Origin: Thermoanaerobaculia bacterium
GTDB lineage: Bacteria > Acidobacteriota > Thermoanaerobaculia > Multivoradales > J023
Assembly (NCBI GenBank): GCA_030431255.1
Contig: JAUIJL010000021.1
Span: 62,001 to 126,000, forward strand
Length of the DNA stretch: 64,000 nt
Direction: 5' to 3'
Below are positions 1-64,000 of the stretch, one piece after another. Numbering within the stretch: position 1 is the stretch's first letter; each line of letters starts with the position of its first letter. The notes beneath the pieces are model-generated. The model did no database searches, had not been told where the DNA came from, and saw only the letters and a list, made by a program, of their open reading frames with translations. A program made the translations under genes and the position numbers.

Positions 1-1536
1 TTGGTGGAAAGAGCCGCCGGCATCCACCCAACCGACGATTTCCGAGTCGGTCTCGAACGTCGAGAATTTCGGGTGATCGTCGGTTTGGGTGATCTCGAAA
101 AAGCTCGATTCCAATTGGGCCACCGCGTCCAAGATAGCCTGGGCGGCATGGGTCTCACCGGCCTTGCCGGCGGAGCGGGCCTTTTCGCGAGCGGCTTCCA
201 TCAAGCGGTCGTAGCCGTCCTTATCGACCTTCAATCCGCGCTCGCCGGCGATGATTTGGGTCAGGTCGATGGGGAAGCCGTAGGTATCGTGGAGCTTGAA
301 GGCGGTTTCACCGTCGATGGTCTCGGCTTGGCGCACGGCCTCGGAGTCGGCCGCGACCTGGAAGAGCTTGAGGCCCGTGTCCAACGTGCGGGCAAAGGAT
401 TCTTCTTCCTCGTGGATGGCCTCCGTCACCCGATCTTGATTCGTTTTGAGCTCGGGGAAGACACCGCCCATTTGATCCACCAGCGCCGGCACTAAAAGAT
501 GCAGGAACGGGCGGTCGACGCCCATATATTGGCGACCGTACCGGTAGGCCCGACGCAGGATCCGACGCAACACATAACCGCGACCCTCGTTGTCGGGCAA
601 GGCACCGTCGGCGATGGCGAAGGAGAGGCATCGCAGGTGGTCGGCCAAGATGCGATAGGTGACGTCGCGCATCTGCTCGTCGGAGGGACGGCCGGACGGC
701 ATGGTGGCGGCGTAGGCCGGCGCGCCGGTTTGGCGGCGGATCGCTTCCATCAGGGGCGAGAAGACGTCGGTGTCGTAGTTGGATTTCTGGCCTTGCAGCA
801 CGGTCACCAAGCGCTCGAAACCCATGCCCGTGTCCACGTGTTTGGAGGGCAGGGTGTGGAGCCGAGAGCTTGCGTCGCGGTTGAATTGGATGAAGACCAG
901 ATTCCACACCTCGAAGACCCGCGGATCGTCGGCGTTGACCAACGGCCCACCGCTCAGGTCCGGGGTCAGGTCCACGTGGATCTCGGTGCACGGCCCGCAC
1001 GGCCCGGTGTCGGCCATTTCCCAGAAGTTGTCCTTCTTGTCGAAGGCGTGCACGTGCTCGGCCTTGATGCCGGTGGTGTCCAGCCACAGCCGGCGGGCCT
1101 CGTCGTCCGCGGGCAGACCATCGGCCTCGTCACCGGCGAAATAGGTCGCGTGGAGCCGCTCGGCGGGGATGCCGTAGACCCCGTTCAGCAGCTCCCAGGC
1201 CCAGCGGATGGCGTCTTCCTTGAAGTAGTCGCCGAACGACCACGAGCCGAGCATCTCGAAGAAAGTGTGGTGGTAGGTGTCGTGACCGACGTCGTCCAAG
1301 TCGTTGTGCTTGCCGCCGGCGCGGATGCACTTCTGCGTGTCGGCGGCGCGCAGATAATCGCGGCTGCCGGTGCCCAAGAAGACGTCCTTGAATTGGTTCA
1401 TGCCCGCGTTGGTGAACAGCAGGGTCGGGTCGTCCAGGGGCACCACCGGGGAAGGCGGCACGATGGTGTGTTGCCGTTCTTCAAAGAAGTCGAGGAAGCT
1501 TTGGCGAATTTCGTCGGCGGTTTTCGGCGCGGTCAT
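1..1536 (-). CDS. alaS: Alanyl-tRNA synthetase, N-terminal part (cut by window start)
   Basis: Class II synthetase that charges tRNA-Ala in the cytoplasm. The 512 codons in view start at ATG 1536 and read into the left edge with no stop, so the 3' part of a protein that is usually about 870 residues is outside. The frame shows AlaRS catalytic-core segments: [29 protein letters not shown] and [16 protein letters not shown]. The C-terminal editing and oligomerisation domains are not visible. It lies 120 bp downstream of the GluQ-like gene on the same strand, so cotranscription is possible. The ribosome site in front of the ATG is weak. Confidence 0.96.
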
Positions 1537-1656
1537 GGCGTTGATTCCGGAGCTGTTTCAGAAGTCGTCGGGGTCGATTCGAGGCCTTGGGCGGCCGGCT
1601 GGAGCGCGCCCGCCTTGGGTTGGAGGGGCGGAGCATAGCAGGTTTGGGGCCCGTCG

Positions 1657-2661
1657 TTAGGTGAGCAAGTGCTCCGCCAGATTCTCGGGCAGCCGCCAGT
1701 CCTCAAGCCGGATTCGGCTCACATCGAAGGCGTCCAAGAGCTCCCGGGGGCCGCACGGCACGGGACGGTCCAGCAGGCCGAGGCTGAAGGCCAGATATCC
1801 GACGAGCTCCTCGGGCACGACGCCCGCGTCCCGAAGGGATCGCAGGGTCAGACCACCGTCCCGCTTCGAGAGCTTCTCACCGTCGGCGTTGAGCACCATG
1901 GGCAAGTGCACGTAGCGGGGAACCTCACCTCCGAGCGCTTCGATGAGCTGGATTTGGCGGGCGGTGGAGTCGAGCAAGTCGACCCCGCGAATCACCTCGT
2001 CGATGTCCATGGCGATGTCGTCCACTACCACGGCCAGCTGATACGCATAGAGACCGTCCCGGCGCTTGAGCACGAAATCGCCGACGGTTTGGTCCACCCG
2101 TTCGGTGATGTCGCTCTGCAATCCGTCGCGGAAGGTCACGGGTTGATCGTGGACCCGAAAGCGGAGCGCGTCGACGGTTGAGGAATTCGACGAATTTTCC
2201 GCCCCGAGGAGGTATCTTTCGTACCAATCCGGCGCTAAGATCTGCGGCCGCCAGGCGGTGGGATAAGGCGCGGTGCTCGGACCATAGCTGCCATGGGGAG
2301 CCATGGTCAGGTCTTTCAGCTCGCGACGGGTACGACCACAAGGGAAAAGGCGTCCCGAGCCCGCCAGCTGCCGCAAGGCCAGCTCATAGAATTCATAACG
2401 TAGAGACTGAATATAGGGCGCGTGTGGACCCCCCAAAGCGGGGCCCTCGTCCCAGTCCAAACCCAACCATTGTAGATCGAAAATCGCCGCGTCGGCCGCG
2501 CCGCTCAAGGCCCTCGGTGGATCGAGATCCTCGAGCCGCCAAATCAGGCTGCCGCCCCGCGAGCGCACGGAAAGCCAAACCACCAACGCGGTGCGCGCGT
2601 TGCCCACATGGATCCAGCCGGACGGCGTCGGCGCCCATCGGCCTCGGGGTCGTCTGCTCAT
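1657..2661 (-). CDS. gluQ: Glutamyl-Q tRNA(Asp) synthetase-like protein
   Basis: A 334-residue GluRS paralogue without an anticodon-binding domain, the hallmark of GluQRS, which glutamylates queuosine in tRNA-Asp. The HIGH-type motif is HVGN (residues 18-21) and the KMSKS-type motif is KLSKRD near residue 262. The zinc site known from E. coli GluQ (Cys-x-Cys, Tyr, Cys) is incomplete. Cys108 is kept, but the second Cys is Arg and the Tyr-x3-Cys segment reads YPTAW. The enzyme may therefore bind metal poorly or differently. It is divergent from the ATP-grasp gene at 2878 and upstream of alaS. Confidence 0.88.
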   Translation of the reverse strand: MSRRPRGRWAPTPSGWIHVGNARTALVVWLSVRSRGGSLIWRLEDLDPPRALSGAADAAIFDLQWLGLDWDEGPALGGPHAPYIQSLRYEFYELALRQLAGSGRLFPCGRTRRELKDLTMAPHGSYGPSTAPYPTAWRPQILAPDWYERYLLGAENSSNSSTVDALRFRVHDQPVTFRDGLQSDITERVDQTVGDFVLKRRDGLYAYQLAVVVDDIAMDIDEVIRGVDLLDSTARQIQLIEALGGEVPRYVHLPMVLNADGEKLSKRDGGLTLRSLRDAGVVPEELVGYLAFSLGLLDRPVPCGPRELLDAFDVSRIRLEDWRLPENLAEHLLT

Positions 2662-2877
2662 AGCCGAACCCTATCTCAAACGGCCGGCCGTGATTTGGCC
2701 GGCGTTCGAAGGGATTCCGTCCAACGGAGCCCAACCGTGCCCCAGCATCGGCCTTCCTCGCTCCATTGCGATGTCGTTGCCTGGGCCCACGGATCCTTCG
2801 GCATCGGCCACGAGCTCGGCATCAAGTCGGCAAAAAATCTGCGCCCAAAGTGGTAGTCTTTCGCCCGGAGCCCCACT

Positions 2878-4107
2878 ATGTCCAAACACGTTGTTTTCTT
2901 AGGTCCCGACCTCTTCTCCGCGTATGTCGACCTGGTCCGAGGTCTCAAACGCGCCGGCGTGCGGGTGACCGGCATCGGCCACACGCCGATCCAGAAGCTC
3001 GACCCGCGCCTGCACCGATATCTCGACGGCTACGAGCAGATCGCCAACACCATGGACGCCGGTCAGGTGCTGAAGGCCGTCCAGGTGATCGGACGTCGCG
3101 CGCCCGTGGATTTGCTCGAAACCGGTGACGAGTCGTTGGTGCTGTCCGCGGCTCAGGCCCGTCAAACCCTTGAGCTGCCCGGCTTGACCGTTCGGTCCGC
3201 CACCCTCTGCCGCGACAAGCCGGCGATGAAAGACGTGCTGCGCGAAGCCGGGGTGCCGACCGCGGCGTCCGCGGCGGTCAGCTCGTTGTCGGAGCTGCGG
3301 CAATTCGTGGAGCGGGAGGGCTTTCCCGTCATCCTCAAACCCAGGGCCGCCTTGGGCAGCTTGGGCACCCACCGGGCGGACAATGTGGCGGAGCTGGAGA
3401 AGGCCGCCAAAGCGCTCAAAGTCGATCAAGGCATGTCGACGGCGGTGGAAGAGTTCGTCGAAGGGCATGAAGGCTTCTACGACACCCTGTCGATCGACGG
3501 CAAACCGGTGCACGAATTCATCTCCCACTACTACCCGAATGTGCTGCCGGCCCTCGCGGATCGCCGGGTGGCGCCCCAGATCGCGGCCACCAATCGGGTC
3601 GAGTTGGAAAGCTACAACGAGCTGCGGGAGATGGGGCGGAAAGTCATCGAGGTCTTGGGCATCGGCACGTCGGCCACCCACATGGAGTGGTTCTTCGGGC
3701 CCAAGGGGCTCAAATTCTCGGAAATCGGCGCCCGCCCGCCCGGTGAGCGGATCTGGGATCTCTACTCGGTGGGCAACGACCTCAACCTGTGGACGGAATG
3801 GGCGATGATCATGGTTCACGGCCGACAAGCTTCGACTTTGAGCCGTCGGTTCGCCACCGGCTCGTTGCAGATCCGCCCGGATCGTGACGGTCGAATCGCC
3901 GGTTATGAGAATCTTCGACCGGTGATGAAGGCCTTGAGACCCTATCTTTTCGAGCATCGATTGCCGGTCCGCGGAACCCCGACGGATCCGATTTACAAAG
4001 GTTATTACAACAACGTTTGGTTCCGATTGAGGCACCCGGACTACGACGAGCTGTGCAAGCTGATGAGCTTCGCGGGAGATCACCTGCGCGTGCGCGCGGT
4101 GGCATGA
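2878..4107 (+). CDS. ATP-grasp ligase 1 (unknown substrate)
   Basis: A 409-residue ATP-grasp protein. This fold makes acyl-phosphates from carboxylates and joins them to amines. The N-terminal about 110 residues form a Rossmann-like pre-ATP-grasp domain. The nucleotide-binding lysine is in FPVILKPRAALGS (about 148-160), the central strand is VEEFVEGHE, and the metal segment is SEIGARPPGER (about 280), where the usual E-x-N-x-R asparagine is Gly. GGAG lies 8 nt before the ATG. It is the first gene of three ATP-grasp genes in tandem and the most divergent of them. L-amino-acid or peptide ligase activity is likely from fold and context; the substrate is unknown. Confidence 0.85.
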   Translation: MSKHVVFLGPDLFSAYVDLVRGLKRAGVRVTGIGHTPIQKLDPRLHRYLDGYEQIANTMDAGQVLKAVQVIGRRAPVDLLETGDESLVLSAAQARQTLELPGLTVRSATLCRDKPAMKDVLREAGVPTAASAAVSSLSELRQFVEREGFPVILKPRAALGSLGTHRADNVAELEKAAKALKVDQGMSTAVEEFVEGHEGFYDTLSIDGKPVHEFISHYYPNVLPALADRRVAPQIAATNRVELESYNELREMGRKVIEVLGIGTSATHMEWFFGPKGLKFSEIGARPPGERIWDLYSVGNDLNLWTEWAMIMVHGRQASTLSRRFATGSLQIRPDRDGRIAGYENLRPVMKALRPYLFEHRLPVRGTPTDPIYKGYYNNVWFRLRHPDYDELCKLMSFAGDHLRVRAVA

Positions 4108-4157
4108 GCGTCTGTTTAACCGGCTGACTACACTGGGTTTCCTCAGGATTCCAACCC

Positions 4158-5402
4158 ATGAGATATCTCTTACTCGATCCCATCGGCGATTACGCCGCCC
4201 GCCAGAAGACGTTTCTCGATCGCCTGCCGCTGGATGCCGTCGCGATTTTCTCCTCAAAGGCTCGATACGGGGCCTGGGAGCATAAGTGGAAGCACTCCTT
4301 GGGGCATCGCGTGGTGGACACTTTCCTCGCCGAAGAGGGCACCGACCTCAAAGCGCTGTGCGAGGAAATCGATCGGACCTATCCCGAAGGCTTTGCTGGC
4401 ATCGTGCCCTGGGACGAGCTGCACACCGTGTTGGCGGCGGAGATCTCGGAGCTGTTGGAGCTCAATTGGAACCCTAAGAAGGTGGTGGAGCGCTTTCGCG
4501 ACAAATACGTCATGAAAGACCGCCTGCGCCAGGTCGGCGGGGTACGGATCAACGCGTCGGCCATCGTGCACAATGCCCAAGAAGCAGAGGCTTTTCAAGA
4601 GCAAGTGGGAAGGTGGCCGATCGTGGTCAAACCCACGGGCGGAGCGGGATCCATGCAAGTGGTGGTGGCCCGCAGCCCCTCGGATCTGCTGCGCGGTTGC
4701 CAAGTGGTGCTCGAAGGGGGATGGGGCGGGGTGCTGCTGGAGGAATATATCGGCGGCCAAGAATTCGCGGTCAACGGCATCGTCGACCGAGACGGCGACT
4801 TTCTGCCCACCGACGTCTGGGCGTACGACAAGCGCGAAAGCCACGGCTTTTCCAACCTCTACTACCAGTCGATCAAAGTCTCCACGGACGAAGAGCCCTT
4901 CTGGCAGCTCGCCCGCTACGCCGCCGATGTGGTTTCCGCCTTGGGTCTTCGCCGGTCGCCGGTGCACATGGAGGTCAAAATCGACGACCAGGGCCCATGC
5001 TTGATCGAGGTCGGCGCCCGCATGGCCGGTGGCGATCAACCGGTGCTGGCGTCCAAGCTGCACCATCACAGCCTTTTTGAGCTGGCGGCTTGCCATTACC
5101 TCAGTGAGCTGCCGTCGTCGCCCCGGGATGTAGACTACGCCCACTACGATCATTACCAAGCGCGGATCGTCTCCGGCATCCAGACTTATGAGATCCCGAA
5201 GATTCGGGCGGTCTACGGACTGGACGAGATCCAGGAGCTGCCCTCCTTCGCGGGTATCGGTGCCCTGCGCCGACCCGGAGGCCGCGCGCCGGTCACCCAA
5301 GATCTCAACACGAAGTCCTACGAGATCTACTTGTTGCATCCCGACGGGCGGCAAGTGGAGCACGATCAGCAAATGGTCCGTCGCCTGTTGCGCTACGAGT
5401 GA
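4158..5402 (+). CDS. ATP-grasp ligase 2 (paralogue of the next gene)
   Basis: A 414-residue protein with an N-terminal preATP-grasp region and an ATP-grasp core. PIVVKPTGGAGS (about 153-164) carries the ATP-binding Lys, LLEEYIGGQEF (about 192) is the adenine-pocket strand, and LIEVGARMAGG (about 281) is the metal-binding strand. It aligns closely with the next protein along its whole length, including the identical LLEEYIGG and a shared YDKRESHG / YDRRESHG segment, so the two arose by duplication. It starts 50 bp after ATP-grasp 1 and ends 4 bp before ATP-grasp 3, so the three are almost certainly one transcript. No N-terminal signal or membrane segment is seen. Confidence 0.86.
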   Translation: MRYLLLDPIGDYAARQKTFLDRLPLDAVAIFSSKARYGAWEHKWKHSLGHRVVDTFLAEEGTDLKALCEEIDRTYPEGFAGIVPWDELHTVLAAEISELLELNWNPKKVVERFRDKYVMKDRLRQVGGVRINASAIVHNAQEAEAFQEQVGRWPIVVKPTGGAGSMQVVVARSPSDLLRGCQVVLEGGWGGVLLEEYIGGQEFAVNGIVDRDGDFLPTDVWAYDKRESHGFSNLYYQSIKVSTDEEPFWQLARYAADVVSALGLRRSPVHMEVKIDDQGPCLIEVGARMAGGDQPVLASKLHHHSLFELAACHYLSELPSSPRDVDYAHYDHYQARIVSGIQTYEIPKIRAVYGLDEIQELPSFAGIGALRRPGGRAPVTQDLNTKSYEIYLLHPDGRQVEHDQQMVRRLLRYE

Positions 5403-5406
5403 TGTT

Positions 5407-6645
5407 ATGACGTACGTGATTGTTGACCCTTGCGGGGAGTACCCTCGACATATCGTGGAATTTCTCGGCCGCACCGGCCGACAAGCCATCGCTGTGTTCA
5501 GCAGCCGAGGTCGCCACATGTTGTGGCGGAACAAATGGTCCCGCATCCTCGGTCGTCACGTGCTCGACACCTTTCCGGCCTACCTGGCTCCATCGCCGGA
5601 AATTCTGGCGGCCGCCATGGTGCGCAAGTGGTACCGCTTGGAGGGCATCATCGCTTGGGACGAGGAGACCGTGCGCCTTGGGGGAGCCCTGTCCGACCTC
5701 CTCGGCCTGGGTTGGAATTCCCGGGCGGTGATCGAGCGTTGCCGCGACAAAGCGGTGATGAAGGACTGGCTCCGACAACAGGGCACGGTGCGCATCAACA
5801 AAAGCGCGGTGGTGGAAGACGCGGCCGGTGCTACCGAGTTCCAGCGTTCCGTGGGCAAATGGCCCATCGTGGTCAAACCCACGGCCGGCTCCGGCTCGGA
5901 GAACGTCTTCTTCGCCCAGGACCGCGACGACCTGCTGAAATACTGCCAGCACGTGCTGACCCGCGGCTCGGGTGAGGTCCTGCTGGAGGAATATATCGGC
6001 GGCCACGAGGTGGTGATCGACGGCTTGGTGGATGGCAAAAGCGATCTTTTGATCACGGATGTTTGGATTTACGACCGTCGCGAAAGCCACGGCATCCCGA
6101 ATCTCTTCTACCAAACCTTCAAGGTGCACACCAGCGCGGCCATTTTTCACAGCGTGTCGAAATACGCCGGCGAGGTGGTGGAAGCCCTCAACCTGCGACG
6201 GGCGCCGATTCACATGGAAGTGAAAGTGGACGACGACGGCCCTTGCCTTATCGAGGTCGGTGCCCGGTTCGCCGGCGGCAGTCTGCCGATCCTGGCGTCC
6301 AAGCTGCACGGCCGCAGCATCTTGGAGCTGGCCGCCTGCCACTACATCGCCAACCTACCCCTGACCGGCGGCGACCTCGACTACAGCCGCTACGACCAAT
6401 TGGAGGCCAGGGTCCTGCACGGCGTGCAAGATCACGACATCCGTAGGATCAAAGCCGTGCACGGCGTGGAGGTCATGGAGCTGCCGTCCTTCGAAGGCTT
6501 CGGCGTCCTGCGCACCGCCGGCATGCGCGCTCCCATCACCCGCGACCTCGACTCCGCCGCCTGGGAGCTCTACCTGATCCACCAAGACCTGGGTCAAATC
6601 GAGCGCGACGCCCGCCTCGCCCGTCAGCTGCTCAAATACGAATAA
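5407..6645 (+). CDS. ATP-grasp ligase 3
   Basis: A 412-residue ATP-grasp enzyme. The frame is open well upstream, but ATG 5407 gives an N-terminus (MTYVIVDPCGEYPRH) that matches the start of ATP-grasp 2, so this start is chosen. Core motifs are PIVVKPTAGSGS (about 152), LLEEYIGGHEV (about 190) and LIEVGARFAGG (about 280). A hairpin follows directly after the stop. It converges with the minus-strand micropeptide gene 54 bp away. With two paralogous ligases and one divergent one, stepwise or substrate-specific peptide or amino-acid ligation is a reasonable guess, but the reaction cannot be read from sequence. Confidence 0.86.
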   Translation: MTYVIVDPCGEYPRHIVEFLGRTGRQAIAVFSSRGRHMLWRNKWSRILGRHVLDTFPAYLAPSPEILAAAMVRKWYRLEGIIAWDEETVRLGGALSDLLGLGWNSRAVIERCRDKAVMKDWLRQQGTVRINKSAVVEDAAGATEFQRSVGKWPIVVKPTAGSGSENVFFAQDRDDLLKYCQHVLTRGSGEVLLEEYIGGHEVVIDGLVDGKSDLLITDVWIYDRRESHGIPNLFYQTFKVHTSAAIFHSVSKYAGEVVEALNLRRAPIHMEVKVDDDGPCLIEVGARFAGGSLPILASKLHGRSILELAACHYIANLPLTGGDLDYSRYDQLEARVLHGVQDHDIRRIKAVHGVEVMELPSFEGFGVLRTAGMRAPITRDLDSAAWELYLIHQDLGQIERDARLARQLLKYE

Positions 6646-6668
6646 CGGACGGAGCCGAGCCCCGTCCG
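6646..6668 (+). terminator. Hairpin after ATP-grasp operon
   Basis: A 7-bp stem (CGGACGG with CCGTCCG) begins at the base after the TAA of ATP-grasp 3. Only a weak T-rich stretch follows, so it is a possible rather than a firm terminator. Confidence 0.4.
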
Positions 6669-6698
6669 CGCCTAACATTTAAGGCTGGATCCGCCGGA

Positions 6699-6761
6699 TC
6701 AGCCTCCACCTTGCCAAGGATATTCGTTCGGTCCGGCTTGGATGTGGGTCGTGACGTTCAT
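6699..6761 (-). CDS. 20-residue peptide gene, candidate RiPP-like or tag precursor
   Basis: The minus strand has AAGGAG, a 5-nt spacer, then an ATG opening a 20-codon frame: MNVTTHIQAGPNEYPWQGGG, stop TGA. The ribosome site is as good as any in this window. The peptide has no Cys, Ser or Lys. It ends in Trp-Gln and three Gly, the flexible tail expected of a ligation substrate or tag. It sits 105 nt after the SpoIIE phosphatase on the same strand and faces three ATP-grasp ligases, which suggests it is their substrate. A 13-bp palindrome (GGCCAC-T-GTGGCC, 6792-6804) lies upstream. Expression and function are unproven; a chance frame is the alternative. Confidence 0.62.
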   Translation of the reverse strand: MNVTTHIQAGPNEYPWQGGG

Positions 6762-6791
6762 GATCTCTCCTTGAGGTCAGTCCTTATTCTG

Positions 6792-6804
6792 GGCCACTGT
6801 GGCC
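6792..6804. promoter_or_regulatory. 13-bp palindrome upstream of the micropeptide gene
   Basis: GGCCAC-T-GTGGCC is a perfect 6-bp inverted repeat around one base, 31 bp before the peptide ATG and 62 bp after the phosphatase stop. It could be an operator giving the peptide gene its own control. No clear -35/-10 pair was found. Confidence 0.3.
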
Positions 6805-6865
6805 AAAGATGGATACGAGCTCGAGAGGCCTGGGTTGCCGATCAGCCTTTATTCATCAGCCTCCA

Positions 6866-7642
6866 CTAATCAGCTTTTAGGATGATGATCGTTTGATCGT
6901 CGCTCCTCTCGCTTTCCAAACCGGCGAGGTAGTGGATCAAGGCTTCGAGGTTGTCGGCGGCGCTGCCTTGGGAGTGCTCGGCGAGAATTTGCTCGATGCT
7001 CGGGGCGACCCACGCGTCCAGGCGCTTGCGAAAGATTTCTTGGCCGTCGTGGTCGATCCGCTCGGTGACGCCGTCGGTGAAGAGGGCGAGGGTGTCGCCC
7101 TTTCGCAGGTCGATGGTTTTGAGCACAAAGCGGCTGCTTCGGCCCACGGGAATGGAGATTCCGGGAATGCGGAAGGTGGAGGAGTGGTAGAAACGAATTT
7201 TCTTGTTGGAGTTGTGAAAGACGATCGGCTCGATTTTGCCACCTTGCACGTAAATGAACTTACGGTCGAAGGGTAGGTAAATGCCCACTAAAACCTCGGC
7301 GTACTTTGCGTCGTCGGAAAACTTGCGCAAGGAATCGTCGAGCTGCGCCATGATGTGTGGCAAACGCTCGTGATTCTTGAGTCGGGCTCGGATTTCGGCC
7401 AAGGCGTAGACCATCAACAGGGCGGCGTTATAGCCTTTTCCTGAAATATCCCCCAGGGTAATGCCCAGGCTTCCTTCTTCCAGGGGCGTGAAATCGTAAA
7501 AGTCGCCGCCCACTGGGGCAAAGGGCTGCCAGGAGACCGCCAAGTCGATGGCTTCCATATCGGGAGGTTCCTGTAACAGCCGGCTTTGGACCTCGAAGGC
7601 GGCTTGGGCGGCGGCGGAGAGTTGGGTTGCGGCATCGGTCAT
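6866..7642 (-). CDS. SpoIIE/RsbU-type PP2C phosphatase
   Basis: A 258-residue stand-alone PPM/PP2C (SpoIIE-like) Ser/Thr phosphatase. Metal-binding motifs are complete: VGGDFYDF, GDISGKG, LFTDGVTE and DDQTIIIL. The ATG at 7642 overlaps the stop of the receiver-TIR gene as ATGA, which fixes the start and implies translational coupling, although the frame stays open further upstream. Such phosphatases usually act on phospho-Ser anti-sigma antagonists. No STAS or anti-sigma partner is adjacent here, so it may instead reset a component of this operon. Predicted cytoplasmic. Confidence 0.9.
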   Translation of the reverse strand: MTDAATQLSAAAQAAFEVQSRLLQEPPDMEAIDLAVSWQPFAPVGGDFYDFTPLEEGSLGITLGDISGKGYNAALLMVYALAEIRARLKNHERLPHIMAQLDDSLRKFSDDAKYAEVLVGIYLPFDRKFIYVQGGKIEPIVFHNSNKKIRFYHSSTFRIPGISIPVGRSSRFVLKTIDLRKGDTLALFTDGVTERIDHDGQEIFRKRLDAWVAPSIEQILAEHSQGSAADNLEALIHYLAGLESERSDDQTIIILKAD

Positions 7643-8511
7643 GGCTTGAGCATTCCTGCCTCGGTGAGATCGCGCCGGAGCTCCGGCACGCATTCGGATA
7701 CATTTTTGGTGAATTGCCTCTGCACCACACCGGCGAAGTCGGAAAAGATCGAGGTGCCGCTCTTGAGCAAGAGGGTGACCCGGGGACGGCCGAAATAACC
7801 GCAGAACCAACCCAGCTCCCAAATAGCGTTCGGTCTGGCTTGGAGATAGACGTCTCCGTCGGGCGACCGGACCTCGTCTTCCGGAGTGAAGATCGCGATG
7901 GCATAGGCGCAGCCGCAGGCGTGTTTTTCGAAATTCTCGATGAGCGTGGGGCTGCCGGCCAGGGATTGCTCCTCGAGCACGACCGGGGTCAGGCCGAATT
8001 CGCTTTTGATCAGAGCTTGCAGCTCTCGCCATTTGGCCTCCCCCCGGCCATGGATGATCAACACTTTGTCGGAGTGGGGGCGAGGACCCACTTGCGGGAA
8101 GCTTCCAGTTTCCAGCCCCGAGCCCAGCCCGAGGGCTCGATCCAGGGCCAGCTTGAAGGTTCTGGGAAGCTCTTCGATCTCCCTTTTGTCCATCACCTCG
8201 GTGACGAACGGGAAGTGTGCTTTCAGCTCCTTGGTGCCGGGGCGATGCCCGAGGGTGCTGATGATGATCACGCCGGGTGGGTGATCGATCCGGTTGCGGA
8301 TCGATTCGAGCAACAATCGACCTTCGGTTTGGCCCTTGAGATCCATATCGATGATCGCAACGTCGTAGTTGTTTTTCTTGATCATGCGCCAGGCTTGCTG
8401 TCGATGGTCGGCAAAATCCAGCTCGGCGTCGATCATGGTGTCGAAGAACTCTGCAACTTTTTTGGCGTCCTTTTCATCGTCGTCGACGATGAGAATCGAA
8501 TAGGGCATCAC
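7639..8511 (-). CDS. Response-regulator receiver fused to a TIR-like domain
   Basis: A 290-residue two-domain protein. Residues 1-about 125 form a phosphoreceiver (acidic triad VDDD at 9-12, likely phospho-acceptor Asp55 in VAIIDMD). Residues about 149-265 match the predicted nucleotide-binding TIR-like family PF10137: LIIHGRGE, VVLEEQ, IENFE, IFTPED, ARPNAIWELGWF and GRPRVTLLLK. Relatives occur as effectors of CBASS/Pycsar-type antiphage systems and can cleave NAD. Here the sensing domain is a receiver, so phosphorylation by the operon kinase would be the switch. Overlaps the phosphatase by ATGA and follows the second receiver protein by 84 bp. NADase activity is inferred. Confidence 0.86.
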   Translation of the reverse strand: MMPYSILIVDDDEKDAKKVAEFFDTMIDAELDFADHRQQAWRMIKKNNYDVAIIDMDLKGQTEGRLLLESIRNRIDHPPGVIIISTLGHRPGTKELKAHFPFVTEVMDKREIEELPRTFKLALDRALGLGSGLETGSFPQVGPRPHSDKVLIIHGRGEAKWRELQALIKSEFGLTPVVLEEQSLAGSPTLIENFEKHACGCAYAIAIFTPEDEVRSPDGDVYLQARPNAIWELGWFCGYFGRPRVTLLLKSGTSIFSDFAGVVQRQFTKNVSECVPELRRDLTEAGMLKP

Positions 8512-8595
8512 ATCATCCTCGGTCCCCGGGGCTTCTCGGCCTCGGCATAGAAAGAAAGTCGGGCTTCTCCGTCGTGGGCCGATGGTGCTGAGGAA

Positions 8596-9369
8596 TCAGC
8601 AACAATAGGCATCGCGCGGGTCCGACGTCTTGAGGGTGGTGGCCTCGATTTGATGGGATTGGCGGGTCTGTAAGACCTCACCGTCGACCGGCTCACCGTC
8701 GGCTTTGGCCAACACCAAGCGGATCGCCGAGCCGATGGCTTTGCTCCACAGATTGAATTCCACTCGACCATGGTCGGCGTCGATGGACAGCAGCAGCTCG
8801 GGATCCTCATGGGGACGCAAAGGGCAGAGGGAGCGCAGGCTGTTGTCCACCAGCTCGCGGACCGCGGGGAATCCCCGTTCCAAGGCGGTGAGGATTTCGT
8901 GAATCGCCACGTCTTGATCCAAACCGTGGAGGGCGGCGGAAAGCGGGTAACCATGATCCTGAAAGATCTTCAGCTCAGCCCGCTCCGCCTGCTCGGCGAT
9001 GGCTTGGATGAATTCCTCGGGCTCGAATTGACCCTTGCGAAGGTATTTGCTCAGGTTTTGTTCTTCGTAGCCCTTGATGGCGATATCCAAAGCGGGGTCG
9101 CCGCCTTTTTGCGACACGATGATGATCCGTGTGCCTTCTTTGTGTTTAGAGATTTCACGCAACACGTCCTGGCCTTGGTAGTTGGATGGATCCGCCTCCT
9201 CCAGGCCGAGGTCGACGCAGGCGACATGAAAGGTTTTTTTGTGGACGATGTCGGCGGCTTCCGTCAGGCTGGAGGCTTCGGAAACTTCGAAGTCGTGTAG
9301 CTCGAGGGTGTCCCGATAGGCTTCGCGGGTGGAGGCGATGTCTTCAACCAACAGAATTCTTTTTTTCAT
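8596..9369 (-). CDS. Response regulator with uncharacterised C-terminal domain
   Basis: A 257-residue protein. The receiver (about 1-125) has VED at 8-10, phospho-acceptor Asp53 in VACVDLGLEEAD, and the conserved Lys in YLRKGQ. The C-terminal about 130 residues resemble no output domain I recognise: no helix-turn-helix and no enzyme motif, with a helical stretch (VAIHEILTALERGFPAVREL) then a beta-rich part, ending DPRDAYCC. The start is ATG 9369, with GAGG 9 nt upstream; an in-frame upstream extension lacks receiver homology. It lies 77 bp after the kinase in the same direction. Confidence 0.85.
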   Translation of the reverse strand: MKKRILLVEDIASTREAYRDTLELHDFEVSEASSLTEAADIVHKKTFHVACVDLGLEEADPSNYQGQDVLREISKHKEGTRIIIVSQKGGDPALDIAIKGYEEQNLSKYLRKGQFEPEEFIQAIAEQAERAELKIFQDHGYPLSAALHGLDQDVAIHEILTALERGFPAVRELVDNSLRSLCPLRPHEDPELLLSIDADHGRVEFNLWSKAIGSAIRLVLAKADGEPVDGEVLQTRQSHQIEATTLKTSDPRDAYCC

Positions 9370-9446
9370 CGTGTACCTCGATAAGCGGCGTGGACAGTTA
9401 TGGATTCGGAGGTCGGTGCTCAATGGGGCCCAACGATCTCTTCTCT

Positions 9447-11354
9447 TTAAGACTCGTGAATGGATTGCTCGCGCAAAGGCTCGGGGGCTGCCTGAGCCGT
9501 TTCGGGATAGACGAGCAGATCGATGATCACAGCGCAGAATTCCCCTTCGTCGGAATCGATGTCCAGGCTGCCCCCTTGTCGTTGCACGTAGTCGCGGGCC
9601 GCGGGAAGCCCGTAGCCGGAGGTTCGGGTGGTGGAGAAACCGGGGATGAATACCTTTTGTTGGTTTTCTTTCGGAATCCCTAGACCGTTGTCCCGAATGG
9701 TCAGCCGGACCCTCTGGTTGAGCTTGGCCACTTGGTCGCCGTCACGATCCTCGACCCCTCCCTTTTGGCTGATGGTGTGTTTTTTCGCGGTGATGACGAT
9801 GGCGGGTCGATAGCCGTCGTCAATGCGATCCGCTTTGCGCTCAATGCTGCGCACGGCGTTGATGATGATGTTGCGAATATGCTCTTTGAGCAGCCGAGAC
9901 GCCCGAACCCTGGGCATGGATCGGAGCTCGTCGTCGATGCGTAAATACCGCTCGGCGATCGCTTTTTCCTCTTTATAGATTTCGCTGATGAGCTCACCGA
10001 CGTCGATCTTGCCGTCATGGGCGATGACCGGCAGGCTGTCCCAGAGCTCACGCAGGGAGGAGTCGATCCAGCTGAAGTCGCCGGAGATTTTGGTGATTCG
10101 AGAGCTGACCGTCTCACTGGGGGAGCCCAACGAGAGCTTGAGGTTGTAGAGCTCGAATTTGATGGCGTCGATTCGGGAGGCGAATTTGTGGGCGTAGAGG
10201 TTGCTCAGGTTGTAAAGGTAGCTGCTGAGGGCATAGTGGTCGGCGGTACGGCTCTGGTTGTTCAGGGCGTTGCGGTCGCGGATGGCGACGATGATCGGCG
10301 AGACGATCTCCACCAATTCGATGACACTCTTGACCTGCTCCTGCGTGAAGGCGTTGACCGCCGAGCTTTCGATGTTGACCACACCGATGGCCCGGGAGCT
10401 CTTGTCTCGGCGGATCAGCACCACCAACTCGGTTCGGGTGTGGAAATCGCTGAAGTTCTTGTAGATCGATGCGTAATGCGAGCTGCGGGGGTTGTCGAGC
10501 AAATGTCCCTCGGAGCGATCGATGGCCATGCCGCAGAAGGAATCCCCGGGCACGAAGGCTCCGATGTCCTCCGGATTGCTCGAAAGGCGTATTCGCAGCC
10601 GGTCGTCGGGGCTGTCGTGCTCCTCGCCGAAGGCGTTTTTCGGCTCGGATGACGGGATCTCCGAGTCGGAGGCGCGAAAGAGGATTTGGAAGAGCAGCTT
10701 TCCCGAGTGCTCTTCGAAAAGACTTCGGGTGTTCTCGAAGAGAATGCGCAGGCATTCGTCCTCGCCCAAGGCCTCATTGAAAAAAGCGCTGTGAATCTCG
10801 CGATATTGTTGAACTTGATTGCGGTCGGTGTAGTTTTGGATGGCCACCTGCAGCTGCTGAGCCACGGTGAGAATGTACCGTCTCGCCAGGGCCTTGGGGT
10901 TGGAACGGCCGAATTCGAAAAGCAGCACACCCCAGAGCTCGTCCTTGCTCTTGAGGCGGACAGGGATCATGGAGCGTTTGTGACTGTCGCAAAGCTTGAA
11001 TAACCACTTGGCCTCGTCCGACCGTAGCGGCTCCCCGTCCCGGCTTTGCTCCATCTTGGCTTCCGGGAAGGTTCGTTTGGGAGCATTCGTCAACGGCGCT
11101 TCGGTGCCGGCGACATAGGATCGCGTGAGGACCAAATGATCTTCGTGCTTGCGACAAAGGTGGGCCCGTCCGGCGCCGGCGAGCTCGAGAAGCTCGGGGA
11201 TGGTGGCATCGAGAATCTCTATCGGGGTTCTCGAGCCGTCGAGGATGTGGTGATCGATGGACCTCAGCAACGCGACGTGTCGATCGTGCTCTTCGAGATG
11301 CTGGTACAGCTGGTCGATGAGCCCTTCCCAACGCTTGGTGACTTGAGGACGCAT
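9447..11354 (-). CDS. GAF-domain sensor histidine kinase
   Basis: A 635-residue soluble sensor kinase with no membrane segment. Two GAF-like regions (about 60-190 and 210-385) precede a DHp-like helix with the candidate phospho-accepting His in NLYAHKFASRI (about 430). A GHKL ATPase follows: N box NIIINAVRSIE, G1 DNGLGIP and G2 GYGLPAARDYV. The ATG at 11354 has a textbook AGGAGG 5 nt away (minus strand AAAGGAGGCATC-ATG). It heads the operon kinase, receiver, receiver-TIR, phosphatase, micropeptide. Two receivers downstream are the obvious phosphotransfer partners. The DHp is atypical for HisKA. Confidence 0.9.
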   Translation of the reverse strand: MRPQVTKRWEGLIDQLYQHLEEHDRHVALLRSIDHHILDGSRTPIEILDATIPELLELAGAGRAHLCRKHEDHLVLTRSYVAGTEAPLTNAPKRTFPEAKMEQSRDGEPLRSDEAKWLFKLCDSHKRSMIPVRLKSKDELWGVLLFEFGRSNPKALARRYILTVAQQLQVAIQNYTDRNQVQQYREIHSAFFNEALGEDECLRILFENTRSLFEEHSGKLLFQILFRASDSEIPSSEPKNAFGEEHDSPDDRLRIRLSSNPEDIGAFVPGDSFCGMAIDRSEGHLLDNPRSSHYASIYKNFSDFHTRTELVVLIRRDKSSRAIGVVNIESSAVNAFTQEQVKSVIELVEIVSPIIVAIRDRNALNNQSRTADHYALSSYLYNLSNLYAHKFASRIDAIKFELYNLKLSLGSPSETVSSRITKISGDFSWIDSSLRELWDSLPVIAHDGKIDVGELISEIYKEEKAIAERYLRIDDELRSMPRVRASRLLKEHIRNIIINAVRSIERKADRIDDGYRPAIVITAKKHTISQKGGVEDRDGDQVAKLNQRVRLTIRDNGLGIPKENQQKVFIPGFSTTRTSGYGLPAARDYVQRQGGSLDIDSDEGEFCAVIIDLLVYPETAQAAPEPLREQSIHES

Positions 11355-11471
11355 GATGCCTCCTTTGGGAGAGCGAGCCTGCGGCGGCGAGGTATCGGCG
11401 CGCGATGGCCGGCACCTCGGAAGCCGCATCTGCCTGCTCGAAAATCGAAAAATTCACCACATGTTGGAGCT

Positions 11472-11535
11472 GTCACGGTGCAGGTGCCTCAAGGTAGGTC
11501 ACTCATGGACCATCCAGTGTGGCGTCACGGTGCAG
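11472..11535. repeat. Two 12-bp direct repeats, possible operator
   Basis: GTCACGGTGCAG occurs at 11472-11483 and again at 11524-11535, 52 bp apart (about five helical turns, same face), upstream of the histidine kinase start on the minus strand. The phasing is what cooperative regulator binding would need. The kinase operon's own response regulators lack a recognisable DNA-binding domain, so the binder is unknown. Confidence 0.4.
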
Positions 11536-11620
11536 CTTTGTGCCTTCTGATCCCTCCTGCAGGGAAAACGCGCCATTCCCAGAAAATGGGCTCACCCATT
11601 GCAGAGAGATTTCACTGGAC

Positions 11621-11653
11621 AAAAAAACCGGGTAGCGCCCGAAGGCGCTACCC
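11621..11653 (-). terminator. Intrinsic terminator with no gene in front of it
   Basis: On the minus strand a perfect 10-bp stem GGGTAGCGCC / GGCGCTACCC with a TTCG loop is followed by GG and seven T. It is a canonical intrinsic terminator. The nearest annotated gene upstream on that strand is the metalloprotease region, more than 8 kb away, so it must end an unannotated short transcript that starts between here and about 12060. Confidence 0.8.
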
Positions 11654-11665
11654 AAAGAGTGTCGA

Positions 11666-11815
11666 TCACTGCCCACCCTCCCAAACTCTTTCAAGGGCCG
11701 ACCCGTCGTCGGGTGGAGCGACGGCGTCTGCTCGGATGGTCGTTTTTTGGTCCTTCGATCCAGCCTGTGGAGCGAGGTCAACCTTTCCATTCGGGCTGGG
11801 CCCGTGCTTTACTTT
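11666..11815 (-). pseudogene. Start-less 49-codon open frame ending before a terminator (possible gene remnant)
   Basis: Reading toward the terminator, one frame is open for 49 codons and ends ...ALERVWEGGQ, with its TGA 13 nt before the hairpin. It has no ATG, GTG or TTG, so as it stands it is not a gene. It could be the 3' end of a lost gene whose terminator survived, or it could be chance. The GGQ end recalls the prokaryotic ubiquitin-like protein Pup, but nothing else matches. Confidence 0.2.
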
Positions 11816-12017
11816 CTAATGCTTCTCAAGACCCGGCTGTCGCGCGAGCCCCGAGGTTTCAATCGCGGAAAAGCCCTGAAAATAAGGGGTTTTCCAACGA
11901 TGTCTACTTAGAGCTGTCCTCAGGTCGGCTTTTATCTCACTCGAATTTCAGAAATTTTAGGTCAGCGAGAAATTCCCTTATTTTGCGGTATACGTGTATA
12001 CTTCAGGTATCCGTCGA

Positions 12018-12065
12018 CCGACTCAGGGAGCTACCGACTCAAGAAGCTGCCGACTCAAGAAGCTT
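12018..12065. repeat. Three tandem 16-bp repeats before the CHAT gene
   Basis: Consecutive units CCGACTCAGGGAGCTA, CCGACTCAAGAAGCTG and CCGACTCAAGAAGCTT lie 84-131 bp upstream of the CHAT start. Copy-number change could alter promoter spacing or a 5' leader structure. Confidence 0.8.
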
Positions 12066-12148
12066 CAGTGGGGGCTCGGCGATGTGACGGAGGCGGTGCC
12101 CACCGCGAGGGGCGGGAGGCTATCTTGGGAGCAGCTGGTGATTTCTCC

Positions 12149-15100
12149 ATGAAGCAAAACGACTGTGGATCCTTCATCCGACGCTTGGGGGCGTGGGTGG
12201 GTTTGGCCGCGCTCTTCACCGTCGGCATGACCGGCCAGGCTGCGCCCGTGGAGCCGGGGGAGACGGCGGCGCCGGAGCGCGAGGAGCAAGTCCGGCCTCT
12301 AGCCACCGGCGAGCGCTTCGAAAGCGACATTTCCATCGATGAGCGCCACGTCTTCTCATTGCCGGACGGCCCCGAGGATCTGTGGTGGCGGGTGGTGGTC
12401 GAGCAGCAGGGCATCGACGTATGGGTCCAAACCCGAGAGAACGGGGCAGCGGTCGACTCCCTCAACCACTACCGAGATCGCTTTGAGCGAGAGATATTCC
12501 GGGTTCCAAGCACAGCCGATGCCCTGACGATTCAGCCCGTGTCCGGGGCCGAGCCGTCCGGCCGATACGCGATCGAGCTCCAGCTGCCGATTGACGAGGC
12601 GCCCGCCCGCTTGAGCATCGAGCGTCGATTGACCGAAGCGGCGAAAGTCGCCCACGGGGCCGAAAGCCCGGCCTTACGCCGGGCGGCCGAGCTCTATGAA
12701 GCGGTGGCCGACGAGCTGAAGTCAGCGGAGATCGCGGCGGCATTCGACCGTCCCGAGGCGGAGCGGGCGAAGGCCCTATTCAGCGCCGCTAACCACCGCC
12801 GGGTGCTCGGCGACGCGGAACAAGCGGCCCGGCTTTATGGCCGATCCGCTGAAATTTGGCGCCGCCTCGACGATCCGGGATGGCTGGCGGCCAGCCTGCT
12901 GGGTTTGGGGCAAAGCGAGCGCAAGAGCGGCCATCCGGAAAGGGCCCGTTCCTCCCTGGAAGAGGCCATGTTGACCTGGCCGCTTGCCGACTCGCGGGAT
13001 GCGGAGACGGCCCACACCCTGACCAGCCTGGGCTTGATCGCCCACGTGGACGGGGACTATCCGCTGGCTCTCGAGCACTACGGCCAGGCTCTCGAGCTCC
13101 ACCGGCAAGCCGGTCGGGAGCGGGAGCAAGCCCGCCTGTTGAATAACATCAGCAATGTGCAGTCTCGAATGGGTGTCGCATCCTCGGCCTTGGAGGACCA
13201 GCTGAAATCGGTGGAGATTTTTCGCCGATTGGGGGATCGGCGCAACGAGATGGGTGCGCTCAACAATCTGGCGGATCTATATCGCCGCATGGCCGATCCA
13301 GAAGCAGCCCTGCGGGCTTTCGATCAGGTCGGAGATTTGGCGAACGAATTGGGCGACGCTCGATGGCAAGGGCGAGCCCTGAACCATCGGGGCATCACCT
13401 ACTTGGGGATGGGCTCTTCGGACCGCGCCGTCCAGGATTTGGAAGCCGCCCTGAAGCTGAGGCGAGCCACCGGGGATCTCCGAGGAGAGCTTTTCACGCT
13501 GTCGAATCTCGGCGACGCGGAATTCCATCGCGGCAACCTGGAACGAGCCCGCGGCTACTGGCGTGATGCGTTGGACCTCGAGATGGAAGGTGAAGGTCGT
13601 CGCCTGGCATTGATTCAGGCCAGGTGGGCAAGGGTGGAAGCCCTGCTCGGCGAGCCCGGGGCGGAAGCCGACGCCGAATCCTCGCTCATGACGGCGTCCG
13701 AGCTGGATACGACCTTTGATCGATCCTTGGACCTGCTCACTGGGCGCGGCGACGGCGAAGGCGAGGCCCAAGCACACTTTCTGCGCGCGGAAGCGGAGCT
13801 CAGTCGGGCCCGGCTGGCAGCGGCGGCCGGCTCGGCGGCACGCGCCGCTGAAAAATGGCGAGAGCTGAAGAACCCTCAGGGAGAAATGCTGGCCTTGTTG
13901 ACCCTGGGCAAGATCGCGCGGAGCGAGCGGGATTGGATGGCGGCGAGTCGCTATTTTGAGCAAGCTATTCAGCTGACCGAATCGGGACGGGCGAGCCTTT
14001 CCAACCCGAGCCTGAGAGCCGCGTATCTGGCCTCCAGGCGCGAGGTATACGAGCTCCAGCTCCAAACGTTGGTGGATTTGCATGGCCGGCAGCCTCGGGG
14101 TGGGTTTCTTCAAGCTGCGGTAGAGCTGAGCGAGCGCGCTCGCAGTCGTTGGTTGTTGGACCTGGTGATCGAAGCCCGAAGCGGCACGGAACGTCCGATC
14201 GCCGGAATCATGGAACGTCGAAGATCGCTGATGTCTCGGCTCGGGCTGTTGGTTCGTCGCCAGGAGCTCGTTGCGCTCGGCCATCGACGGGATTTGCCGA
14301 ACGAGAATCTGCCCGCCGCGATTGCCGATCTGCGGGCGGAGCTCGACTTGATCGACGCCGAGGTCAGTCTGGAAACGGCTCGTGGCGTTCCCCTCCAGAC
14401 GGGGCCGAAGTCCCTGAGCATCGGCGACATCAGGGCTCTTCTCGATCAGGAGACCGTGCTTCTTCAATATTCCATCGGTCGGGATGCGGGTCATTTGGTG
14501 ATGATGGACGCGCAAGGAGAATCCCACTTCCAGCTTCCGGGTCGGGAAGTGATCGAGTCCCTCGCGACCCGAGCTCATCGCGCCCTGGCCACGGTCGGGG
14601 GGGCGGCCTCCGGTTGCGAGGGGCCGATCACCGAGCTGAGCCAGGCGATCCTAGGCGACGGTTTGGCGCGCGTGGAGGGCAAGCGGTTGGCGATTCTTCC
14701 CGACGGCGCGCTCCATTTCGTACCCTTTGCCGCGCTGTGTTTGCCCGGAGATGGAGCCCGGGGCGGAGCGAAGCGGTTGGTGGATCGATTCGAGAGCGTG
14801 CGGCTGGCCTCCGCGGCGGTTTTAGTCGCGGATCGTCGGTCGGCGGCGGATCGTGTGTGGCAGCCGGAGCGTCAGTCTTTGGTGGTGGTCGCCGATCCGG
14901 TCTTTGATCGCCGTGATGTCCGATTCGATAGCGACGGCGAGCAGGAAGCGGTCGCCGGACCGGCATCCGCGATCCAAAACGCGTTGCCGATCGCATTGAC
15001 CCGTGGAGCAGGCCAGGCTCCCGCGGTCTTCGGGCGGCTTCCCGGAAGCCGCCGAGAAGCGGAGGTGATCTCGGCCCATCTGCCGGCGGAACGCATCGAG

Positions 15101-15607
15101 CTGGCGTTGGACTTTAGTGCCAGTCGAGATGCCGTGGAGCAGGCTTTGAGCAAGCGGTCGGTCATCCACTTCGCCACCCACGGGTTGATCGACACCCAAT
15201 TCCCGGAGCTCTCAGGCCTCGTGCTGTCGCAATTTCATCCCGATGGTCGACGGCGGGGGGACGGTTTTCTTCGCGTTTACGACATCTTCGAGCTCGAATT
15301 AGACGCCGAGCTGGTGGTGCTTTCGGGTTGCGGCACGGCCCTCGGCAAACGTCTGCGCGGAGAGTCCTTTCAGGGGCTCACCAGCGCCTTCGTGCATGCG
15401 GGTGCCAGGCGTGTCCTCGCCAGCTTGTGGCCGATCGCCGATCGGGCAACCGCCGAGCTGATGGACCACTTCTACCGCGCTCTATGGGTCGAGGGCTTGG
15501 CCCCGCCTGCGGCCCTGCGCCGGGCTCAGCTGGAGATGCTCCAGGACCGGAGGTTTCGCGATCCCTACTATTGGGCGGGTTTTGTGTTGCAGGGGGATTG
15601 GCGTTGA
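12149..15607 (+). CDS. Exported TPR-CHAT protein (caspase/separase-like protease)
   Basis: A 1152-residue protein from ATG 12149. That start exposes a signal peptide: RRLG, hydrophobic WVGLAALFTVGM, then a site near GQAAP. A GTG 81 bp earlier is in frame but would bury it. Residues about 190-700 are TPR repeats (for example ALEHYGQALELHRQAG). The C-terminal CHAT domain has the clan CD dyad: His1011 in IHFATHG and Cys1061 in VVLSGCGTALG. CHAT proteins are caspase-like peptidases. The probable protease substrate or partner is the small protein 158 bp downstream. The genes that follow (sigma, anti-sigma, kinase) suggest it belongs to an envelope-signalling module. Confidence 0.9.
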   Translation: MKQNDCGSFIRRLGAWVGLAALFTVGMTGQAAPVEPGETAAPEREEQVRPLATGERFESDISIDERHVFSLPDGPEDLWWRVVVEQQGIDVWVQTRENGAAVDSLNHYRDRFEREIFRVPSTADALTIQPVSGAEPSGRYAIELQLPIDEAPARLSIERRLTEAAKVAHGAESPALRRAAELYEAVADELKSAEIAAAFDRPEAERAKALFSAANHRRVLGDAEQAARLYGRSAEIWRRLDDPGWLAASLLGLGQSERKSGHPERARSSLEEAMLTWPLADSRDAETAHTLTSLGLIAHVDGDYPLALEHYGQALELHRQAGREREQARLLNNISNVQSRMGVASSALEDQLKSVEIFRRLGDRRNEMGALNNLADLYRRMADPEAALRAFDQVGDLANELGDARWQGRALNHRGITYLGMGSSDRAVQDLEAALKLRRATGDLRGELFTLSNLGDAEFHRGNLERARGYWRDALDLEMEGEGRRLALIQARWARVEALLGEPGAEADAESSLMTASELDTTFDRSLDLLTGRGDGEGEAQAHFLRAEAELSRARLAAAAGSAARAAEKWRELKNPQGEMLALLTLGKIARSERDWMAASRYFEQAIQLTESGRASLSNPSLRAAYLASRREVYELQLQTLVDLHGRQPRGGFLQAAVELSERARSRWLLDLVIEARSGTERPIAGIMERRRSLMSRLGLLVRRQELVALGHRRDLPNENLPAAIADLRAELDLIDAEVSLETARGVPLQTGPKSLSIGDIRALLDQETVLLQYSIGRDAGHLVMMDAQGESHFQLPGREVIESLATRAHRALATVGGAASGCEGPITELSQAILGDGLARVEGKRLAILPDGALHFVPFAALCLPGDGARGGAKRLVDRFESVRLASAAVLVADRRSAADRVWQPERQSLVVVADPVFDRRDVRFDSDGEQEAVAGPASAIQNALPIALTRGAGQAPAVFGRLPGSRREAEVISAHLPAERIELALDFSASRDAVEQALSKRSVIHFATHGLIDTQFPELSGLVLSQFHPDGRRRGDGFLRVYDIFELELDAELVVLSGCGTALGKRLRGESFQGLTSAFVHAGARRVLASLWPIADRATAELMDHFYRALWVEGLAPPAALRRAQLEMLQDRRFRDPYYWAGFVLQGDWR

Positions 15608-15650
15608 TCCACGAGAGTCGGCCATGGAGATAATTTGCTAGGAGAGGTCG

Positions 15651-15671
15651 TTTTGGTCAGATTCGCCAAAA
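15651..15671. promoter_or_regulatory. Inverted repeat in the CHAT / small protein gap
   Basis: TTTTGG and CCAAAA face each other across 9 bp, about 95 bp before the next start. It may be an operator or part of a promoter region. No confident -10 was picked out. Confidence 0.25.
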
Positions 15672-15765
15672 CATGACAGATTCCAAGAGTCGATCTGCTG
15701 CCTTTCTGAGATGTTTATGAGTTACCTGGAATTCTGAAGTCTGTGAGTAGATTTAGGAGCAGTTC

Positions 15766-16401
15766 ATGAGTCAGAACACAGCTAGTGAGCTTTGGGCAAG
15801 CAGCTCGGCCGATTTCATCGACACCTGGAATCTCGAAAATCCCGGTGGATTTGTGATCTCCGCGGGATCTCAATCCGGTGTGCTCGATGTAGACGTCACC
15901 AATGCCCGAGGGTTGAAAAATCAGACCTACGAAGGTGTTTATGACGGGACCAACACCCAGATCAAGATCACTTTCGCGCTCCAGGCGGACGGGTTGGACG
16001 GGGGCCAACGGAAGCTCTCCTATGTGCAGCCGGTGGATGGGGAAGCGGCCCAAACCGCCTCGAGCCCGGCGTCCGGCCGACACACCGCGGGCTGGGGCAG
16101 TGATCTCCAGGACTTCGAAGGCACGTGGGATTTCTCCAACGGCGGAGAGCTGATCATCATGAACGGCTCTCAGGTCCAAGCAACCGGAGTCGACGGTCTA
16201 AAAGATGGTGTGTTTCAAGGTGTTTTCGACAGCACCGCGAAGGAAATCACGATCACCTTCTTTCTGGCCGACAATGGCTATGTGGGCGGCAACACGGCCA
16301 ATCCCAAAGAGATACTCTTCACATATCCGGAAATCTTTCTCACCGAGGGTCAATCCATTCCTTCGGAGGGAGAGCTCTTCGAAGCAGAAGGTGGGGGCTA
16401 G
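15766..16401 (+). CDS. Unrecognised protein with an internal domain duplication, C-terminal GGG
   Basis: A 211-residue protein without signal peptide or membrane segment. Two halves (about 16-70 and 115-165) share the pattern TW(N/D)-x-GG-x-I-x-GSQ ... GLK(N/D) ... (Y/F)-x-GV(Y/F)D ... I-x-ITF-x-L, so it is a tandem duplication of a roughly 55-residue beta-rich unit joined by a Ser/Ala/Gly linker. The tail is acidic and ends FEAEGGG. AGGAG precedes the ATG. It lies between the CHAT gene and the sigma factor in one direction, so it may be the CHAT client or a sensor. I know no family for it. Confidence 0.75.
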   Translation: MSQNTASELWASSSADFIDTWNLENPGGFVISAGSQSGVLDVDVTNARGLKNQTYEGVYDGTNTQIKITFALQADGLDGGQRKLSYVQPVDGEAAQTASSPASGRHTAGWGSDLQDFEGTWDFSNGGELIIMNGSQVQATGVDGLKDGVFQGVFDSTAKEITITFFLADNGYVGGNTANPKEILFTYPEIFLTEGQSIPSEGELFEAEGGG

Positions 16402-16471
16402 CCTTCACGGCAGAGCCGCCGCAGCAGCTGAGATGACGTTGAAACCGGCGGTGGTTTAGGAGTCAAGACCC

Positions 16472-17086
16472 ATGGGTGGGGCAGCAGAGATGATGAGCAC
16501 TGCGATCTCGGAGCAAATGGCGCAGCTGGTGGGGCGCATCGGCGCGGGGGATTCCCGCGCTGAAGCGGAGCTCGTGGAGCGATTCACCCGCGGCTTGTAT
16601 GCCTATCTGAGACGTCTCGGCTGCCCCCCCGAGCAAGTGGAGGACCTCCACCAGGAAACGTTCCGGGTGGTGATCGAGCGACTCCGGGGCGACGGTATTG
16701 CCGAGCCCGAAGCCCTTGCGGGATTCTTGCGTGGCACCGCCAGGCACCTGCACCTGGGAGCCCGGCGGCAAGCCGCTCGTCGACGCACGGAGGCCGACGA
16801 GCAGGCGGTGGCCGACGCGGAGGATCCCCGATCGGGTCAGCTGCATCAAGTCTTGGACGCGGAAGCTGCGGATTTGGTGAGGAATTTATTGGCGGAGCTC
16901 GAGCCGCCCAGGGATCGTCAGATCCTCTATCGCTTCTATATCGCAGAAGATCGCAAAGAGGCGATCTGTCGGGATTTGGGTTTGTCCAGCTTGCATTTTA
17001 ATCGAGTGTTATTTCGTGCCCGGCGTCGTTTTAAAAGTCTCTTCGAGAGCTTTGAAAAGCAACAACGATTGAGTCGAGCATCCTAG
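16472..17086 (+). CDS. ECF-type RNA polymerase sigma factor
   Basis: A 204-residue sigma-70-family protein. Region 2 includes ELVERFTRGLYAYLRRLG and DLHQETFRVVIERL. Region 4 is LEPPRDRQILYRFYIAED with a helix-turn-helix-like KEAICRDLGLSSLHFNRVL. ATG 16472 has AGGAG about 10 nt upstream; ATG 16487 or 16490 are alternatives. It is followed 12 bp later by a zf-HC2 membrane protein, the usual anti-sigma arrangement, then by a Ser/Thr kinase, so its activity is probably controlled by one or both. It differs from the TIGR02999-like sigma factors elsewhere in the window. Confidence 0.9.
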   Translation: MGGAAEMMSTAISEQMAQLVGRIGAGDSRAEAELVERFTRGLYAYLRRLGCPPEQVEDLHQETFRVVIERLRGDGIAEPEALAGFLRGTARHLHLGARRQAARRRTEADEQAVADAEDPRSGQLHQVLDAEAADLVRNLLAELEPPRDRQILYRFYIAEDRKEAICRDLGLSSLHFNRVLFRARRRFKSLFESFEKQQRLSRAS

Positions 17087-17098
17087 GGAGGAAGTTTG

Positions 17099-17878
17099 AT
17101 GGGCAACACACTGAGTAACGGAGACAGGAGTAAAAGATCCGGCGGCCTTTTAACCTGCGAGCAGGTCGCCGAGGATCACCTCGCGGATCGCTACGCCATG
17201 GGCCGGCTGATCGGCCCGGAAGCGGAGGCCTTCGAGGATCACTACATGACCTGCGAGACTTGCGTGGCTGAGCTCGAGCAAGCGGAGCTGAGGGTACGCG
17301 GCTTCAAGGTGATCGGCGCCGATGCCGCGGGACGTGAGCTCGACGGCCGGCTCAGCGGGTCGACCGTGCCCGCTTCGCCCGCCAACGATAGCCGCGACGT
17401 GAATGGGGGGGGCAGCCTGCGGCCGGGCCCCTGGGCGGAGCTGTCTCGGCAACCATCTGCGTGGATGGCGTTGGCCGCCCTGGTGCTGGTGTCCGCGGGT
17501 TTGCCCTACCTGCTGACGGGAGCGGGCTCACCGGCGATGGAAGCCGCCGGGTCAGTGGGGGTTTTCCACTTGCAGCCCCTACGGTCGGCGGAAGGAGCAC
17601 CCAGCCACCAGGTTCGACGGGACCCGGGCTCGCCCTGGGTGATTCTCGCTCTGGAGCTCGACCCGCCGTTTTTCCCGAGATACCGCGCGACCCTCAAGCA
17701 CAACACCGAGGATCTATGGCAGGGCTCCGGTCTGACCCTCGGGGAACGCGATACCGTGCATTTGCGCTTCGACGCGGCCTTGTTGAGGCCCGGAGACCAC
17801 CTGATTCTCCTGGAAGGCGAGCGGGACGGCTCTTGGGTGGAAGTTGGACAATTTCCTTTCGGCGTCCCGGACGAGTGA
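17099..17878 (+). CDS. zf-HC2 anti-sigma-like membrane protein
   Basis: A 259-residue protein with a zinc-binding anti-sigma motif His48-x3-Cys52-x2-Cys55 (HYMTCETC) in the N-terminal cytoplasmic part, a Gly/Pro/Ser linker, one membrane helix (about 120-141, AWMALAALVLVSAGLPYLL) and a C-terminal extracytoplasmic domain. ATG 17099 follows a strong AGGGAGGAAG site. It is 12 bp after the ECF sigma gene and 33 bp before the kinase. It probably holds the sigma factor at the membrane until an envelope signal releases it. Confidence 0.85.
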   Translation: MGNTLSNGDRSKRSGGLLTCEQVAEDHLADRYAMGRLIGPEAEAFEDHYMTCETCVAELEQAELRVRGFKVIGADAAGRELDGRLSGSTVPASPANDSRDVNGGGSLRPGPWAELSRQPSAWMALAALVLVSAGLPYLLTGAGSPAMEAAGSVGVFHLQPLRSAEGAPSHQVRRDPGSPWVILALELDPPFFPRYRATLKHNTEDLWQGSGLTLGERDTVHLRFDAALLRPGDHLILLEGERDGSWVEVGQFPFGVPDE

Positions 17879-17911
17879 CCGGGATGAAGAGCCCAGGGCG
17901 AGTGACGATAG

Positions 17912-20632
17912 ATGAGCGATGAGCGCCGACGCATTGACGCTCTTCTCGACGCTGCGCTCGACCTGCCCGCCGAGCAGCGACAAGCTTTTCTCGACCGCGA
18001 GGCCCCGGACGGACCCATCCGCGAAGGGGTCGACCGTCTTCTCGAGTCCACCGACGGGATCGAAGATACCGTCGACCTAGCCGATGGTGCGCTGATCGAC
18101 GTCTACCAGTCGATCAGCACCGATCTGCGTGCGGAACCGGCCAAACCGGGTGATCGGATCGGTCCGTTTCAGGTGGTCCGCGAGCTCGGTCGCGGGGGGA
18201 TGGCGGCGGTTTATTTGGCCGAGCGGGCCGACGGTCAGCTCGAGCAGAAAGTGGCGCTCAAGCTTTCCCAGCACGTTGCCAGTGAGGTGACGCTTCAGAG
18301 ATTTCACCAAGAACGGCAGATCCTCGCGTCGCTCGAGCACCCGAGCATCGCCCGCTTGATCGACGCCGGTTTGACCGACGGCGGGCGACCCTATTTCGCC
18401 ATGGAGGTCGTCGACGGCGAAACCATCGACGTCTATTGTGATCTTCATCGCTTGACGGTGGCCGAGCGTTTGGGGCTTTTCATCGAGGTCGGTCAAGCCA
18501 TAGAAGCCGCGCATCGGGCCTTGGTGGTGCATCGGGACATCAAACCCGCCAATGTCATGGTCAGCTCGGAGGGCCGGGTCAAGCTCTTGGATTTCGGCAT
18601 CGCGAAGCTGCTCGACGAGCAGGCGGCGCCGGCCATCACCGCCACCTCCTCCCTGGTGATGACCCCGGATTACGCCAGCCCGGAGCAATATCTGGGGGAG
18701 CCGGTGACCACCGCTTCCGACGTCTACCAATTGGGGCTGTTGCTCTACGAGCTCTTGGTGGGCCGGCCACCGTATCGGGTCTCGACCCTCTCACCCTTGG
18801 AAGCCCTGCGTGCGGTGTGTGAGGACGAGCCTACCCGGCCGTCGATTCAGCTGCGTCGCATCTCAACGTCCGCCCCCACGCGGCTCGAGCCGGATGCCGA
18901 GCTCGGTCGCGCGTTGGCGGATCGGCGACGGGCGACCGTGGAAGCGTTGTCCAGGGAGCTCAAAGGGGATCTGGACACCATCGTGCTCAAGGCGTTGCGC
19001 AAAGAGCCGGAGCGTCGATATGGCTCGGCCGCCGAGCTGGTGGCGGATATCGAGCATTACCTTGCCGGACGGCCGGTGTCGGCTCGGGGCGACAGCCTCG
19101 CTTATCGGGGTCGCAAATTCGTCATGCGCCATCGGCTCGGGGTCGCCATGGGGCTGATCTCCACGGTGGCCTTGGCCGGGCAATTGGCGTTCTATACCGA
19201 GCGCTTGCAGGAGGAACGCAACACGGCCCAGGTAGAAGCGTCGAGGGCTCGCCGAGCGCAATCAGAGGCAGAGGCCGCGAGGCTCCAATCGGAGCAAAGC
19301 CGCGATGAGGCGGAGGAGGTCGTGGCGTTCTTGCAGAGCCTTTTCGCGGGCTCCGAATCCGGCGTGCAGAACGCCTCGGAGATCAGCGCCCGGGAGCTTT
19401 TAGACCGCGGAATCCGGCGCATTCGTGACGAGCTGGAGCATCGGCCCGTGACCCGCGCCCGGCTGCTCGCCACCATCGCCGAGGTGTCACGGAGGATCGG
19501 ACTTTTTGAGGAGGCGGAAGCCGCGGCTCGGGAGGCGGCGGACATTCGGCAGCGGGAGCTCGGTCCACAACATGCCGACACCGCCGAGAGCCTGCACGAG
19601 CTGGCGGCGATTTATCGCGCCCGTGGCAAGCTCGAAGAGGCAGCGCCGCTCTATCAGCAGTCGCTCGAGATCCGGCGATCGCTCGGGCAAACCAGCGGGC
19701 CGGTGTATTGGACGTTGCTCAAGAGCTTGGCGCTCTTGGAGCTGGATCGCGGGCATTTCGAGAAGGCCGAGGCCTTATTCGAGGAGCTGAGGACGACCCT
19801 CGGCCAACAGTCTCCGGAGCAGCAGGCGGACTTTCACAACAACTACGGCAATTTGCTCAATGCCCAGGGGCGGTATCAGGAAGCGGAGAAAGTGCACAGG
19901 CAGGCCCTGGAGCTGCGCATCGACATGTTCGGGCCGGAGCATTTGGACGTTTCGGGCAGCTACAACAACCTGGCGATCATCGCCGACCATCTGGGTCGGA
20001 CAGAAGAAGCCCGGGATCTACAGCTGAAGTCCTTGAAGATCAAAGAAAAGGTGCTGGGACCGAACGCCGCGGCGGTGGCGGGCACCTTGGTCAATCTCTC
20101 CACGTTGGAGCGGGATGTCGGACATCCGGATCGAGCCCGGCAGCATCTTCTTCGCGCCATCGAGATCATGGGCAAAGAGCTGGGGCCGACCTCACCCCGG
20201 TTGGCCAATGCCTACACCAACCTGGCGAGCCTCGACCTCGAGGACGAGCTCTACGACCAAGCGGAGCGGGGTTTTCGAAAAGCCCTCGACATTCGTCGAG
20301 CCTCCCTAGGGGACGAGCATCGAGACGTGGGCGCCGCGTATTTGAATTTAGGGGAAGTCTATCGCCATGCGGACCGTGGGGAGGAGGCGGAGCGGGCGTA
20401 TCTGAGATCCGTCGACATCCTGGAGCAGGCGGTGGGCAACCGACATCCGTATTTCGGGTACGCCTGGGCGTCTCTAGGCAAGCTCTACCAGCAGGAGAAG
20501 CGATACGCGGAGGCGGTAGACGCCTATGTCACCGCGGACGAGGTGCTGGCTCCCAGGCTGGGGGAGCAGCACGCCGACGTGCTCGAAATCCGCGAGAGAC
20601 TCGAGCAAAGCCGGCGTGCCGGCGGCAGCTAG
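17912..20632 (+). CDS. Receptor-like Ser/Thr protein kinase with TPR repeats
   Basis: A 906-residue PknB-type kinase. A short N-terminal helical segment (1-48) is shared with the other two complete kinases here. The catalytic domain (about 85-370) has GRGGMAAVY, VALK (Lys117), HRDIKPAN (His207) and LLDFGIAK, so it looks active. One membrane helix lies near 405-430 (VAMGLISTVALAGQLAFY), then a coiled-coil-like stretch, then kinesin-light-chain-type TPRs to the end, probably periplasmic. It follows the sigma and anti-sigma genes, so phosphorylation of one of them is likely. Its stop codon overlaps that of the convergent metalloprotease. Confidence 0.92.
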   Translation: MSDERRRIDALLDAALDLPAEQRQAFLDREAPDGPIREGVDRLLESTDGIEDTVDLADGALIDVYQSISTDLRAEPAKPGDRIGPFQVVRELGRGGMAAVYLAERADGQLEQKVALKLSQHVASEVTLQRFHQERQILASLEHPSIARLIDAGLTDGGRPYFAMEVVDGETIDVYCDLHRLTVAERLGLFIEVGQAIEAAHRALVVHRDIKPANVMVSSEGRVKLLDFGIAKLLDEQAAPAITATSSLVMTPDYASPEQYLGEPVTTASDVYQLGLLLYELLVGRPPYRVSTLSPLEALRAVCEDEPTRPSIQLRRISTSAPTRLEPDAELGRALADRRRATVEALSRELKGDLDTIVLKALRKEPERRYGSAAELVADIEHYLAGRPVSARGDSLAYRGRKFVMRHRLGVAMGLISTVALAGQLAFYTERLQEERNTAQVEASRARRAQSEAEAARLQSEQSRDEAEEVVAFLQSLFAGSESGVQNASEISARELLDRGIRRIRDELEHRPVTRARLLATIAEVSRRIGLFEEAEAAAREAADIRQRELGPQHADTAESLHELAAIYRARGKLEEAAPLYQQSLEIRRSLGQTSGPVYWTLLKSLALLELDRGHFEKAEALFEELRTTLGQQSPEQQADFHNNYGNLLNAQGRYQEAEKVHRQALELRIDMFGPEHLDVSGSYNNLAIIADHLGRTEEARDLQLKSLKIKEKVLGPNAAAVAGTLVNLSTLERDVGHPDRARQHLLRAIEIMGKELGPTSPRLANAYTNLASLDLEDELYDQAERGFRKALDIRRASLGDEHRDVGAAYLNLGEVYRHADRGEEAERAYLRSVDILEQAVGNRHPYFGYAWASLGKLYQQEKRYAEAVDAYVTADEVLAPRLGEQHADVLEIRERLEQSRRAGGS

Positions 20633-22089
20633 CTGCCGGTCCAGGCGTTGGTGTTTCCGGATTCGAAACCGTCCTCGAAAATCGTTCCAGGGGGCATGTA
20701 GTCGGTGATGCAGCCCGGATAGTGGGCGTCTCGAAATCCTTCCATCAGGCTCATGACCGTCGGGTGGAGCTCCAGCCGATTGGCGGTGTTGCAGCCGCTG
20801 CTGAAATTGCAATAGCTCATCAGCGTGCCCGAGCCGGCGGCGGGGCACGAGGTGTTGCCGCTATAACACCCGCTCTCGAGGCCGTAGCAGGTGTCGATCG
20901 GCGGGTTGTAGCAGTGGGTGTGGGACGAGCCGAAATTGTGCCCCAGCTCATGACCGACCAAACGGGCATCGTTCGACACCGCCACATTGCCGGTGAAGAT
21001 CTGATTGATGCTGTAACCGCCGCCCGTGTTTTGGGTCTCACAATAGCCGTCCACCCATGCGATACCCGACGCGGAGAATTGGCTGGAGGATTTGCCGGAG
21101 AGCAGGGCGGCGAAGACCCGGTCCACCGCTCCCATGTTGATCGACCAATAGGTGCCGAACTCGGCCAGCTGGGTGCTGCTGGCGCCGGATCCGCCCACCA
21201 CCCAAGGGTCGTCGTCGTAGGTCGGCGACGGATCCGTATCGAGGCGGAACGTGGTGTCACCGATAATCAATCGAAGGTCGAGATCGCGCTCGTAGAGCAC
21301 GTTCATGGTGGTGAAGAGGCTTTCGATCCAATCCGTGGCATCGGTCGTGTTGTTGTTGAATTTCTTGTCGTGGAACTCGTTGTCGGTGTCGAGGGCGATG
21401 ATCGCTTGGTAGGTCGGGTCGCCGCCGAGCTTGGGGCTGGGAAGGGCGGCGGTGGGCTGAATGTCGAGCAGCGATCGGCCCAGTGGATAGGTGGGACCGG
21501 CCGGGGTCGAGGCCTGAAGATCTCCCTGCCGACATGCATGCTCTAGACCCAAGGCTTTGGACCGCCTCTCGAGGTGGGAGATCTCGTAGGAGCCTCCTTC
21601 CCGAAAGATTTCATACGACCTTTCGGGTCCCCGGCTCACGCCCTCGAGGTAGCCGGTGGTGGGGTCGAGCATCAGGCCGAGCCGCCATTGGGGGTCGGTG
21701 GGGTCCTCACCGATGAAATGCAGGCGTTTTCCTTTGGGTAGCTCCGACTCGACACCCTCGGCGACCTGGATCAATCGAGCTCCGGGAGCCCAAGGATCGC
21801 GCCGCTCCAGGACGATGGTGCGGCGTTCGCCGGGCGCCGTGGGCAGGCCGAGCACCGACAGCTTGGCGCCGACGGGTGCCTGGAGCAGGGCATCGACCAG
21901 CTCTTCCGGCACGGCAAAGGCCTCACCGTAGATGCCGTCCGCTTCGGTGGCGAGCAAGACTCCGTCGGCGATGTGCACGGCGATTTGCGCCCCTTGGGCC
22001 GCGGGCACGAAGATCGTGAGCATGAGGAGCAAGGTCGAGGTGAGAGCGGCCTGGGGCAGCGAGCGACGAGTTTGGGGAGACTGGAACAC
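20629..22089 (-). CDS. Secreted reprolysin-like zinc metalloprotease
   Basis: A 486-residue metzincin-type protease. The zinc site is HELGHNFGSSH (about 378-388), followed by TLMSYC, the Met-turn. I choose GTG 22089, which has GGAGG 5 nt before it and gives a clean signal peptide (TRRSLPQAALTSTLLLMLTI, cut after AQG). An ATG 81 bp upstream is in frame but adds a hydrophilic leader. A pro-region precedes the catalytic domain. The C-terminus IFEDGFESGNTNAWTGS resembles the tail of the PQQ dehydrogenase at 47294 and may be a sorting or anchoring tag. Its stop overlaps the kinase stop at CTAG. Confidence 0.88.
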   Translation of the reverse strand: MFQSPQTRRSLPQAALTSTLLLMLTIFVPAAQGAQIAVHIADGVLLATEADGIYGEAFAVPEELVDALLQAPVGAKLSVLGLPTAPGERRTIVLERRDPWAPGARLIQVAEGVESELPKGKRLHFIGEDPTDPQWRLGLMLDPTTGYLEGVSRGPERSYEIFREGGSYEISHLERRSKALGLEHACRQGDLQASTPAGPTYPLGRSLLDIQPTAALPSPKLGGDPTYQAIIALDTDNEFHDKKFNNNTTDATDWIESLFTTMNVLYERDLDLRLIIGDTTFRLDTDPSPTYDDDPWVVGGSGASSTQLAEFGTYWSINMGAVDRVFAALLSGKSSSQFSASGIAWVDGYCETQNTGGGYSINQIFTGNVAVSNDARLVGHELGHNFGSSHTHCYNPPIDTCYGLESGCYSGNTSCPAAGSGTLMSYCNFSSGCNTANRLELHPTVMSLMEGFRDAHYPGCITDYMPPGTIFEDGFESGNTNAWTGS

Positions 22090-22295
22090 TGGCACCTCCA
22101 CGTTGTGGGATCGGGATGATGGCTCGGCGCGGATCGAATCCGGCACAGGGTGGTTTGCAGTGGATCTCAAGAGAGGGCTCGGCGGCTGAGCTCCGACGTC
22201 GACAGCCGACCCGAACAGGTTATCAGAGGCAATCTAGCGAACCGTCTTAAGAAGTGAGCCTAAATCGCTCGTCCGAGATCGCGGGGTGAAGAACC

Positions 22296-22812
22296 TCAAT
22301 CCAGCCGGAAGACCCGGGCGCTGTTGGCTCCCAAGAAGAGCGTCTTGCTCTCGTCGTCGAGCCCGAGCAAGTCCAAGTCCGCCAGGCATTTGGCGTGGGG
22401 GATCATGGGAAAATTCGTTCCGAAGAGCACCTTGTGTCGACCGTGGGCCTTCATGAATTGCACCAGCTCCGGTGGATACCGTTTGGGCGTGTAGGCCGAG
22501 GTGTCGATGAACACGTTTTTGTGCTTGGTGGCGACGGCGATCATCTCCTGGGTCCACGGATAGCCGATATGTCCGCACACCAGGGTCAGATCCGGGAAAT
22601 CGATCGCCACTTGGTCGATGTACGGAATGGGGCGTCCGGTTTCGGAAGGGCACAAAGGACCGGTATGGCCGACTTGTAAGCAAACCGGGATGTCGAGGTG
22701 CACACATTCCGCGGACCATTTGATCCCCCATCCACCGGCGCAAGGACTCGAAGTAGGGTTGGTTGAGGAATTCCGGGTTCGGGTGTTGCATCCAGGCGTC
22801 GATAATGTTCAT
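22296..22812 (-). pseudogene. Amidohydrolase family 2 gene, internally deleted and frameshifted
   Basis: The minus strand starts at ATG 22812 like an intact amidohydrolase (MNIIDAWMQHPNPEF ... YFESLRRWMG). Near 22725-22732 it jumps frame to the family's C-terminal part (AECVHLDIPVCLQVGHTGPL, VCGHIGYPW, VLFGTNFPMI) and ends at 22296. Roughly 100 residues of the usual 290 or so are missing between the two parts, including most of the metal ligands, so the gene is dead. An ATG-initiated 135-codon remnant (22703-22296) could still be translated. Confidence 0.82.
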
Positions 22813-22889
22813 AAACCCTATGATAACCCTCCAGCTTGGCAGCCAAAGGGCTCGATTGGTATCTTGGCTATCAAAGGAGCATGGATTCG

Positions 22890-23537
22890 ATGTCGACTCG
22901 GCCAGCCGGACAAACCCCGGAAAAAGATGTGTCGGAAGGTGCAAAATCACTGGACAATGATTCCCCGATGCCGAAGCAGGGAGAGGTGACGCAGCTCTTG
23001 CTGAAATGGAGCTCGGGCAATGAGCACGCCTTGGAGCAGGTGACCCCGATGCTCTACGGCGAGCTGAAACGATTGGCGCACCACTACATGCGCGACGAGA
23101 GCAAAGAGCCGATTTTGCAGACCACGGCGTTGGTGCACGAGGCCTATATGAAATTGGTGGGCCTGGACATGTCGTGGGAAGGGCGCTCCCATTTTGTCGC
23201 GGTTTCGGCGAGGCTCATGCGACAGATTTTGGTGGACCGGGCCCGACGCCGAAACGCGGACAAACGCGGCGGGGATCGCGTGGAGGTACCCTTAGAATCC
23301 ACCGATGCTCCCACCGGACCTTCCGACGATCCCACCCTGGCGTTGCACGAAGCCCTCAAAGATCTGGAAAAGCTGGACGAGCGGAAGCACCGGGCGATCG
23401 AGATGAAATATTTCGGCGGTGCCTCGGTCGCCGAGATCGCGACGATCCTGGCGGTGGGTCATCGAACCGTCGAGCGCGATTTGCGCCTCGGTCGCGCTTG
23501 GTTGGCCAATGCCATGGGCTCCGCACCGCCGTCATGA
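22890..23537 (+). CDS. ECF sigma factor (TIGR02999-like) paired with a kinase
   Basis: A 215-residue sigma factor of the type found next to Ser/Thr kinases. Landmarks are GEVTQLLLKWSSGNEHALEQ, LYGELKRLAHHYMR, QTTALVHEAYMKLV, SHFVAVSARLMRQILVDRAR and a region 4 with AIEMKYFGGASVAEIATIL. ATG 22890 has GGAG 10 nt upstream; ATG 22968 would give a more typical N-terminus but has no ribosome site. Its TGA overlaps the start of the kinase gene as ATGA. No anti-sigma gene is present, so the coupled kinase is the likely controller, as shown for EcfP/PknT in Vibrio. Confidence 0.88.
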   Translation: MSTRPAGQTPEKDVSEGAKSLDNDSPMPKQGEVTQLLLKWSSGNEHALEQVTPMLYGELKRLAHHYMRDESKEPILQTTALVHEAYMKLVGLDMSWEGRSHFVAVSARLMRQILVDRARRRNADKRGGDRVEVPLESTDAPTGPSDDPTLALHEALKDLEKLDERKHRAIEMKYFGGASVAEIATILAVGHRTVERDLRLGRAWLANAMGSAPPS

Positions 23538-26047
23538 GCGAGGCGGCCGGCAGCGCCGGCTCGTGGCAGCGGGTTGAGGAGCTTTTTCACGACGCGGTGG
23601 ATTTGCCGGCCTCCGAGCGGGAGGCATTCTTGGTCCGGGAGTGTGGGGCGGACGAGGATCTGCGACGGCAGGTGGAGGCGCTGCTGGCAGCGGACTCGAC
23701 CTCGGAGTCGGTGGTCGAGGAAGGGGTGGTGGCCGCTTTCGATTCCGAGGACGATGCCCAGCCGTCCCAGGCGGTGCCGGAGCGGGTCGGCGCCTATCGG
23801 GTGGTGCGCGAGATCGGCCGTGGCGGTCTGGCGACCGTCTTCCTCGCCGAGCGTGACGACGAGCATTTTCGCAAGAGCGTGGCCCTCAAGGTGGTGCGGC
23901 GTGGCCTCGACACCGAGGACGTGCTGCAGCGATTTCGCTACGAGCGACAAATTCTCGCTCGCTTCGAGCACGCCAACATCGCGCGCCTCTTGGACGGCGG
24001 AACCTTGCCGGACGGTCGGCCGTTTTTCGTCATGGAATTCGTCGACGGCCAGCCGATCGACGTCTATTGCGCCGATCGAAGCTTGGATTTGCGCAGTCGA
24101 TTGAAGCTCTTCCGTGAGGTGTGTGCTGCGGTCAGCTATGCCCATCGCAATCTGGTGGTGCATCGGGACCTCAAGCCGAGCAACATCTTCGTCACCTCCA
24201 GCGGTGAGCCCAAGCTGCTGGATTTCGGCATCGCCAAGGTCTTGGACACGGACGAAGGCCGGGCGACCCAGCTCCACACCACCGAGGGGTTGCTGTTGCT
24301 GACTCCCGAGTTCGCCAGCCCCGAGCAAATCAGCGGCGAGATGATCACCACGCTCACGGATGTCTACTCCCTCGGCGTGTTGCTCTATCGGATGTTGACC
24401 GGTGTGCCGCCGTACGAGCTGAAAGGACGCCGGGTCGCCCAAATCGCCCACGCGGTTTGCCACGAGCCGCCGCGGCTGCCGAGCGCAGTGGTCGATCCGG
24501 AGACCTTGACGGCGGCGGGGGTCGCCGAGGAAACCCACCGTTGGCGACGGGCCTTGCGGGGCGATTTGGACACGGTGTTGCTCAAAGCCCTGAGCAAGGA
24601 GCCCCAGCGGCGATACGCGTCCGTGGACGAGCTCTCTGAGGATTTGCGTCGAACCATGGACGGCGACCGCGTGTTGGCTCGGCCCGAGAGCCTGCTCTAC
24701 CGCTGGACCAAGTGGGTGAGCCGTCATCGCGGGGTGGTGTCGGCGTTGGCGGCGGGTGCGGTCGTGCTGGCGGTGGTGGTGGTGTTCTACACCGTAGAGC
24801 TGCGTCGGCAACGGGACGAAGCCCGCCGGCAAGCGGATAGGGCGGAGCGGGTGTCGTCCCTGTTGGTGGGCATGCTGGAAATCGCCGATCCGGATCGCAC
24901 CCGAGGGGAAAACGTGACCGCCCGGGAGCTGCTCGCCGGCGCGGTCGCGCGGTTGGAGCTCGAGCTCAGTGACCAGCCGGAGATGCGGGCGTCGCTGATG
25001 GAGCTGATCGGCTCCGTTTACGGAAACCTCGGCCTGTACGTGGAGGCGGAGCCGCTCTTGGAGCAAGCCCTGGCCCTGCGTCGAGAGCTGCACGGCGCCC
25101 CCAGCTTAGAGGTGGCGGAGGCGGTGGCTCGGCTCGGTAATTTGCGCTACTTCAAAGGCAGCTACGGCTCCGCCGAGAATCTGCTGACCGACGCCCTCCA
25201 ACAGCGGGAGGCCGTGCTCGGCGAGCACGATGCCCTGATCGGCAAATCGCTCAACGATCTAGGGGCGGTGTCTCAGGCCATGGGACGCTGGCGGGAAGCG
25301 GAAGCAGTCTATGGCCAGGCTTTGGAAATCCAGCGCCGAACCATTGGTCCGGACGACAAAGAAACCTTGATCACCCAGGCCAATCTGGCGACGGTGTTCT
25401 ATCAAATGGGTCGGCTGGAAGACTCCGAGGTCCTATGCCGGGAAACCTTGGAACGTCAACGTTTGACCCTGGGCGAAAAGCATCCGGACCTAGCGGTGAC
25501 GGAAAATACCTTGGCGGCGGTGTTGTTGGGTGGACGGCGCTTCTCCGAAGCCACGGTCCTATTGGAGAGACTGCTGGAGCGCCAACGGCAGCTCTACGGC
25601 AATCAGCATCCGAAGATCTCAGGCAACCTCACCAGCCTGGGAGTGCTGTTCTACAACCAGCATCGCTTCGATCGGGCGGAAGCCATGTTCCGCGAGGCCC
25701 TCGAGGTGCAAACCGAGCTCTTCGGCCGGCGTCATCATCAGGTGGTCACCACCCTGCTGAATTTGGCGGACCTCCAGCTCTATGGTCGCAAGGACCCGGA
25801 TGCCGCGCTGGAGCTCTTGGAAGAAGCGCTGGAGCTGCAAAAGGAGCTGCTGGGTCGCGACCATATCGAGCTGGCGGGAACCATGTTGCGGATGGCGATC
25901 GTCGAGCTCCAAAGAGGGCATCGAGAGGCCGGCCTAGCCTTGTCGGAGCGCGCGCGGGCGGTCCACCGCAGATCTTCTCAGCCGCTTCCTATCGACCATA
26001 GGAAGCTGCTGGAAAAGCTCGATCGGTTGTTGGAAAGCCAGGGTTGA
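23534..26047 (+). CDS. Receptor-like Ser/Thr protein kinase with TPR repeats
   Basis: An 837-residue kinase. Residues 1-50 form the conserved helical lead (WQRVEELFHDAVDLPASER). The kinase domain (about 85-350) has GRGGLATVF, VALKVV, HRDLKPSN and LLDFGIAK. A membrane helix lies near 400-422 (SALAAGAVVLAVVVVFYTV), then a DEARRQADRAERV coiled-coil and about eight TPR units to the C-terminus. The start overlaps the sigma stop by ATGA, so both proteins should be made in step. The frame is open far upstream, but the overlap start is the one that fits its paralogues. A long palindromic terminator follows. Confidence 0.92.
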   Translation: MSEAAGSAGSWQRVEELFHDAVDLPASEREAFLVRECGADEDLRRQVEALLAADSTSESVVEEGVVAAFDSEDDAQPSQAVPERVGAYRVVREIGRGGLATVFLAERDDEHFRKSVALKVVRRGLDTEDVLQRFRYERQILARFEHANIARLLDGGTLPDGRPFFVMEFVDGQPIDVYCADRSLDLRSRLKLFREVCAAVSYAHRNLVVHRDLKPSNIFVTSSGEPKLLDFGIAKVLDTDEGRATQLHTTEGLLLLTPEFASPEQISGEMITTLTDVYSLGVLLYRMLTGVPPYELKGRRVAQIAHAVCHEPPRLPSAVVDPETLTAAGVAEETHRWRRALRGDLDTVLLKALSKEPQRRYASVDELSEDLRRTMDGDRVLARPESLLYRWTKWVSRHRGVVSALAAGAVVLAVVVVFYTVELRRQRDEARRQADRAERVSSLLVGMLEIADPDRTRGENVTARELLAGAVARLELELSDQPEMRASLMELIGSVYGNLGLYVEAEPLLEQALALRRELHGAPSLEVAEAVARLGNLRYFKGSYGSAENLLTDALQQREAVLGEHDALIGKSLNDLGAVSQAMGRWREAEAVYGQALEIQRRTIGPDDKETLITQANLATVFYQMGRLEDSEVLCRETLERQRLTLGEKHPDLAVTENTLAAVLLGGRRFSEATVLLERLLERQRQLYGNQHPKISGNLTSLGVLFYNQHRFDRAEAMFREALEVQTELFGRRHHQVVTTLLNLADLQLYGRKDPDAALELLEEALELQKELLGRDHIELAGTMLRMAIVELQRGHREAGLALSERARAVHRRSSQPLPIDHRKLLEKLDRLLESQG

Positions 26048-26066
26048 CCCTCTGATCGGACTAACA

Positions 26067-26098
26067 AAATCGGGCAAGTCGATCGACTTGCCCGATTT
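26067..26098. terminator. Bidirectional terminator, perfect 32-bp palindrome
   Basis: AAATCGGGCAAGTCGA and its exact complement meet without a spacer between the convergent kinase (ends 26047) and the minus-strand secreted protein (ends 26134). A and T runs at the stem ends make it usable in both directions. Confidence 0.85.
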
Positions 26099-26133
26099 GA
26101 TCGGGGACGGTCCGAAGCACCAGATTCCGGTGA

Positions 26134-27021
26134 TCAGTAGATGACCGTGGCAAAGCCGCTTTGGATGGAGCAGCTGCGGTGGCTGATGACCACTTCCTGG
26201 CCTTCGATTCGGGTCTCCAGGCCTTGGCTCGAGAAGCGATCCTCGATCGCCGAGGCGATGAATTGGGTCGGGGTGCCGGTGCAGGCCCCCTGGGTGCCGA
26301 AGCAGCCCGCTTGGAAACGAGCAGAGAACTCGATGGGGAAGGGGATGAAGACGCCGTGGCCGGCGCCGCTGTTTCCGTCGTCGCCTGTGCCGTCGTCGCC
26401 GGTTGGCTCGCCGCAGGTCCGGGCCACCACGAAGACTGAGATGCCCTCGTCTTGGCCCCCGGATTTATCGAATTGCGAGGGGTCGTTCTGAAGGGATCCG
26501 TTGAGGTTGGAGGACGGTGCGAAGTTGAGCCGTAGCTCTCCGGAGACCAGGGTCGAGGTCACGCCGGCGGTCGTACCGGCCGTAGCGGTGAAGGTCGGGC
26601 CTTGGTCCTTTTCGGTTTGTAGGAAGACGCGCGTGTTGTGGATCCAATAGGTGCCCGTGGCGGCCTCGAGGATCTTGTCGGGCAGGGTGACGGACTGCCC
26701 CGTCCAGAGGATCATTTGGCCGGTGATGGTTTCGGGGGTGGGGCCCACATTGGCTCCCAATAAGGTGTCGCCATTGGTTTGTTGCACGAAGACGGGAAAG
26801 CCTTGGCTGCCGTTCCAAACCCAGGCAAAGTGCTCGTCCGCCGTGTCGCAGAAGCCGGTGCCGGAGAGGTTGAGGGTATCGCCGGAAACGGCGCTGCTCA
26901 GGCTGGTGCCGGTGAGGTCGGGGTCCTGGCAGCCGTCGGCGAATCCGGCGGACGGCAGGCCGAGGCTCAGGGTCGTCAGGATGGTGGTGGCGAGGATAGA
27001 ACGAGAGATAGACATGCTCAT
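26134..27021 (-). CDS. Secreted protein of unknown function
   Basis: A 295-residue protein with a signal peptide (SRSILATTILTTLSLGLPSAGFA, cut before DGC). The mature part has a Thr/Ser/Gly-rich beta-type composition, six or so Cys that could form disulphides, and an Asp/Gly-rich linker (GDDGTGDDGNSG) near residue 205. The C-terminal third repeats none of the N-terminal part. AGGAG lies 7 nt before the ATG. Directly upstream of it is the di-haem oxidoreductase in the same direction, so coexpression is possible. I do not recognise the family. Confidence 0.75.
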   Translation of the reverse strand: MSMSISRSILATTILTTLSLGLPSAGFADGCQDPDLTGTSLSSAVSGDTLNLSGTGFCDTADEHFAWVWNGSQGFPVFVQQTNGDTLLGANVGPTPETITGQMILWTGQSVTLPDKILEAATGTYWIHNTRVFLQTEKDQGPTFTATAGTTAGVTSTLVSGELRLNFAPSSNLNGSLQNDPSQFDKSGGQDEGISVFVVARTCGEPTGDDGTGDDGNSGAGHGVFIPFPIEFSARFQAGCFGTQGACTGTPTQFIASAIEDRFSSQGLETRIEGQEVVISHRSCSIQSGFATVIY

Positions 27022-27117
27022 TATAGGCTCCTAGGTGTCCTTGGCTTGGTGGTTGATGGGGACTGGGACACGTTCTGGAAAGGGATACCGGATGATGGAA
27101 GGTTGAAGAAAGTCGGC

Positions 27118-28500
27118 TCAAAGGGAGCCGAGAAATTGGACTAAAGCTTGTCGCTGCTCGGCGGATAGTGCCGCAAAGCGGTCGCGGGCGGCTCGGGCCT
27201 CTCCCCCGTGCCAAAGAATCGCTTCTTCGAAGGTCTTTGCTCGTCCGTCGTGCAGCAGCCACATTCGGCCGTTGACCGTCTCCAGCAAACCGAGCCCCCA
27301 CAAGGGCGCCGTGCGCCACTCCCGGGCGCTCGCCCCGGACTCGTCGGTCGGATCCGCGAGATCGGCTCCCAGGTCGTGAAGCAGTAGGTCAGTGTATGGG
27401 TAGATGCGTTGGCTCGCCAGCTCCGACGGTCCCTCCAGCTCGTCGCTGGCGCCGGTCGTGAGGCTGGGTCGGTGACAGGAGTCGCAGCCGATCTGGCTGA
27501 AGAGGTGCTCTCCTTGCTGGATCGCGGGATCCTGGGCTTGGCGCCGGGCCGGCGGAGCGAGAAGCCGTAGATACAAAATCAGGGAGTCGAAGTGGGAGTC
27601 GTGAAGCTCGTGGTGCTCGATGCCCATGTCGTGGCGCAGGGCGGCTCGGGTCTGGCTTCGGAGACTTGGCTGGGCGGCTTTCCAGCCGAAACGGCCGAGG
27701 GATCCTTGCCCGGTTTGCGGGTCCGAGATCCACCTAGCGCGGCCCGAAATGCCGTCGGCGTCGAGGTCGTCAGGGTCGTGAAGCTCGAGAATCTCATCGT
27801 TGGGCACAGCCTCCAAAAGCCCCATGCCGATCAGGGTCGGCGAAACCCGGGGTGACCAATGGGTGTCGGTCGGTGGCTCGGTGTCGGTCCATCGATAATG
27901 TGGTTTGGCGAGGGTAAACGTTTCACCGTCGACGTAGGTGCCGCGGACCGACCGATAGCTGATGTCGATCCGACCTTCGCCCATCGGGCTCCCACCGTCG
28001 TCGATGCGACGGTCCTGAAGCTGACGGCCCAGCACGGGATGGGGTTGGTCGTGGGATCCGTGGGAAAGTCTGAAGATCAATGGCGGTAAAGTGGAGGGCT
28101 CGGGTTGGGACGCCGCCCCGAATTCGGGGCGACGTCCACGGCCGTCTCTGAAATGGCAGTCCGAGCAGGAATTCGCGTTGAAGAGAGGTCCGAGGCCGTC
28201 GAGCCCGGAAGGGCCCTTGCCCGCGGGTCGAAAACCGTGCACGAAGACCTTTTTGCCTTCGCGCATGGGCATCCAATGCTCGTTCCTCAGATTCTTCAGC
28301 GAGCGCCCAAAGGCGTGGGGTCCGGTATCGGAGACGGCGGTTTCCTCTCGGATCAGCTCTCCATGGAGCTGCCGCGAGTTGCCTTGGTGGTCCGTAGCGG
28401 GCTCGGCGAAGATGGAGAACCCTCCACCCACGGCAAAGCCGACCAAGGTCAAGGCAACTACGATGCCGGCGTTTCCCAACCTTTGAGCGTTGATATCCAT
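27118..28500 (-). CDS. Di-haem cytochrome, DUF1111 thiol-oxidoreductase-like
   Basis: A 460-residue periplasmic cytochrome. Haem c sites are CSDCH (in NANSCSDCHFRDGRGR) and CDSCH (in IGCDSCHRPSLTTG). The spacing and the motifs around them match the DUF1111/di-haem oxidoreductase family (PF06537), a relative of MauG and cytochrome c peroxidases. An N-terminal hydrophobic segment (AGIVVALTLVGFAVGGGF) serves as signal or anchor. AAAGGT precedes the ATG. The role is probably electron transfer or peroxidase; the physiological substrate of the family is not settled. Confidence 0.88.
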   Translation of the reverse strand: MDINAQRLGNAGIVVALTLVGFAVGGGFSIFAEPATDHQGNSRQLHGELIREETAVSDTGPHAFGRSLKNLRNEHWMPMREGKKVFVHGFRPAGKGPSGLDGLGPLFNANSCSDCHFRDGRGRRPEFGAASQPEPSTLPPLIFRLSHGSHDQPHPVLGRQLQDRRIDDGGSPMGEGRIDISYRSVRGTYVDGETFTLAKPHYRWTDTEPPTDTHWSPRVSPTLIGMGLLEAVPNDEILELHDPDDLDADGISGRARWISDPQTGQGSLGRFGWKAAQPSLRSQTRAALRHDMGIEHHELHDSHFDSLILYLRLLAPPARRQAQDPAIQQGEHLFSQIGCDSCHRPSLTTGASDELEGPSELASQRIYPYTDLLLHDLGADLADPTDESGASAREWRTAPLWGLGLLETVNGRMWLLHDGRAKTFEEAILWHGGEARAARDRFAALSAEQRQALVQFLGSL

Positions 28501-28750
28501 GTCGATCTACCTTTCGTCTAGCTAATCTCTGTCCAGAAACAGGCTCTCGCGGAAAACGGAGGCCCAGTGCCCTGAGCACGGAAGCGAAGCTTGTCTGAGC
28601 GGCTCAGCCTATGAATCGGCCTAAGATCCACCACATCAGTAGGTTGCAACGGAACCGCAGCGGCAGCGCGAGCTCGTAGCGACGCGCGCAAGGGCACTGG
28701 GCCGACCGAGGGAGTCGTGTTTCAATACGGGACCTATCCAGGAGCGGGGA
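28501..28750. other. Intergenic region with a 13-bp inverted repeat flanking 117 bp
   Basis: No gene seen. GGCCCAGTGCCCT at 28561-28573 and its exact complement at 28691-28703 bracket 117 bp of mixed sequence. This could be a small non-autonomous mobile element, or the closing stem of a structured RNA. No target-site duplication was evident at the outer edges. Confidence 0.5.
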
Positions 28751-29524
28751 TCAGAATCCGTTGCTGATGGAATTCTCGTCCTCGAAGACCAGGGTGTTGC
28801 CGTTGCTTTGCAGCTTGAGGCCGTCGAAGTCGAGGTAGAGGGAGTGGCCGCCCGTGGGAGGGGCTTCCACCAACATCACGCGGTTGCCGACGGCGCTGTC
28901 GCCGTTGCTGGTGCTCACCACCATGTCTTCACCGAGCTGGAAGCCCCAGATGCAATTGCCCACGGTGCCGATGCGGAAGTCCGGCCAGGGCCAGGGCCAG
29001 GGAAGCGGCTCCGGACGGGGGATCGGCTCGAGGGGCGGCGTCCAAGGAGACAAGGGATCCAAGGACAAGGAAGACGAGTTGTCCTGGCCTGCGAATTCAC
29101 CCACCAGGGTGTCGTCCTGGAAGACCCGGACCATGTAGTTGCTCGGACCGTCGGCGCCGGTGAAGATGCCGCTGATCTTCAGGCCGTTGCTCAGCAGCTC
29201 GACCCGGGCTCCAGCGGTACGAACGCCTTCGGCAAAGGCGCCGAGGGTCAGCACGTCGCCCGGTTGGTTGCCGTGGATGCGAATCTTCGCGTCCCATTCC
29301 ACGGCCGACTCCAACACCGAGACCACGCCGTCGTTGCCGGAGTTGCCCAGGTTGGTCACCGCCATGACGGAGCCGTCCGAGGCCAATTGAAGCTGGGCCG
29401 ATCCCACCGGGAAGTGAACGATGCCGTTGTAGTTGACGCCGTTCTGCGCCGCGCCCATAGCCGGAAGGCAAAGGGCACCGGCCAAGACCAGGCTGGTGGT
29501 CGCTAGGTTGCGAATGAGTTTCAT
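28751..29524 (-). CDS. Secreted protein of unknown function with a Pro-Trp linker
   Basis: A 257-residue protein from ATG 29524, which has GGAG 8 nt upstream and gives a signal peptide (MKLIRNLATTSLVLAGALCL, cut near AAQ). A frame extension of 42 codons upstream lacks these features. The mature protein has a beta-rich N-terminal domain, then a proline/tryptophan spacer (PRPEPLPWPWPWPDF) and a second beta-rich domain ending near the C-terminus. No family recognised. It precedes the di-haem cytochrome on the same strand by about 250 bp. Confidence 0.72.
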   Translation of the reverse strand: MKLIRNLATTSLVLAGALCLPAMGAAQNGVNYNGIVHFPVGSAQLQLASDGSVMAVTNLGNSGNDGVVSVLESAVEWDAKIRIHGNQPGDVLTLGAFAEGVRTAGARVELLSNGLKISGIFTGADGPSNYMVRVFQDDTLVGEFAGQDNSSSLSLDPLSPWTPPLEPIPRPEPLPWPWPWPDFRIGTVGNCIWGFQLGEDMVVSTSNGDSAVGNRVMLVEAPPTGGHSLYLDFDGLKLQSNGNTLVFEDENSISNGF

Positions 29525-29699
29525 GGGTGTCTCCAAATCTAAGGGTGTTTGTGGTCCCCGTCGTGGGGTTTCGATCAGCAGCGGGGGTCGATTCAGGTCG
29601 ATTTCTGCTGCTCGGCCCGTAGGGCGCAACACCCGACGGAAACCCGCCACATGGATTTGGATTTTTTTTCGGACCCGAAAAGGTCGGTCGGAACGCGGG

Positions 29700-30368
29700 C
29701 TACAGCCAGCCTTGACGGCGGGCGATGCGCGCCGCCTCGGTGCGGTTTTGCGCGCCGGTTTTGCCGATGGCTTCGGAGAGGTAGTTGCGCACTGTGCCTT
29801 CGGAAAGGTGGAGCTTCTGGGCCATGCGCTCGGTGGAGAGGCCTTCCCCGGCCAAGCGGAGGACTTGACGCTCGCGATCGGTCAGCGGGTCGTGGGCACC
29901 CCAGGCCTCGGTGGCCAGCTCAGGGGCGATGGCCCGGCCACCGGCGGCGGCGGTGCGAATCGCTTGGGCCAAGTCGTCGGAGGGGGCGTCTTTGAGCAAG
30001 TAGCCTTGGACCCCCGCATCGAGCGCTCGGCGGAGATAGCCGGGTCTGGCGAAGGTGGTCAGAATCACCACCGCGGGTTTTGCGCCGGGAGAGCCGCTCA
30101 ATCGGGTCGCCAAGTCGAGACCGGTCAACCCCGGCATTTCGATGTCGGTCAAGAGGATGTCGGGCTCGAGCTCGGCGACCAATTGCAGGGCCTGATCGCC
30201 GTCCGCGGCCCGCCCCACGACCTCGAGATCCTCTTCGAGATCCAACAGCGCCGCCAGGGCGCCGAGCACCATGGCTTGATCCTCAGCGACCACGATGCGG
30301 ATCCGCGGGCGGGCATCGTCGGGCTCGGTCCTGGGATTCTGGGGGTCGGTGGATGGGGGAGCGCTCAT
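29700..30368 (-). CDS. NarL/FixJ-type response regulator
   Basis: A 222-residue DNA-binding regulator. The receiver carries VAEDQ and the phospho-acceptor in LLTDIEMPG, with the switch Lys in YLLKDA. The C-terminal LuxR-type helix-turn-helix is LTDRERQVLRLAGEGLSTER followed by KLHLSEGTVRNYLSEAI. ATG 30368 overlaps the stop of the histidine kinase as ATGA. It is the last gene of the five-gene operon (ABC ATPase, permease, amidohydrolase, kinase, regulator) and most likely controls it. Confidence 0.94.
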   Translation of the reverse strand: MSAPPSTDPQNPRTEPDDARPRIRIVVAEDQAMVLGALAALLDLEEDLEVVGRAADGDQALQLVAELEPDILLTDIEMPGLTGLDLATRLSGSPGAKPAVVILTTFARPGYLRRALDAGVQGYLLKDAPSDDLAQAIRTAAAGGRAIAPELATEAWGAHDPLTDRERQVLRLAGEGLSTERMAQKLHLSEGTVRNYLSEAIGKTGAQNRTEAARIARRQGWL

Positions 30369-31588
30369 CCCTGTCGTCTCCCGTGGCCCGCTCCCTCCAT
30401 GGCCCACGTCGGAAGCTCCACCGTTTGCTCGGAAGGTCCAACGGCTGGGATCGGCAGACTCGCCTCCAGCTTCCAACCCCCTTGTCCGTCCAGGTGCAGC
30501 TCGCCGTCCATCCGGCTCAACCGCTCTTCCATGCCGGTCAAACCGTTACCGGGTCCGTGAGTGCGTCCTCCTTTGCCGTCGTCGACGACTCGAAGCACCG
30601 CCCGCGAGCCCTGGGAGCCGGTCTCTTCCTTGAGGGTGATCTCGCAGCGACCAGCTCCTGAGTGACGGGCCACGTTGGTGACCGCTTCCCGCAGCACAAG
30701 GGCCAAAGCCGCTTCTTGACGGGTTTCGAGGGCGATGGGGGCCATGCGGGCGTCGAGCTCGATGCCCCGGGTTTGGCAAACGATGCGCGCCCGGGCCACC
30801 TCCCCCGCCAAGCCGGTCTCCCGATAACCCTCCACTGCCTCCCGGACCTGGCGCAGGGCGTCGCGGGAGATCTGCTCCACCTCGGCAATTTCGTCCCCGG
30901 CCCGGGCGTCGCCTCGGTCGGAGAGCTTGCGGGCGAGCTCGGCTTTCATGGTGATCAACGACAGGGTATGGCCCAGAATGTCGTGTAGATCTCGGGCGAT
31001 GCGTTCCCTTTCAGCGATCGTGGCGAGATGCTCGGCTTCCTCGCGGGTTCTCCGCAGGTGGGCGTTCTTGCGGGTCATTTCGGCAAAGTAGATGTTGGTG
31101 GCGCCCACAATCCAGCAGAAGGTCAGGGACATGAGGCTCCACGTGGCGGGTAGCTCGAGAATCCAACCGCAAGCCAAGACGATCACCGAAATGCCGATCA
31201 GCACCCGTCGACCGATCTTGGGTGGTCCCACCGCGCCGGTAAAACCGGCGGCGAAAATGAAAAAGACGAGGGCCGAGGCGTTGAAGGGCACCCAGACCAG
31301 GCCCAGGATCACCAGGCCGGTGATATTCCACAGCAGCTCCAAGCCACCGCGCCAATAGCCGTTAAAATAGAGCGCCAGAAAGACCACCAGGCTTACCGCC
31401 GCCCAGGCGAGGGTCTCACGGCTCGGTGGCCGGAAGTACCAGGGAAACGCCAAGAAACCGAGGTAGCAAAGCCAAAGGTAAGGCGTCCATCCGATCTCGG
31501 GACGAGCCGGCAGCAGCCGGCGGTGAAGGGCCAGGATCGATGCCATGAATCGGGATGGACGCTGTGAGGCCATGCTGTCTAGGCTCAT
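30365..31588 (-). CDS. DesK/NarX-like membrane histidine kinase
   Basis: A 407-residue kinase with about six membrane helices in the first 170 residues (for example LWLCYLGFLAFPWYF, AAVSLVVFLALYF, LVFFIFAAGFTGAV). The HisKA_3 phosphorylation site is ERIARDLHDILGHTLS. The ATPase domain has LREAVTNVARHSG, VVDDGKGG and GNGLTGMEERL. ATGA overlaps exist at both ends with its neighbours. The large membrane domain with no periplasmic loop suggests it senses a membrane state or the adjacent transporter. Confidence 0.93.
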   Translation of the reverse strand: MSLDSMASQRPSRFMASILALHRRLLPARPEIGWTPYLWLCYLGFLAFPWYFRPPSRETLAWAAVSLVVFLALYFNGYWRGGLELLWNITGLVILGLVWVPFNASALVFFIFAAGFTGAVGPPKIGRRVLIGISVIVLACGWILELPATWSLMSLTFCWIVGATNIYFAEMTRKNAHLRRTREEAEHLATIAERERIARDLHDILGHTLSLITMKAELARKLSDRGDARAGDEIAEVEQISRDALRQVREAVEGYRETGLAGEVARARIVCQTRGIELDARMAPIALETRQEAALALVLREAVTNVARHSGAGRCEITLKEETGSQGSRAVLRVVDDGKGGRTHGPGNGLTGMEERLSRMDGELHLDGQGGWKLEASLPIPAVGPSEQTVELPTWAMEGAGHGRRQG

Positions 31589-33438
31589 CGAATCTCTACG
31601 TCGTCGATCTCAAAGCGGAATCCGCCTAATTGGCCGGTGGCGGCGAAAGATACGGCTCGCAGCTTGGCGGGTTCCGCGCCCCGAAATCCTTTGAGCGGCA
31701 GCGTGATCCGGGTCCAATCGTCCGACGATTCAAAGGTGAGGCTCGGCGGAATACCTTGCATATCCCCGGAGAATAACATCACGGAGTAGCTGCGACCGTC
31801 TCCCCGGGCGCGGAAGCTCAGCTCCTTGCGGGCCGAGAAGTCCACCGCTACCGAGGGGTTGGGGCCGAGAAACGTCATCGCCCCGGCCCATGGAAACATG
31901 GCGCCCTGGAGCAGCTCACCGGTGATGCGGAGGGCTCCGTCGACGACTTGGAGATCGACCACGGATTTGCCGCCCATGCGATCGTCGGTGGTTTTCATCC
32001 AAGCCTGGCCGGAGCGGCTCGACAAGCCGTTGTCGAAATCGGCCAACAAGGTGTCGTCGGGTGCCGGCGCGGTTGCGATCTCGGGGGCGGCTTGCTGCTC
32101 GGCTGCCAACTTCACGGGGCGGCCGGACTTCCACACCTTTCGGATTCTCTGGGTCGCGGTGATGTCGGCGGTGGGATCCCCTGCCACGAGGACCAGATCC
32201 GCCAGCTGCCCCTCGGCAATGCGGCCGCGCTTCGGCACGCCGAAATGGTCGGCTGCCAACGACGTCGCCGCGCGCAGGGCCTGCTCCGGAGACAGGCCGT
32301 TCTCGGTCAGCAATTGGAGCTCCCGATGCAGGGAGAAACCGAAGGCGGTGCTCGGGTTGGGGGCGTCCGAGCCGGCGAGAATCGGAACCCCGGCTTCGGC
32401 GAGCCGACGGACGCTTTGGGTCGGAACGGCCCAATCGAGCTTTGTGGATGGCGGGAAACGTCGCTCCAAGCTCGCCCGTTGAGGGGCGCTCAAGCTCGAC
32501 CCCAGGGGGCCTTCAGCCAAGGCCATGGACGGCTCGGGATCCACCATGCCCTCGACCACCACCAGGGTCGGCACGACGAAGATGCCGGAGCGCTTGAGGG
32601 TCTCCAGCTCGGCGTCGTCGATCTCACGATCACGCCAGACGTGAACGAGGCCATCCGCACCCAGCTCCGCCACCCGCAGGGCGTCGTCCAATAAGGAGGC
32701 GTGCACCACTGCTTTCAATCCCTGCCTGTGTGCGGCGTCGATCAACGCCGCGATGGTGGGCGGGTCGAGGGTGGGAAGGGATTGGCCCCAACCGGGCTCG
32801 ACGACGATTTTGATCCAATCGGAGCCTTCCTCCTTGCGCGCTTTCACCCAGGCGTCGGCGGCTTCCGGGCTTGCAACCTGGGGCACGGGCATGCCGAATT
32901 GGGTGCCGTGTCCACCATCGACCGTGGCCAGATATCCAGCGGAGAAGAGATCCGCCAGACCGGCATCTCCGGTGCCGTCGCGGTGCTTCCGCGCCTTTTG
33001 AAGCTCGGTCGGGCTGGTGAATTGATCCAAGACCGTGGTGACGCCGAAGCGAACGGCGTCGGCCCGGGAGCTGCCCCAGGTGTGGACGTGGGCGTCCAAT
33101 AGGCCGGGCATGAGGGTGTGCCCTGATCCGTCGACCCGTTCGAGATCGTCCGGCAGCTCGAGATCCGGGCCCATCGCCTGAATGTGGCCGTTTTCTACCC
33201 AAACGGTGGCTTTGGGATGGGTCCGCTCGCCGTCGAAGACCCGGGCGTTCACGACGGCAAAGCTTGTGGAGTCGGAGTTGGTCTCTGCGGATTCTTGGGA
33301 TGCCTCCGCGGTGATCTCCGGCGTCGGCATGAGGAGGGTCATCGTCAGTAGAAGAGTGGGGATGCCGACGATGGAAAGGCCGGCCCAGCGGAGGGCCTTG
33401 GGGCGGTGCTCATGCTCGGGAATTGCTGGCTCAGACAT
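31585..33438 (-). CDS. Amidohydrolase fused to a CIA30-like domain
   Basis: A 617-residue protein. An N-terminal hydrophobic segment (LSIVGIPTLLLTMTLLMP) looks like an uncleaved signal or anchor. The imidazolonepropionase-type amidohydrolase (about 55-440) has HVH (LLDAHVHTWGS), later histidines in KAVVHASLLDD and GLVHVW, and the catalytic Asp in ILAGSDAPNPS. Residues about 465-617 match the CIA30 fold (LLADFDNGL, WMKTTDDRMGGKS). It is 9 bp after the ABC permease and overlaps the kinase. It probably hydrolyses a small extracytoplasmic compound, perhaps one the transporter handles. Confidence 0.87.
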   Translation of the reverse strand: MSEPAIPEHEHRPKALRWAGLSIVGIPTLLLTMTLLMPTPEITAEASQESAETNSDSTSFAVVNARVFDGERTHPKATVWVENGHIQAMGPDLELPDDLERVDGSGHTLMPGLLDAHVHTWGSSRADAVRFGVTTVLDQFTSPTELQKARKHRDGTGDAGLADLFSAGYLATVDGGHGTQFGMPVPQVASPEAADAWVKARKEEGSDWIKIVVEPGWGQSLPTLDPPTIAALIDAAHRQGLKAVVHASLLDDALRVAELGADGLVHVWRDREIDDAELETLKRSGIFVVPTLVVVEGMVDPEPSMALAEGPLGSSLSAPQRASLERRFPPSTKLDWAVPTQSVRRLAEAGVPILAGSDAPNPSTAFGFSLHRELQLLTENGLSPEQALRAATSLAADHFGVPKRGRIAEGQLADLVLVAGDPTADITATQRIRKVWKSGRPVKLAAEQQAAPEIATAPAPDDTLLADFDNGLSSRSGQAWMKTTDDRMGGKSVVDLQVVDGALRITGELLQGAMFPWAGAMTFLGPNPSVAVDFSARKELSFRARGDGRSYSVMLFSGDMQGIPPSLTFESSDDWTRITLPLKGFRGAEPAKLRAVSFAATGQLGGFRFEIDDVEIR

Positions 33439-33447
33439 GGATATCTC

Positions 33448-34236
33448 CTATCGGCGTCGATAGCCGCGGGCAGCAATACCCAGGCAGATGAATGTGACGG
33501 CGGCCAAGACGGCCACGTGGATCGGCCAGGGATAGCCGGAATCGAGTTGGATCACCCCGAGGGCGAGCTGGCTCAGGTGAAAGGGCGGCAGAGCGAAGGC
33601 GAGCTTCTGCATGACCTCCGGCAACATGGTGATGGGAATCCACAAGCCGGAAAGAAAGGCCATGGGCAGGTAGAAGAGATTCACCACCGCCGGCGCGCCT
33701 TTGCCACTGACGTGGGTGCCGATGGCGAGGCCGAACGCCGAGAAGGGCAACGTGCCCAGAAGCAGGACCGCGGCGAGGCCGAGCCATTGATGGGCCTCGA
33801 ATCGAACCCCGCCGAGGGTCGCCGCCAACAAGAACAGCTCGATCAGCACGATGCAGGAGAAGACCAAGGCGGCGATAATCTTGGACACCAAGAATGCACC
33901 GGCCGGCATGGGGGTCACTTGTTTGAGACGCAGCTCACCGGACTCCCTGGCGACCGCCGTGCCGACACCGAACCCGAAGAGGGCCGTGCCGATGACGCCG
34001 AAGGCGCCGTAGGTCGCGAGCAAATAGCTCGACATGCCGCTGCCTTTGCCGAACAACACGCCGAAGAAGAGATAGAACATCGCCGGAAATAGGAGCGTGG
34101 GCAGGGAGAAATCCAGCTGACGAAAGACCGAGACCAATTCGTAGCAGGACTCCGTCCAATAGGCGCTCAGACGTCTCGACAAGCTCACCGAGGCAGTGCT
34201 CGGGCATGGCGGGCTCAAAGCTTGTGCTCGGCTCAT
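33448..34236 (-). CDS. ABC-2 type transporter permease
   Basis: A 262-residue membrane protein with six helices, among them PTLLFPAMFYLFFGVLFG, TYGAFGVIGTALFGFGVG, FSCIVLIELFLLAATLGG and VAVLAAVTFICLGIAARGY. The VARESGELRLKQVTPMPA loop is typical of ABC-2 exporters. Its ATG overlaps the ATPase stop by 4 bp, so the two form one exporter, probably for a drug, lipid or peptide. Confidence 0.92.
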   Translation of the reverse strand: MSRAQALSPPCPSTASVSLSRRLSAYWTESCYELVSVFRQLDFSLPTLLFPAMFYLFFGVLFGKGSGMSSYLLATYGAFGVIGTALFGFGVGTAVARESGELRLKQVTPMPAGAFLVSKIIAALVFSCIVLIELFLLAATLGGVRFEAHQWLGLAAVLLLGTLPFSAFGLAIGTHVSGKGAPAVVNLFYLPMAFLSGLWIPITMLPEVMQKLAFALPPFHLSQLALGVIQLDSGYPWPIHVAVLAAVTFICLGIAARGYRRR

Positions 34237-35219
34237 GCTGCGTGCTCCCGTTGATTGTGGCTCGACTCGGAGGCCGAGCCGGGATCGTCGCCGGTCAGGG
34301 CGAGGAAGGCTTGCTCGAGACCCACGCCGCTGACCTCGAGGTCGCTGAGCTGTGGATCCATTTCCAACAGCCGGCGAACGACGGACTCGGCATGGGGCGT
34401 CAGGATCTCCAGGCTCGAGCCGCGGCGATCGGCCCTGGAGACCTCGTCCATGGGGCGCAGGATGTCCGGATCGATGGACGTCTTGCAGCGCACCAACTTG
34501 CCGGAGACCTGGGCTTCGAGCTGCTCGGGCGTGCCTTCGGCGATCAGCCGCCCCCGATGGATGACCGCGACCCGATCCGCCAGGGCGGCGGCTTCTTCGA
34601 GGTAGTGAGTGGTGAGCAACACGGTGCGGCCACCGGCGGTGAGCTCACGGATCGCGGCCCAGAGCCGACGGCGAGAATCCAGGTCGAGACCCGCGGAAGG
34701 CTCGTCGAGAAAGAGCAGCTCCGGGTCGCCGGCCATGGCGAGGGCGAACATCACCCGCTGCAATTGACCGCCGGACAGCTCGTTGGATCGACGATCCATG
34801 AGCTCGTGGAGCTCGGCGGCCTCCACCAACCGACGGGTGGGGGCGGGGCTCGGGTAGTAGGAGCGAAAGAGATCGATTTGCTCCTCGACCTTGAGCGTCG
34901 GGGCGATGCCCGAATCTTGCAGCATGGCGCCCATTCGGCATCGGACCTCGGGCTCCCGCGGATCGCGACCAAAGAGGGTGGCTTGCCCTTCGTCCGGCCG
35001 TAGCAGGCCCAAGAGCAAGGAAATGGCGGTGGTTTTGCCGGCGCCGTTCGGGCCCAAGAGCGCCAAAACCTCGCCTTGTTGGACGTTGAGGTCGAGGCCG
35101 GTCAGCGCTTCGATGTTGCCGTATCGTTGGGTCACTCCGCTGAGGCGTGCGACCGTTGCAGATTCCTGCGCGGTGGATTCCTGCGCGGTGGATTCCTGCG
35201 CGGTGGATACATGGTGCAT
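34233..35219 (-). CDS. ABC transporter ATP-binding protein
   Basis: A 328-residue ATPase of the drug/ABC-2 class. Walker A is LLGPNGAGKTT, the signature is NELSGGQLQRV, Walker B is LLFLDEPSAGLD and the switch His is in LLTTHYLEEA. ATG 35219 has AAGGA 6-7 nt upstream. Just after it come three exact 15-bp repeats encoding STAQE, making an odd flexible N-terminus before the ATPase core. First gene of a five-gene operon; no divergent promoter was identified with confidence. Confidence 0.94.
   Translation of the reverse strand: MHHVSTAQESTAQESTAQESATVARLSGVTQRYGNIEALTGLDLNVQQGEVLALLGPNGAGKTTAISLLLGLLRPDEGQATLFGRDPREPEVRCRMGAMLQDSGIAPTLKVEEQIDLFRSYYPSPAPTRRLVEAAELHELMDRRSNELSGGQLQRVMFALAMAGDPELLFLDEPSAGLDLDSRRRLWAAIRELTAGGRTVLLTTHYLEEAAALADRVAVIHRGRLIAEGTPEQLEAQVSGKLVRCKTSIDPDILRPMDEVSRADRRGSSLEILTPHAESVVRRLLEMDPQLSDLEVSGVGLEQAFLALTGDDPGSASESSHNQREHAA
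35161..35205. repeat. Three exact 15-bp repeats inside the ABC ATPase start
   Basis: GATTCCTGCGCGGTG occurs three times head to tail, coding STAQE repeats on the minus strand. Unit length is a multiple of three, so slippage would change the N-terminal length without breaking the frame. Confidence 0.9.
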
Positions 35220-35561
35220 GGTGGTCCTTTCGTCGAGATCAATCCATGGTCTAAGCATGCCGAGCGCAGCGCGGGCTCGCCAGTGTCGGTCGTCATGGAT
35301 TCGATCTGACATTTGTCATGCCCAGTGGGTTCACCTCGGACGAAACCCGGGCGAGGAGAATTGCCCTCCCAGGGAGCTCTTCCCGTCGGGAATATGGGAG
35401 GACGCAAGAGAGAAACCTTTGGTATCGAGGAAATTGGGGATCCAGAGCCGGCACAGGTCTTGATACAGTGTAGGAAAAGCTTAGATTTCATCGGAGGACC
35501 GGCCCGTAGACTTTTTTCGAGTCGGGCTTCCAACCTGTCCGACACCTCCAAGGAGAGCACT
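35220..35561. other. Divergent region between the ABC operon and the dodecin gene
   Basis: 342 bp with no credible gene. It must hold the promoters for both directions. It contains TGACATTTGTCATG (an imperfect palindrome near 35308-35321) and a plausible sigma-70 promoter for dodecin, TTGATA (35460-35465), 16 bp, TAGATT (35482-35487). Confidence 0.5.
35460..35487 (+). promoter_or_regulatory. Possible sigma-70 promoter of the dodecin gene
   Basis: TTGATA and TAGATT hexamers separated by 16 bp, about 75 bp before the dodecin ATG. Each hexamer differs by two bases from consensus. Confidence 0.35.
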
Positions 35562-35765
35562 ATGTCTGTAGCTAAGGTCACTGAGATCACTTCCTCTTCC
35601 CCCGAGAGCTTTCAAGACGCGATCGAAAAAGGAATCGCCCGCGCGTCGAAAACCATCCGCAACATCACCGGTGCTTGGGTTCAGGAAGAAAAGATTGTGG
35701 TGGAAGGCGGACGGGTGACGGAATATCGGGTGAATATGAAAGTCACCTTCCTGCTGGAAGACTGA
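35562..35765 (+). CDS. Dodecin, flavin-binding/storage protein
   Basis: A 67-residue protein, the usual dodecin length. It matches MSVAKVTEI at the start, the helix SFQDAIEKGIARASKTI, the flavin-stacking Trp in NITGAWVQE and the closing strand EYRVNMKVTFLLE. The position that is Gln in archaeal dodecin is Arg here (EYRV). Dodecins form hollow 12-mers that bind flavins or related cofactors. AAGGAG lies 6 nt before the ATG, and a very strong terminator follows, so it is a single-gene transcript. Confidence 0.95.
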   Translation: MSVAKVTEITSSSPESFQDAIEKGIARASKTIRNITGAWVQEEKIVVEGGRVTEYRVNMKVTFLLED

Positions 35766-35790
35766 TCCCCGGGGTATCCGTCCGCTTGGG

Positions 35791-35836
35791 CGGTCATGAG
35801 AAAAGGCGGCTTTCGAGCCGCCTTTTCTCATGACCG
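35791..35836 (+). terminator. Very stable terminator after dodecin
   Basis: A perfect 21-bp stem (CGGTCATGAGAAAAGGCGGCT and its complement) closed by a TTCG loop, starting 25 bp after the dodecin stop. The 3' arm carries the TTTT that would act as the U-tract of a shorter inner hairpin AGGCGGCT-TTCG-AGCCGCCTTTT. Confidence 0.88.
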
Positions 35837-36017
35837 TAGAATGGTGAACCGGGCGCCGTGGCCGGTCGTGGGTTCTTTTCGCAAACGAACGCAAACGTCC
35901 CAATTGCGGACAAGATCGTGCAGGTGGTGGTCCCAGAGCATGGAAGAAAGCGGGGCCTAGCCGGCATAGACATTGCTGTTTCAATGGGCTCGAACGACGG
36001 ATACCGAAAGAGAGCTT

Positions 36018-38444
36018 ATGAGCCATTGGATTCACGACTTCCGCCTCGCCTGCCGCAGTCTGAGAAAACGCCCCGGTTTGACCGTGATCGCCGTCTTGAC
36101 CCTAGCCCTGGGGGTCGGCGCGAATACGGCGATTTTCAGTGTGGTGCACGGTGTCTTGTTGCGTCCATTGGGTTTTGCCGCGGAGTCGGAGCTCTTCGCC
36201 ATGACGGCGATTTCCCAGACCGAAGGGGAGTCTCGGCCGGGCAGCTCGATCCGGGATTTCGACTTCTATCGCGCTCACCAACAATCCTTCGAGCAGATCA
36301 GCTTCTTCGGTTGGAATTCCATGACCTTGGAGGAACCGGGGCTGGTGCAGCAGCTCGAGGGCGTCTACATCGACGCCGGCCTTTTCGACCTGCTCGGAAT
36401 CACGCCGCTGGCCGGCCGCTCGCTCTCGGCTGAAGACGCGCCGGCGGGAGCTCGAGGACACGCGGCTCTGATCAGCTCGGACCTTTGGCAGCGGGTTTGG
36501 GGCGGAGATCCGGGCATTGTGGGGCAGAGCGTTCGAATTGACGGCCGTGCGGTACAAATCGCCGGTGTGATCGACTCAGCGGCCGCCTTGCCGAGCCGCA
36601 GCGCGGAGATTTGGGTGCCCGTGGGGGTCGGCGAGGCCTTGCCGATGCGCTTCGGGCCGGAAGAGCGGGATTTTTTGGTGGTGGGCCGCCTGGCGAAAGG
36701 GCTGTCCGTAGCCCGTGCGGACGAAGAGATGAAGGCATTGGCGGCTACTCTGGGTGAGAACTACCCGGCGACCAATGGAGATTGGAGCCTCGTGGTCGAG
36801 CCCTTGCGCCGACATTTGGTCGGCGAGTCCGAGCGACCGATTTTGATCGCTTTCGGCGCGGTGTTTTTGGTGCTCATGATCGCTTGCGCCAATATCGCCC
36901 ATCTGCTGCTGGTGCGGGCGAGCGGACGGGAGAGGGAGATGGCGGTCCGGGCCGCGTTGGGAGCCCGGCGTGCGGATTTGGCCCGCCAGACATTGGTGGA
37001 AGGCCTGGTCTTGGGCGTGTTGGGAGGCTCGGTGGGAATGCTCGCAGCCCTTTGGATGCACGACCTCCTCATGCTCATGGATCCTGGTGTGCTGCCCCGG
37101 GCGGAATTCGTCAGGGTCGACGGCACGGTCCTCGGATTCGGCCTGCTGGCCTCTTTGGTGACCGGTTTGGCCTGTGCGGCGGTACCGGCTTGGCGCAGCG
37201 CGTCGACCATGGCGGTCGCGTTGCGAGTGGGTAGCGCTCGTTCGGTGGAAGGCCGGGGAGGGCCGTGGCGGAGCATCTTATTGGCGGCTGAGGTGGGATT
37301 GGCCCTCGTGCTCCTGGCCGGTGCGGGATTGCTGATCCGGGCGCTCCATGAGCTCGATCAAGTCGACCCGGGCTTTCGGCCGGAGCAGGTCTATACCTCT
37401 CATTTCGTCTTGGACGACAGCGCCTACGATCCCCCGGCTCCGCGGGTTGTTTTCTTCGATCGGCTGAGGCGGGAGGTCGCGGCGATTCCCGGAGTGGAGT
37501 CCGCGGCGCTGACCACCACGCCCCCGGTGCCGGATACCGGCATCATCATCGATGTTCCCTATCGCTCCACGGACGATCCACCCCTGGACGCTGAGTCGAG
37601 TCGGCGAGCTGCGTTTCGGGTGGTGAGCCCGGGATATTTCAGCACGGTGGGCATGCCACAGGTGGCTGGGCGAGACTTCACGGGTTTCGATGATGCGAAA
37701 ACCCCCGAGGTGGTCATCGTCAATCAAACCTTGGCCCGGCGCCTGTGGGGAGACGAGCCTTCGGCGGTGGGGCGTCGGCTCGAAATCTTTTTCGGTCACG
37801 CCTACGAGCTCGAGGTGGTGGGGGTGGTTGGCGATACTCGATTCAACGGCTTGCACGCGGCTCCTCGGCCCGCGCTTTTCTTACCCCATAGGCAGATGCC
37901 GTTCCGGGGCATGGCGGTGGTGGCTAGAACCTCCATGGGCGGCGCCGTGTTCGCGGATCACTTGCGTCGGGTCTCCACCCAGCTCGATCCGCTGTTGCCT
38001 CCGGGGGAGGTGAGATCCCTCGAGGAGAGATTGCAGAGCTCCGTGGGTTTGGAGAGGTTCTTCGGTTTTCTGCTCGGTGCCTTCGCCCTGGTCGCTCTCT
38101 TGCTGGCCGCCGCCGGTATCTATGGTGTGTTTTCCTATTCGGTGAGCCGGAGAACGCGGGAAATCGGTGTGCGCATGGCCCTGGGCGCCAAGGCGAGCCA
38201 GGTGGCGAGCTCGGTGGTCAAACAGGGGTTGGTGGTGGCTTTGGGAGGTGTCGCGGCCGGCTGTGTCGGCGCGGCCCTGTTGAGCCGCGCGTTGACTCGG
38301 GCATTTGAAGGCGTCGGCGAATTGGATTTTGTGATGTTGGGGGGAGTGGGGCTCCTATTGGCGCTGGTGGCGGCCGTATCCTGTTGGGTTCCGGCCTTAC
38401 GCGCCGGCCGCGTACAGCCGAGCTCAGCGCTGCGCAGCGAGTGA
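36018..38444 (+). CDS. ADOP-family (MacB/FtsX-like) ABC permease
   Basis: An 808-residue protein with the duplicated FtsX-MacB plan: N-terminal helix (LTVIAVLTLALGVGANTAIF), a MacB-type periplasmic core domain, three helices (about 280-400: LIAFGAVFLVLMIACANIAH), a second core domain and three C-terminal helices (FGFLLGAFALVALLLAAAGI). This is the acidobacterial duplicated orphan permease layout. The cognate ATPase is not adjacent, as usual for the family. ATG 36018 is chosen for the typical ADOP beginning; the frame is open upstream. Confidence 0.92.
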   Translation: MSHWIHDFRLACRSLRKRPGLTVIAVLTLALGVGANTAIFSVVHGVLLRPLGFAAESELFAMTAISQTEGESRPGSSIRDFDFYRAHQQSFEQISFFGWNSMTLEEPGLVQQLEGVYIDAGLFDLLGITPLAGRSLSAEDAPAGARGHAALISSDLWQRVWGGDPGIVGQSVRIDGRAVQIAGVIDSAAALPSRSAEIWVPVGVGEALPMRFGPEERDFLVVGRLAKGLSVARADEEMKALAATLGENYPATNGDWSLVVEPLRRHLVGESERPILIAFGAVFLVLMIACANIAHLLLVRASGREREMAVRAALGARRADLARQTLVEGLVLGVLGGSVGMLAALWMHDLLMLMDPGVLPRAEFVRVDGTVLGFGLLASLVTGLACAAVPAWRSASTMAVALRVGSARSVEGRGGPWRSILLAAEVGLALVLLAGAGLLIRALHELDQVDPGFRPEQVYTSHFVLDDSAYDPPAPRVVFFDRLRREVAAIPGVESAALTTTPPVPDTGIIIDVPYRSTDDPPLDAESSRRAAFRVVSPGYFSTVGMPQVAGRDFTGFDDAKTPEVVIVNQTLARRLWGDEPSAVGRRLEIFFGHAYELEVVGVVGDTRFNGLHAAPRPALFLPHRQMPFRGMAVVARTSMGGAVFADHLRRVSTQLDPLLPPGEVRSLEERLQSSVGLERFFGFLLGAFALVALLLAAAGIYGVFSYSVSRRTREIGVRMALGAKASQVASSVVKQGLVVALGGVAAGCVGAALLSRALTRAFEGVGELDFVMLGGVGLLLALVAAVSCWVPALRAGRVQPSSALRSE

Positions 38445-38467
38445 GGGCCGATGCTAAGATTCGCGGC

Positions 38468-39616
38468 ATGTCGAATCCTGCCGAGCCGGGGATGCCGTCG
38501 CCCGAGGTGAGCGGGTCCGAATCGCCCTCTGCGAAGCAGCGTTGGATCGTCCGAGCCGGCTGGGCTCTCTTTGTCGTCGTCGCCGGCTTGCGGCTGGTGT
38601 ATTGCCTCCAGCTGCCGGTCAATACCATCGACATCCTCCGTCATGGAATCTACGCGCTCGAGGTCTTCGATAAAGGATTCGCCGCGGTCGATCTGCCGCT
38701 GAAACAGATCCACCCGGCCTACCGTGAGGTGGCTTGGAGCTGGTATCCCTTCAACTACCCGGTGATGATCCTGGTTTTCGACCTGATCGTCATGGGGATC
38801 TGGCCCACCTTTTTCGCCTTCAAAGCCGCCCTAACCCTGGTAGATCTGCTCACCGCCGGCTTGATTTGGAAATGGACCCGAAGCGGAGGTTGGGCGTTGG
38901 CCTATTGGGCCCTGCCGTCGGCCATCTGGTGGACGTCCCACGAAGGGCAGCTCGACGGCCTCCAGAATCTACCGATCATGGCCGCTCTCCTTTTGCTCAG
39001 GACCCGCCCGGGCTGGGCCTGGGCCTGTGTGGCCCTTGCCGTGCAATGCAAATTATTTGCGATCTTCATCGTGCCCTACTTTCTGATCAAAAGCCGCCCG
39101 TTTAAAGACCGTCGACGCCTCGTCGCAAGCTTTGCGGGCGCCTTGGCGGGATGCCTACCGATGGTCGTCGCCGTGTTTTTGTACTCGCCGATTCGGAATC
39201 TTTGGTTCAGCAAAGGGCTCACCTACAATCCCTACTTTTGGGATTTCACCGCCCGCCACATGTTTCTTTGGAATCCGGAATGGTTGGTGCTGAGCAATCA
39301 AATCCTTTCCTATGGATTGCTGGTGTCACTGGCGTTTTTGATCTTTCGTCGGTGGGACCCGGCTCTGCCGGCGCCTTTCATGTTCCTGGCGGCGCTCAAG
39401 CTGTCGACCCAGGGCCAATTTTGGTACCTCCTGGTGCTGCCGGCCCTGATGATGCCCATCAAAGGCCGGAGGCGGGTCTGGCTTTTTGCCGCCCTGCCGC
39501 TGCTCGACCTGAGGTCCATGGTCCAAATCGTCCTCGGTCCGTTCGGCTACCAGGTGGGTGACCATTTCGGATCCCTTACCGCGCTGACCCCGCTGTTCAT
39601 CGCTCCCCCGATTTAA
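38468..39616 (+). CDS. Multi-pass membrane glycosyltransferase-like protein (GT-C type)
   Basis: A 382-residue polytopic protein with about nine helices (WALFVVVAGLRLVYCL, VMILVFDLIVMGIWPTFF, LVASFAGALAGCLPMVVAVF and others). Short polar loops between the helices, with motifs NTIDILRHG and WSWYPFNYP, resemble polyprenol-phosphate-dependent mannosyl- or glucosyltransferases. The exact donor and acceptor cannot be told. It starts 23 bp after the ADOP gene, so may be cotranscribed. It is followed by the 38-bp repeat array. Confidence 0.7.
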   Translation: MSNPAEPGMPSPEVSGSESPSAKQRWIVRAGWALFVVVAGLRLVYCLQLPVNTIDILRHGIYALEVFDKGFAAVDLPLKQIHPAYREVAWSWYPFNYPVMILVFDLIVMGIWPTFFAFKAALTLVDLLTAGLIWKWTRSGGWALAYWALPSAIWWTSHEGQLDGLQNLPIMAALLLLRTRPGWAWACVALAVQCKLFAIFIVPYFLIKSRPFKDRRRLVASFAGALAGCLPMVVAVFLYSPIRNLWFSKGLTYNPYFWDFTARHMFLWNPEWLVLSNQILSYGLLVSLAFLIFRRWDPALPAPFMFLAALKLSTQGQFWYLLVLPALMMPIKGRRRVWLFAALPLLDLRSMVQIVLGPFGYQVGDHFGSLTALTPLFIAPPI

Positions 39617-39621
39617 CACCC

Positions 39622-39744
39622 TACGTTCGGAATACGAGGGCGATCACAAGGATCGCCTCTACGTTCGGAATAGAAGGGCGATCACAAAGATCGCCCCTAC
39701 GTTCGGAATACGAGGGCGATCACAAGGATCGCCCCTACGTTCGG
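39622..39744. repeat. Three 38-bp tandem repeats, each with an ACAAG-loop hairpin
   Basis: Three copies of a 38-bp unit (39622-39659, 39660-39697, 39698-39735) plus nine bases of a fourth. Each unit contains GGGCGATC-ACAAG-GATCGCCC followed by CTACG, with a few substitutions. Related elements are at 51316-51430 and 47255-47275. Probably a dispersed palindromic repeat family; it may also end transcription of the upstream gene. Confidence 0.9.
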
Positions 39745-39768
39745 AGCACATACGAATCATGAGACAGC

Positions 39769-39794
39769 AAAAAGCCCGGGCATGCCCGGGCTTT
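39769..39794 (-). terminator. Terminator of the IPTL-CTERM-like gene
   Basis: On the minus strand the palindrome AAAGCCCGGGCATGCCCGGG-CTTT is followed by TT, giving a five-T run. It lies 28 bp after the stop of the gene at 39822. Confidence 0.8.
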
Positions 39795-39821
39795 GAGACC
39801 TATCCGTGTTGCCGCCGAGAA

Positions 39822-40580
39822 TCAGCTCTGGCGACGGATGGCGACGGCTCCAAGGGTCACGAGCAAGAGAGCCAAGGCGCCGAGGCCCAGAGTGCGCAGG
39901 GTCGGAACCTCGATCACCGGCACGGCGGCCGGGCCGCTGGTCAAGAAGCCGCCGTTCGGAGCACAATCGGTGGGCTCGGGCCCGGTGCCGATCACCGTGG
40001 CGGTATTGAGGAACCCATCGTCGCCGAGCAACGCCAGCGGCACGGTGATGCTGACGGAGTTGGAGGTGAAGGTGGCGTCGACGTTGCCGACCGGGCCGTT
40101 CGCGAGGTCCACCAGGAGCATTTGGCCGCTGCCGTCCGTGTAGGTACCGAGGTCGACCAAGAATTCCACACCAAGATTCGTGGTCATCGGGCAGAAGAAA
40201 TCCGAAATGGGAGAGGATCCGGTTCCATTGTCCTGATCGAGATCCATTTCAAGCAAGCCGACCAGAGCGTCGGCCATGCCGGAGTCGGCGGGCGTGATGT
40301 TGCCGTCGAAGGTCATGCCGAGCAGCAAGTTGGTGCCCGAGCCGTCGATGAAGGCGGAGAATTGGGTGAGGTCGTGTTGGGGAGATAGGCCGCCGAAGGT
40401 GTCACCGACCGGATCATCCACCGAGCCTTGGGGGGCGCCGCCGCCCAAAGTGGGAGGCTCGGCGGGAGTTTCACGGGGTTGCCACTGGCTCGGCGCATGA
40501 GGGTTGGCCATGGCGACCGGGGCGAGGATCAAAGAGGCGACGAGAATCGACGCAAAGGTTGCAAATTTAGAAGCTTTCAT
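39822..40580 (-). CDS. Secreted protein with IPTL-CTERM-like sorting tail
   Basis: A 252-residue protein with signal peptide (ATFASILVASLILAPVAMA) from ATG 40580. An upstream extension of 36 codons has no ribosome site. The mature part is Gly/Asp/Thr-rich. The C-terminus VPTL-x4-GLGALALLLVTLGAVAIRRQS has the Pro-Thr-Leu motif, a membrane helix and a basic tail, as in the IPTL-CTERM/PEP-CTERM family of exosortase-type substrates. No exosortase gene is in the window. The function of the main domain is unknown. Confidence 0.82.
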   Translation of the reverse strand: MKASKFATFASILVASLILAPVAMANPHAPSQWQPRETPAEPPTLGGGAPQGSVDDPVGDTFGGLSPQHDLTQFSAFIDGSGTNLLLGMTFDGNITPADSGMADALVGLLEMDLDQDNGTGSSPISDFFCPMTTNLGVEFLVDLGTYTDGSGQMLLVDLANGPVGNVDATFTSNSVSITVPLALLGDDGFLNTATVIGTGPEPTDCAPNGGFLTSGPAAVPVIEVPTLRTLGLGALALLLVTLGAVAIRRQS

Positions 40581-40836
40581 TTCTTTTCTCTGAGGTTTCC
40601 CTGAAACGAGGCCTCGTTTCCGAGACGAGGTTCTTTGAGGTGGGTTTTGGGGCTCTTGGTTCGTCCGGAGCAGTCGGCTCCGATTCAACGAGGTGTCGCT
40701 AAATTATGCCATGTCTCTGTTTGTGGGGGCAAGCCTCTCCCCCAGGTCCGTCTGATGACGATATCAGCGGTCGATCGCTGGGGACGGATGGTGGATGCTG
40801 AGGGGCGCACGGATGCGTGGTGGGGGTCCAGGGGGT
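40581..40836. other. Intergenic region before the phe attenuator
   Basis: About 256 bp between the divergent IPTL-CTERM-like gene and the phe promoter. I see no gene. It contains the minus-strand promoter region of the secreted protein, not resolved further, and a purine-rich stretch near 40720-40800. Confidence 0.5.
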
Positions 40837-40866
40837 TTGACGTCGACCGACGGGGCCTGCTAATTT
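40837..40866 (+). promoter_or_regulatory. Candidate promoter of the pheST operon
   Basis: TTGACG, 18 bp, then TAATTT preceded by TGC (an extended -10). Transcription would start a few bases before the leader peptide ATG at 40876, which has no ribosome site, so the leader would be made nearly leaderless if this is the promoter used. Confidence 0.45.
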
Positions 40867-40875
40867 CAGCCCATC

Positions 40876-40944
40876 ATGGACCGCAGACTTCCTACCTACC
40901 GATTTTTTGCTTTCTTTAGCCGCTCCACGAACGCGACTCGGTAG
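40876..40944 (+). CDS. Phenylalanine-rich leader peptide (pheST attenuator)
   Basis: A 22-codon frame, MDRRLPTYRFFAFFSRSTNA + TR, with four Phe among codons 10-14 (FFAFF), 157 bp before pheS. The mRNA can fold with CCTACCGA (40895-40902) pairing to TCGGTAGG (40938-40945), bracketing the Phe codons, and an intrinsic terminator follows. This is the logic of pheM/pheL leaders: ribosome stalling at Phe codons under shortage opens the first stem and favours an antiterminator. The peptide sequence itself need not matter. Confidence 0.75.
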   Translation: MDRRLPTYRFFAFFSRSTNATR

Positions 40945-40967
40945 GATTACCACATCGGAATCACCAG

Positions 40968-40994
40968 AGGCGCGCCCCACCGGACGCGCCTTTT
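40968..40994 (+). terminator. pheST attenuator hairpin
   Basis: AGGCGCG and CGCGCCT pair over a ten-base loop and are followed by TTTT, 107 bp before pheS and just after the Phe leader peptide. It would end transcription when charged tRNA-Phe is plentiful. Confidence 0.72.
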
Positions 40995-41100
40995 CTGGAT
41001 TTAGGGCCCTGAGCCATGACCCGCTCGGGTTGCCTTCCCGGCCCGCACAGACCTCAAGGTAGCCAACGGTAGCCGGCCGCCTCGACGGCAGGAGAACCCA

Positions 41101-42126
41101 ATGATCGAAACCCTAGAATCTATGTATCAAGAGGCCAAAGACCGCCTCGACGCCGCCGATTCCACAGAGGCGCTCGAGGATTGGTTCCGTGCTCATCTCG
41201 GCCGTAAGGGCGAGATTCAGCTCATGAGCCGGAAAATGGGCGAGATCGAGCCTGCGGATCGCCCGTTATTCGGTCGTCGGGTGAACGAGGTCAAGCAAAG
41301 CCTGCAAGGGGCATTCGATCTCCGCAGCGCCGACGTCAAACAGCGGGAGATGAACGCCTCCATCGCCCGGGACGCCTTGGACGTCACCCTTCCCGGTCGT
41401 CGTCCACAGCGCGGTGGTCTACATCCTTCGACCCGGGTCATGCGCGATATCTACCGCATCTTCGGCGATATGGGCTTCCAGATCTACCGCAGCTCCGACG
41501 TGGTCACGGATCAAGAGAATTTCGAGTGGCTGAATATGCCGCCGGAGCACCCCGCGCGCGACATGCAGGATACGTTCTACACCACCGACGAGAACGTGCT
41601 CCTGCGGACCCACACCAGCGCGGGGCAGGTGCTGGCCATGCGTGAGTACCACCCGGAGCCGATTCGGGTGATCTTGCCCGGCATGTGCTACCGCAACGAG
41701 CAAATCACCGCCCGGAGCGAGATCCAATTCCACCAAATCGAAGGTTTGGCGGTGGGCCACCACATCACCTTCGCCGATCTCAAGGGCACCTTGACTGAAT
41801 TCGCCAAGAGGTTGTTCGGCGAAAACCGCCAGACCCGCTTCCGTGCCAGCTACTTCCCGTTCACCGAGCCCAGCGCCGAGATGGACGTCAGCTGCTTCCA
41901 ATGTGACGCCAAGGGTTGCCGGCTGTGCAAATACACGGGCTGGCTCGAGATCCTCGGCTGCGGCATGGTGCATCCCGTGGTGTTGGAATACGGCGGTTAC
42001 GATCCCAACGAGTATTCGGGCTTCGCTTTCGGCATGGGACCGGAACGGATCGCCATGCTCAAATACGGCATCGACGACATCCGGTACTTCTGGAGCAGCG
42101 ACCTCCGCTTCCTAGAGCAGTTTTAA
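41101..42126 (+). CDS. pheS: Phenylalanyl-tRNA synthetase alpha chain
   Basis: A 341-residue class II catalytic subunit. N-terminal coiled-coil (1-90), then the core with TRVMRDIYRIFGDMGF, LLRTHTSAGQVLAM, CYRNEQITARSEIQFHQIEG and the C-terminal FGMGPERIAMLKYGIDDIR. A Cys-x2-Cys-x4-Cys-x2-Cys insert (CFQCDAKGCRLC, about 265-276) is a variant seen in many bacterial PheS. GGAG lies 8 nt before ATG 41101. The operon pheS-pheT is under the Phe attenuator upstream. Confidence 0.97.
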   Translation: MIETLESMYQEAKDRLDAADSTEALEDWFRAHLGRKGEIQLMSRKMGEIEPADRPLFGRRVNEVKQSLQGAFDLRSADVKQREMNASIARDALDVTLPGRRPQRGGLHPSTRVMRDIYRIFGDMGFQIYRSSDVVTDQENFEWLNMPPEHPARDMQDTFYTTDENVLLRTHTSAGQVLAMREYHPEPIRVILPGMCYRNEQITARSEIQFHQIEGLAVGHHITFADLKGTLTEFAKRLFGENRQTRFRASYFPFTEPSAEMDVSCFQCDAKGCRLCKYTGWLEILGCGMVHPVVLEYGGYDPNEYSGFAFGMGPERIAMLKYGIDDIRYFWSSDLRFLEQF

Positions 42127-42226
42127 GCGCGAGCACGAATCCGTTGACGAATAGTTCAAGTGCTAGCCACCTAAAGCTAGCCATCAAGCGAGCCGGCGCT
42201 TAGAGCTGGTAGAGAAAGAGCCGAAC

Positions 42227-44755
42227 ATGCGTGTACCGATTTCTTGGTTGAAAGAATATGTCGATGTCGACCTGAGCCCCACCGAGCTCGATTCCCTGCT
42301 GACCAACGCCGGCATGGAGGGGGTAGGTCTCGAGATCATCGGCCTCGAAGGGGCGGACCTGGTGTGGGACCGCGAGCTGGTCCTTTTGGCCCAGGTGCTC
42401 AAAGTGGACCGTCACCCCGAAGCCGACAAGCTGGTCTTGGCGTCCGTGGACTACGGAGCCGACGAGCCGAAAACCGTGGTCACCGGGGCGCCGAACCTCT
42501 TCCAATACCTCGATCAAGGGGATCTCTCCGACCGTCGTCTCTTCAGCCCCATGGTCTTGGAAGGGGCCACCTACCTCGATCCCTACAAGGACCTGAAACC
42601 CCGCAAGCTCAAGGGCAAGCCCTTGCGCGGCATCTACAACGACGCCATGTTGTGCTCGCCCGTGGAGCTGGGGCTGGGGGAAGACCATGACGGCATCCTG
42701 CTGATCCAGGAAGACGAGCATCGCGCCTACCGGGCCGGCACGCCGTTGCAAGACGTCTTGGGTGACGCCGTGCTCGATATCGACGTGATTCCGAATATCG
42801 CCCGTTGCGCCTCGATCGTCGGCATCGCCCGCGAGGTCGCGGCGCTCACCGGCGCCGAGCTGCGCATGCCGAGCCTGGACGTGCAAATGGACGGCGAGCC
42901 GATCGCCGGGCGGGTGGAGATCCACACCGAGCATCCGGAGCTCAACCCCCGTTTCGTGGCCATGGTGATCGAAGGCGTGGAGCAGAAGCCGTCGCCGTTT
43001 TGGATGCAGCATCGCCTGCGTTTGGCGGGGCAGCGACCGATCAACGTGGTGGTCGACATCAGCAACTATGTGTTGCTCGAGCTGGGTCAGCCCAACCACA
43101 CCTTCGACTACGACTTCCTGCGCGCCCGTGCCGACCAATACGCGCCCGACGGGCCCATTCGATTGATCACCCGCTTGGCCCACGAAGGCGAGACCTTGAC
43201 CACCCTCGACGGCGTGGAGCATGAGCTGCGCACCAACAACATCCTGGTCACCGATCCCGAGGGCAACCTCAGCGTCGGCGGCATCATGGGCGGCCACGAC
43301 AGCGAGATCCGTCCTGAGACCACCAACGTGTTGTTAGAGGCCGCGGCGTGGAATTTCATCAACATCCGCCGCACCCAACGGCAGCTGGCCATGCACACGG
43401 AAGCCGGTTTCCGCTTCAGCCGGGGTGTGCATCCCGCCCAAGCGGAGCGCGGGGCTCGTCGGGTGGCGGAGCTGTTGCGGGTCTTGGCCGGCGGCACCGT
43501 GGCTGAAGGCATCGTCGACTATCGACCTTTGGAGATCGAGCCGGTGGTGGTCGAGCTCGAGGTGTCTTATGTGCGTCGCTTGAGCGGTCTGACGGATCTG
43601 GACGGCGCCCAGGTGGCGGACCTCTTGCGGCGTCTCGAATTCGAGGTCGAGGGTGAGAACGCAGGTGACGGTGAAACTCTGCGGGTCACGGCTCCGGATC
43701 ACCGCATCGACATCGAAGGTCCCCACGATCTGGTGGAGGAGGTCTGCCGCATCTACGGCTACCACCGAATTCCCATGACCGTGTTGGCGGATTCGTTGCC
43801 GCCCCAACGGGGCAATCCGAGCCTGGAAGCGGAGGAGAACGTCAAAGACATCTTGGTGGAGCTCGGATTGCACGAGGCCATCACCTACCGTTTGACCACC
43901 CCGGAAGCGGAAGCCCGGCTCAGCGGGGAGCCCGACGAGTCGCCCTACGTGCGCCTGGCCAACCCGTCGACCCAAGATCGGGCTGTGATGCGCCACAGCC
44001 TGTTGGCGTCGGTGCTGGAGGTGGCGGCGGGCAACAGTCGTTTTCGGCGTCGCTTGGCGCTCTTCGAGGTCGGAAATATCTTCCCCTTGGCAGAAGGTAA
44101 GGATCGTCCCGAGGAGCTGGCCAAGCTGGCGATGGTGGTCGCCGGCCCCAGGGACCACGCCCATTGGCAGAACGACGGCGAGTCGATGATGGATTTCTTC
44201 GATCTCAAAGGGGTCGTGGAGTGCCTGGCAGAGGGGCTGCAAACCGAATGGGTCTTTGAGCCGACCGAGCAAGCCGGCTTCCGTCCGGGCAAAACCGCTC
44301 GAATTTCCCTGGCCGACGGCACCGCTGTGGGCGTGCTGGGCGAGTTGCATCCGTTGACCGTCGAGCGCTATGAATTCCGGGTGGAGAAGGATCAGCCTGT
44401 GCTCGCCGCCGAGCTGGACTTGGACCTGATCCTAGGGCGTCTGGATGCCACGCCGTCGGTGGATCCGGTGCCGGTATATCCCGCGATTCGGGAGGATCTG
44501 GCCCTGGTGGTCGACGCCGGCCTGAGCGCCGGTCAAGTGCGGGACGCCCTGCGGGAGGCGGGAGGGCCGCTCCTGGTGAAGGTCGAGCTCTTCGATGTCT
44601 ACCAAGGGGAGCATGTGGAAGCGGGCAAGAAGAGCTTGGCTTACCACCTGACCTTCCAAAGCCGCAGCAAGACCCTCAAAGACAAAGACGTCGAAAAGCA
44701 ACGTCGGCGCATCCTGGCCCAGCTGGAAAAAACCGTCGGCGCGACCCTGCGCTGA
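42227..44755 (+). CDS. pheT: Phenylalanyl-tRNA synthetase beta chain
   Basis: An 842-residue subunit. N-terminal OB-type tRNA-binding domain (VLLAQVLKVDRHPEADKLVLA), B3/B4 editing region (LRLAGQRPINVVVDISNYVL), B5 domain, catalytic-like core (AMHTEAGFRFSRGVHP; IYGYHRIP) and a C-terminal ferredoxin-like anticodon-binding domain (YPAIREDLALVVDAGL to the end). It forms the alpha2-beta2 enzyme with PheS, 100 bp upstream. The length is normal to slightly long. It converges with glnS. Confidence 0.97.
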   Translation: MRVPISWLKEYVDVDLSPTELDSLLTNAGMEGVGLEIIGLEGADLVWDRELVLLAQVLKVDRHPEADKLVLASVDYGADEPKTVVTGAPNLFQYLDQGDLSDRRLFSPMVLEGATYLDPYKDLKPRKLKGKPLRGIYNDAMLCSPVELGLGEDHDGILLIQEDEHRAYRAGTPLQDVLGDAVLDIDVIPNIARCASIVGIAREVAALTGAELRMPSLDVQMDGEPIAGRVEIHTEHPELNPRFVAMVIEGVEQKPSPFWMQHRLRLAGQRPINVVVDISNYVLLELGQPNHTFDYDFLRARADQYAPDGPIRLITRLAHEGETLTTLDGVEHELRTNNILVTDPEGNLSVGGIMGGHDSEIRPETTNVLLEAAAWNFINIRRTQRQLAMHTEAGFRFSRGVHPAQAERGARRVAELLRVLAGGTVAEGIVDYRPLEIEPVVVELEVSYVRRLSGLTDLDGAQVADLLRRLEFEVEGENAGDGETLRVTAPDHRIDIEGPHDLVEEVCRIYGYHRIPMTVLADSLPPQRGNPSLEAEENVKDILVELGLHEAITYRLTTPEAEARLSGEPDESPYVRLANPSTQDRAVMRHSLLASVLEVAAGNSRFRRRLALFEVGNIFPLAEGKDRPEELAKLAMVVAGPRDHAHWQNDGESMMDFFDLKGVVECLAEGLQTEWVFEPTEQAGFRPGKTARISLADGTAVGVLGELHPLTVERYEFRVEKDQPVLAAELDLDLILGRLDATPSVDPVPVYPAIREDLALVVDAGLSAGQVRDALREAGGPLLVKVELFDVYQGEHVEAGKKSLAYHLTFQSRSKTLKDKDVEKQRRRILAQLEKTVGATLR

Positions 44756-44810
44756 CGGCAAACCCAGGGTGTGCTCCGCTTACCCACCTGGGTGCTGGAT
44801 AGGTGGTTCG

Positions 44811-47132
44811 TCAGCCCTTGAGCTTCTGCTGCAGCAGCTCTTTGACGGCCTTCGGATCCCCTTTGCCTTGGGTCGCGCGCATGGCTTGGCCCATGAAGAA
44901 ACCGAAGAGCGCGGTTTTGCCGCTGCGGAAGGCCGACAGCTGCTCGGCGTTGTCGGCCAGCACCTGATCGATCGCCGCTTCCAGGGCGCCGGTGTCGGCC
45001 AGGGCGCGCAGACCGCGATCATCGACGATTCGGGTGGGTGATCCGGCGCCGTCGAGCATCAAGTCGAGGACCTGTTTGCCGGTGGCGTTGGTGATCGTGC
45101 CCTCGTCCACCAGCTCAGCCAGCTCACCGAGCGACCCTCCGCCGAACGGTAGCTCGTCCCACGACGTGTCGGACATGCGACCCACCAGCTCGGTGGTCAG
45201 CCACCGCGCCACGGATTTCGCTTCGGAGTAGCGTCCGTGGGCGTCGTCGAAGAATTCTCTCAGCTCGGCATCGAGGGCCAGCGATCGGCTGTCCTGGGGC
45301 TGCAACCCCAAGGCTTCGTAGCGGTCGAAAACCTCTTGCTCTTCCGCTGAGAGCGGGGTCTCCTGGCCCTGCTCCGATTGCCGCCGCTTGAGCTCTTTTT
45401 CCGCTTCCCGGGCGGCGGCCCGCTCGGCGGCGAGCTGCTCGGGGTCCACGTCCTCTTGGGTTTTGGCCCAGGTATCCCGCAGGGTGACAGTGCGGTTGAA
45501 GACGAGAGCGCCCGGCATTGAGAGCTCCGGATCGACGAAGAAATAACCCAGCCGTTCGAATTGGAAGTGGCTGCCGGGCTCGGCTTCCGCCAAGCTCGGC
45601 TCGACGAAGGCGTTCGGGTTGACGCTCAGGGAATCCGGATTGAGGTTGTCTAAGAAGTCACCCTCGGCCTCCGGCCGCTCGGCTCGGAAGAGGCGATCGT
45701 AAACCCGCGCCTCCACCCGCACGGCCTCCGACGCCGACAACCAGTGGATGGTGCCTTTGACCTTGCGGCCGTCCGGGGCATTGCCACCTCGGGTTTCGGG
45801 ATCGTAGGAGCAGCGAAGCTCGACGACCTTGCCGTGGTCGTCTTTGATCACCTGCTCGCATTTGACGAAATAGCCGTAGCGGAGACGCACCTCGCGGCCA
45901 GGCGCCAGACGGTGGAAGCCTTTGACCGGCTCCTCCATGAAATCCCCGCGCTCGATCCACAGCTCCCGGGAGAACGGAATCTTGCGCGAGCCTTCCTTGG
46001 GCACATCGTGGGGCCAATAGGACGCTTCGAGCCACTCCGTTTCGCCCTGCGGGTAGTTCTCGATCACCACCTTCAGGGGGTCGAGCACCGCCATCACCCG
46101 CGGGGCCCGATGGTTGAGGTCGTCGCGCACGGAAAATTCCAGCAGGCCGATGTCGATGAGGTTGTCGTTGCGGGCAATGCCCACCCGGGTGCAGAAGTTG
46201 CGAATCGCCTCCGGGGTGTAACCGCGGCGGCGCATGCCGGCCAGGGTCGGCATGCGGGGGTCGTCCCAACCGTCGACGTGGCCGTCGTTGACCAAACGCA
46301 ACAACTTGCGTTTCGACATCACCGTATAGCCGAGGCTCAATCGGGCGAACTCGGTCTGCCGGGGCACCGGCGGCTCGATCTCGGTTTCGCGGATGACCCA
46401 ATCGTAGAGCTCGCGGTTGTTTTCGAATTCGAGGGTGCACAGGGAGTGGGTGACGCCTTCGAAGGCGTCTTCCAAACAATGGGCGTAGTCGTACATCGGG
46501 TAGATGCACCATTTGTCGCCCTGCCGGTAGTGATGGGCCTTGCGAATGCGATAGAGCACCGGATCTCGCATCTGCATGTTGTTGGCGCTGAGATCGATTT
46601 TGGCCCGCAAGACGGCGGCGCCGTCGTCGAGCTCGCCGTCGCGCATTTGGCGGAAGAGCTCGAGATTCTCTTCTACGGATCGATCCCGTCCCGGTCCCGG
46701 AACCCCCGGCTCGGTGACCGTGCCTCGGCGCTCACGGATTTCTTCCAGGGTCGAGCGGTCGACGTAGGCCTTGCCTTTGCGGATCAGCTTTTCGGCCAGC
46801 TCCGCCATGCGCTCGAAGTAGTCCGACGCGAAATACAGGTTCTCACCCCAATCGAAACCCAGCCATTTGACGTCCCGCTGGATCGACTCCACGAATTCCG
46901 GATTCTCCGTCTCCGGATTGGTGTCGTCGAACCGCAAATGGCAGCGACCGTTCATTTCCTGGGCAATGCCGAAATTCAGGCAAATCGCTTTGGAATGGCC
47001 GATGTGCAGGTAGCCGTTGGGCTCCGGGGGGAAACGGGTTACGACCTGCTGGTGCTTACCCGCTGCCAAATCGTCGCGAATCATGTCGCGGATGAAATCG
47101 GAGCTTTCGGTGGGCGAGTCTGTGGTGGTCAC
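44811..47132 (-). CDS. glnS: Glutaminyl-tRNA synthetase with C-terminal YqeY/GatB-like domain
   Basis: A 773-residue class I synthetase. HIGH motif in GYLHIGHSKAI (about 44) and KMSKS-type VMSKRKL (about 273), with GlnRS-specific segments such as RFDDTNPE and LTGMRRRGYTP-like LAGMRRRGYTPEAIR. After the two anticodon-binding barrels (to about 560) and a charged linker, residues about 600-773 are a YqeY/GatB tail domain (VARWLTTELVGRM, GKQVLDLMLDGAG, LFGFFMGQAMRATQGKGDP). This layout is known from Deinococcus GlnRS, where the tail helps bind tRNA-Gln. Confidence 0.95.
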   Translation of the reverse strand: MTTTDSPTESSDFIRDMIRDDLAAGKHQQVVTRFPPEPNGYLHIGHSKAICLNFGIAQEMNGRCHLRFDDTNPETENPEFVESIQRDVKWLGFDWGENLYFASDYFERMAELAEKLIRKGKAYVDRSTLEEIRERRGTVTEPGVPGPGRDRSVEENLELFRQMRDGELDDGAAVLRAKIDLSANNMQMRDPVLYRIRKAHHYRQGDKWCIYPMYDYAHCLEDAFEGVTHSLCTLEFENNRELYDWVIRETEIEPPVPRQTEFARLSLGYTVMSKRKLLRLVNDGHVDGWDDPRMPTLAGMRRRGYTPEAIRNFCTRVGIARNDNLIDIGLLEFSVRDDLNHRAPRVMAVLDPLKVVIENYPQGETEWLEASYWPHDVPKEGSRKIPFSRELWIERGDFMEEPVKGFHRLAPGREVRLRYGYFVKCEQVIKDDHGKVVELRCSYDPETRGGNAPDGRKVKGTIHWLSASEAVRVEARVYDRLFRAERPEAEGDFLDNLNPDSLSVNPNAFVEPSLAEAEPGSHFQFERLGYFFVDPELSMPGALVFNRTVTLRDTWAKTQEDVDPEQLAAERAAAREAEKELKRRQSEQGQETPLSAEEQEVFDRYEALGLQPQDSRSLALDAELREFFDDAHGRYSEAKSVARWLTTELVGRMSDTSWDELPFGGGSLGELAELVDEGTITNATGKQVLDLMLDGAGSPTRIVDDRGLRALADTGALEAAIDQVLADNAEQLSAFRSGKTALFGFFMGQAMRATQGKGDPKAVKELLQQKLKG

Positions 47133-47254
47133 GGTGGCTTCCTCTGGTGGGTCCCTCGACCGGTCGGAATGACCTGTCGATCTTGGGCAAGGAAGGGTAC
47201 CGAAAACCGCGGGGCTAGGGAAGCCGGGGGATCGAGGCGGGCGTGGGGAAGCAA

Positions 47255-47275
47255 GGGAGGGGACAAGCCCCTCCC
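47255..47275. terminator. Hairpin downstream of the PQQ dehydrogenase gene
   Basis: GGGAGGGG-ACAAG-CCCCTCCC, perfect 8-bp stem, 19 bp past the stop of the minus-strand dehydrogenase. It belongs to the ACAAG-loop hairpin family of this window (followed by CTGCG instead of CTACG). The T-run (GTTTTA) is on the plus side, so termination on the minus strand is uncertain. Confidence 0.5.
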
Positions 47276-47293
47276 CTGCGTTTTAGATTGGGC

Positions 47294-48619
47294 TCAGGGC
47301 TCGGTCGACGACCACTCGGTGGTGTCACCGGTTTCGAAGTCGTCGTCGAAGATGCCGCCCATTTCAGCGGAGCTGAAGCGGTAGACGTTGCCGCTGGCGG
47401 TGGAAATGTAAAGCTCGCCGGCCTCGTCCTCACCGAAGGAATATGGGGTGGAGACACTCTCCGTCCACTCCGTGGGCGACCAACCGCCGGCTTCGGTGGC
47501 GAACCAGATCTGGCTGCTGCAGACGTCGGCGTAGACGTAGGTGCCGCCGAAACCGGTGATGTTTCCGCGATACACAAAGCCGCCGACTACCGAGCACACG
47601 CCGGTGCCGTGGGCATAGTCGATGATCGGCTCGACGAAGGTCGGTGGATCCGTGCACGACTCGTGGAAGATGCTGCCTTCGCGGCAGTCCCAGCCGTAAT
47701 TTTCTCCGCCGGAGGATTCACCGGGTTGGAAGTTGACCTCCTCGCGGGCGTTTTGGCCCACGTCGCCGATCAACATGTCCCCGGTTTGGCGATCGAAAGA
47801 GAAGCGCCAGGGGTTGCGCAAACCGAAGGCCCAGATCTCGTCGCAGGTGTTGCCGTCGGCATCGTAGGGATTGTCGGCGGGAATGTCGTAGTTGCCCACC
47901 AAGCCGCATTTGTTGATCACACCGAGATCGTCTCCGGCTTGGCCGAGCTTGGGATGATTGCGGCCCTGGAAAGTCTCCATCGCGCCGTTGACGTCGATGC
48001 GCAGCATTTTGCCCAAAAGCCAAGCGGGATCTTGGGCGCGGTCGTTGGGATCGCCGCCGCTGCCGCCGTCGCCCATGCCGATGTAGAGATAACCGTCGGG
48101 TCCGAAGTGGATGTCGCCACCGTTGTGGTTGGAGAATTCTTGCTCGATTTCGATGATCGTCAGGGCCGACGCGGAATCGGCGATGTTGGCGTCGGCAGCG
48201 GAGACCTGGAAGCGAACGATGGCCGTGCGATCGAGCCCGGGTCCGGGATCACGGGTGAAGTTGACGTAGAAATAGCCGTTGCTGGCGTAGTCCGGGTGGA
48301 AAGCCAAACCCAAGAGCCCCTGCTCGTTGCCGCCGTCGTCCACCGAGGTTTCAATGTTCAGAAATGGAGTGCCGAGCAGGGTGCTGGTGTTGAGGTCGTA
48401 AATCCAAATGATGCCGGATTGTTGGACGATGAAGATGCGGTTGGATCCGTCGCCGGCGTTGCGAACCGCTACTGCCCGGGAGCCGATCGAGGTGATTTGC
48501 ACCAAGGATAAGTCGTCCGGGGGTTGGGCCTGTGCCGGCTCGCTCGGCACGAGCGGCAGAGCGGCGAGCATGAGGCCGAGCACGGCCAAGGCGCGGAAGG
48601 GGGAAAGGCAGTTGAGCAT
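47294..48619 (-). CDS. Secreted PQQ-dependent sugar dehydrogenase-like protein
   Basis: A 441-residue soluble aldose-dehydrogenase-type beta-propeller. Signal peptide (LSPFRALAVLGLMLAALPLV, cut after AQA). Family segments are GLLGLAFHPDYASNGYFYV, FSNHNGGDIHFGPDGYLYIG, GDGGSGGDP, FGLRNPWRFSFD and IGDVGQNAREEVN. ATG 48619 has AGGAG 5 nt upstream; a longer frame upstream runs over 14-bp repeats and is not used. The C-terminus IFDDDFETGDTTEWSSTEP matches the tail of the metalloprotease at 20629. It probably oxidises sugars outside the cytoplasm with PQQ. Confidence 0.9.
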   Translation of the reverse strand: MLNCLSPFRALAVLGLMLAALPLVPSEPAQAQPPDDLSLVQITSIGSRAVAVRNAGDGSNRIFIVQQSGIIWIYDLNTSTLLGTPFLNIETSVDDGGNEQGLLGLAFHPDYASNGYFYVNFTRDPGPGLDRTAIVRFQVSAADANIADSASALTIIEIEQEFSNHNGGDIHFGPDGYLYIGMGDGGSGGDPNDRAQDPAWLLGKMLRIDVNGAMETFQGRNHPKLGQAGDDLGVINKCGLVGNYDIPADNPYDADGNTCDEIWAFGLRNPWRFSFDRQTGDMLIGDVGQNAREEVNFQPGESSGGENYGWDCREGSIFHESCTDPPTFVEPIIDYAHGTGVCSVVGGFVYRGNITGFGGTYVYADVCSSQIWFATEAGGWSPTEWTESVSTPYSFGEDEAGELYISTASGNVYRFSSAEMGGIFDDDFETGDTTEWSSTEP

Positions 48620-48693
48620 AACTTCTCCTGGGGGGTTGAGGGCGCTTGGAGTGGGACTGGAACAAAAGCTGGATAGGAGTGACGGACTGGAGA

Positions 48694-48757
48694 GGCATCC
48701 ACCGAATGGCGTCCACCGATTAGCATCCACCGAATGGCATCCACAGATGGCTTCCAC
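48694..48757. repeat. 14-bp tandem repeats upstream of the PQQ dehydrogenase
   Basis: GGCATCCACCGAAT, GGCGTCCACCGATT, AGCATCCACCGAAT, then a 13-bp and a partial copy. They lie 75-138 bp upstream of the dehydrogenase start on the minus strand and 117 bp before the divergent 815-residue protein, so in a two-way promoter region. Confidence 0.85.
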
Positions 48758-48873
48758 TATGAACGCGACGATCCTGTTGAAGAGCCGCAGCAGGGACGTG
48801 CCGTCATGGATATGATGATCGGGACCTTTCGGAAGGAGCCACCTCGGCGCAAGGCTAGCTTGAGGATTTACCC

Positions 48874-51321
48874 ATGTCGACCCATACCGATTTGACGTTT
48901 TCCCTCGATACGGCGCTGTTGCCCGAGCTCACCGTGGCCGGAGCGGCGGGGCAGCTGGTAGCGGGGGTTGAGGTGGGCACGGACGCGGCTTCTACGGTGT
49001 CCGACATCCGCTTCGGCGTCGAGGCGGGTGTGGGTGTGGAGGTCCGCGTGCTCGCCTCCCCGGCTGATCGGGATCCGTTTGGGGTGGTCGGTAAGCCGGT
49101 TTCCACCGGGGACTCCACCGGGAAGTCCTCCGCGGAGCCGGACTCCGACGCTCTGGGTCCGCAGCTGACGTTCGACGGCGAGCACGGCTGGCTGGTCTAT
49201 GGGTTCGAAGCCGGCATCCAAGGATCATTGAATCACAGTCTCAGGAGCAACAGCCTCAGGAGCAACAGTCTCAGGAGCAACAGTCACAGGAGCAACAGCC
49301 TCGGGGGCAAGAGCCTCCGGCAAGTCGGGATCACTCTCGACGGCGGGAGATCCGTCCATTTGTTGGATTATCGGCGCCATGCCCTGGATCGACCCCTGAG
49401 CTCCGCGATTCTCGACGACATTCGGGCGCCGCGCTCAGTGGTCCGTTTACAGGACGTGCTGCGGCTCGGACAAGGGGAAGCGTTGGCCTACGGCTTGCGG
49501 GGTGAGCTAGGCCTGCAAGTCCGGGTGAACGTGGCGGATTTGATCAGCGGCTGTGCGGGTCGGATTGCCGGTTTGGCTCGCGGCGGTGGGGCGGTTGGTC
49601 TGCGTGTTTCTTCGGGGCTGACGATGAAGGCCTCGATCCGTTGCACCGACGATTTTTTGGTGATCTTCAGCCGTCTGGACGATGGGCGAATTCGTTTGGC
49701 GGTCAAGAAGGGGCGCCTCAGTAGCCGTGGGCTGTCCGCGGCCTTCGAGGCTCGGGCCGAGCTCGAATTCTCCGAGTCTCTCGAGTCGACCCTGCGGGAC
49801 ACCTTGGACCGCCTGATCGGTGAGCCCGTCGAGCGAATCGATCGACTCTTCGAGGCGTCCGGCATTTCCGAGCTGCAATCCGACCCCACCCGTTGGGCTC
49901 TCTTCCTGACCGTGGCCGGCCGCCTGGGTTTCCTCGCTGAGCCGGTGATCGAGCAAACCCACCAGCTGCTCGAGATTCACCAGGCGTGGGAAGCGTTCAA
50001 GAAAGACGTGGATCAGAGGATTCGACGGCTGCTGGAGGCGAAGATCCAAGCGGGATTCACCTACGACTATCGGCGAATTCAGGAATCCGAGTCGTTGCTC
50101 CAGGCGGTGATGGGCCCTCAGGACTTGAAGAGACACCTGAAGAGTTGGCACGGGGCTTTGCTGAAGGGTGACTTGGGACCTGTGATCGACGTTTTGAGTC
50201 GGCAGCCCGACTCCATCGAACGGTTCATGCGAATGGAGCGTCTCGAAGCCTTCTCCGCCTGGGGTTTTTCCTTGAGCTTGGGACAAAAGTGGGGTCTCGC
50301 GACCCGGAGCGCAAAGCATTTTCATCGGGTCGTGCGCAGCGACCTACAAGGGCATCATCAGGTGGCCTTCGTCGGAGATCGCAGCTACGAAGCCAAATTC
50401 GGCGGTAAGGCGGTCAGCTGGCGGGTGGACTTCATCGCCGAAATGCCGAAGCCTGCCGTCGAGCCCGCGCCCTATGAGCCCAATGCCGAGGAATTCGAGC
50501 TCGGCCTAGCCATTTCGTGGCGTCGACAAGAAGGCCGGGCCAGCCGCCAGGAGCTCGCGGTCCTGCTCGATCAGGGTCGACTATGGGGGTGTCTCGGTTC
50601 CAATGATGTCGACGAGCTGCTGGCTGAGCTGTGGCAGGCGGTCGGCAAGAGCAAGGGTCGCAAAGGCTTCACCGCCGAAATGGGTTTCAAGCTCGATCAC
50701 AGGGCATGGCTAGAGGGGATCGGGTATCTGATTCGAGAGGGTGATGAGCTTTTGCCCCATGGCTTGGCCGGTGCGTTGCCCTATTGGCAGGATTTCGAGA
50801 TCCGAAGGTCCGCGGATCTGCGAAGCCGAGCTTACGGTCCTCTGTGGCGCCAGTTTTTGGGTCTGGCTCCCGTGGAGCGGCGAAACATCAGTCGGCGGCA
50901 GCTGGGCCAAACGGTGGCCACGGCGCTGCGCCGGGTCGAGGGTGCTGCATCGCTCGCCTCGCGGGAGAGAGCCTTGGCCACCCGCAATCACCTGACCTTT
51001 GCCGCCCAGGCGAAGAGCCATCCCTTCATTTCCGAGGATTGGGCGGATTTCCAAGCTGCCCTGGCTCGCTTGGCTCGGGCTTACGACAGCGACCCTTCCC
51101 GTGGTCCGGAGAGCGGTTCGAGCTCCGCGAGATTTCCCGTCGACGATCTCCAGCAGATCTTCAACGGTCTACAGAAGCTCTGGGACCAAGCCCTCTACGT
51201 GCGTGCTCTAGGAGCGATGCTGGTCCAATGCCTGCCTTTGGATCGGTTGGGTGCCTATTTTTGGATCGAAATCGAAGGCGAGGCCGAGCGGCGCATCTAC
51301 CTGAGCCCCCCGGCTGCGTAG
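48874..51321 (+). CDS. Unrecognised 815-residue protein
   Basis: No known domain found by eye. There is no signal peptide or membrane segment. Residues 1-230 are Gly/Val-rich and beta-like (for example FGVEAGVGVEVRVLA, YGLRGELGLQVRVNV, SSGLTMKASIRCTDDF), interrupted by SLRSN repeats (about 122-146). Residues about 310-420 are helical (ESLESTLRDTLDRLIGEPVE). The rest alternates both types and ends in ERRIYLSPPAA. GAGG lies 8-9 nt before the ATG. It is flanked by repeats on both sides and belongs to no visible operon. Codon use matches the neighbours, so it is a real gene. Confidence 0.8.
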   Translation: MSTHTDLTFSLDTALLPELTVAGAAGQLVAGVEVGTDAASTVSDIRFGVEAGVGVEVRVLASPADRDPFGVVGKPVSTGDSTGKSSAEPDSDALGPQLTFDGEHGWLVYGFEAGIQGSLNHSLRSNSLRSNSLRSNSHRSNSLGGKSLRQVGITLDGGRSVHLLDYRRHALDRPLSSAILDDIRAPRSVVRLQDVLRLGQGEALAYGLRGELGLQVRVNVADLISGCAGRIAGLARGGGAVGLRVSSGLTMKASIRCTDDFLVIFSRLDDGRIRLAVKKGRLSSRGLSAAFEARAELEFSESLESTLRDTLDRLIGEPVERIDRLFEASGISELQSDPTRWALFLTVAGRLGFLAEPVIEQTHQLLEIHQAWEAFKKDVDQRIRRLLEAKIQAGFTYDYRRIQESESLLQAVMGPQDLKRHLKSWHGALLKGDLGPVIDVLSRQPDSIERFMRMERLEAFSAWGFSLSLGQKWGLATRSAKHFHRVVRSDLQGHHQVAFVGDRSYEAKFGGKAVSWRVDFIAEMPKPAVEPAPYEPNAEEFELGLAISWRRQEGRASRQELAVLLDQGRLWGCLGSNDVDELLAELWQAVGKSKGRKGFTAEMGFKLDHRAWLEGIGYLIREGDELLPHGLAGALPYWQDFEIRRSADLRSRAYGPLWRQFLGLAPVERRNISRRQLGQTVATALRRVEGAASLASRERALATRNHLTFAAQAKSHPFISEDWADFQAALARLARAYDSDPSRGPESGSSSARFPVDDLQQIFNGLQKLWDQALYVRALGAMLVQCLPLDRLGAYFWIEIEGEAERRIYLSPPAA
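49237..49311. repeat. Five 15-bp coding repeats (SLRSN) in the 815-residue protein
   Basis: AGTCTCAGGAGCAAC and four variants run head to tail, coding SLRSN, SLRSN, SLRSN, SHRSN and SLGGK. In-frame copy-number change would lengthen or shorten this surface loop. Confidence 0.9.
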
Positions 51322-51430
51322 GGGCGAATCTTGTATTCGCCCTTTCAGAGGCAAAGGCGATCATGCGTAGGGGCGAATCTTGTATTCGCCCTTTCAGAGG
51401 CAAGGGCGATCACAAGGATCGCCCCTACGG
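51316..51430. repeat. Two 49-bp repeats plus a hairpin of the ACAAG family
   Basis: Copies at 51316-51363 and 51365-51412 each contain, on the minus strand, GGGCGAAT-ACAAG-ATTCGCCC-CTACGC. The second runs into GGGCGATC-ACAAG-GATCGCCC-CTACG on the plus strand. The array lies between the convergent ends of the 815-residue gene and the phosphomannomutase gene. Confidence 0.88.
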
Positions 51431-51465
51431 CCAATGGTGTGGTGTAGGGGCTGGATGGAATCCGA

Positions 51466-52821
51466 TCAGACCGGCTGGCCGATCAGGCTGATCAGCTCCG
51501 CCATTTGTTCATCCAGCTGCTGCTGGGACGAAGCCTCCGCCACCAACCGCAGATAGGGCTCGGTGTTGGAGGGGCGTACGTTGAACCACCAATCGTCGTA
51601 TTGCACCGTGATGCCGTCGAGGTAGTCGATCTCGCCGTCGGAGTATTTCTCGGCCAGCAAGTCGATCTTGCCCTGCTTGTCCTCGACTTTGAAGTTGGTC
51701 TCCTCGCTCTTCGAATAGCGACGCAGGGGCTCGACCAGCTCGGAGAAGGGCTTGCCGGTCTTCCACAGAAGGTTGAGGGTCAAGAAGACCGCCAGCAGGG
51801 CGTTGTCGGCGGTGTAGGTGTCGCGGAAGTAATAGTGACCGGCGAGCTCGCCACCGAAGATGCCGCCGTTCTTGCGCAGGGTGGCTTTGATGAACGAATG
51901 ACCGACCCGCTCGCGCACGGGCACGCCACCGTGCTCGGTGATGAACTCGGCCACCGCCCGGGAGGATCGCAGATCGTAGACGATGTGGGATCCCGGCTCC
52001 CGTTCGAGCAGCTCGGCGCCGATCAAGGCGGTGGTCAGATCGTTGCCCACCACCGCGCCTTTTTCGTCGACAAAGGCGGAACGGTCGGCGTCGCCGTCGA
52101 AGGAGACGCCGAGGTCGGCCCCGTGCTCGATCACAGCTTTTTGCAGATCCGCCAGATTCTCCACCTTGAGCGGATTGGCCTCGTGGTTGGGGAAGGTGCC
52201 ATCGAGCTCGAAATAAAGGGGAATCAGCTCGATGCCTGCCCGTTCCAATAGATCCTTGTACACGGTGCCCATGCCGTTGGCGGCGTCTACGACCACTTTC
52301 AAAGTCTTGCCGTCGGCGGGTTTGTCGAGGAAGTCCAAGAGGAAGTCTGCGTAGGCCTCTTCGATGGAAACCTTCTCGTAACCGCCACGCTGATCGGCTT
52401 CCGGCAAGGGCTCACCGGTGGCTTTTTCCTCGATCAGCGGGATGCCGTGGTCACCGGAGACGGGTCGTGCGCCCCGCTTGGAGAATTTCAGACCGTTGTA
52501 CTCGGCGGGATTGTGGCTGGCGGTGACCTGAACGCCACCGGCGGTGCCGAGGTGGCCGACGGCGAAATAATTCATCGGTGTGGTGGCCAGGCCAATATCG
52601 ACCACGTCCAGGCCGGAGGCTCGCAGGCCGTCGATCAACGCTTCGACCATCGGGATGCTGTGGGAGCGCATGTCGTGGCTGACCACCACTTTATTGCCCT
52701 GTTCGAGATCGTCCTCATCGAGCACGTGGCGGAAGGCCAGTCCGATTTTGCGGGCCATTTCCTCGTTGAGCTGGGATGGGTAAAGGCCACGGACGTCGTA
52801 AGCTTTAAAAATTCCGGCCAT
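51466..52821 (-). CDS. Phosphomannomutase/phosphoglucomutase
   Basis: A 451-residue alpha-D-phosphohexomutase interconverting hexose 1- and 6-phosphates for exopolysaccharide and LPS sugars. The phosphoserine loop is TASHNPAEYNGLK, the metal loop is FDGDADRSAF, the sugar loop is GGELAGHYYF and the phosphate-binding loop is RPSNTEPYLRL. ATG 52821 has GGAG about 9 nt upstream; a TTG 18 bp earlier is possible but adds only charged residues. A GCCGCC-TTG-GGCGGC hairpin lies directly upstream. Confidence 0.95.
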   Translation of the reverse strand: MAGIFKAYDVRGLYPSQLNEEMARKIGLAFRHVLDEDDLEQGNKVVVSHDMRSHSIPMVEALIDGLRASGLDVVDIGLATTPMNYFAVGHLGTAGGVQVTASHNPAEYNGLKFSKRGARPVSGDHGIPLIEEKATGEPLPEADQRGGYEKVSIEEAYADFLLDFLDKPADGKTLKVVVDAANGMGTVYKDLLERAGIELIPLYFELDGTFPNHEANPLKVENLADLQKAVIEHGADLGVSFDGDADRSAFVDEKGAVVGNDLTTALIGAELLEREPGSHIVYDLRSSRAVAEFITEHGGVPVRERVGHSFIKATLRKNGGIFGGELAGHYYFRDTYTADNALLAVFLTLNLLWKTGKPFSELVEPLRRYSKSEETNFKVEDKQGKIDLLAEKYSDGEIDYLDGITVQYDDWWFNVRPSNTEPYLRLVAEASSQQQLDEQMAELISLIGQPV

Positions 52822-53096
52822 CTTCTTCTCTCTCCTCAAGCCGCCTTGGGCGGCGCTATCCGCGAATCATCGTTGCGGGTCATTCGCTGCGGGTCCTACG
52901 TTTGGGCTCAAACATCGCGGGTAAGTCATGGTTGAGCGCGTGTCGGGTTGCTGTTTAGAAAGGGTTGGCTCAAATGGGTTGGTCCGGCATAAATCGGAGG
53001 TAAATCTTTCGGGCGTGGTGGGGAGGCTCGGTGCTTGGGCTCACTTTCCGTCATCTCGGAGCTCCGTCTGGGATGTCGGCTCCGGAATGCGGGAGC
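52822..53096. other. Intergenic region upstream of the mutase gene
   Basis: 275 bp with no credible gene. It holds the mutase ribosome site and a short GC hairpin (about 52842-52856). Short direct similarity (GGTCATTCGCTGCGGGTCCTACG) looks like degenerate repeats but was not pursued. Confidence 0.4.
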
Positions 53097-54137
53097 TCAA
53101 TCGTCTGATGTGGGTGATGCGGGCTCGGTATCGAGGCCGTGCTCTCCCAAGAAACCTTCCAATTTCCTTCCAAACTCACCCGGTGATTCGGCATGGGGCA
53201 GGATGCCGGCTTGCTCGAATACTTCCAGATCCGCGTCGGGTAGGCGGCTGATCCAAAGATCCGCGGACTCCACCGGCGGGCTAACCGCTCGGCGACCCCA
53301 GGCGATCCACGTGGGGACGTTCACCCGGGGCAGAAGCTCGCGGACACCGTGATTCAAATAACCGCTGACATATGCCGCCAGCGCCTCCTGGGCTCCGTCT
53401 CGATGGCTGTTCAGATAATGCGAATCGATCAGCGCTTCGTCGACCAAGGACGGGGAGCCGAAGACATCCCGTCGCAGGTAGGCGGCGATGTTGGCACGGC
53501 TGGTAAAGACGTTGATCGCCGAGGTGCCGAGGATCGGCAGGCGCAACATCCGGTTGAGCACCGCGTCCTTGAGGTCGGGCTCGTCGCCATAGAGCTCCAT
53601 GCCCAAGGGGGCGATCAATCCCAAGGCCGAGATCCGAGAGGGTTGGTCGATCACGGTTTGCACGGCGTAAGCAGCGCTCAATCCGGCGGCCACCAGCACT
53701 ACCCGGCGTCCTGGGGAGTCGGCCGCCACCACGTGGTCGAGGAAGTCCCTCAACAGTTGGATGTACAGCTCACTGTCGTGGTGATCGCCGCTGGCACTGG
53801 ATTGGCCCCAACCCGGCAGGTCGGGGGCGAAAACCTCAAAGCTCGGGGCCAGCTGCTCCGCCGCCCCGCGCCATTCGTCAGAGCTGTGACCGGGGCCGAA
53901 GGCGTGGATCAGCACCACCGCGGGCCCTTCTCCCAAACGCTGGTAAGCGATGTCGCCGTGGGACCAACGATAGCGATCACCGCTGCCCCAGGTGGCGTCG
54001 GGCAGGTTGCGAGCCCGGCGGGCAACCAAAGAATTGAGCAAAGCGGGCAAACCCACGGCAGCGCCGCCCACCACCAAACCCTGGGTCAACCGACGGCGTC
54101 TCCGGCGACGCAGCTCCTCTTCGCTGCTTTGAGCCAT
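53097..54137 (-). CDS. Alpha/beta hydrolase-fold protein lacking the usual nucleophile
   Basis: A 346-residue protein. A very basic start (EELRRRRRRRL) followed by a hydrophobic stretch (GLVVGGAAVGLPALLNSLVA) suggests a membrane anchor. The fold is clear: VVLIHAFGPG oxyanion region, FAPDLPGWGQSS, and a C-terminal acid/His region with GILPHAESPGEF. The nucleophile elbow, normally G-x-S-x-G, reads VAAGLSA, so the Ser position is Gly152, with Ser154 two residues on. The protein may be a non-catalytic relative or use another chemistry. Confidence 0.82.
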   Translation of the reverse strand: MAQSSEEELRRRRRRRLTQGLVVGGAAVGLPALLNSLVARRARNLPDATWGSGDRYRWSHGDIAYQRLGEGPAVVLIHAFGPGHSSDEWRGAAEQLAPSFEVFAPDLPGWGQSSASGDHHDSELYIQLLRDFLDHVVAADSPGRRVVLVAAGLSAAYAVQTVIDQPSRISALGLIAPLGMELYGDEPDLKDAVLNRMLRLPILGTSAINVFTSRANIAAYLRRDVFGSPSLVDEALIDSHYLNSHRDGAQEALAAYVSGYLNHGVRELLPRVNVPTWIAWGRRAVSPPVESADLWISRLPDADLEVFEQAGILPHAESPGEFGRKLEGFLGEHGLDTEPASPTSDD

Positions 54138-54284
54138 GGGCCGAGGATACCACGCAGAGGGTCCCTAGGACGATGGCGAAAACGATGGCGGGGAGGTCGC
54201 GACGAAGCCTTGGAGTGACGGACCGTGGTGGCACGATGTCGGGGGTCCGGGTAGGGTTAGAATGTTCGAAAGGAGTCGTTCATC

Positions 54285-54848
54285 ATGGCCATTCGCCCCA
54301 TCGTTCGCTTAGGACATCCCGCCTTACGCAGCCCGGCCGATCCGGTGCCGCTCGAGAAATTGGCCGATCCAGAGTTTCAGACTTTGATCGACGATATGTT
54401 GGAAACCATGGACGACGCCGGCGGTGTCGGTCTCGCCGCGCCCCAGCTGGGGCTGCCGTGGCAGCTCTTTGTTTACGCCGCTGTCGATCCCGATCACGAG
54501 GACGACGACGAGCACGAGCCCGAGCTCAAGGTCCTGGTCAATCCCGGTATCGATCCCGAGAGCCGAGAGGTGGTTTACGACTGGGAGGGCTGTCTTTCCA
54601 TCTCCGACATGCGCGGCTTGGTGCCCAGATATCCCGCCGTGTTGGTTCACGCCTTCGACCGCCACGGAGAGCGGCTCGACTTCCGAGCCGAGCGCTACGA
54701 GGCGCGCATCGTCCAACACGAATTCGACCACCTCAACGGCATCGTCTTTTTGGATCGCATGCGCGATCTGCGGTCCTTGGCCTTCGGTGACGAGTGGGAG
54801 CAATTCATGATCCGGGGCGAGGACAGTGAGGGAGCCGGCGACGGATGA
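54285..54848 (+). CDS. def: Peptide deformylase
   Basis: A 187-residue metalloenzyme removing formyl from N-terminal Met. All three motifs are present: GVGLAAPQLG (about 46), EGCLSI (about 105) and QHEFDHLNG (about 145). An acidic insert (EDDDEHEPE) is near residue 72. GAAAGGAG lies upstream of the ATG. Its stop overlaps the rlmH start by ATGA. Confidence 0.97.
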   Translation: MAIRPIVRLGHPALRSPADPVPLEKLADPEFQTLIDDMLETMDDAGGVGLAAPQLGLPWQLFVYAAVDPDHEDDDEHEPELKVLVNPGIDPESREVVYDWEGCLSISDMRGLVPRYPAVLVHAFDRHGERLDFRAERYEARIVQHEFDHLNGIVFLDRMRDLRSLAFGDEWEQFMIRGEDSEGAGDG

Positions 54849-55315
54849 GCCGCGGCTACCTCGTCTTGTGGGCTGCCCGTCACCAACGCCGCGATTGGGA
54901 GGATCTGTGCGCCGACTATCGCCGTCGGATCCAGCACAATGCCTCGATTCGCGACCAAATGATCAAGGTGAAGGGCTCAAGCGATGATCCGGGCCGCATC
55001 AAGGCCGAAGGTGCGGCGCTGCTGGCCGCTTTGCCCGACCCTTGTTGGACCGTCGCCTTGGACCCCCGGGGCAAAACCCTCAGCTCCGAAGCCTTCGCGC
55101 GGGAGCTCGCCCGCCTGGAGGAAGACTGGCCCCATCCTGTGGCCTTCGTCATCGGCTCTGACGCCGGGCTCGACGAAGAGGTCTCAAAAGCCGCCCGGCT
55201 GCGACTTTCCTACGGCCCGATGATTTACGGCCATGAGCTGGCCCGGCTGGTTCTTTACGAACAGCTGTACAGAGCTCTTTGTATCCGGCGGGGAATAAAG
55301 TACCATCGGCGCTGA
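54845..55315 (+). CDS. rlmH: 23S rRNA (pseudouridine-1915-N3) methyltransferase
   Basis: A 156-residue SPOUT methyltransferase. The knot region shows VALDPRGKTLSSEAFA, FVIGSDAGLDEEV and the C-terminal LSYGPMIYGHELARLVLYEQ followed by LYRALCIRRGIKYHR. The length is standard. Translationally coupled to def by a 4-bp overlap. Confidence 0.95.
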   Translation: MSRGYLVLWAARHQRRDWEDLCADYRRRIQHNASIRDQMIKVKGSSDDPGRIKAEGAALLAALPDPCWTVALDPRGKTLSSEAFARELARLEEDWPHPVAFVIGSDAGLDEEVSKAARLRLSYGPMIYGHELARLVLYEQLYRALCIRRGIKYHRR

Positions 55316-55456
55316 ATTTCAGGGCGCCTCGAAATTCGCGGAATCCGGCGCTTGAAAAGCAACCGAGGAATCCCTGAATCCGTATGATCACTTGCCGGTC
55401 GATTGCCGGCGGGCGAGAGTCAGCAGAGTAACTACATCGAGAGGGAAATTCCCGAA

Positions 55457-55843
55457 GTGCCCTACACCAAAGTTGTTCCAGAAGCGATCGCGGTGGAAGA
55501 TCTAGACGGTTTTCGCGTGATTCTCGAGAAAAAGCGCGAAGAAGTTCTGAATCTCTACCGGCACGATGTGGCCGCGGGCCAGCAGTCCACCGACGACAAC
55601 GCTGACGATTTTGCCGACCGGGCAAATAACTCCTACAACCGCGAGACGATGTTCGCCATCTCGGACGCGGAGAGGAGCTTGCTTTTCGAGATCGACGAAG
55701 CGCTCGATCGGCTCGAAAGCCAGGCGTTCGGCGCTTGCACCAACTGTCAGAACGAGATTGGCAAGGCGCGCATCGAAGCCATTCCATGGGCCTCGCTGTG
55801 CATTGATTGCGCGGAGCTCAAGGAAAGAGGTCTCCTGGACTGA
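55457..55843 (+). CDS. DksA/TraR-family zinc-finger protein
   Basis: A 128-residue protein from GTG 55457. It has a helical coiled-coil (FRVILEKKREEVLNLYRHD), an acidic turn (DDNADDFADRANN) and a C-terminal zinc finger CTNC ... CIDC (about 94-117). It resembles DksA, which enters the RNA polymerase secondary channel and works with ppGpp. The tip sequence DDNADDFAD partly matches the DksA-tip Asp pattern. A TTG 54 bp upstream is in frame; AGAGGG before the GTG favours the shorter form. Confidence 0.88.
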   Translation: MPYTKVVPEAIAVEDLDGFRVILEKKREEVLNLYRHDVAAGQQSTDDNADDFADRANNSYNRETMFAISDAERSLLFEIDEALDRLESQAFGACTNCQNEIGKARIEAIPWASLCIDCAELKERGLLD

Positions 55844-55945
55844 TCTTGTCGGGCTCGGGTTAAGATCTAGGCAGAAGACCCGTGATCACGGATGACGGCG
55901 AAGCCGCAGTGGCATTGCCGTGGTGCGTCCGACCAAGGAGGGCCT

Positions 55946-57403
55946 GTGCAGATCCGAACCTACATCGGCGTGCTGTTGGGCTTGGTGTTGATGGTGGAGG
56001 CCTCCGCCGTGACCCTGCTCAACCAAGGCCTTCTTTTCGAACGCTTCAGCCTGACCTCGGAATTCACCATTCCGGTCTACGGCGCCTTCGTCCTGGTGTT
56101 CTTGCTCGGCTGCTTGCCCCCGCTCACCGTGCTCTTGGTTCAAAGCCTACGCCGGGATCTGACCCAAAGGCGGGAGCGCCGACGTCACCGGGAGGCGAAG
56201 AGCTCCGAGCAGCGGCTACGCCGGGCCATCGATTGCCAGCGAGACGGCCAATTCCAGCGCGCCGCCGCCGAGCTCGAAGCGGTGCTGGCGGAGAAACCCG
56301 AGGATTTTTCGACCCTGCTCCGCTACGGCGAGATCTTGCGTCTGCTCGGACGCCATCGGGAAGCGCTGGACGTCCACCGACGTGCGTCGGTCCTCTATCC
56401 CCAAAGTGTCGCGGTGCTCTACCAGCTGGCGGCGGACTACGAAGAAGCGGATCCCGAGGGCGGTGCCGTCGACGGTGACGGTAGCCAAGTCGCGCACGAG
56501 GTGCGGAATCGAATTCTGCGCGATTTCCCGGGTTTCGGTCTTCAGGTCCTGCGCCGTCGCCGGGATACGGCCATGGCGGCCGGCCGCTGGGACGAGGCGG
56601 TGCGTTGGCACGACAAAATCGGTGCCCTGGGCTCCGGTGAGCTGCAAAAAGAAGACGCGGCGGTTCGCCAGGGCTTGAGCTATCAGCGGGGGGTGGCCCT
56701 GCTCGAATCGGATCGCGCCGCGGAGGCGGCCGAGGTATTTCGCGGCCTGCTCGAAGAGCAAGAGCGATTTGTTCCGGCAGCCATCATGCTCGGCGAAGCA
56801 CAGCTTCTGCTCGACGATGAAAGTGCCGCCCTGGAAGCTTGGCGCCGAGGTTTTACCGCCACGGGCTCGCCGGTTTTTCTGCAACGCTTGGAAGACTACT
56901 TCATTGAGATCTCGGCGCCGGATCGGGCCATCCAAATGCTGCACGGCCTGATCACCCAATCGGAAAACGACCTTCTGCCGATGCTCTTCTTGGGGCGGTT
57001 GTACTATCGGGTCGAGATGTTGGACGAAGCCTACAAGGTGCTGCAAAGCATCCGCGAGCCCATGGACGGGTCCGCCAGCTTCCACTATCTCCTGGGACGA
57101 ATTCGCAAGCGTCGCGACGATCCGGCCGCTGCCCTAGAGCTCTTCCAGAACGGGCTCAAGCGCATGGGCATCCCCAACGAATCCTACGTCTGTGGTCATT
57201 GCGCGGAGACCTACTCCGAATGGCACGGTTGGTGTAAGCGCTGCGGCACCTGGAGCTCGATCGAGCTCGACGTGGGCAAGGAGCAGCTCACTCGCGAAGA
57301 CCTGGGCATGGCGCCGGTTCCCCATCTCGGCGGTTACGGCCCCGTGGATGCTTGGGATCTGGATGGTTTCGACGACGGGATCGAATCTCCGTCTTCCACC
57401 TGA
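55946..57403 (+). CDS. LapA/LapB-like fusion: two membrane helices, TPRs and a zinc ribbon
   Basis: A 485-residue protein from GTG 55946 with AAGGAGG 4 nt upstream. Residues 1-65 hold two membrane helices (YIGVLLGLVLMVEASAVTLL; IPVYGAFVLVFLLGCLPP) like LapA. Then come TPR-like repeats (about 90-405) and a rubredoxin-type C-terminus (CGHCAETYSEWHGWCKRCGTW, about 415-435) as in LapB/YciM. In E. coli separate LapA and LapB control LPS synthesis by handing LpxC to FtsH. Here both seem to be one protein. A conserved tail of about 50 acidic residues follows. Confidence 0.82.
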   Translation: MQIRTYIGVLLGLVLMVEASAVTLLNQGLLFERFSLTSEFTIPVYGAFVLVFLLGCLPPLTVLLVQSLRRDLTQRRERRRHREAKSSEQRLRRAIDCQRDGQFQRAAAELEAVLAEKPEDFSTLLRYGEILRLLGRHREALDVHRRASVLYPQSVAVLYQLAADYEEADPEGGAVDGDGSQVAHEVRNRILRDFPGFGLQVLRRRRDTAMAAGRWDEAVRWHDKIGALGSGELQKEDAAVRQGLSYQRGVALLESDRAAEAAEVFRGLLEEQERFVPAAIMLGEAQLLLDDESAALEAWRRGFTATGSPVFLQRLEDYFIEISAPDRAIQMLHGLITQSENDLLPMLFLGRLYYRVEMLDEAYKVLQSIREPMDGSASFHYLLGRIRKRRDDPAAALELFQNGLKRMGIPNESYVCGHCAETYSEWHGWCKRCGTWSSIELDVGKEQLTREDLGMAPVPHLGGYGPVDAWDLDGFDDGIESPSST

Positions 57404-57452
57404 GCATCCGTCTTCCCCCTGAGCAACGTAAGAAAGATCCCAACGGCGACCT

Positions 57453-58913
57453 ATGGCAAGCACGACCCTAGACGGCATCTTGAAGCGGATCGAAAAGGGC
57501 GAGGTGGAGCCCGTCTACCTGATCAGCGGCGATCTCGTGGCCGCCGAGCCCCAAGCCTCGCGCCTGGCGAAAGCGGTGGCCGAGCGCGCCGGCTGCTCGG
57601 TGGAAACCCACAAACGTCCGGATCGGCTCAGCACGCTCTTCGCCGATCTCAGGACCATGGGCCTGTTCTCGCCCGCCAAGGTGATGTTGGTCGTCGACAC
57701 GGCGATTCTGGCGGACTCCAAGGCCGCGGCGGAGCTGATCGACCAAGCCGGTGAAGGCTTGCCGGTGGAGGACCCCGCCGCGGAGCTCGGGGGAGCCCAG
57801 CGGGAAGCGGCCTCCCGGCTTTTCCAAGCTTTGCATGTCTTCGGCATGGACACCGAGGTGGGTGACGCCTCGGAGGTCATCGCGTCCCTACCGAAATGGG
57901 CGCTGCAAGGCGGCCGAGCCTTCCGCAAGAAGAAACCCCGGGGCCGCAACGCCAAGGATCTGAAAGCCCTGCAGGAAGGTTTGGTCGAGCTGCTCGAAGC
58001 TGGGCGAAACAGCGGTCTGGTGGGTTTCGCCCAAGGCGACCTGGCAGAGCTGGGGGAGCTGACCCAAGGTGCCATGCCCGATGGCCATTGTCTTATTCTC
58101 GCCGAGTCGTCGGTATCGGCGGATCACCCCGTGGTGGCGACGCTGAAAGAGCGCAAGGCCATGGTCTCCGTCGCCACGGTATCGGCCGGCAAGGGCGGGG
58201 ATTGGCAAGGCTTGACGGATCTGGTCCGCGAGCTCGAGCAGGAGACGGGGGTCGGCATCGCCGCCGACGCGCTCAAAGAGCTGGCCCGTCGGACCCTGCG
58301 TGGAACCGGCGACTTTCGAGATAAATCCGCGGCGTCGTCGTCCACCGCCCGTTTGGCCGGGGAATATCGCAAGCTGGCGGGTCTGGCCAAAGGCCACGGC
58401 AAGAAGAAGATCGACCGTGGGCTGGTGGAGGAGACGATCAAGGATCGGGGCGAGGAGGACGTCTGGCAAATCCTCGACGCCGTCGGCAATGGTCGGGGGG
58501 CCGAAGCCGTCGCCCGCTACCACCGCTTGATCGAATCCTCGGGCGATGAAATGGCCGCCCGCCTTTCCTTCTTCTCCCTGCTCGCTTCCTTCTGCCGGCA
58601 GCTCAGCGCCGTGGCCGGTGTCGCCCGCGTCGCTCGCGTGCAGCCCGGGGTGCGCAACTACAACCAATTCAAAAGCCGCTGGGCCCCGGCCCTACAAGGT
58701 GATTTGCCCCACGGCGGCAAGAATCCCTTAGCCGGCCTGCACCCCTACCGCCTGCACAAGGCCTACCTGGCCGCCTCGCAAATCAAACGGGAAGAGCTCC
58801 CCCTCCTGCCTTGGCGGGCCCTCGAAACCGAGCTCCGGATCAAAGGCGACACCACCCAAGCCGACGCCGCCGTCACCGCTTTGATCACCCACCTGGTGTC
58901 CTGCCGGATGTGA
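57453..58913 (+). CDS. holA: DNA polymerase III delta subunit
   Basis: A 486-residue clamp-loader subunit. The N-terminal part (PVYLISGDLVAAE, TMGLFSPAKVMLVVD) and the middle domain (HCLILAESSVSAD; VGIAADALKELARRT) match HolA, as does the C-terminal collar region. It is longer than the usual about 340 residues because of an insert at about 105-195, rich in Ala/Lys and including RKKKPRGRNAK. It follows the LapB-like gene by 49 bp. Confidence 0.88.
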   Translation: MASTTLDGILKRIEKGEVEPVYLISGDLVAAEPQASRLAKAVAERAGCSVETHKRPDRLSTLFADLRTMGLFSPAKVMLVVDTAILADSKAAAELIDQAGEGLPVEDPAAELGGAQREAASRLFQALHVFGMDTEVGDASEVIASLPKWALQGGRAFRKKKPRGRNAKDLKALQEGLVELLEAGRNSGLVGFAQGDLAELGELTQGAMPDGHCLILAESSVSADHPVVATLKERKAMVSVATVSAGKGGDWQGLTDLVRELEQETGVGIAADALKELARRTLRGTGDFRDKSAASSSTARLAGEYRKLAGLAKGHGKKKIDRGLVEETIKDRGEEDVWQILDAVGNGRGAEAVARYHRLIESSGDEMAARLSFFSLLASFCRQLSAVAGVARVARVQPGVRNYNQFKSRWAPALQGDLPHGGKNPLAGLHPYRLHKAYLAASQIKREELPLLPWRALETELRIKGDTTQADAAVTALITHLVSCRM

Positions 58914-58992
58914 GCCGTGTCGGCCGACGCCTGTTAGACTGGATCCTTCTTTCGCTCCATCGAACCGGGAAACCTCCGGGACTGCAGGGAAT

Positions 58993-59592
58993 GTGAGCCC
59001 TGAAACCATGCGCCGAGCCGATCAAGACGCCATGACCGAGCTGCTCCAACGCTGGAGCGCGGGTGAATCGGGCGCCTTCGACGATCTGATGGATCTGGCC
59101 TACCAGCGTCTGCACCGTATCGCCCACGGCCAAGCGCGTCGCGAGCGCGCCGGTCATACGCTGCAAGCGACGGAGATCCTGCATGAGGCGGTGTTGCGCC
59201 TCATGGATCTGCGCAGCCTTTCGTGGTCCGACCGCGGGCATTTCTTCGCCGTGTCGACCGAGATGATGCGTCGGATCTTGGTGGACTACGCCCGTCGCAA
59301 TAATCGCTTGAAGCGCGGTGGCTCCGATCAGCAGGTGACGCTACACGAAGCGGCCTCATTGACCGCGGAAGGCCGTCCGCTGGATCTTATCGCCTTGGAT
59401 GAGGCCCTTTCTCTCTTGGAGCAGCGCGACCCGCAAAAGGGAAAAATCGTCAAGCTACGCATTTTCGGCGGCCTCGGCACCGAAGAGATTTCTCGCTGCT
59501 TGGGTATCTCCACCGCCACCGTGCAGCGAGAGTGGCGTCGCGCCAAGACTTGGCTCTATGCCGAGCTCAAAGGGGAGCAGATTCTTGGCTGA
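58993..59592 (+). CDS. ECF sigma factor (TIGR02999-like) paired with a kinase
   Basis: A 199-residue sigma factor. Landmarks are MTELLQRWSAGESGAFDDLM, QATEILHEAVLRLM, GHFFAVSTEMMRRILVDYAR and region 4 IVKLRIFGGLGTEEISRCL. The start is GTG 58993 (AGGGA just upstream) or ATG 59008. Its last 8 bp overlap the downstream kinase start. No anti-sigma gene. Confidence 0.88.
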   Translation: MSPETMRRADQDAMTELLQRWSAGESGAFDDLMDLAYQRLHRIAHGQARRERAGHTLQATEILHEAVLRLMDLRSLSWSDRGHFFAVSTEMMRRILVDYARRNNRLKRGGSDQQVTLHEAASLTAEGRPLDLIALDEALSLLEQRDPQKGKIVKLRIFGGLGTEEISRCLGISTATVQREWRRAKTWLYAELKGEQILG

Positions 59593-62095
59593 TGACCGCT
59601 GGCAAGAGCTCGACGCCGCGTTTGATGCCGCCCTAGAGCTCGAAGGCGAAGACCGCCGGGCGCTGCTCCGTGGGCTCGGCGAGCGGGACCCCGAGCTTCG
59701 GCGCGGCGTGGAGCGATTGCTGGCCCTGGAGCTTGAGGCCGGAGCCTTGCTCTCGGGGCCGGCGATGCTGGAGTCGTTCGGTGCAACCGGCCTCGGCGGT
59801 GACCTTCTCGGATCGCGCATTGGTCCGTATCGCCTGGTGAGCCTGCTCGGCCAAGGCGGCATGGGGCAGGTCTATCTCGCCGAACGGGCCGACGAGCAAT
59901 TTGAGCAGCAGGTCGCGATCAAGATCCTCGCCGGACCGGGCACCCCGGGATTGTTGCGACGATTCCGCACCGAGCGGCAGATCCTCGCCCGTTTCGAGCA
60001 TCCGTGGATCGCTCGATTGCTCGACGGGGGAGTGGCCGACGACGGTCGCCTGTACCTAGTGCTCGAATACGTGGACGGCGTGCCCATCGATCGCTTTTGC
60101 CGGGAGCGCGGCCTCGGCTTGGAAGAACGTCTGCGGTTGTTTCTCGATGTCTGCACCGCGGTGACCTACGCCCATCAACAGCTGATCGTGCATCGAGACT
60201 TGAAACCGGCCAACATCCTGGTGACCGATGACGGCACCCCGAAGCTGCTCGACTTCGGCATCGCCAAAGTGCTCGATCCCGGGCAATTTCCCCACCAGCC
60301 GACCCAAACCCATTTCAGCCAGAGGCCGCTGACCCTGCAATATGCCAGCCCCGAGCAGGTGACGGGTGGCGCCATCACCACCGCCACAGACGTCTACGGA
60401 CTCGGCTTGCTGCTTTACGAGCTGGTCACCGGAGGCTCGCCCTTTCCCGTAGGCGATCTATCCACCGGCGAAGCCGAACGACGAATCTGCCATGCCGAGC
60501 CGCCTCCGGCGAGTGTGTTGTTGGCGGAACGAGCCGCGGAAAAGGCGGCGGAGAACAGCCCGGGAGAACGGCTGCCGATCCAGCCTCATCAGCTCAAAGG
60601 CGACCTCGATCACATCTTGGTCAAGGCCTTGGATAAATCCTCGAGCCGGCGGTATTCCTCAATCCGCCATTTTGCCGAGGATCTCGAGCGACACCTCGAG
60701 CGCCGCCCGATCTCGGCCGGCGCGGGTGGGTGGCTTTATCGCGCCACCCGCTTCGTGCAGCGTCAGGCCTTGGCGGTCGGATTGGTCTCGGCGCTGTTCT
60801 CAGTGTTGATCGGGTTTCTGTGGATGCAGAGTCTGCACGGGCGTCAGCTGGCCCGGGAGCGGGATGAGGCCCAGGCCGCCCGCGACCGAGCCGAGCAGGT
60901 GGCGCGCTATCTGCGCGAGGTCTTCAGCAGCGCCGATCCTGAAGCGGCCCGGGGTAACCCGCCGACGGCCCGCGAGCTGTTGGAAAAAGGGGCCAACCAA
61001 GCCTTGGCCGAGCTCGATGACGATCCCACCCTACAAAGCGAGCTGATGCTGATCATGGCCGATACCCACGCCGGTTTGGGTCTCCACAGCGAAGCCATCG
61101 AGCTCTACCAAACCGCCCGCCACAAGCTCCAACGCCTGCTCGGGGCGACCCATCCGAAAATCGCCGAAGCTTCCGCTGCTCTCGGCGATTTGTGGTGGTG
61201 GCGAGGGGATGATGCCCGCGCCGAGGCCTTCCTGCGCGAGGCCCTCGCCCTGCGTTCGGCGTCGCTGGGAGCACGCCATCCCGAGACACTCGAAAGCTTG
61301 TCCGACTTGGCCCAGCATCGGGTGGAGCAAGGCCTCTACGATGAAGCCAGGGAGCTCTTCGAACGGGTTCTCCAAGCGCAGCAAGAAGTGCTCGGGCGGT
61401 CGCACCTCTCCACCTTGAGGACCCAGGTCCACCTCGGGTTGCTATGGGCCGACGTCGGTGATCGCACGCGAGCGGCGGAGAACCTGCGACAAGCCTTGCC
61501 GGTGCTTCGCGAGGCCTTGGGTGAGGATCATCCCGAGGTGGCCACCGCCCTACACAATCTCGGCGGTCTGGAAAGCGACCCCAAGGAAGCCGAGCGTCGC
61601 CTCACCCAGGCCCTGGAGATTCGACGTCGGCTCTACGACGACGACGATCCCCGCACCGCCAAGACCCGCTCGAACCTGGTGGTGATCCTGACCCGGCTCA
61701 AGGATCCCCGGGCCACGACCTTGGCGCAAGAGGAGCTGGCCCTGCGTCGGAAACGTCTGGGGAACGATCATCCCCAGATCGGCCACGCCTTGGCCATCCT
61801 CGGAGAGGCCCTCTACCAAGCAGGTCGGATCGAGGAGGGCCTGGCCACCTTTCGACAATCCATAGCCCATGTCGAAACATCCTTGGGCCCCGACCACCCG
61901 AAGACCGCCTATCCCGTTTCCCGGCTGGGAAATTTGCTGGTTGAGCAAGGTCGCGCCCGGGAAGCCGAGCAGCTGCTGCGCCGAGCCGTCACCATTCGCG
62001 AGCGCGCCATGGATCCCGACGCGCCGCTCCTGCTGCGGTCCAAAGCGGATCTCGAGGCGTGTCTTTCCGCCCTACAGCGGGCGGATCCAGGCTGA
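59585..62095 (+). CDS. Receptor-like Ser/Thr protein kinase with TPR repeats
   Basis: An 836-residue kinase. I choose TTG 59585, which has GGGGAG 7 nt upstream and gives the same helical lead (WQELDAAFDAALELEGED) as the other kinases. The kinase domain (about 80-340) has GQGGMGQVY, VAIKIL, HRDLKPAN and LLDFGIAK. A membrane helix lies near 395-417 (VGLVSALFSVLIGFLWM), followed by kinesin-light-chain-type TPRs to the end. Translationally coupled to the sigma gene. Confidence 0.92.
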   Translation: MADDRWQELDAAFDAALELEGEDRRALLRGLGERDPELRRGVERLLALELEAGALLSGPAMLESFGATGLGGDLLGSRIGPYRLVSLLGQGGMGQVYLAERADEQFEQQVAIKILAGPGTPGLLRRFRTERQILARFEHPWIARLLDGGVADDGRLYLVLEYVDGVPIDRFCRERGLGLEERLRLFLDVCTAVTYAHQQLIVHRDLKPANILVTDDGTPKLLDFGIAKVLDPGQFPHQPTQTHFSQRPLTLQYASPEQVTGGAITTATDVYGLGLLLYELVTGGSPFPVGDLSTGEAERRICHAEPPPASVLLAERAAEKAAENSPGERLPIQPHQLKGDLDHILVKALDKSSSRRYSSIRHFAEDLERHLERRPISAGAGGWLYRATRFVQRQALAVGLVSALFSVLIGFLWMQSLHGRQLARERDEAQAARDRAEQVARYLREVFSSADPEAARGNPPTARELLEKGANQALAELDDDPTLQSELMLIMADTHAGLGLHSEAIELYQTARHKLQRLLGATHPKIAEASAALGDLWWWRGDDARAEAFLREALALRSASLGARHPETLESLSDLAQHRVEQGLYDEARELFERVLQAQQEVLGRSHLSTLRTQVHLGLLWADVGDRTRAAENLRQALPVLREALGEDHPEVATALHNLGGLESDPKEAERRLTQALEIRRRLYDDDDPRTAKTRSNLVVILTRLKDPRATTLAQEELALRRKRLGNDHPQIGHALAILGEALYQAGRIEEGLATFRQSIAHVETSLGPDHPKTAYPVSRLGNLLVEQGRAREAEQLLRRAVTIRERAMDPDAPLLLRSKADLEACLSALQRADPG

Positions 62096-62106
62096 CGGCG
62101 TAGGAG

Positions 62107-62682
62107 TCAGCTCGGGTTGTGCTCCTTCATTTTGCTCCGCAACCACAGCTTGGCGATCCGCAGATCTCGCGACACGGTTCGGCGCGAGGTTTCCAGCAGC
62201 TCGGCGACCTCGTTTTCTTTCAAGCCGCCGAAATACCTCAGCTCGACGATTTGAGCTTGGCGTGGATCCAGCTCGGCGAGCTGCTCCAGCAGATCGTGGA
62301 GCAGCAATACGTCGACGGTCGGCGGGAAGAGGGGGGAGTGGTCGGCGTCTTCGATCGGCCGCAGGGATTGGGCGGGGATGCGTTTGGCCGCCCGCCGCCG
62401 TCGCTCGTGATCGATGAGGATCCGTCGCATGGTGCCGGCGGCGGTGTTGAAGAAATGCAGGCGGTTGGTGAATTGAAGCTGGTGGAGCCCGAAGAGGCGC
62501 AAATAAGCCTCGTGCACCAAATCGGAGGTCACCATGGAATGGTCGCGCCGTTCGCCTCGCAGCAGGCGCGAGGCGATGTTGCGCAGCTCGCCGTAAACGA
62601 CCTGGATCGCCCGGTTGATCACCTCAGGGGTATCTTCGTCGCTCTGCAAGATCGCGGTGATCGTTTTGGGATCGTCATCCAT
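62107..62682 (-). CDS. ECF sigma factor (TIGR02999-like), last gene of a kinase-sigma pair
   Basis: A 191-residue sigma factor. YGELRNIASRLLRGER, TSDLVHEAYLRLFGL, LHFFNTAAGTMRRILIDHE and IVELRYFGGLKENEVAELL are present. Here the kinase gene comes first and its stop lies inside the sigma start (8-bp overlap), the reverse of the other three modules. It converges with the kinase at 59585 with only 11 bp between their stops. Confidence 0.88.
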   Translation of the reverse strand: MDDDPKTITAILQSDEDTPEVINRAIQVVYGELRNIASRLLRGERRDHSMVTSDLVHEAYLRLFGLHQLQFTNRLHFFNTAAGTMRRILIDHERRRRAAKRIPAQSLRPIEDADHSPLFPPTVDVLLLHDLLEQLAELDPRQAQIVELRYFGGLKENEVAELLETSRRTVSRDLRIAKLWLRSKMKEHNPS

Positions 62683-64000
62683 TTTCGATCTCCTCCGCCT
62701 GTTGTGGTTGTCCCGTGGCTCGTAGCAGATCGGCGTAATCCGCTATGGCGTCGGCCATCGGAGGTTTGTCTCCCAGGTCGTGTTGGCGGCGCAGGGCCAT
62801 CGTTCGCTGGTAGTGGGCTTCCGCCTCCCGGAGGCGACCTTGATCACGGCTGACCCCGGCCAAACCCCAGAGAGGCCAGACCAAAGCGGGATGCTCCAGC
62901 CCCAAGGATTGCTCCCACAATTCGAGGCTGCGCCGCAGATGCTCTTCGGCTTCCTGTGGCCGATTCTGTTTCCACAGGCTCAAACCCAGGTTGGTTGCCG
63001 TGTGCCCGATGTGGAAATGACCGGGTTCCAGGGCTTCTTCCTGAATCGACAAGGCTTGCCGATAGAGACTCTCGGCCTCCGCATAGCGTTCGAGGGTCCA
63101 ATAGAACACGCCGATGTTGTTGAGGCTGATGGCGATGTCGGGGTGGTGATCGCCCAAAAGCTCGCGGCGGATCGTCAGCGCTCGGGTCATTGCATCTTCC
63201 GCTTCGTCGAATCGCTCTTGGCGTCGATAGACCAGCGCCAAATTGCCGAGGGTGTCCGCTAGCCGTCGATGGGAGCCCAAGGCCTGCTCTTCAATCCGGG
63301 CGGCTTCCAAGAAGAGGGCCTCGGCTTCTTCGAGCCGTTCGAGCTTCCAATAGAGGGAGCCCAGGTTGGAGCGGATCAAGGCCTGGTTGGGGTGGTCCGG
63401 CGGGAAGCTCTTGCCGTAGATGCGCAGGGTCTCGAGATAGAGCTTCTCGGCGGATTCGTACCGGCCCCGCTCGAATTCGAGGAATCCCAAGGCTGAGGTG
63501 GTCTGACCCAAGGCGGCGTCGCTCGGGTCGAGGATCGAGCGCTGAATGTGGAGCGCGGCGCGGATCCGCCGTTGGGCTTCATCGATCGAGCCCAGGCCTT
63601 TGGCCACTTGCCCCAGGGCGCGGAGGGCCGAAGCAGCGCAAAGGGACTGCCGACCCACGGACTCGTCGCAGAGGGTGAGCAACCGGCCGAAACGGTCTTT
63701 CGCCGATTCGAAACGACCCAGGTTCAGGTCGACTTGGCCGAGCCGACCGAGGGTGGTGCTGCGGTCGTCGTGGCCGGGCTCCAACTGCTCGGCTTGGACC
63801 TTCCAAGCCTCGTTCAGCATCGGCTCGGCGACGTCGTATTGGGCCAAGCTGTTGTAGATCGATCCCAACAGTGATTGCAATCGGGCGCGGGTCAAGGGCT
63901 GGTCCTCGAAGCGCAAATCTAGATTGCGGGCGCCGCGATCCATCAGCTGCCGAACGGTCAACGAGCCTGTTTCGTCTCGGGTGGGATCGGCCTCGCTGAA
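62675..64000 (-). CDS. Ser/Thr protein kinase, TPR part only (cut by window end)
   Basis: 441 residues of the C-terminal region are in view; the frame is open at the right edge. The segment FSEADPTRDETGSLTVRQLM aligns with FSSADPEAARGNPPTARELL just after the membrane helix of the kinase at 59585, so the kinase and membrane parts should lie outside. About ten kinesin-light-chain TPR units follow (for example AESLYRQALSIQEEALEPGH). It overlaps the sigma gene by 8 bp. Confidence 0.88.
   Translation of the reverse strand, partial: FSEADPTRDETGSLTVRQLMDRGARNLDLRFEDQPLTRARLQSLLGSIYNSLAQYDVAEPMLNEAWKVQAEQLEPGHDDRSTTLGRLGQVDLNLGRFESAKDRFGRLLTLCDESVGRQSLCAASALRALGQVAKGLGSIDEAQRRIRAALHIQRSILDPSDAALGQTTSALGFLEFERGRYESAEKLYLETLRIYGKSFPPDHPNQALIRSNLGSLYWKLERLEEAEALFLEAARIEEQALGSHRRLADTLGNLALVYRRQERFDEAEDAMTRALTIRRELLGDHHPDIAISLNNIGVFYWTLERYAEAESLYRQALSIQEEALEPGHFHIGHTATNLGLSLWKQNRPQEAEEHLRRSLELWEQSLGLEHPALVWPLWGLAGVSRDQGRLREAEAHYQRTMALRRQHDLGDKPPMADAIADYADLLRATGQPQQAEEIENG

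Follow-up and report, generated by a model that had tools for sequence, protein, structure and literature searches.

The stretch of DNA analysed here (hereafter the window, 64,000 nucleotides) raises the question of whether a frame of only 20 codons, lying between three ATP-grasp genes and a set of signalling genes, is a real gene, and, if so, which proteins its product works with. An earlier note, made from the letters alone, had proposed a hidden precursor gene at 6699-6761, and the proposal was followed up in the own genome, in related genomes and across species.

The peptide gene and its surroundings

The minus-strand frame from 6761 to 6699 reads ATG AAC GTC ACG ACC CAC ATC CAA GCC GGA CCG AAC GAA TAT CCT TGG CAA GGT GGA GGC TGA. 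Its position and strand, the AAGGAG placed 5 nt before the ATG and its orientation, convergent on three plus-strand ATP-grasp genes, are all as the earlier note described them. The features of the region are the following:

2878-4107, 4158-5402 and 5407-6645, plus strand: three ATP-grasp genes (Pfam ATP-grasp), neighbours outside the peptide system
6645..6669, minus strand: terminator-like hairpin and T-rich tail, separating the peptide gene from the ATP-grasp gene that converges on it
6683..6704, minus strand: short inverted repeat overlapping the stop codon (from the sequence)
6699..6761, minus strand: precursor peptide gene, MNVTTHIQAGPNEYPWQGGG plus stop (from the sequence and family searches)
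6702..6731, minus strand: core PNEYPWQGGG, predicted secreted product after a putative cleavage
6732..6761, minus strand: decapeptide leader MNVTTHIQAG, the part common to the peptide family
6767..6772, minus strand: Shine-Dalgarno AAGGAG, 5 nt (AGATC) ahead of the ATG
6866..11354, minus strand: signalling genes (GAF/HATPase sensor, receiver protein, receiver-TIR fusion, SpoIIE phosphatase)

The inverted repeat, GGCTGATCC-GGC-GGATCCAGCC from 6704 to 6683, probably corresponds to the "two arms" mentioned in the earlier note, and its fold is not exceptional (z -0.98). The hairpin at 6669-6645 is one of three terminator-like hairpins in the region, for 0.4 expected. A search for a sigma-70-like promoter in 6600-6960 found none. 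The peptide gene lies about 100 bases beyond the signalling set on the same strand, the last gene of which encodes the SpoIIE phosphatase, and co-transcription with these genes is possible. Nine ATG ORFs of 14 to 45 residues with GGAG at 4-9 nt were counted in the window, two of them outside the genes called by a simple gene caller. The window peptide had no match in Pfam, NCBIfam or PHROGs and no hit in the PDB.

Other genes of the window deserve mention. The minus-strand gene at 7639-8508, flanked by those of the receiver protein and the SpoIIE phosphatase, encodes a response-regulator receiver domain fused to a CAP12/Pycsar-type TIR domain (PF10137; PADLOC PDC-S35 match, E 6.8e-31), an unusual tie between two-component signalling and a defence-type effector domain. 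A TPR-CHAT protein (12149-15607, plus strand) is followed by a 211-aa protein (15766-16401, plus strand) without Pfam match and with the C-terminus EAEGGG. The tRNA-Pro called by ARAGORN at 5648-5733 (plus strand), within the third ATP-grasp gene, is probably a false positive.

A family of peptides with a common decapeptide

A protein search of the own genome returned seven matches. One is the ORF itself; four are short ORFs related to it, of which three form a tandem on contig C15 and one lies on C1; the last two (L004 and L007) are chance matches. The related peptides share the decapeptide M-x-[VI]-x-T-x-[LVI]-x-A-G ahead of unrelated tails. This leader pattern, without any ribosome-site requirement, had seven exact matches in the own genome (five in a stricter form); profile and patterns together gave a family of eight, and the looser form of a pattern combining ribosome site and motif a family of eleven. 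Loose profile searches mixed true members and chance matches, and it was the ribosome-site-plus-motif pattern that separated them. GGAG was required when collecting the family, and the eight own-genome members found without this requirement also carry it. About 0.5 matches per genome are expected by chance (20 Mb of Markov sequence gave a single match) versus eleven observed, and the reversed-pattern control gave none in all seven genomes of the bacterial family.

The own-genome members, with a slash at the proposed cut, are the window peptide MNVTTHIQAG/PNEYPWQGGG, MNVETHLKAG/PADVPCPACPILPNPDQDDGGGG with its two tandem relatives, MHVTTHLQAG/PGSSFCPSCPIHPSP, MNVTTHLRAG/DGDNSQDDDSGHENVARFNVE, MQVSTHLKAG/DYDNDNLDDTPMDIHK, MKVVTQLTAG/PIFTVRPKSGGG, MVIKTQVKAG/DVTVPACDGSSKEAGY, MNVQTTVIAG/LPGLIIPNG and MRITTSLKAG/NGNQVQPVTPPPSEIVGAIDPNG. 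Strong hairpins, scored without a shuffle control, stand just 3' of several copies, which suggests that these are separate transcription units. Within the bacterial family, 11 peptides were found in the own genome (G000), 10 in G003 and 13 in G006, and the ribosome-site-plus-motif pattern found no peptide in G001, G002, G004 and G005. Some cores are common to G003 and G006 (e.g. FDLEDY and (D/N)GDSGGPMTGG), so that conservation between species extends from the leaders to the cores. The PNEYPWQG of the window core recurs in a G003 homologue, and peptides of G003 and G006 are identical to ones in Acidobacteriota records, which makes an origin of the window in this phylum probable.

Several observations were made alongside. 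Peptides of 19 residues with tails near GxGPxxDPxG form a sub-family in G003 and G006 (L198, L200, L204, L206, L209, L218, L219, L221, L224 and L225), with loose relatives in G000 on C29 and C35. In the own genome, a radical SAM-like protein (by eye; L041:17015-18663) adjoins a 60-aa ORF with a cysteine-bearing C-terminus, and the two genes resemble another precursor pair. Two candidates were rejected: L043 in G107, which matched the first pattern, is by eye a longer membrane-type protein, and L035 on C17, one mismatch off, overlaps a called gene on the opposite strand.

The scan of one genome per species with the stricter ribosome-site-plus-leader pattern gave 91 stretches; 80 of these were read, yielding 103 ORFs, and 72 loci were kept. 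The eight loci set aside (L079, L081, L089, L106, L110, L116, L122, L134) were removed on the sole criterion of a long ORF without leader repeat; by a rough arithmetic, about five chance matches are expected, which is close to this number. A few of the kept loci, such as L091 and L144, may be chance matches, and L106 may be a real family member. At this last locus (L106:7401-8000), the perfect leader MKVRTHVKAG heads an open frame that extends over 200 residues or more and shows, by eye, membrane-type segments; the frame runs off the stretch and lies on the same contig as the L117 family peptide.

By record title, the 72 kept loci belong to Acidobacteriota, Proteobacteria, Chloroflexi, Planctomycetes, Myxococcota and others. 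The peptides are mostly 15 to 60 residues long, with two or more copies at many loci, and what follows AG mostly bears no relation from one peptide to the next: examples are NHNQ repeats with the leader recurring inside them, ...PVYVPPVSRCVGI, poly-glycine, GCGSGGCMHAA and FNPQPEPPGRR. The codon analysis covered 121 distinct leader DNAs, that is, 119 distinct peptides of at most 120 residues. Several residue classes of the leader were imposed by the search pattern, and conservation there is therefore not evidence. The leader is nevertheless under selection at the protein level, with residues and not nucleotides conserved: Thr5 is written ACA in 25, ACT in 17, ACC in 51 and ACG in 28 leader DNAs, all four codons are used for both Ala9 and Gly10, and residue 4, left free by the pattern, is Lys in 72 of the 119 peptides (Thr in the window).

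None of the five own peptides tested matched NCBIfam, and seven others gave weak unrelated matches only, with no nitrile-hydratase-like or Nif11-like model; in Pfam, NCBIfam and PHROGs, other family members likewise showed only weak, unrelated matches. Two family peptides searched in plasmids had no match. The motif strings occurred in none of the papers of the open-licence literature, where no description of the decapeptide-leader family was found among the matches listed (title and start of abstract). The decapeptide-leader peptides are a widespread, unnamed and undescribed family of tiny bacterial peptides, and the 20-codon ORF is a real gene. The existence of this family in many genomes bears out the view that the frame is a hidden, precursor-like gene of the kind that gene finders miss; the statement that it has no matching leader was wrong, the first ten residues being that leader.

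The neighbouring ATP-grasp genes

The peptide had also been read as a RiPP-like precursor with the ATP-grasp enzymes as partners and a tail suited to C-terminal ligation. The precursor-like gene stood, and the ATP-grasp link fell, as the distributions of peptides and ATP-grasp genes disagree. With the middle ATP-grasp protein as query in 12 genomes, the sister species G001 was the one genome besides the own to give matches. It holds two homologues (63% and 53% identity) and, together with them, a third gene, which by eye corresponds to the first ATP-grasp. No peptide was found anywhere in the G001 genome, and its contig runs 309 bases past the last gene, enough to cover the position of the own-genome peptide; the peptide is thus absent beside orthologous ATP-grasp genes, an outcome that the earlier note had named as refuting its reading and that here refutes the ATP-grasp link. 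Also, at a threshold of E <= 1e-15 the ATP-grasp query matched nothing in G003 and G006, which have 23 peptides (the neighbourhoods of 5 of which were read), and the ten other peptides of the own genome stand in other contexts. The ATP-grasp partnership was rejected on this distribution.

As in graspetides, a short hidden precursor lies near ATP-grasp genes. Graspetide leaders carry a Phhx(1,2)h motif (PMC8939145); unlike them, the window peptide has no such motif by eye, no Thr/Ser acceptor in its core and no conserved linkage. PNEYPWQGGG contains one Glu and no Thr or Ser, which holds only if residues 1-10 are the leader, and the precursor is not conserved beside the orthologous ATP-grasp genes. 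On these sequence comparisons, the linkage also argues against a substrate of a pheganomycin-type ATP-grasp ligase.

A C39 exporter as candidate partner

Clustering of the called genes around the peptides yielded a protein of ~900 aa that combines a C39 peptidase domain at its N-terminus with an ABC ATPase, together with a HlyD-type adaptor and a second ABC protein of ~710 aa. When the 72 loci were searched by tblastn with the own-genome proteins, C39 was found at 16, HlyD at 13 and the second ABC protein at 9, some of these last matches being possibly generic. At least one exporter part was present at 21 of the 72 loci and at none of the eight set aside. It counts against a partnership that 51 of the 72 peptide loci showed no exporter part, in a stretch of at most 8 kb. 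The clustering also returned kinase-like genes (9 loci) and sigma-factor-like genes (7 loci), named by eye. Such genes also lie near L040 and L041 of the own genome and elsewhere in the window, and were therefore treated as background; a regulatory link to the peptides could still exist.

In the seven genomes of the bacterial family, searched with a Steroidobacter protein, the C39 exporter was detected in exactly G000, G003 and G006, and G001, G002, G004 and G005 gave matches at the level of generic ABC proteins only (best E 9.6e-37). Exporter and peptides are found in the same three of seven genomes, an agreement of 1 in 35 by chance, which genome size could confound as these three are the largest of the seven. 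Among 396 genomes of the phylum, the strict peptide pattern occurred in two and the exporter (E <= 1e-60) in eleven including both, an overlap of ~7e-4 by chance, assuming that both searches covered the same 396; the absence of the strict pattern from nine of the eleven exporter genomes counts against the link.

The own exporter lies at C50:380544-383465, in a cassette (L192) composed of HlyD, C39-ABC and second ABC. No peptide was found in the 20 kb read there, which also counts against the link, and the exporter must therefore act in trans, if it acts. Outside the bacterial family, a leader-like short ORF accompanies four of the nine exporter regions read, out of ten (G012, G022, G263 and, in looser form, G290), the peptide of G012 being ~1.5 kb from the exporter; the five others, which had no leader-like ORF by the filter used, weigh on the other side. 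The plasmid search with the exporter gave one match, in Piscinibacter, and the stretch read there held no leader motif.

Residues 1-172 of the own exporter match the protease domains of the PCAT1 (best E 6.8e-10), ComA and LahT structures. Cys33, His113 and Asp135, invariant in 12 of 12 aligned exporters, align with the known catalytic positions of these structures and would form a putative Cys-His-Asp triad. The cassette resembles NHLM (TIGR03796, TIGR03797, TIGR03794), at scores under those models' limits: the Steroidobacter exporter reached 192 bits versus an NCBIfam NHLM cut-off of 853.3, and the cassette proteins of L078, L099, L118 and L124 fell far below the NCBIfam cut-offs.

Comparison with known systems

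Precursors of the NHLP/Nif11 type (N11P) go with a cassette of HlyD, C39-ABC and ABC, according to a 2010 paper (PMC2887384). The present peptides resemble them by a conserved leader, a hypervariable core and several precursors per genome, by precursors sometimes far from the cassette and by a correlation, across genomes, with an exporter of three genes composed in the same way. Unlike NHLP/N11P, the leader has 10 residues, is not nitrile-hydratase- or Nif11-like by NCBIfam and ends in the cut motif AG; the scanned cassette proteins, despite the same three-part make-up, were below the NCBIfam cut-offs, and no TOMM or lanthionine enzyme was recognised among the shared neighbours examined. The logic matches the one described for the NHLP/Nif11 families and the cassette that serves them; the leader differs from theirs and is far shorter.

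According to another report (PMC6363468), LahT recognises the last 13 leader residues, which were shown to be sufficient, and PCAT/AMS leaders end in GG, GA or GS, with a role for Leu at -12 and for the residues at -8/-7. Like PCAT1, ComA and LahT, the present exporter joins a C39 peptidase to an ABC exporter and has a conserved putative Cys-His-Asp triad; a linked C39-ABC exporter with the triad is found at the family level (16 of 72 loci), the own genome being unlinked. Unlike PCAT leaders, the window peptide and 119 of 119 family peptides end their leader in Ala-Gly, a count to be read with the AG requirement of the pattern, by which any GG relatives would have been missed. Also, there is no position -12, and position -7 (residue 4) is mostly Lys, Thr in the window; the family leader is hydrophobic at -8 and -4. 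As the two classical leader features tested were not found, we regard the decapeptide family as a variant of C39-exported peptides and state more firmly that it works like them than that it is a member.

Some loci hold a further protein. A protein of ~600 aa lies near the peptide at 16 of the 72 loci (e.g. L078:4562-6418), in the vicinity of SRCVGI-type and some other peptides of Proteobacteria, and had no Pfam or NCBIfam match. In its predicted model (mean pLDDT 82.6), the N-terminal part resembles winged helices (MINA53, prob 1.00; McbB, 0.96; PbtF RRE, 0.84), all with E above 0.1. These loci may be likened to RRE-containing RiPP systems through weak RRE-like N-terminal matches of a model, and differ from them in that no known domain was recognised in the protein; the model hints at a modification of the core there. 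At L149:1992-3209, a methyltransferase whose ~100 N-terminal residues look by eye like those of the ~600-aa protein adjoins a peptide ending in SRCAGL.

Possible likeness of some cores to trypsin-type proteases

The G003 homologue of the window peptide, MKVDTPIRAG/IVGGSEATPNEYPWQG, gave 21 PDB hits, all of them trypsin-family (S1) proteases and 14 of them forms of factor IX, individually weak (E 0.088-1.8). Seventeen of the 21 align from residue 11, which in 15 of these 17 meets residue 1 of the chain; residues 11-25 match mature trypsin-type N-termini, which places the core start right after AG. Two further cores carry GDSGGP, the S1 active-site serine motif; when searched, one of these peptides gave two hits at E 3.5-4 and the other none, so that they are suggestive only. 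A search of G000, G001, G003 and G006 with PF00089 gave 31 matches, and no IVGG...PWQ protein was found at the 30 of these loci that were read. A trypsin-like protein as source of the PWQ core was rejected on this ground. With the weak GDSGGP support, no IVGG...PWQ protein and no hit for the window peptide, mimicry of S1 proteases by the cores is a lead and not a result.

If the mimicry were real, IVGGSEATPNEYPWQG would imitate the mature N-terminus, GDSGGP the active-site serine loop, and PNEYPWQGGG would be a shortened version; outside the cell, such cores would have S1 proteases, or the inhibitors of these, as targets. A secretion system shared across phyla, with one ten-residue tag, many unrelated cores and a single exporter in trans, some cores mimicking S1 proteases, is in our opinion a speculative and rather unlikely extension of the data. 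To our knowledge, the ten-residue tag would be the shortest C39 leader.

Proposed mechanism and alternative explanations

Gene family, leader selection, genome co-occurrence, exporter linkage in other species and the conserved putative triad form the observed basis on which we consider it quite probable that a C39 exporter, encoded elsewhere, takes MNVTTHIQAG as a minimal leader and cuts it off behind Ala-Gly, releasing PNEYPWQGGG. From this basis we infer recognition of the leader, cleavage after AG, export and an extracellular role in antagonism or signalling. The exporter would consist of the C39-peptidase ABC protein, the HlyD-type adaptor and the second ABC protein, and would bind the decapeptide through Val/Ile at -8, Thr at -6 and a hydrophobic residue at -4. 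Its C39 domain would cut after Ala-Gly, and the core PNEYPWQGGG would leave through HlyD and an outer-membrane channel to act outside the cell, by antagonism or signalling. The exporter of contig C50 would in this way serve at least 11 scattered precursors in trans. It counts against this mechanism that the leader ends in AG and not in GG, GA or GS, and that it is shorter than the 13 residues sufficient for LahT.

A second reading is a real family of secreted peptides in which the C39 domain makes no cut after AG, the decapeptide serving only for docking or being taken off by a different protease: the AG departs from the classical double-glycine site, and the leader is too short to have positions -12 and -11. 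We hold this to be improbable given that the putative C39 triad is invariant in all 12 exporters, that the tails become mostly unrelated after AG and that the trypsin-like sequence of the G003 peptide begins right there. A graspetide- or pheganomycin-like RiPP, ligated or cyclised by the ATP-grasp enzymes whose three genes adjoin the peptide gene, is very unlikely, since the ATP-grasp homologues of G001 occur without any peptide, and the peptides of G003 and G006 in genomes where the ATP-grasp query found no match. Also, the proposed core is devoid of Thr and Ser, though the leader has two Thr, and the gene is convergent to the ligases instead of in an operon with them.

The small size of the ORF, its strong ribosome site and the adjoining hairpins could also point to a regulatory frame (an attenuator or a leader peptide) that controls one of its neighbours in cis. 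It is hard to reconcile such a role with own-genome loci that share no immediate neighbour except sigma-factor- and kinase-type genes common in the genome, with conservation at residues and not nucleotides, with tandem copies and with the co-occurrence with the exporter, and we give it very little credit. That the frame is a mere chance ORF, as its 20 codons might suggest, is refuted by the 72-locus family and by an own-genome count above the Markov expectation, and has a next to negligible probability.

Significance of the peptide family

Release of the core by a C39 exporter thus remains our preferred reading. An entire class of exported peptides seems to have gone unnoticed, since its genes are shorter than those that are usually annotated and may stand at a distance from the exporter. 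Because the leader is fixed, members can be looked for in any genome, and they are the likely substrates of orphan C39 exporters. The decapeptide would also provide a portable tag for secretion, and a very short one. The likeness of one core to a mature trypsin-type N-terminus is an unusual lead to function.
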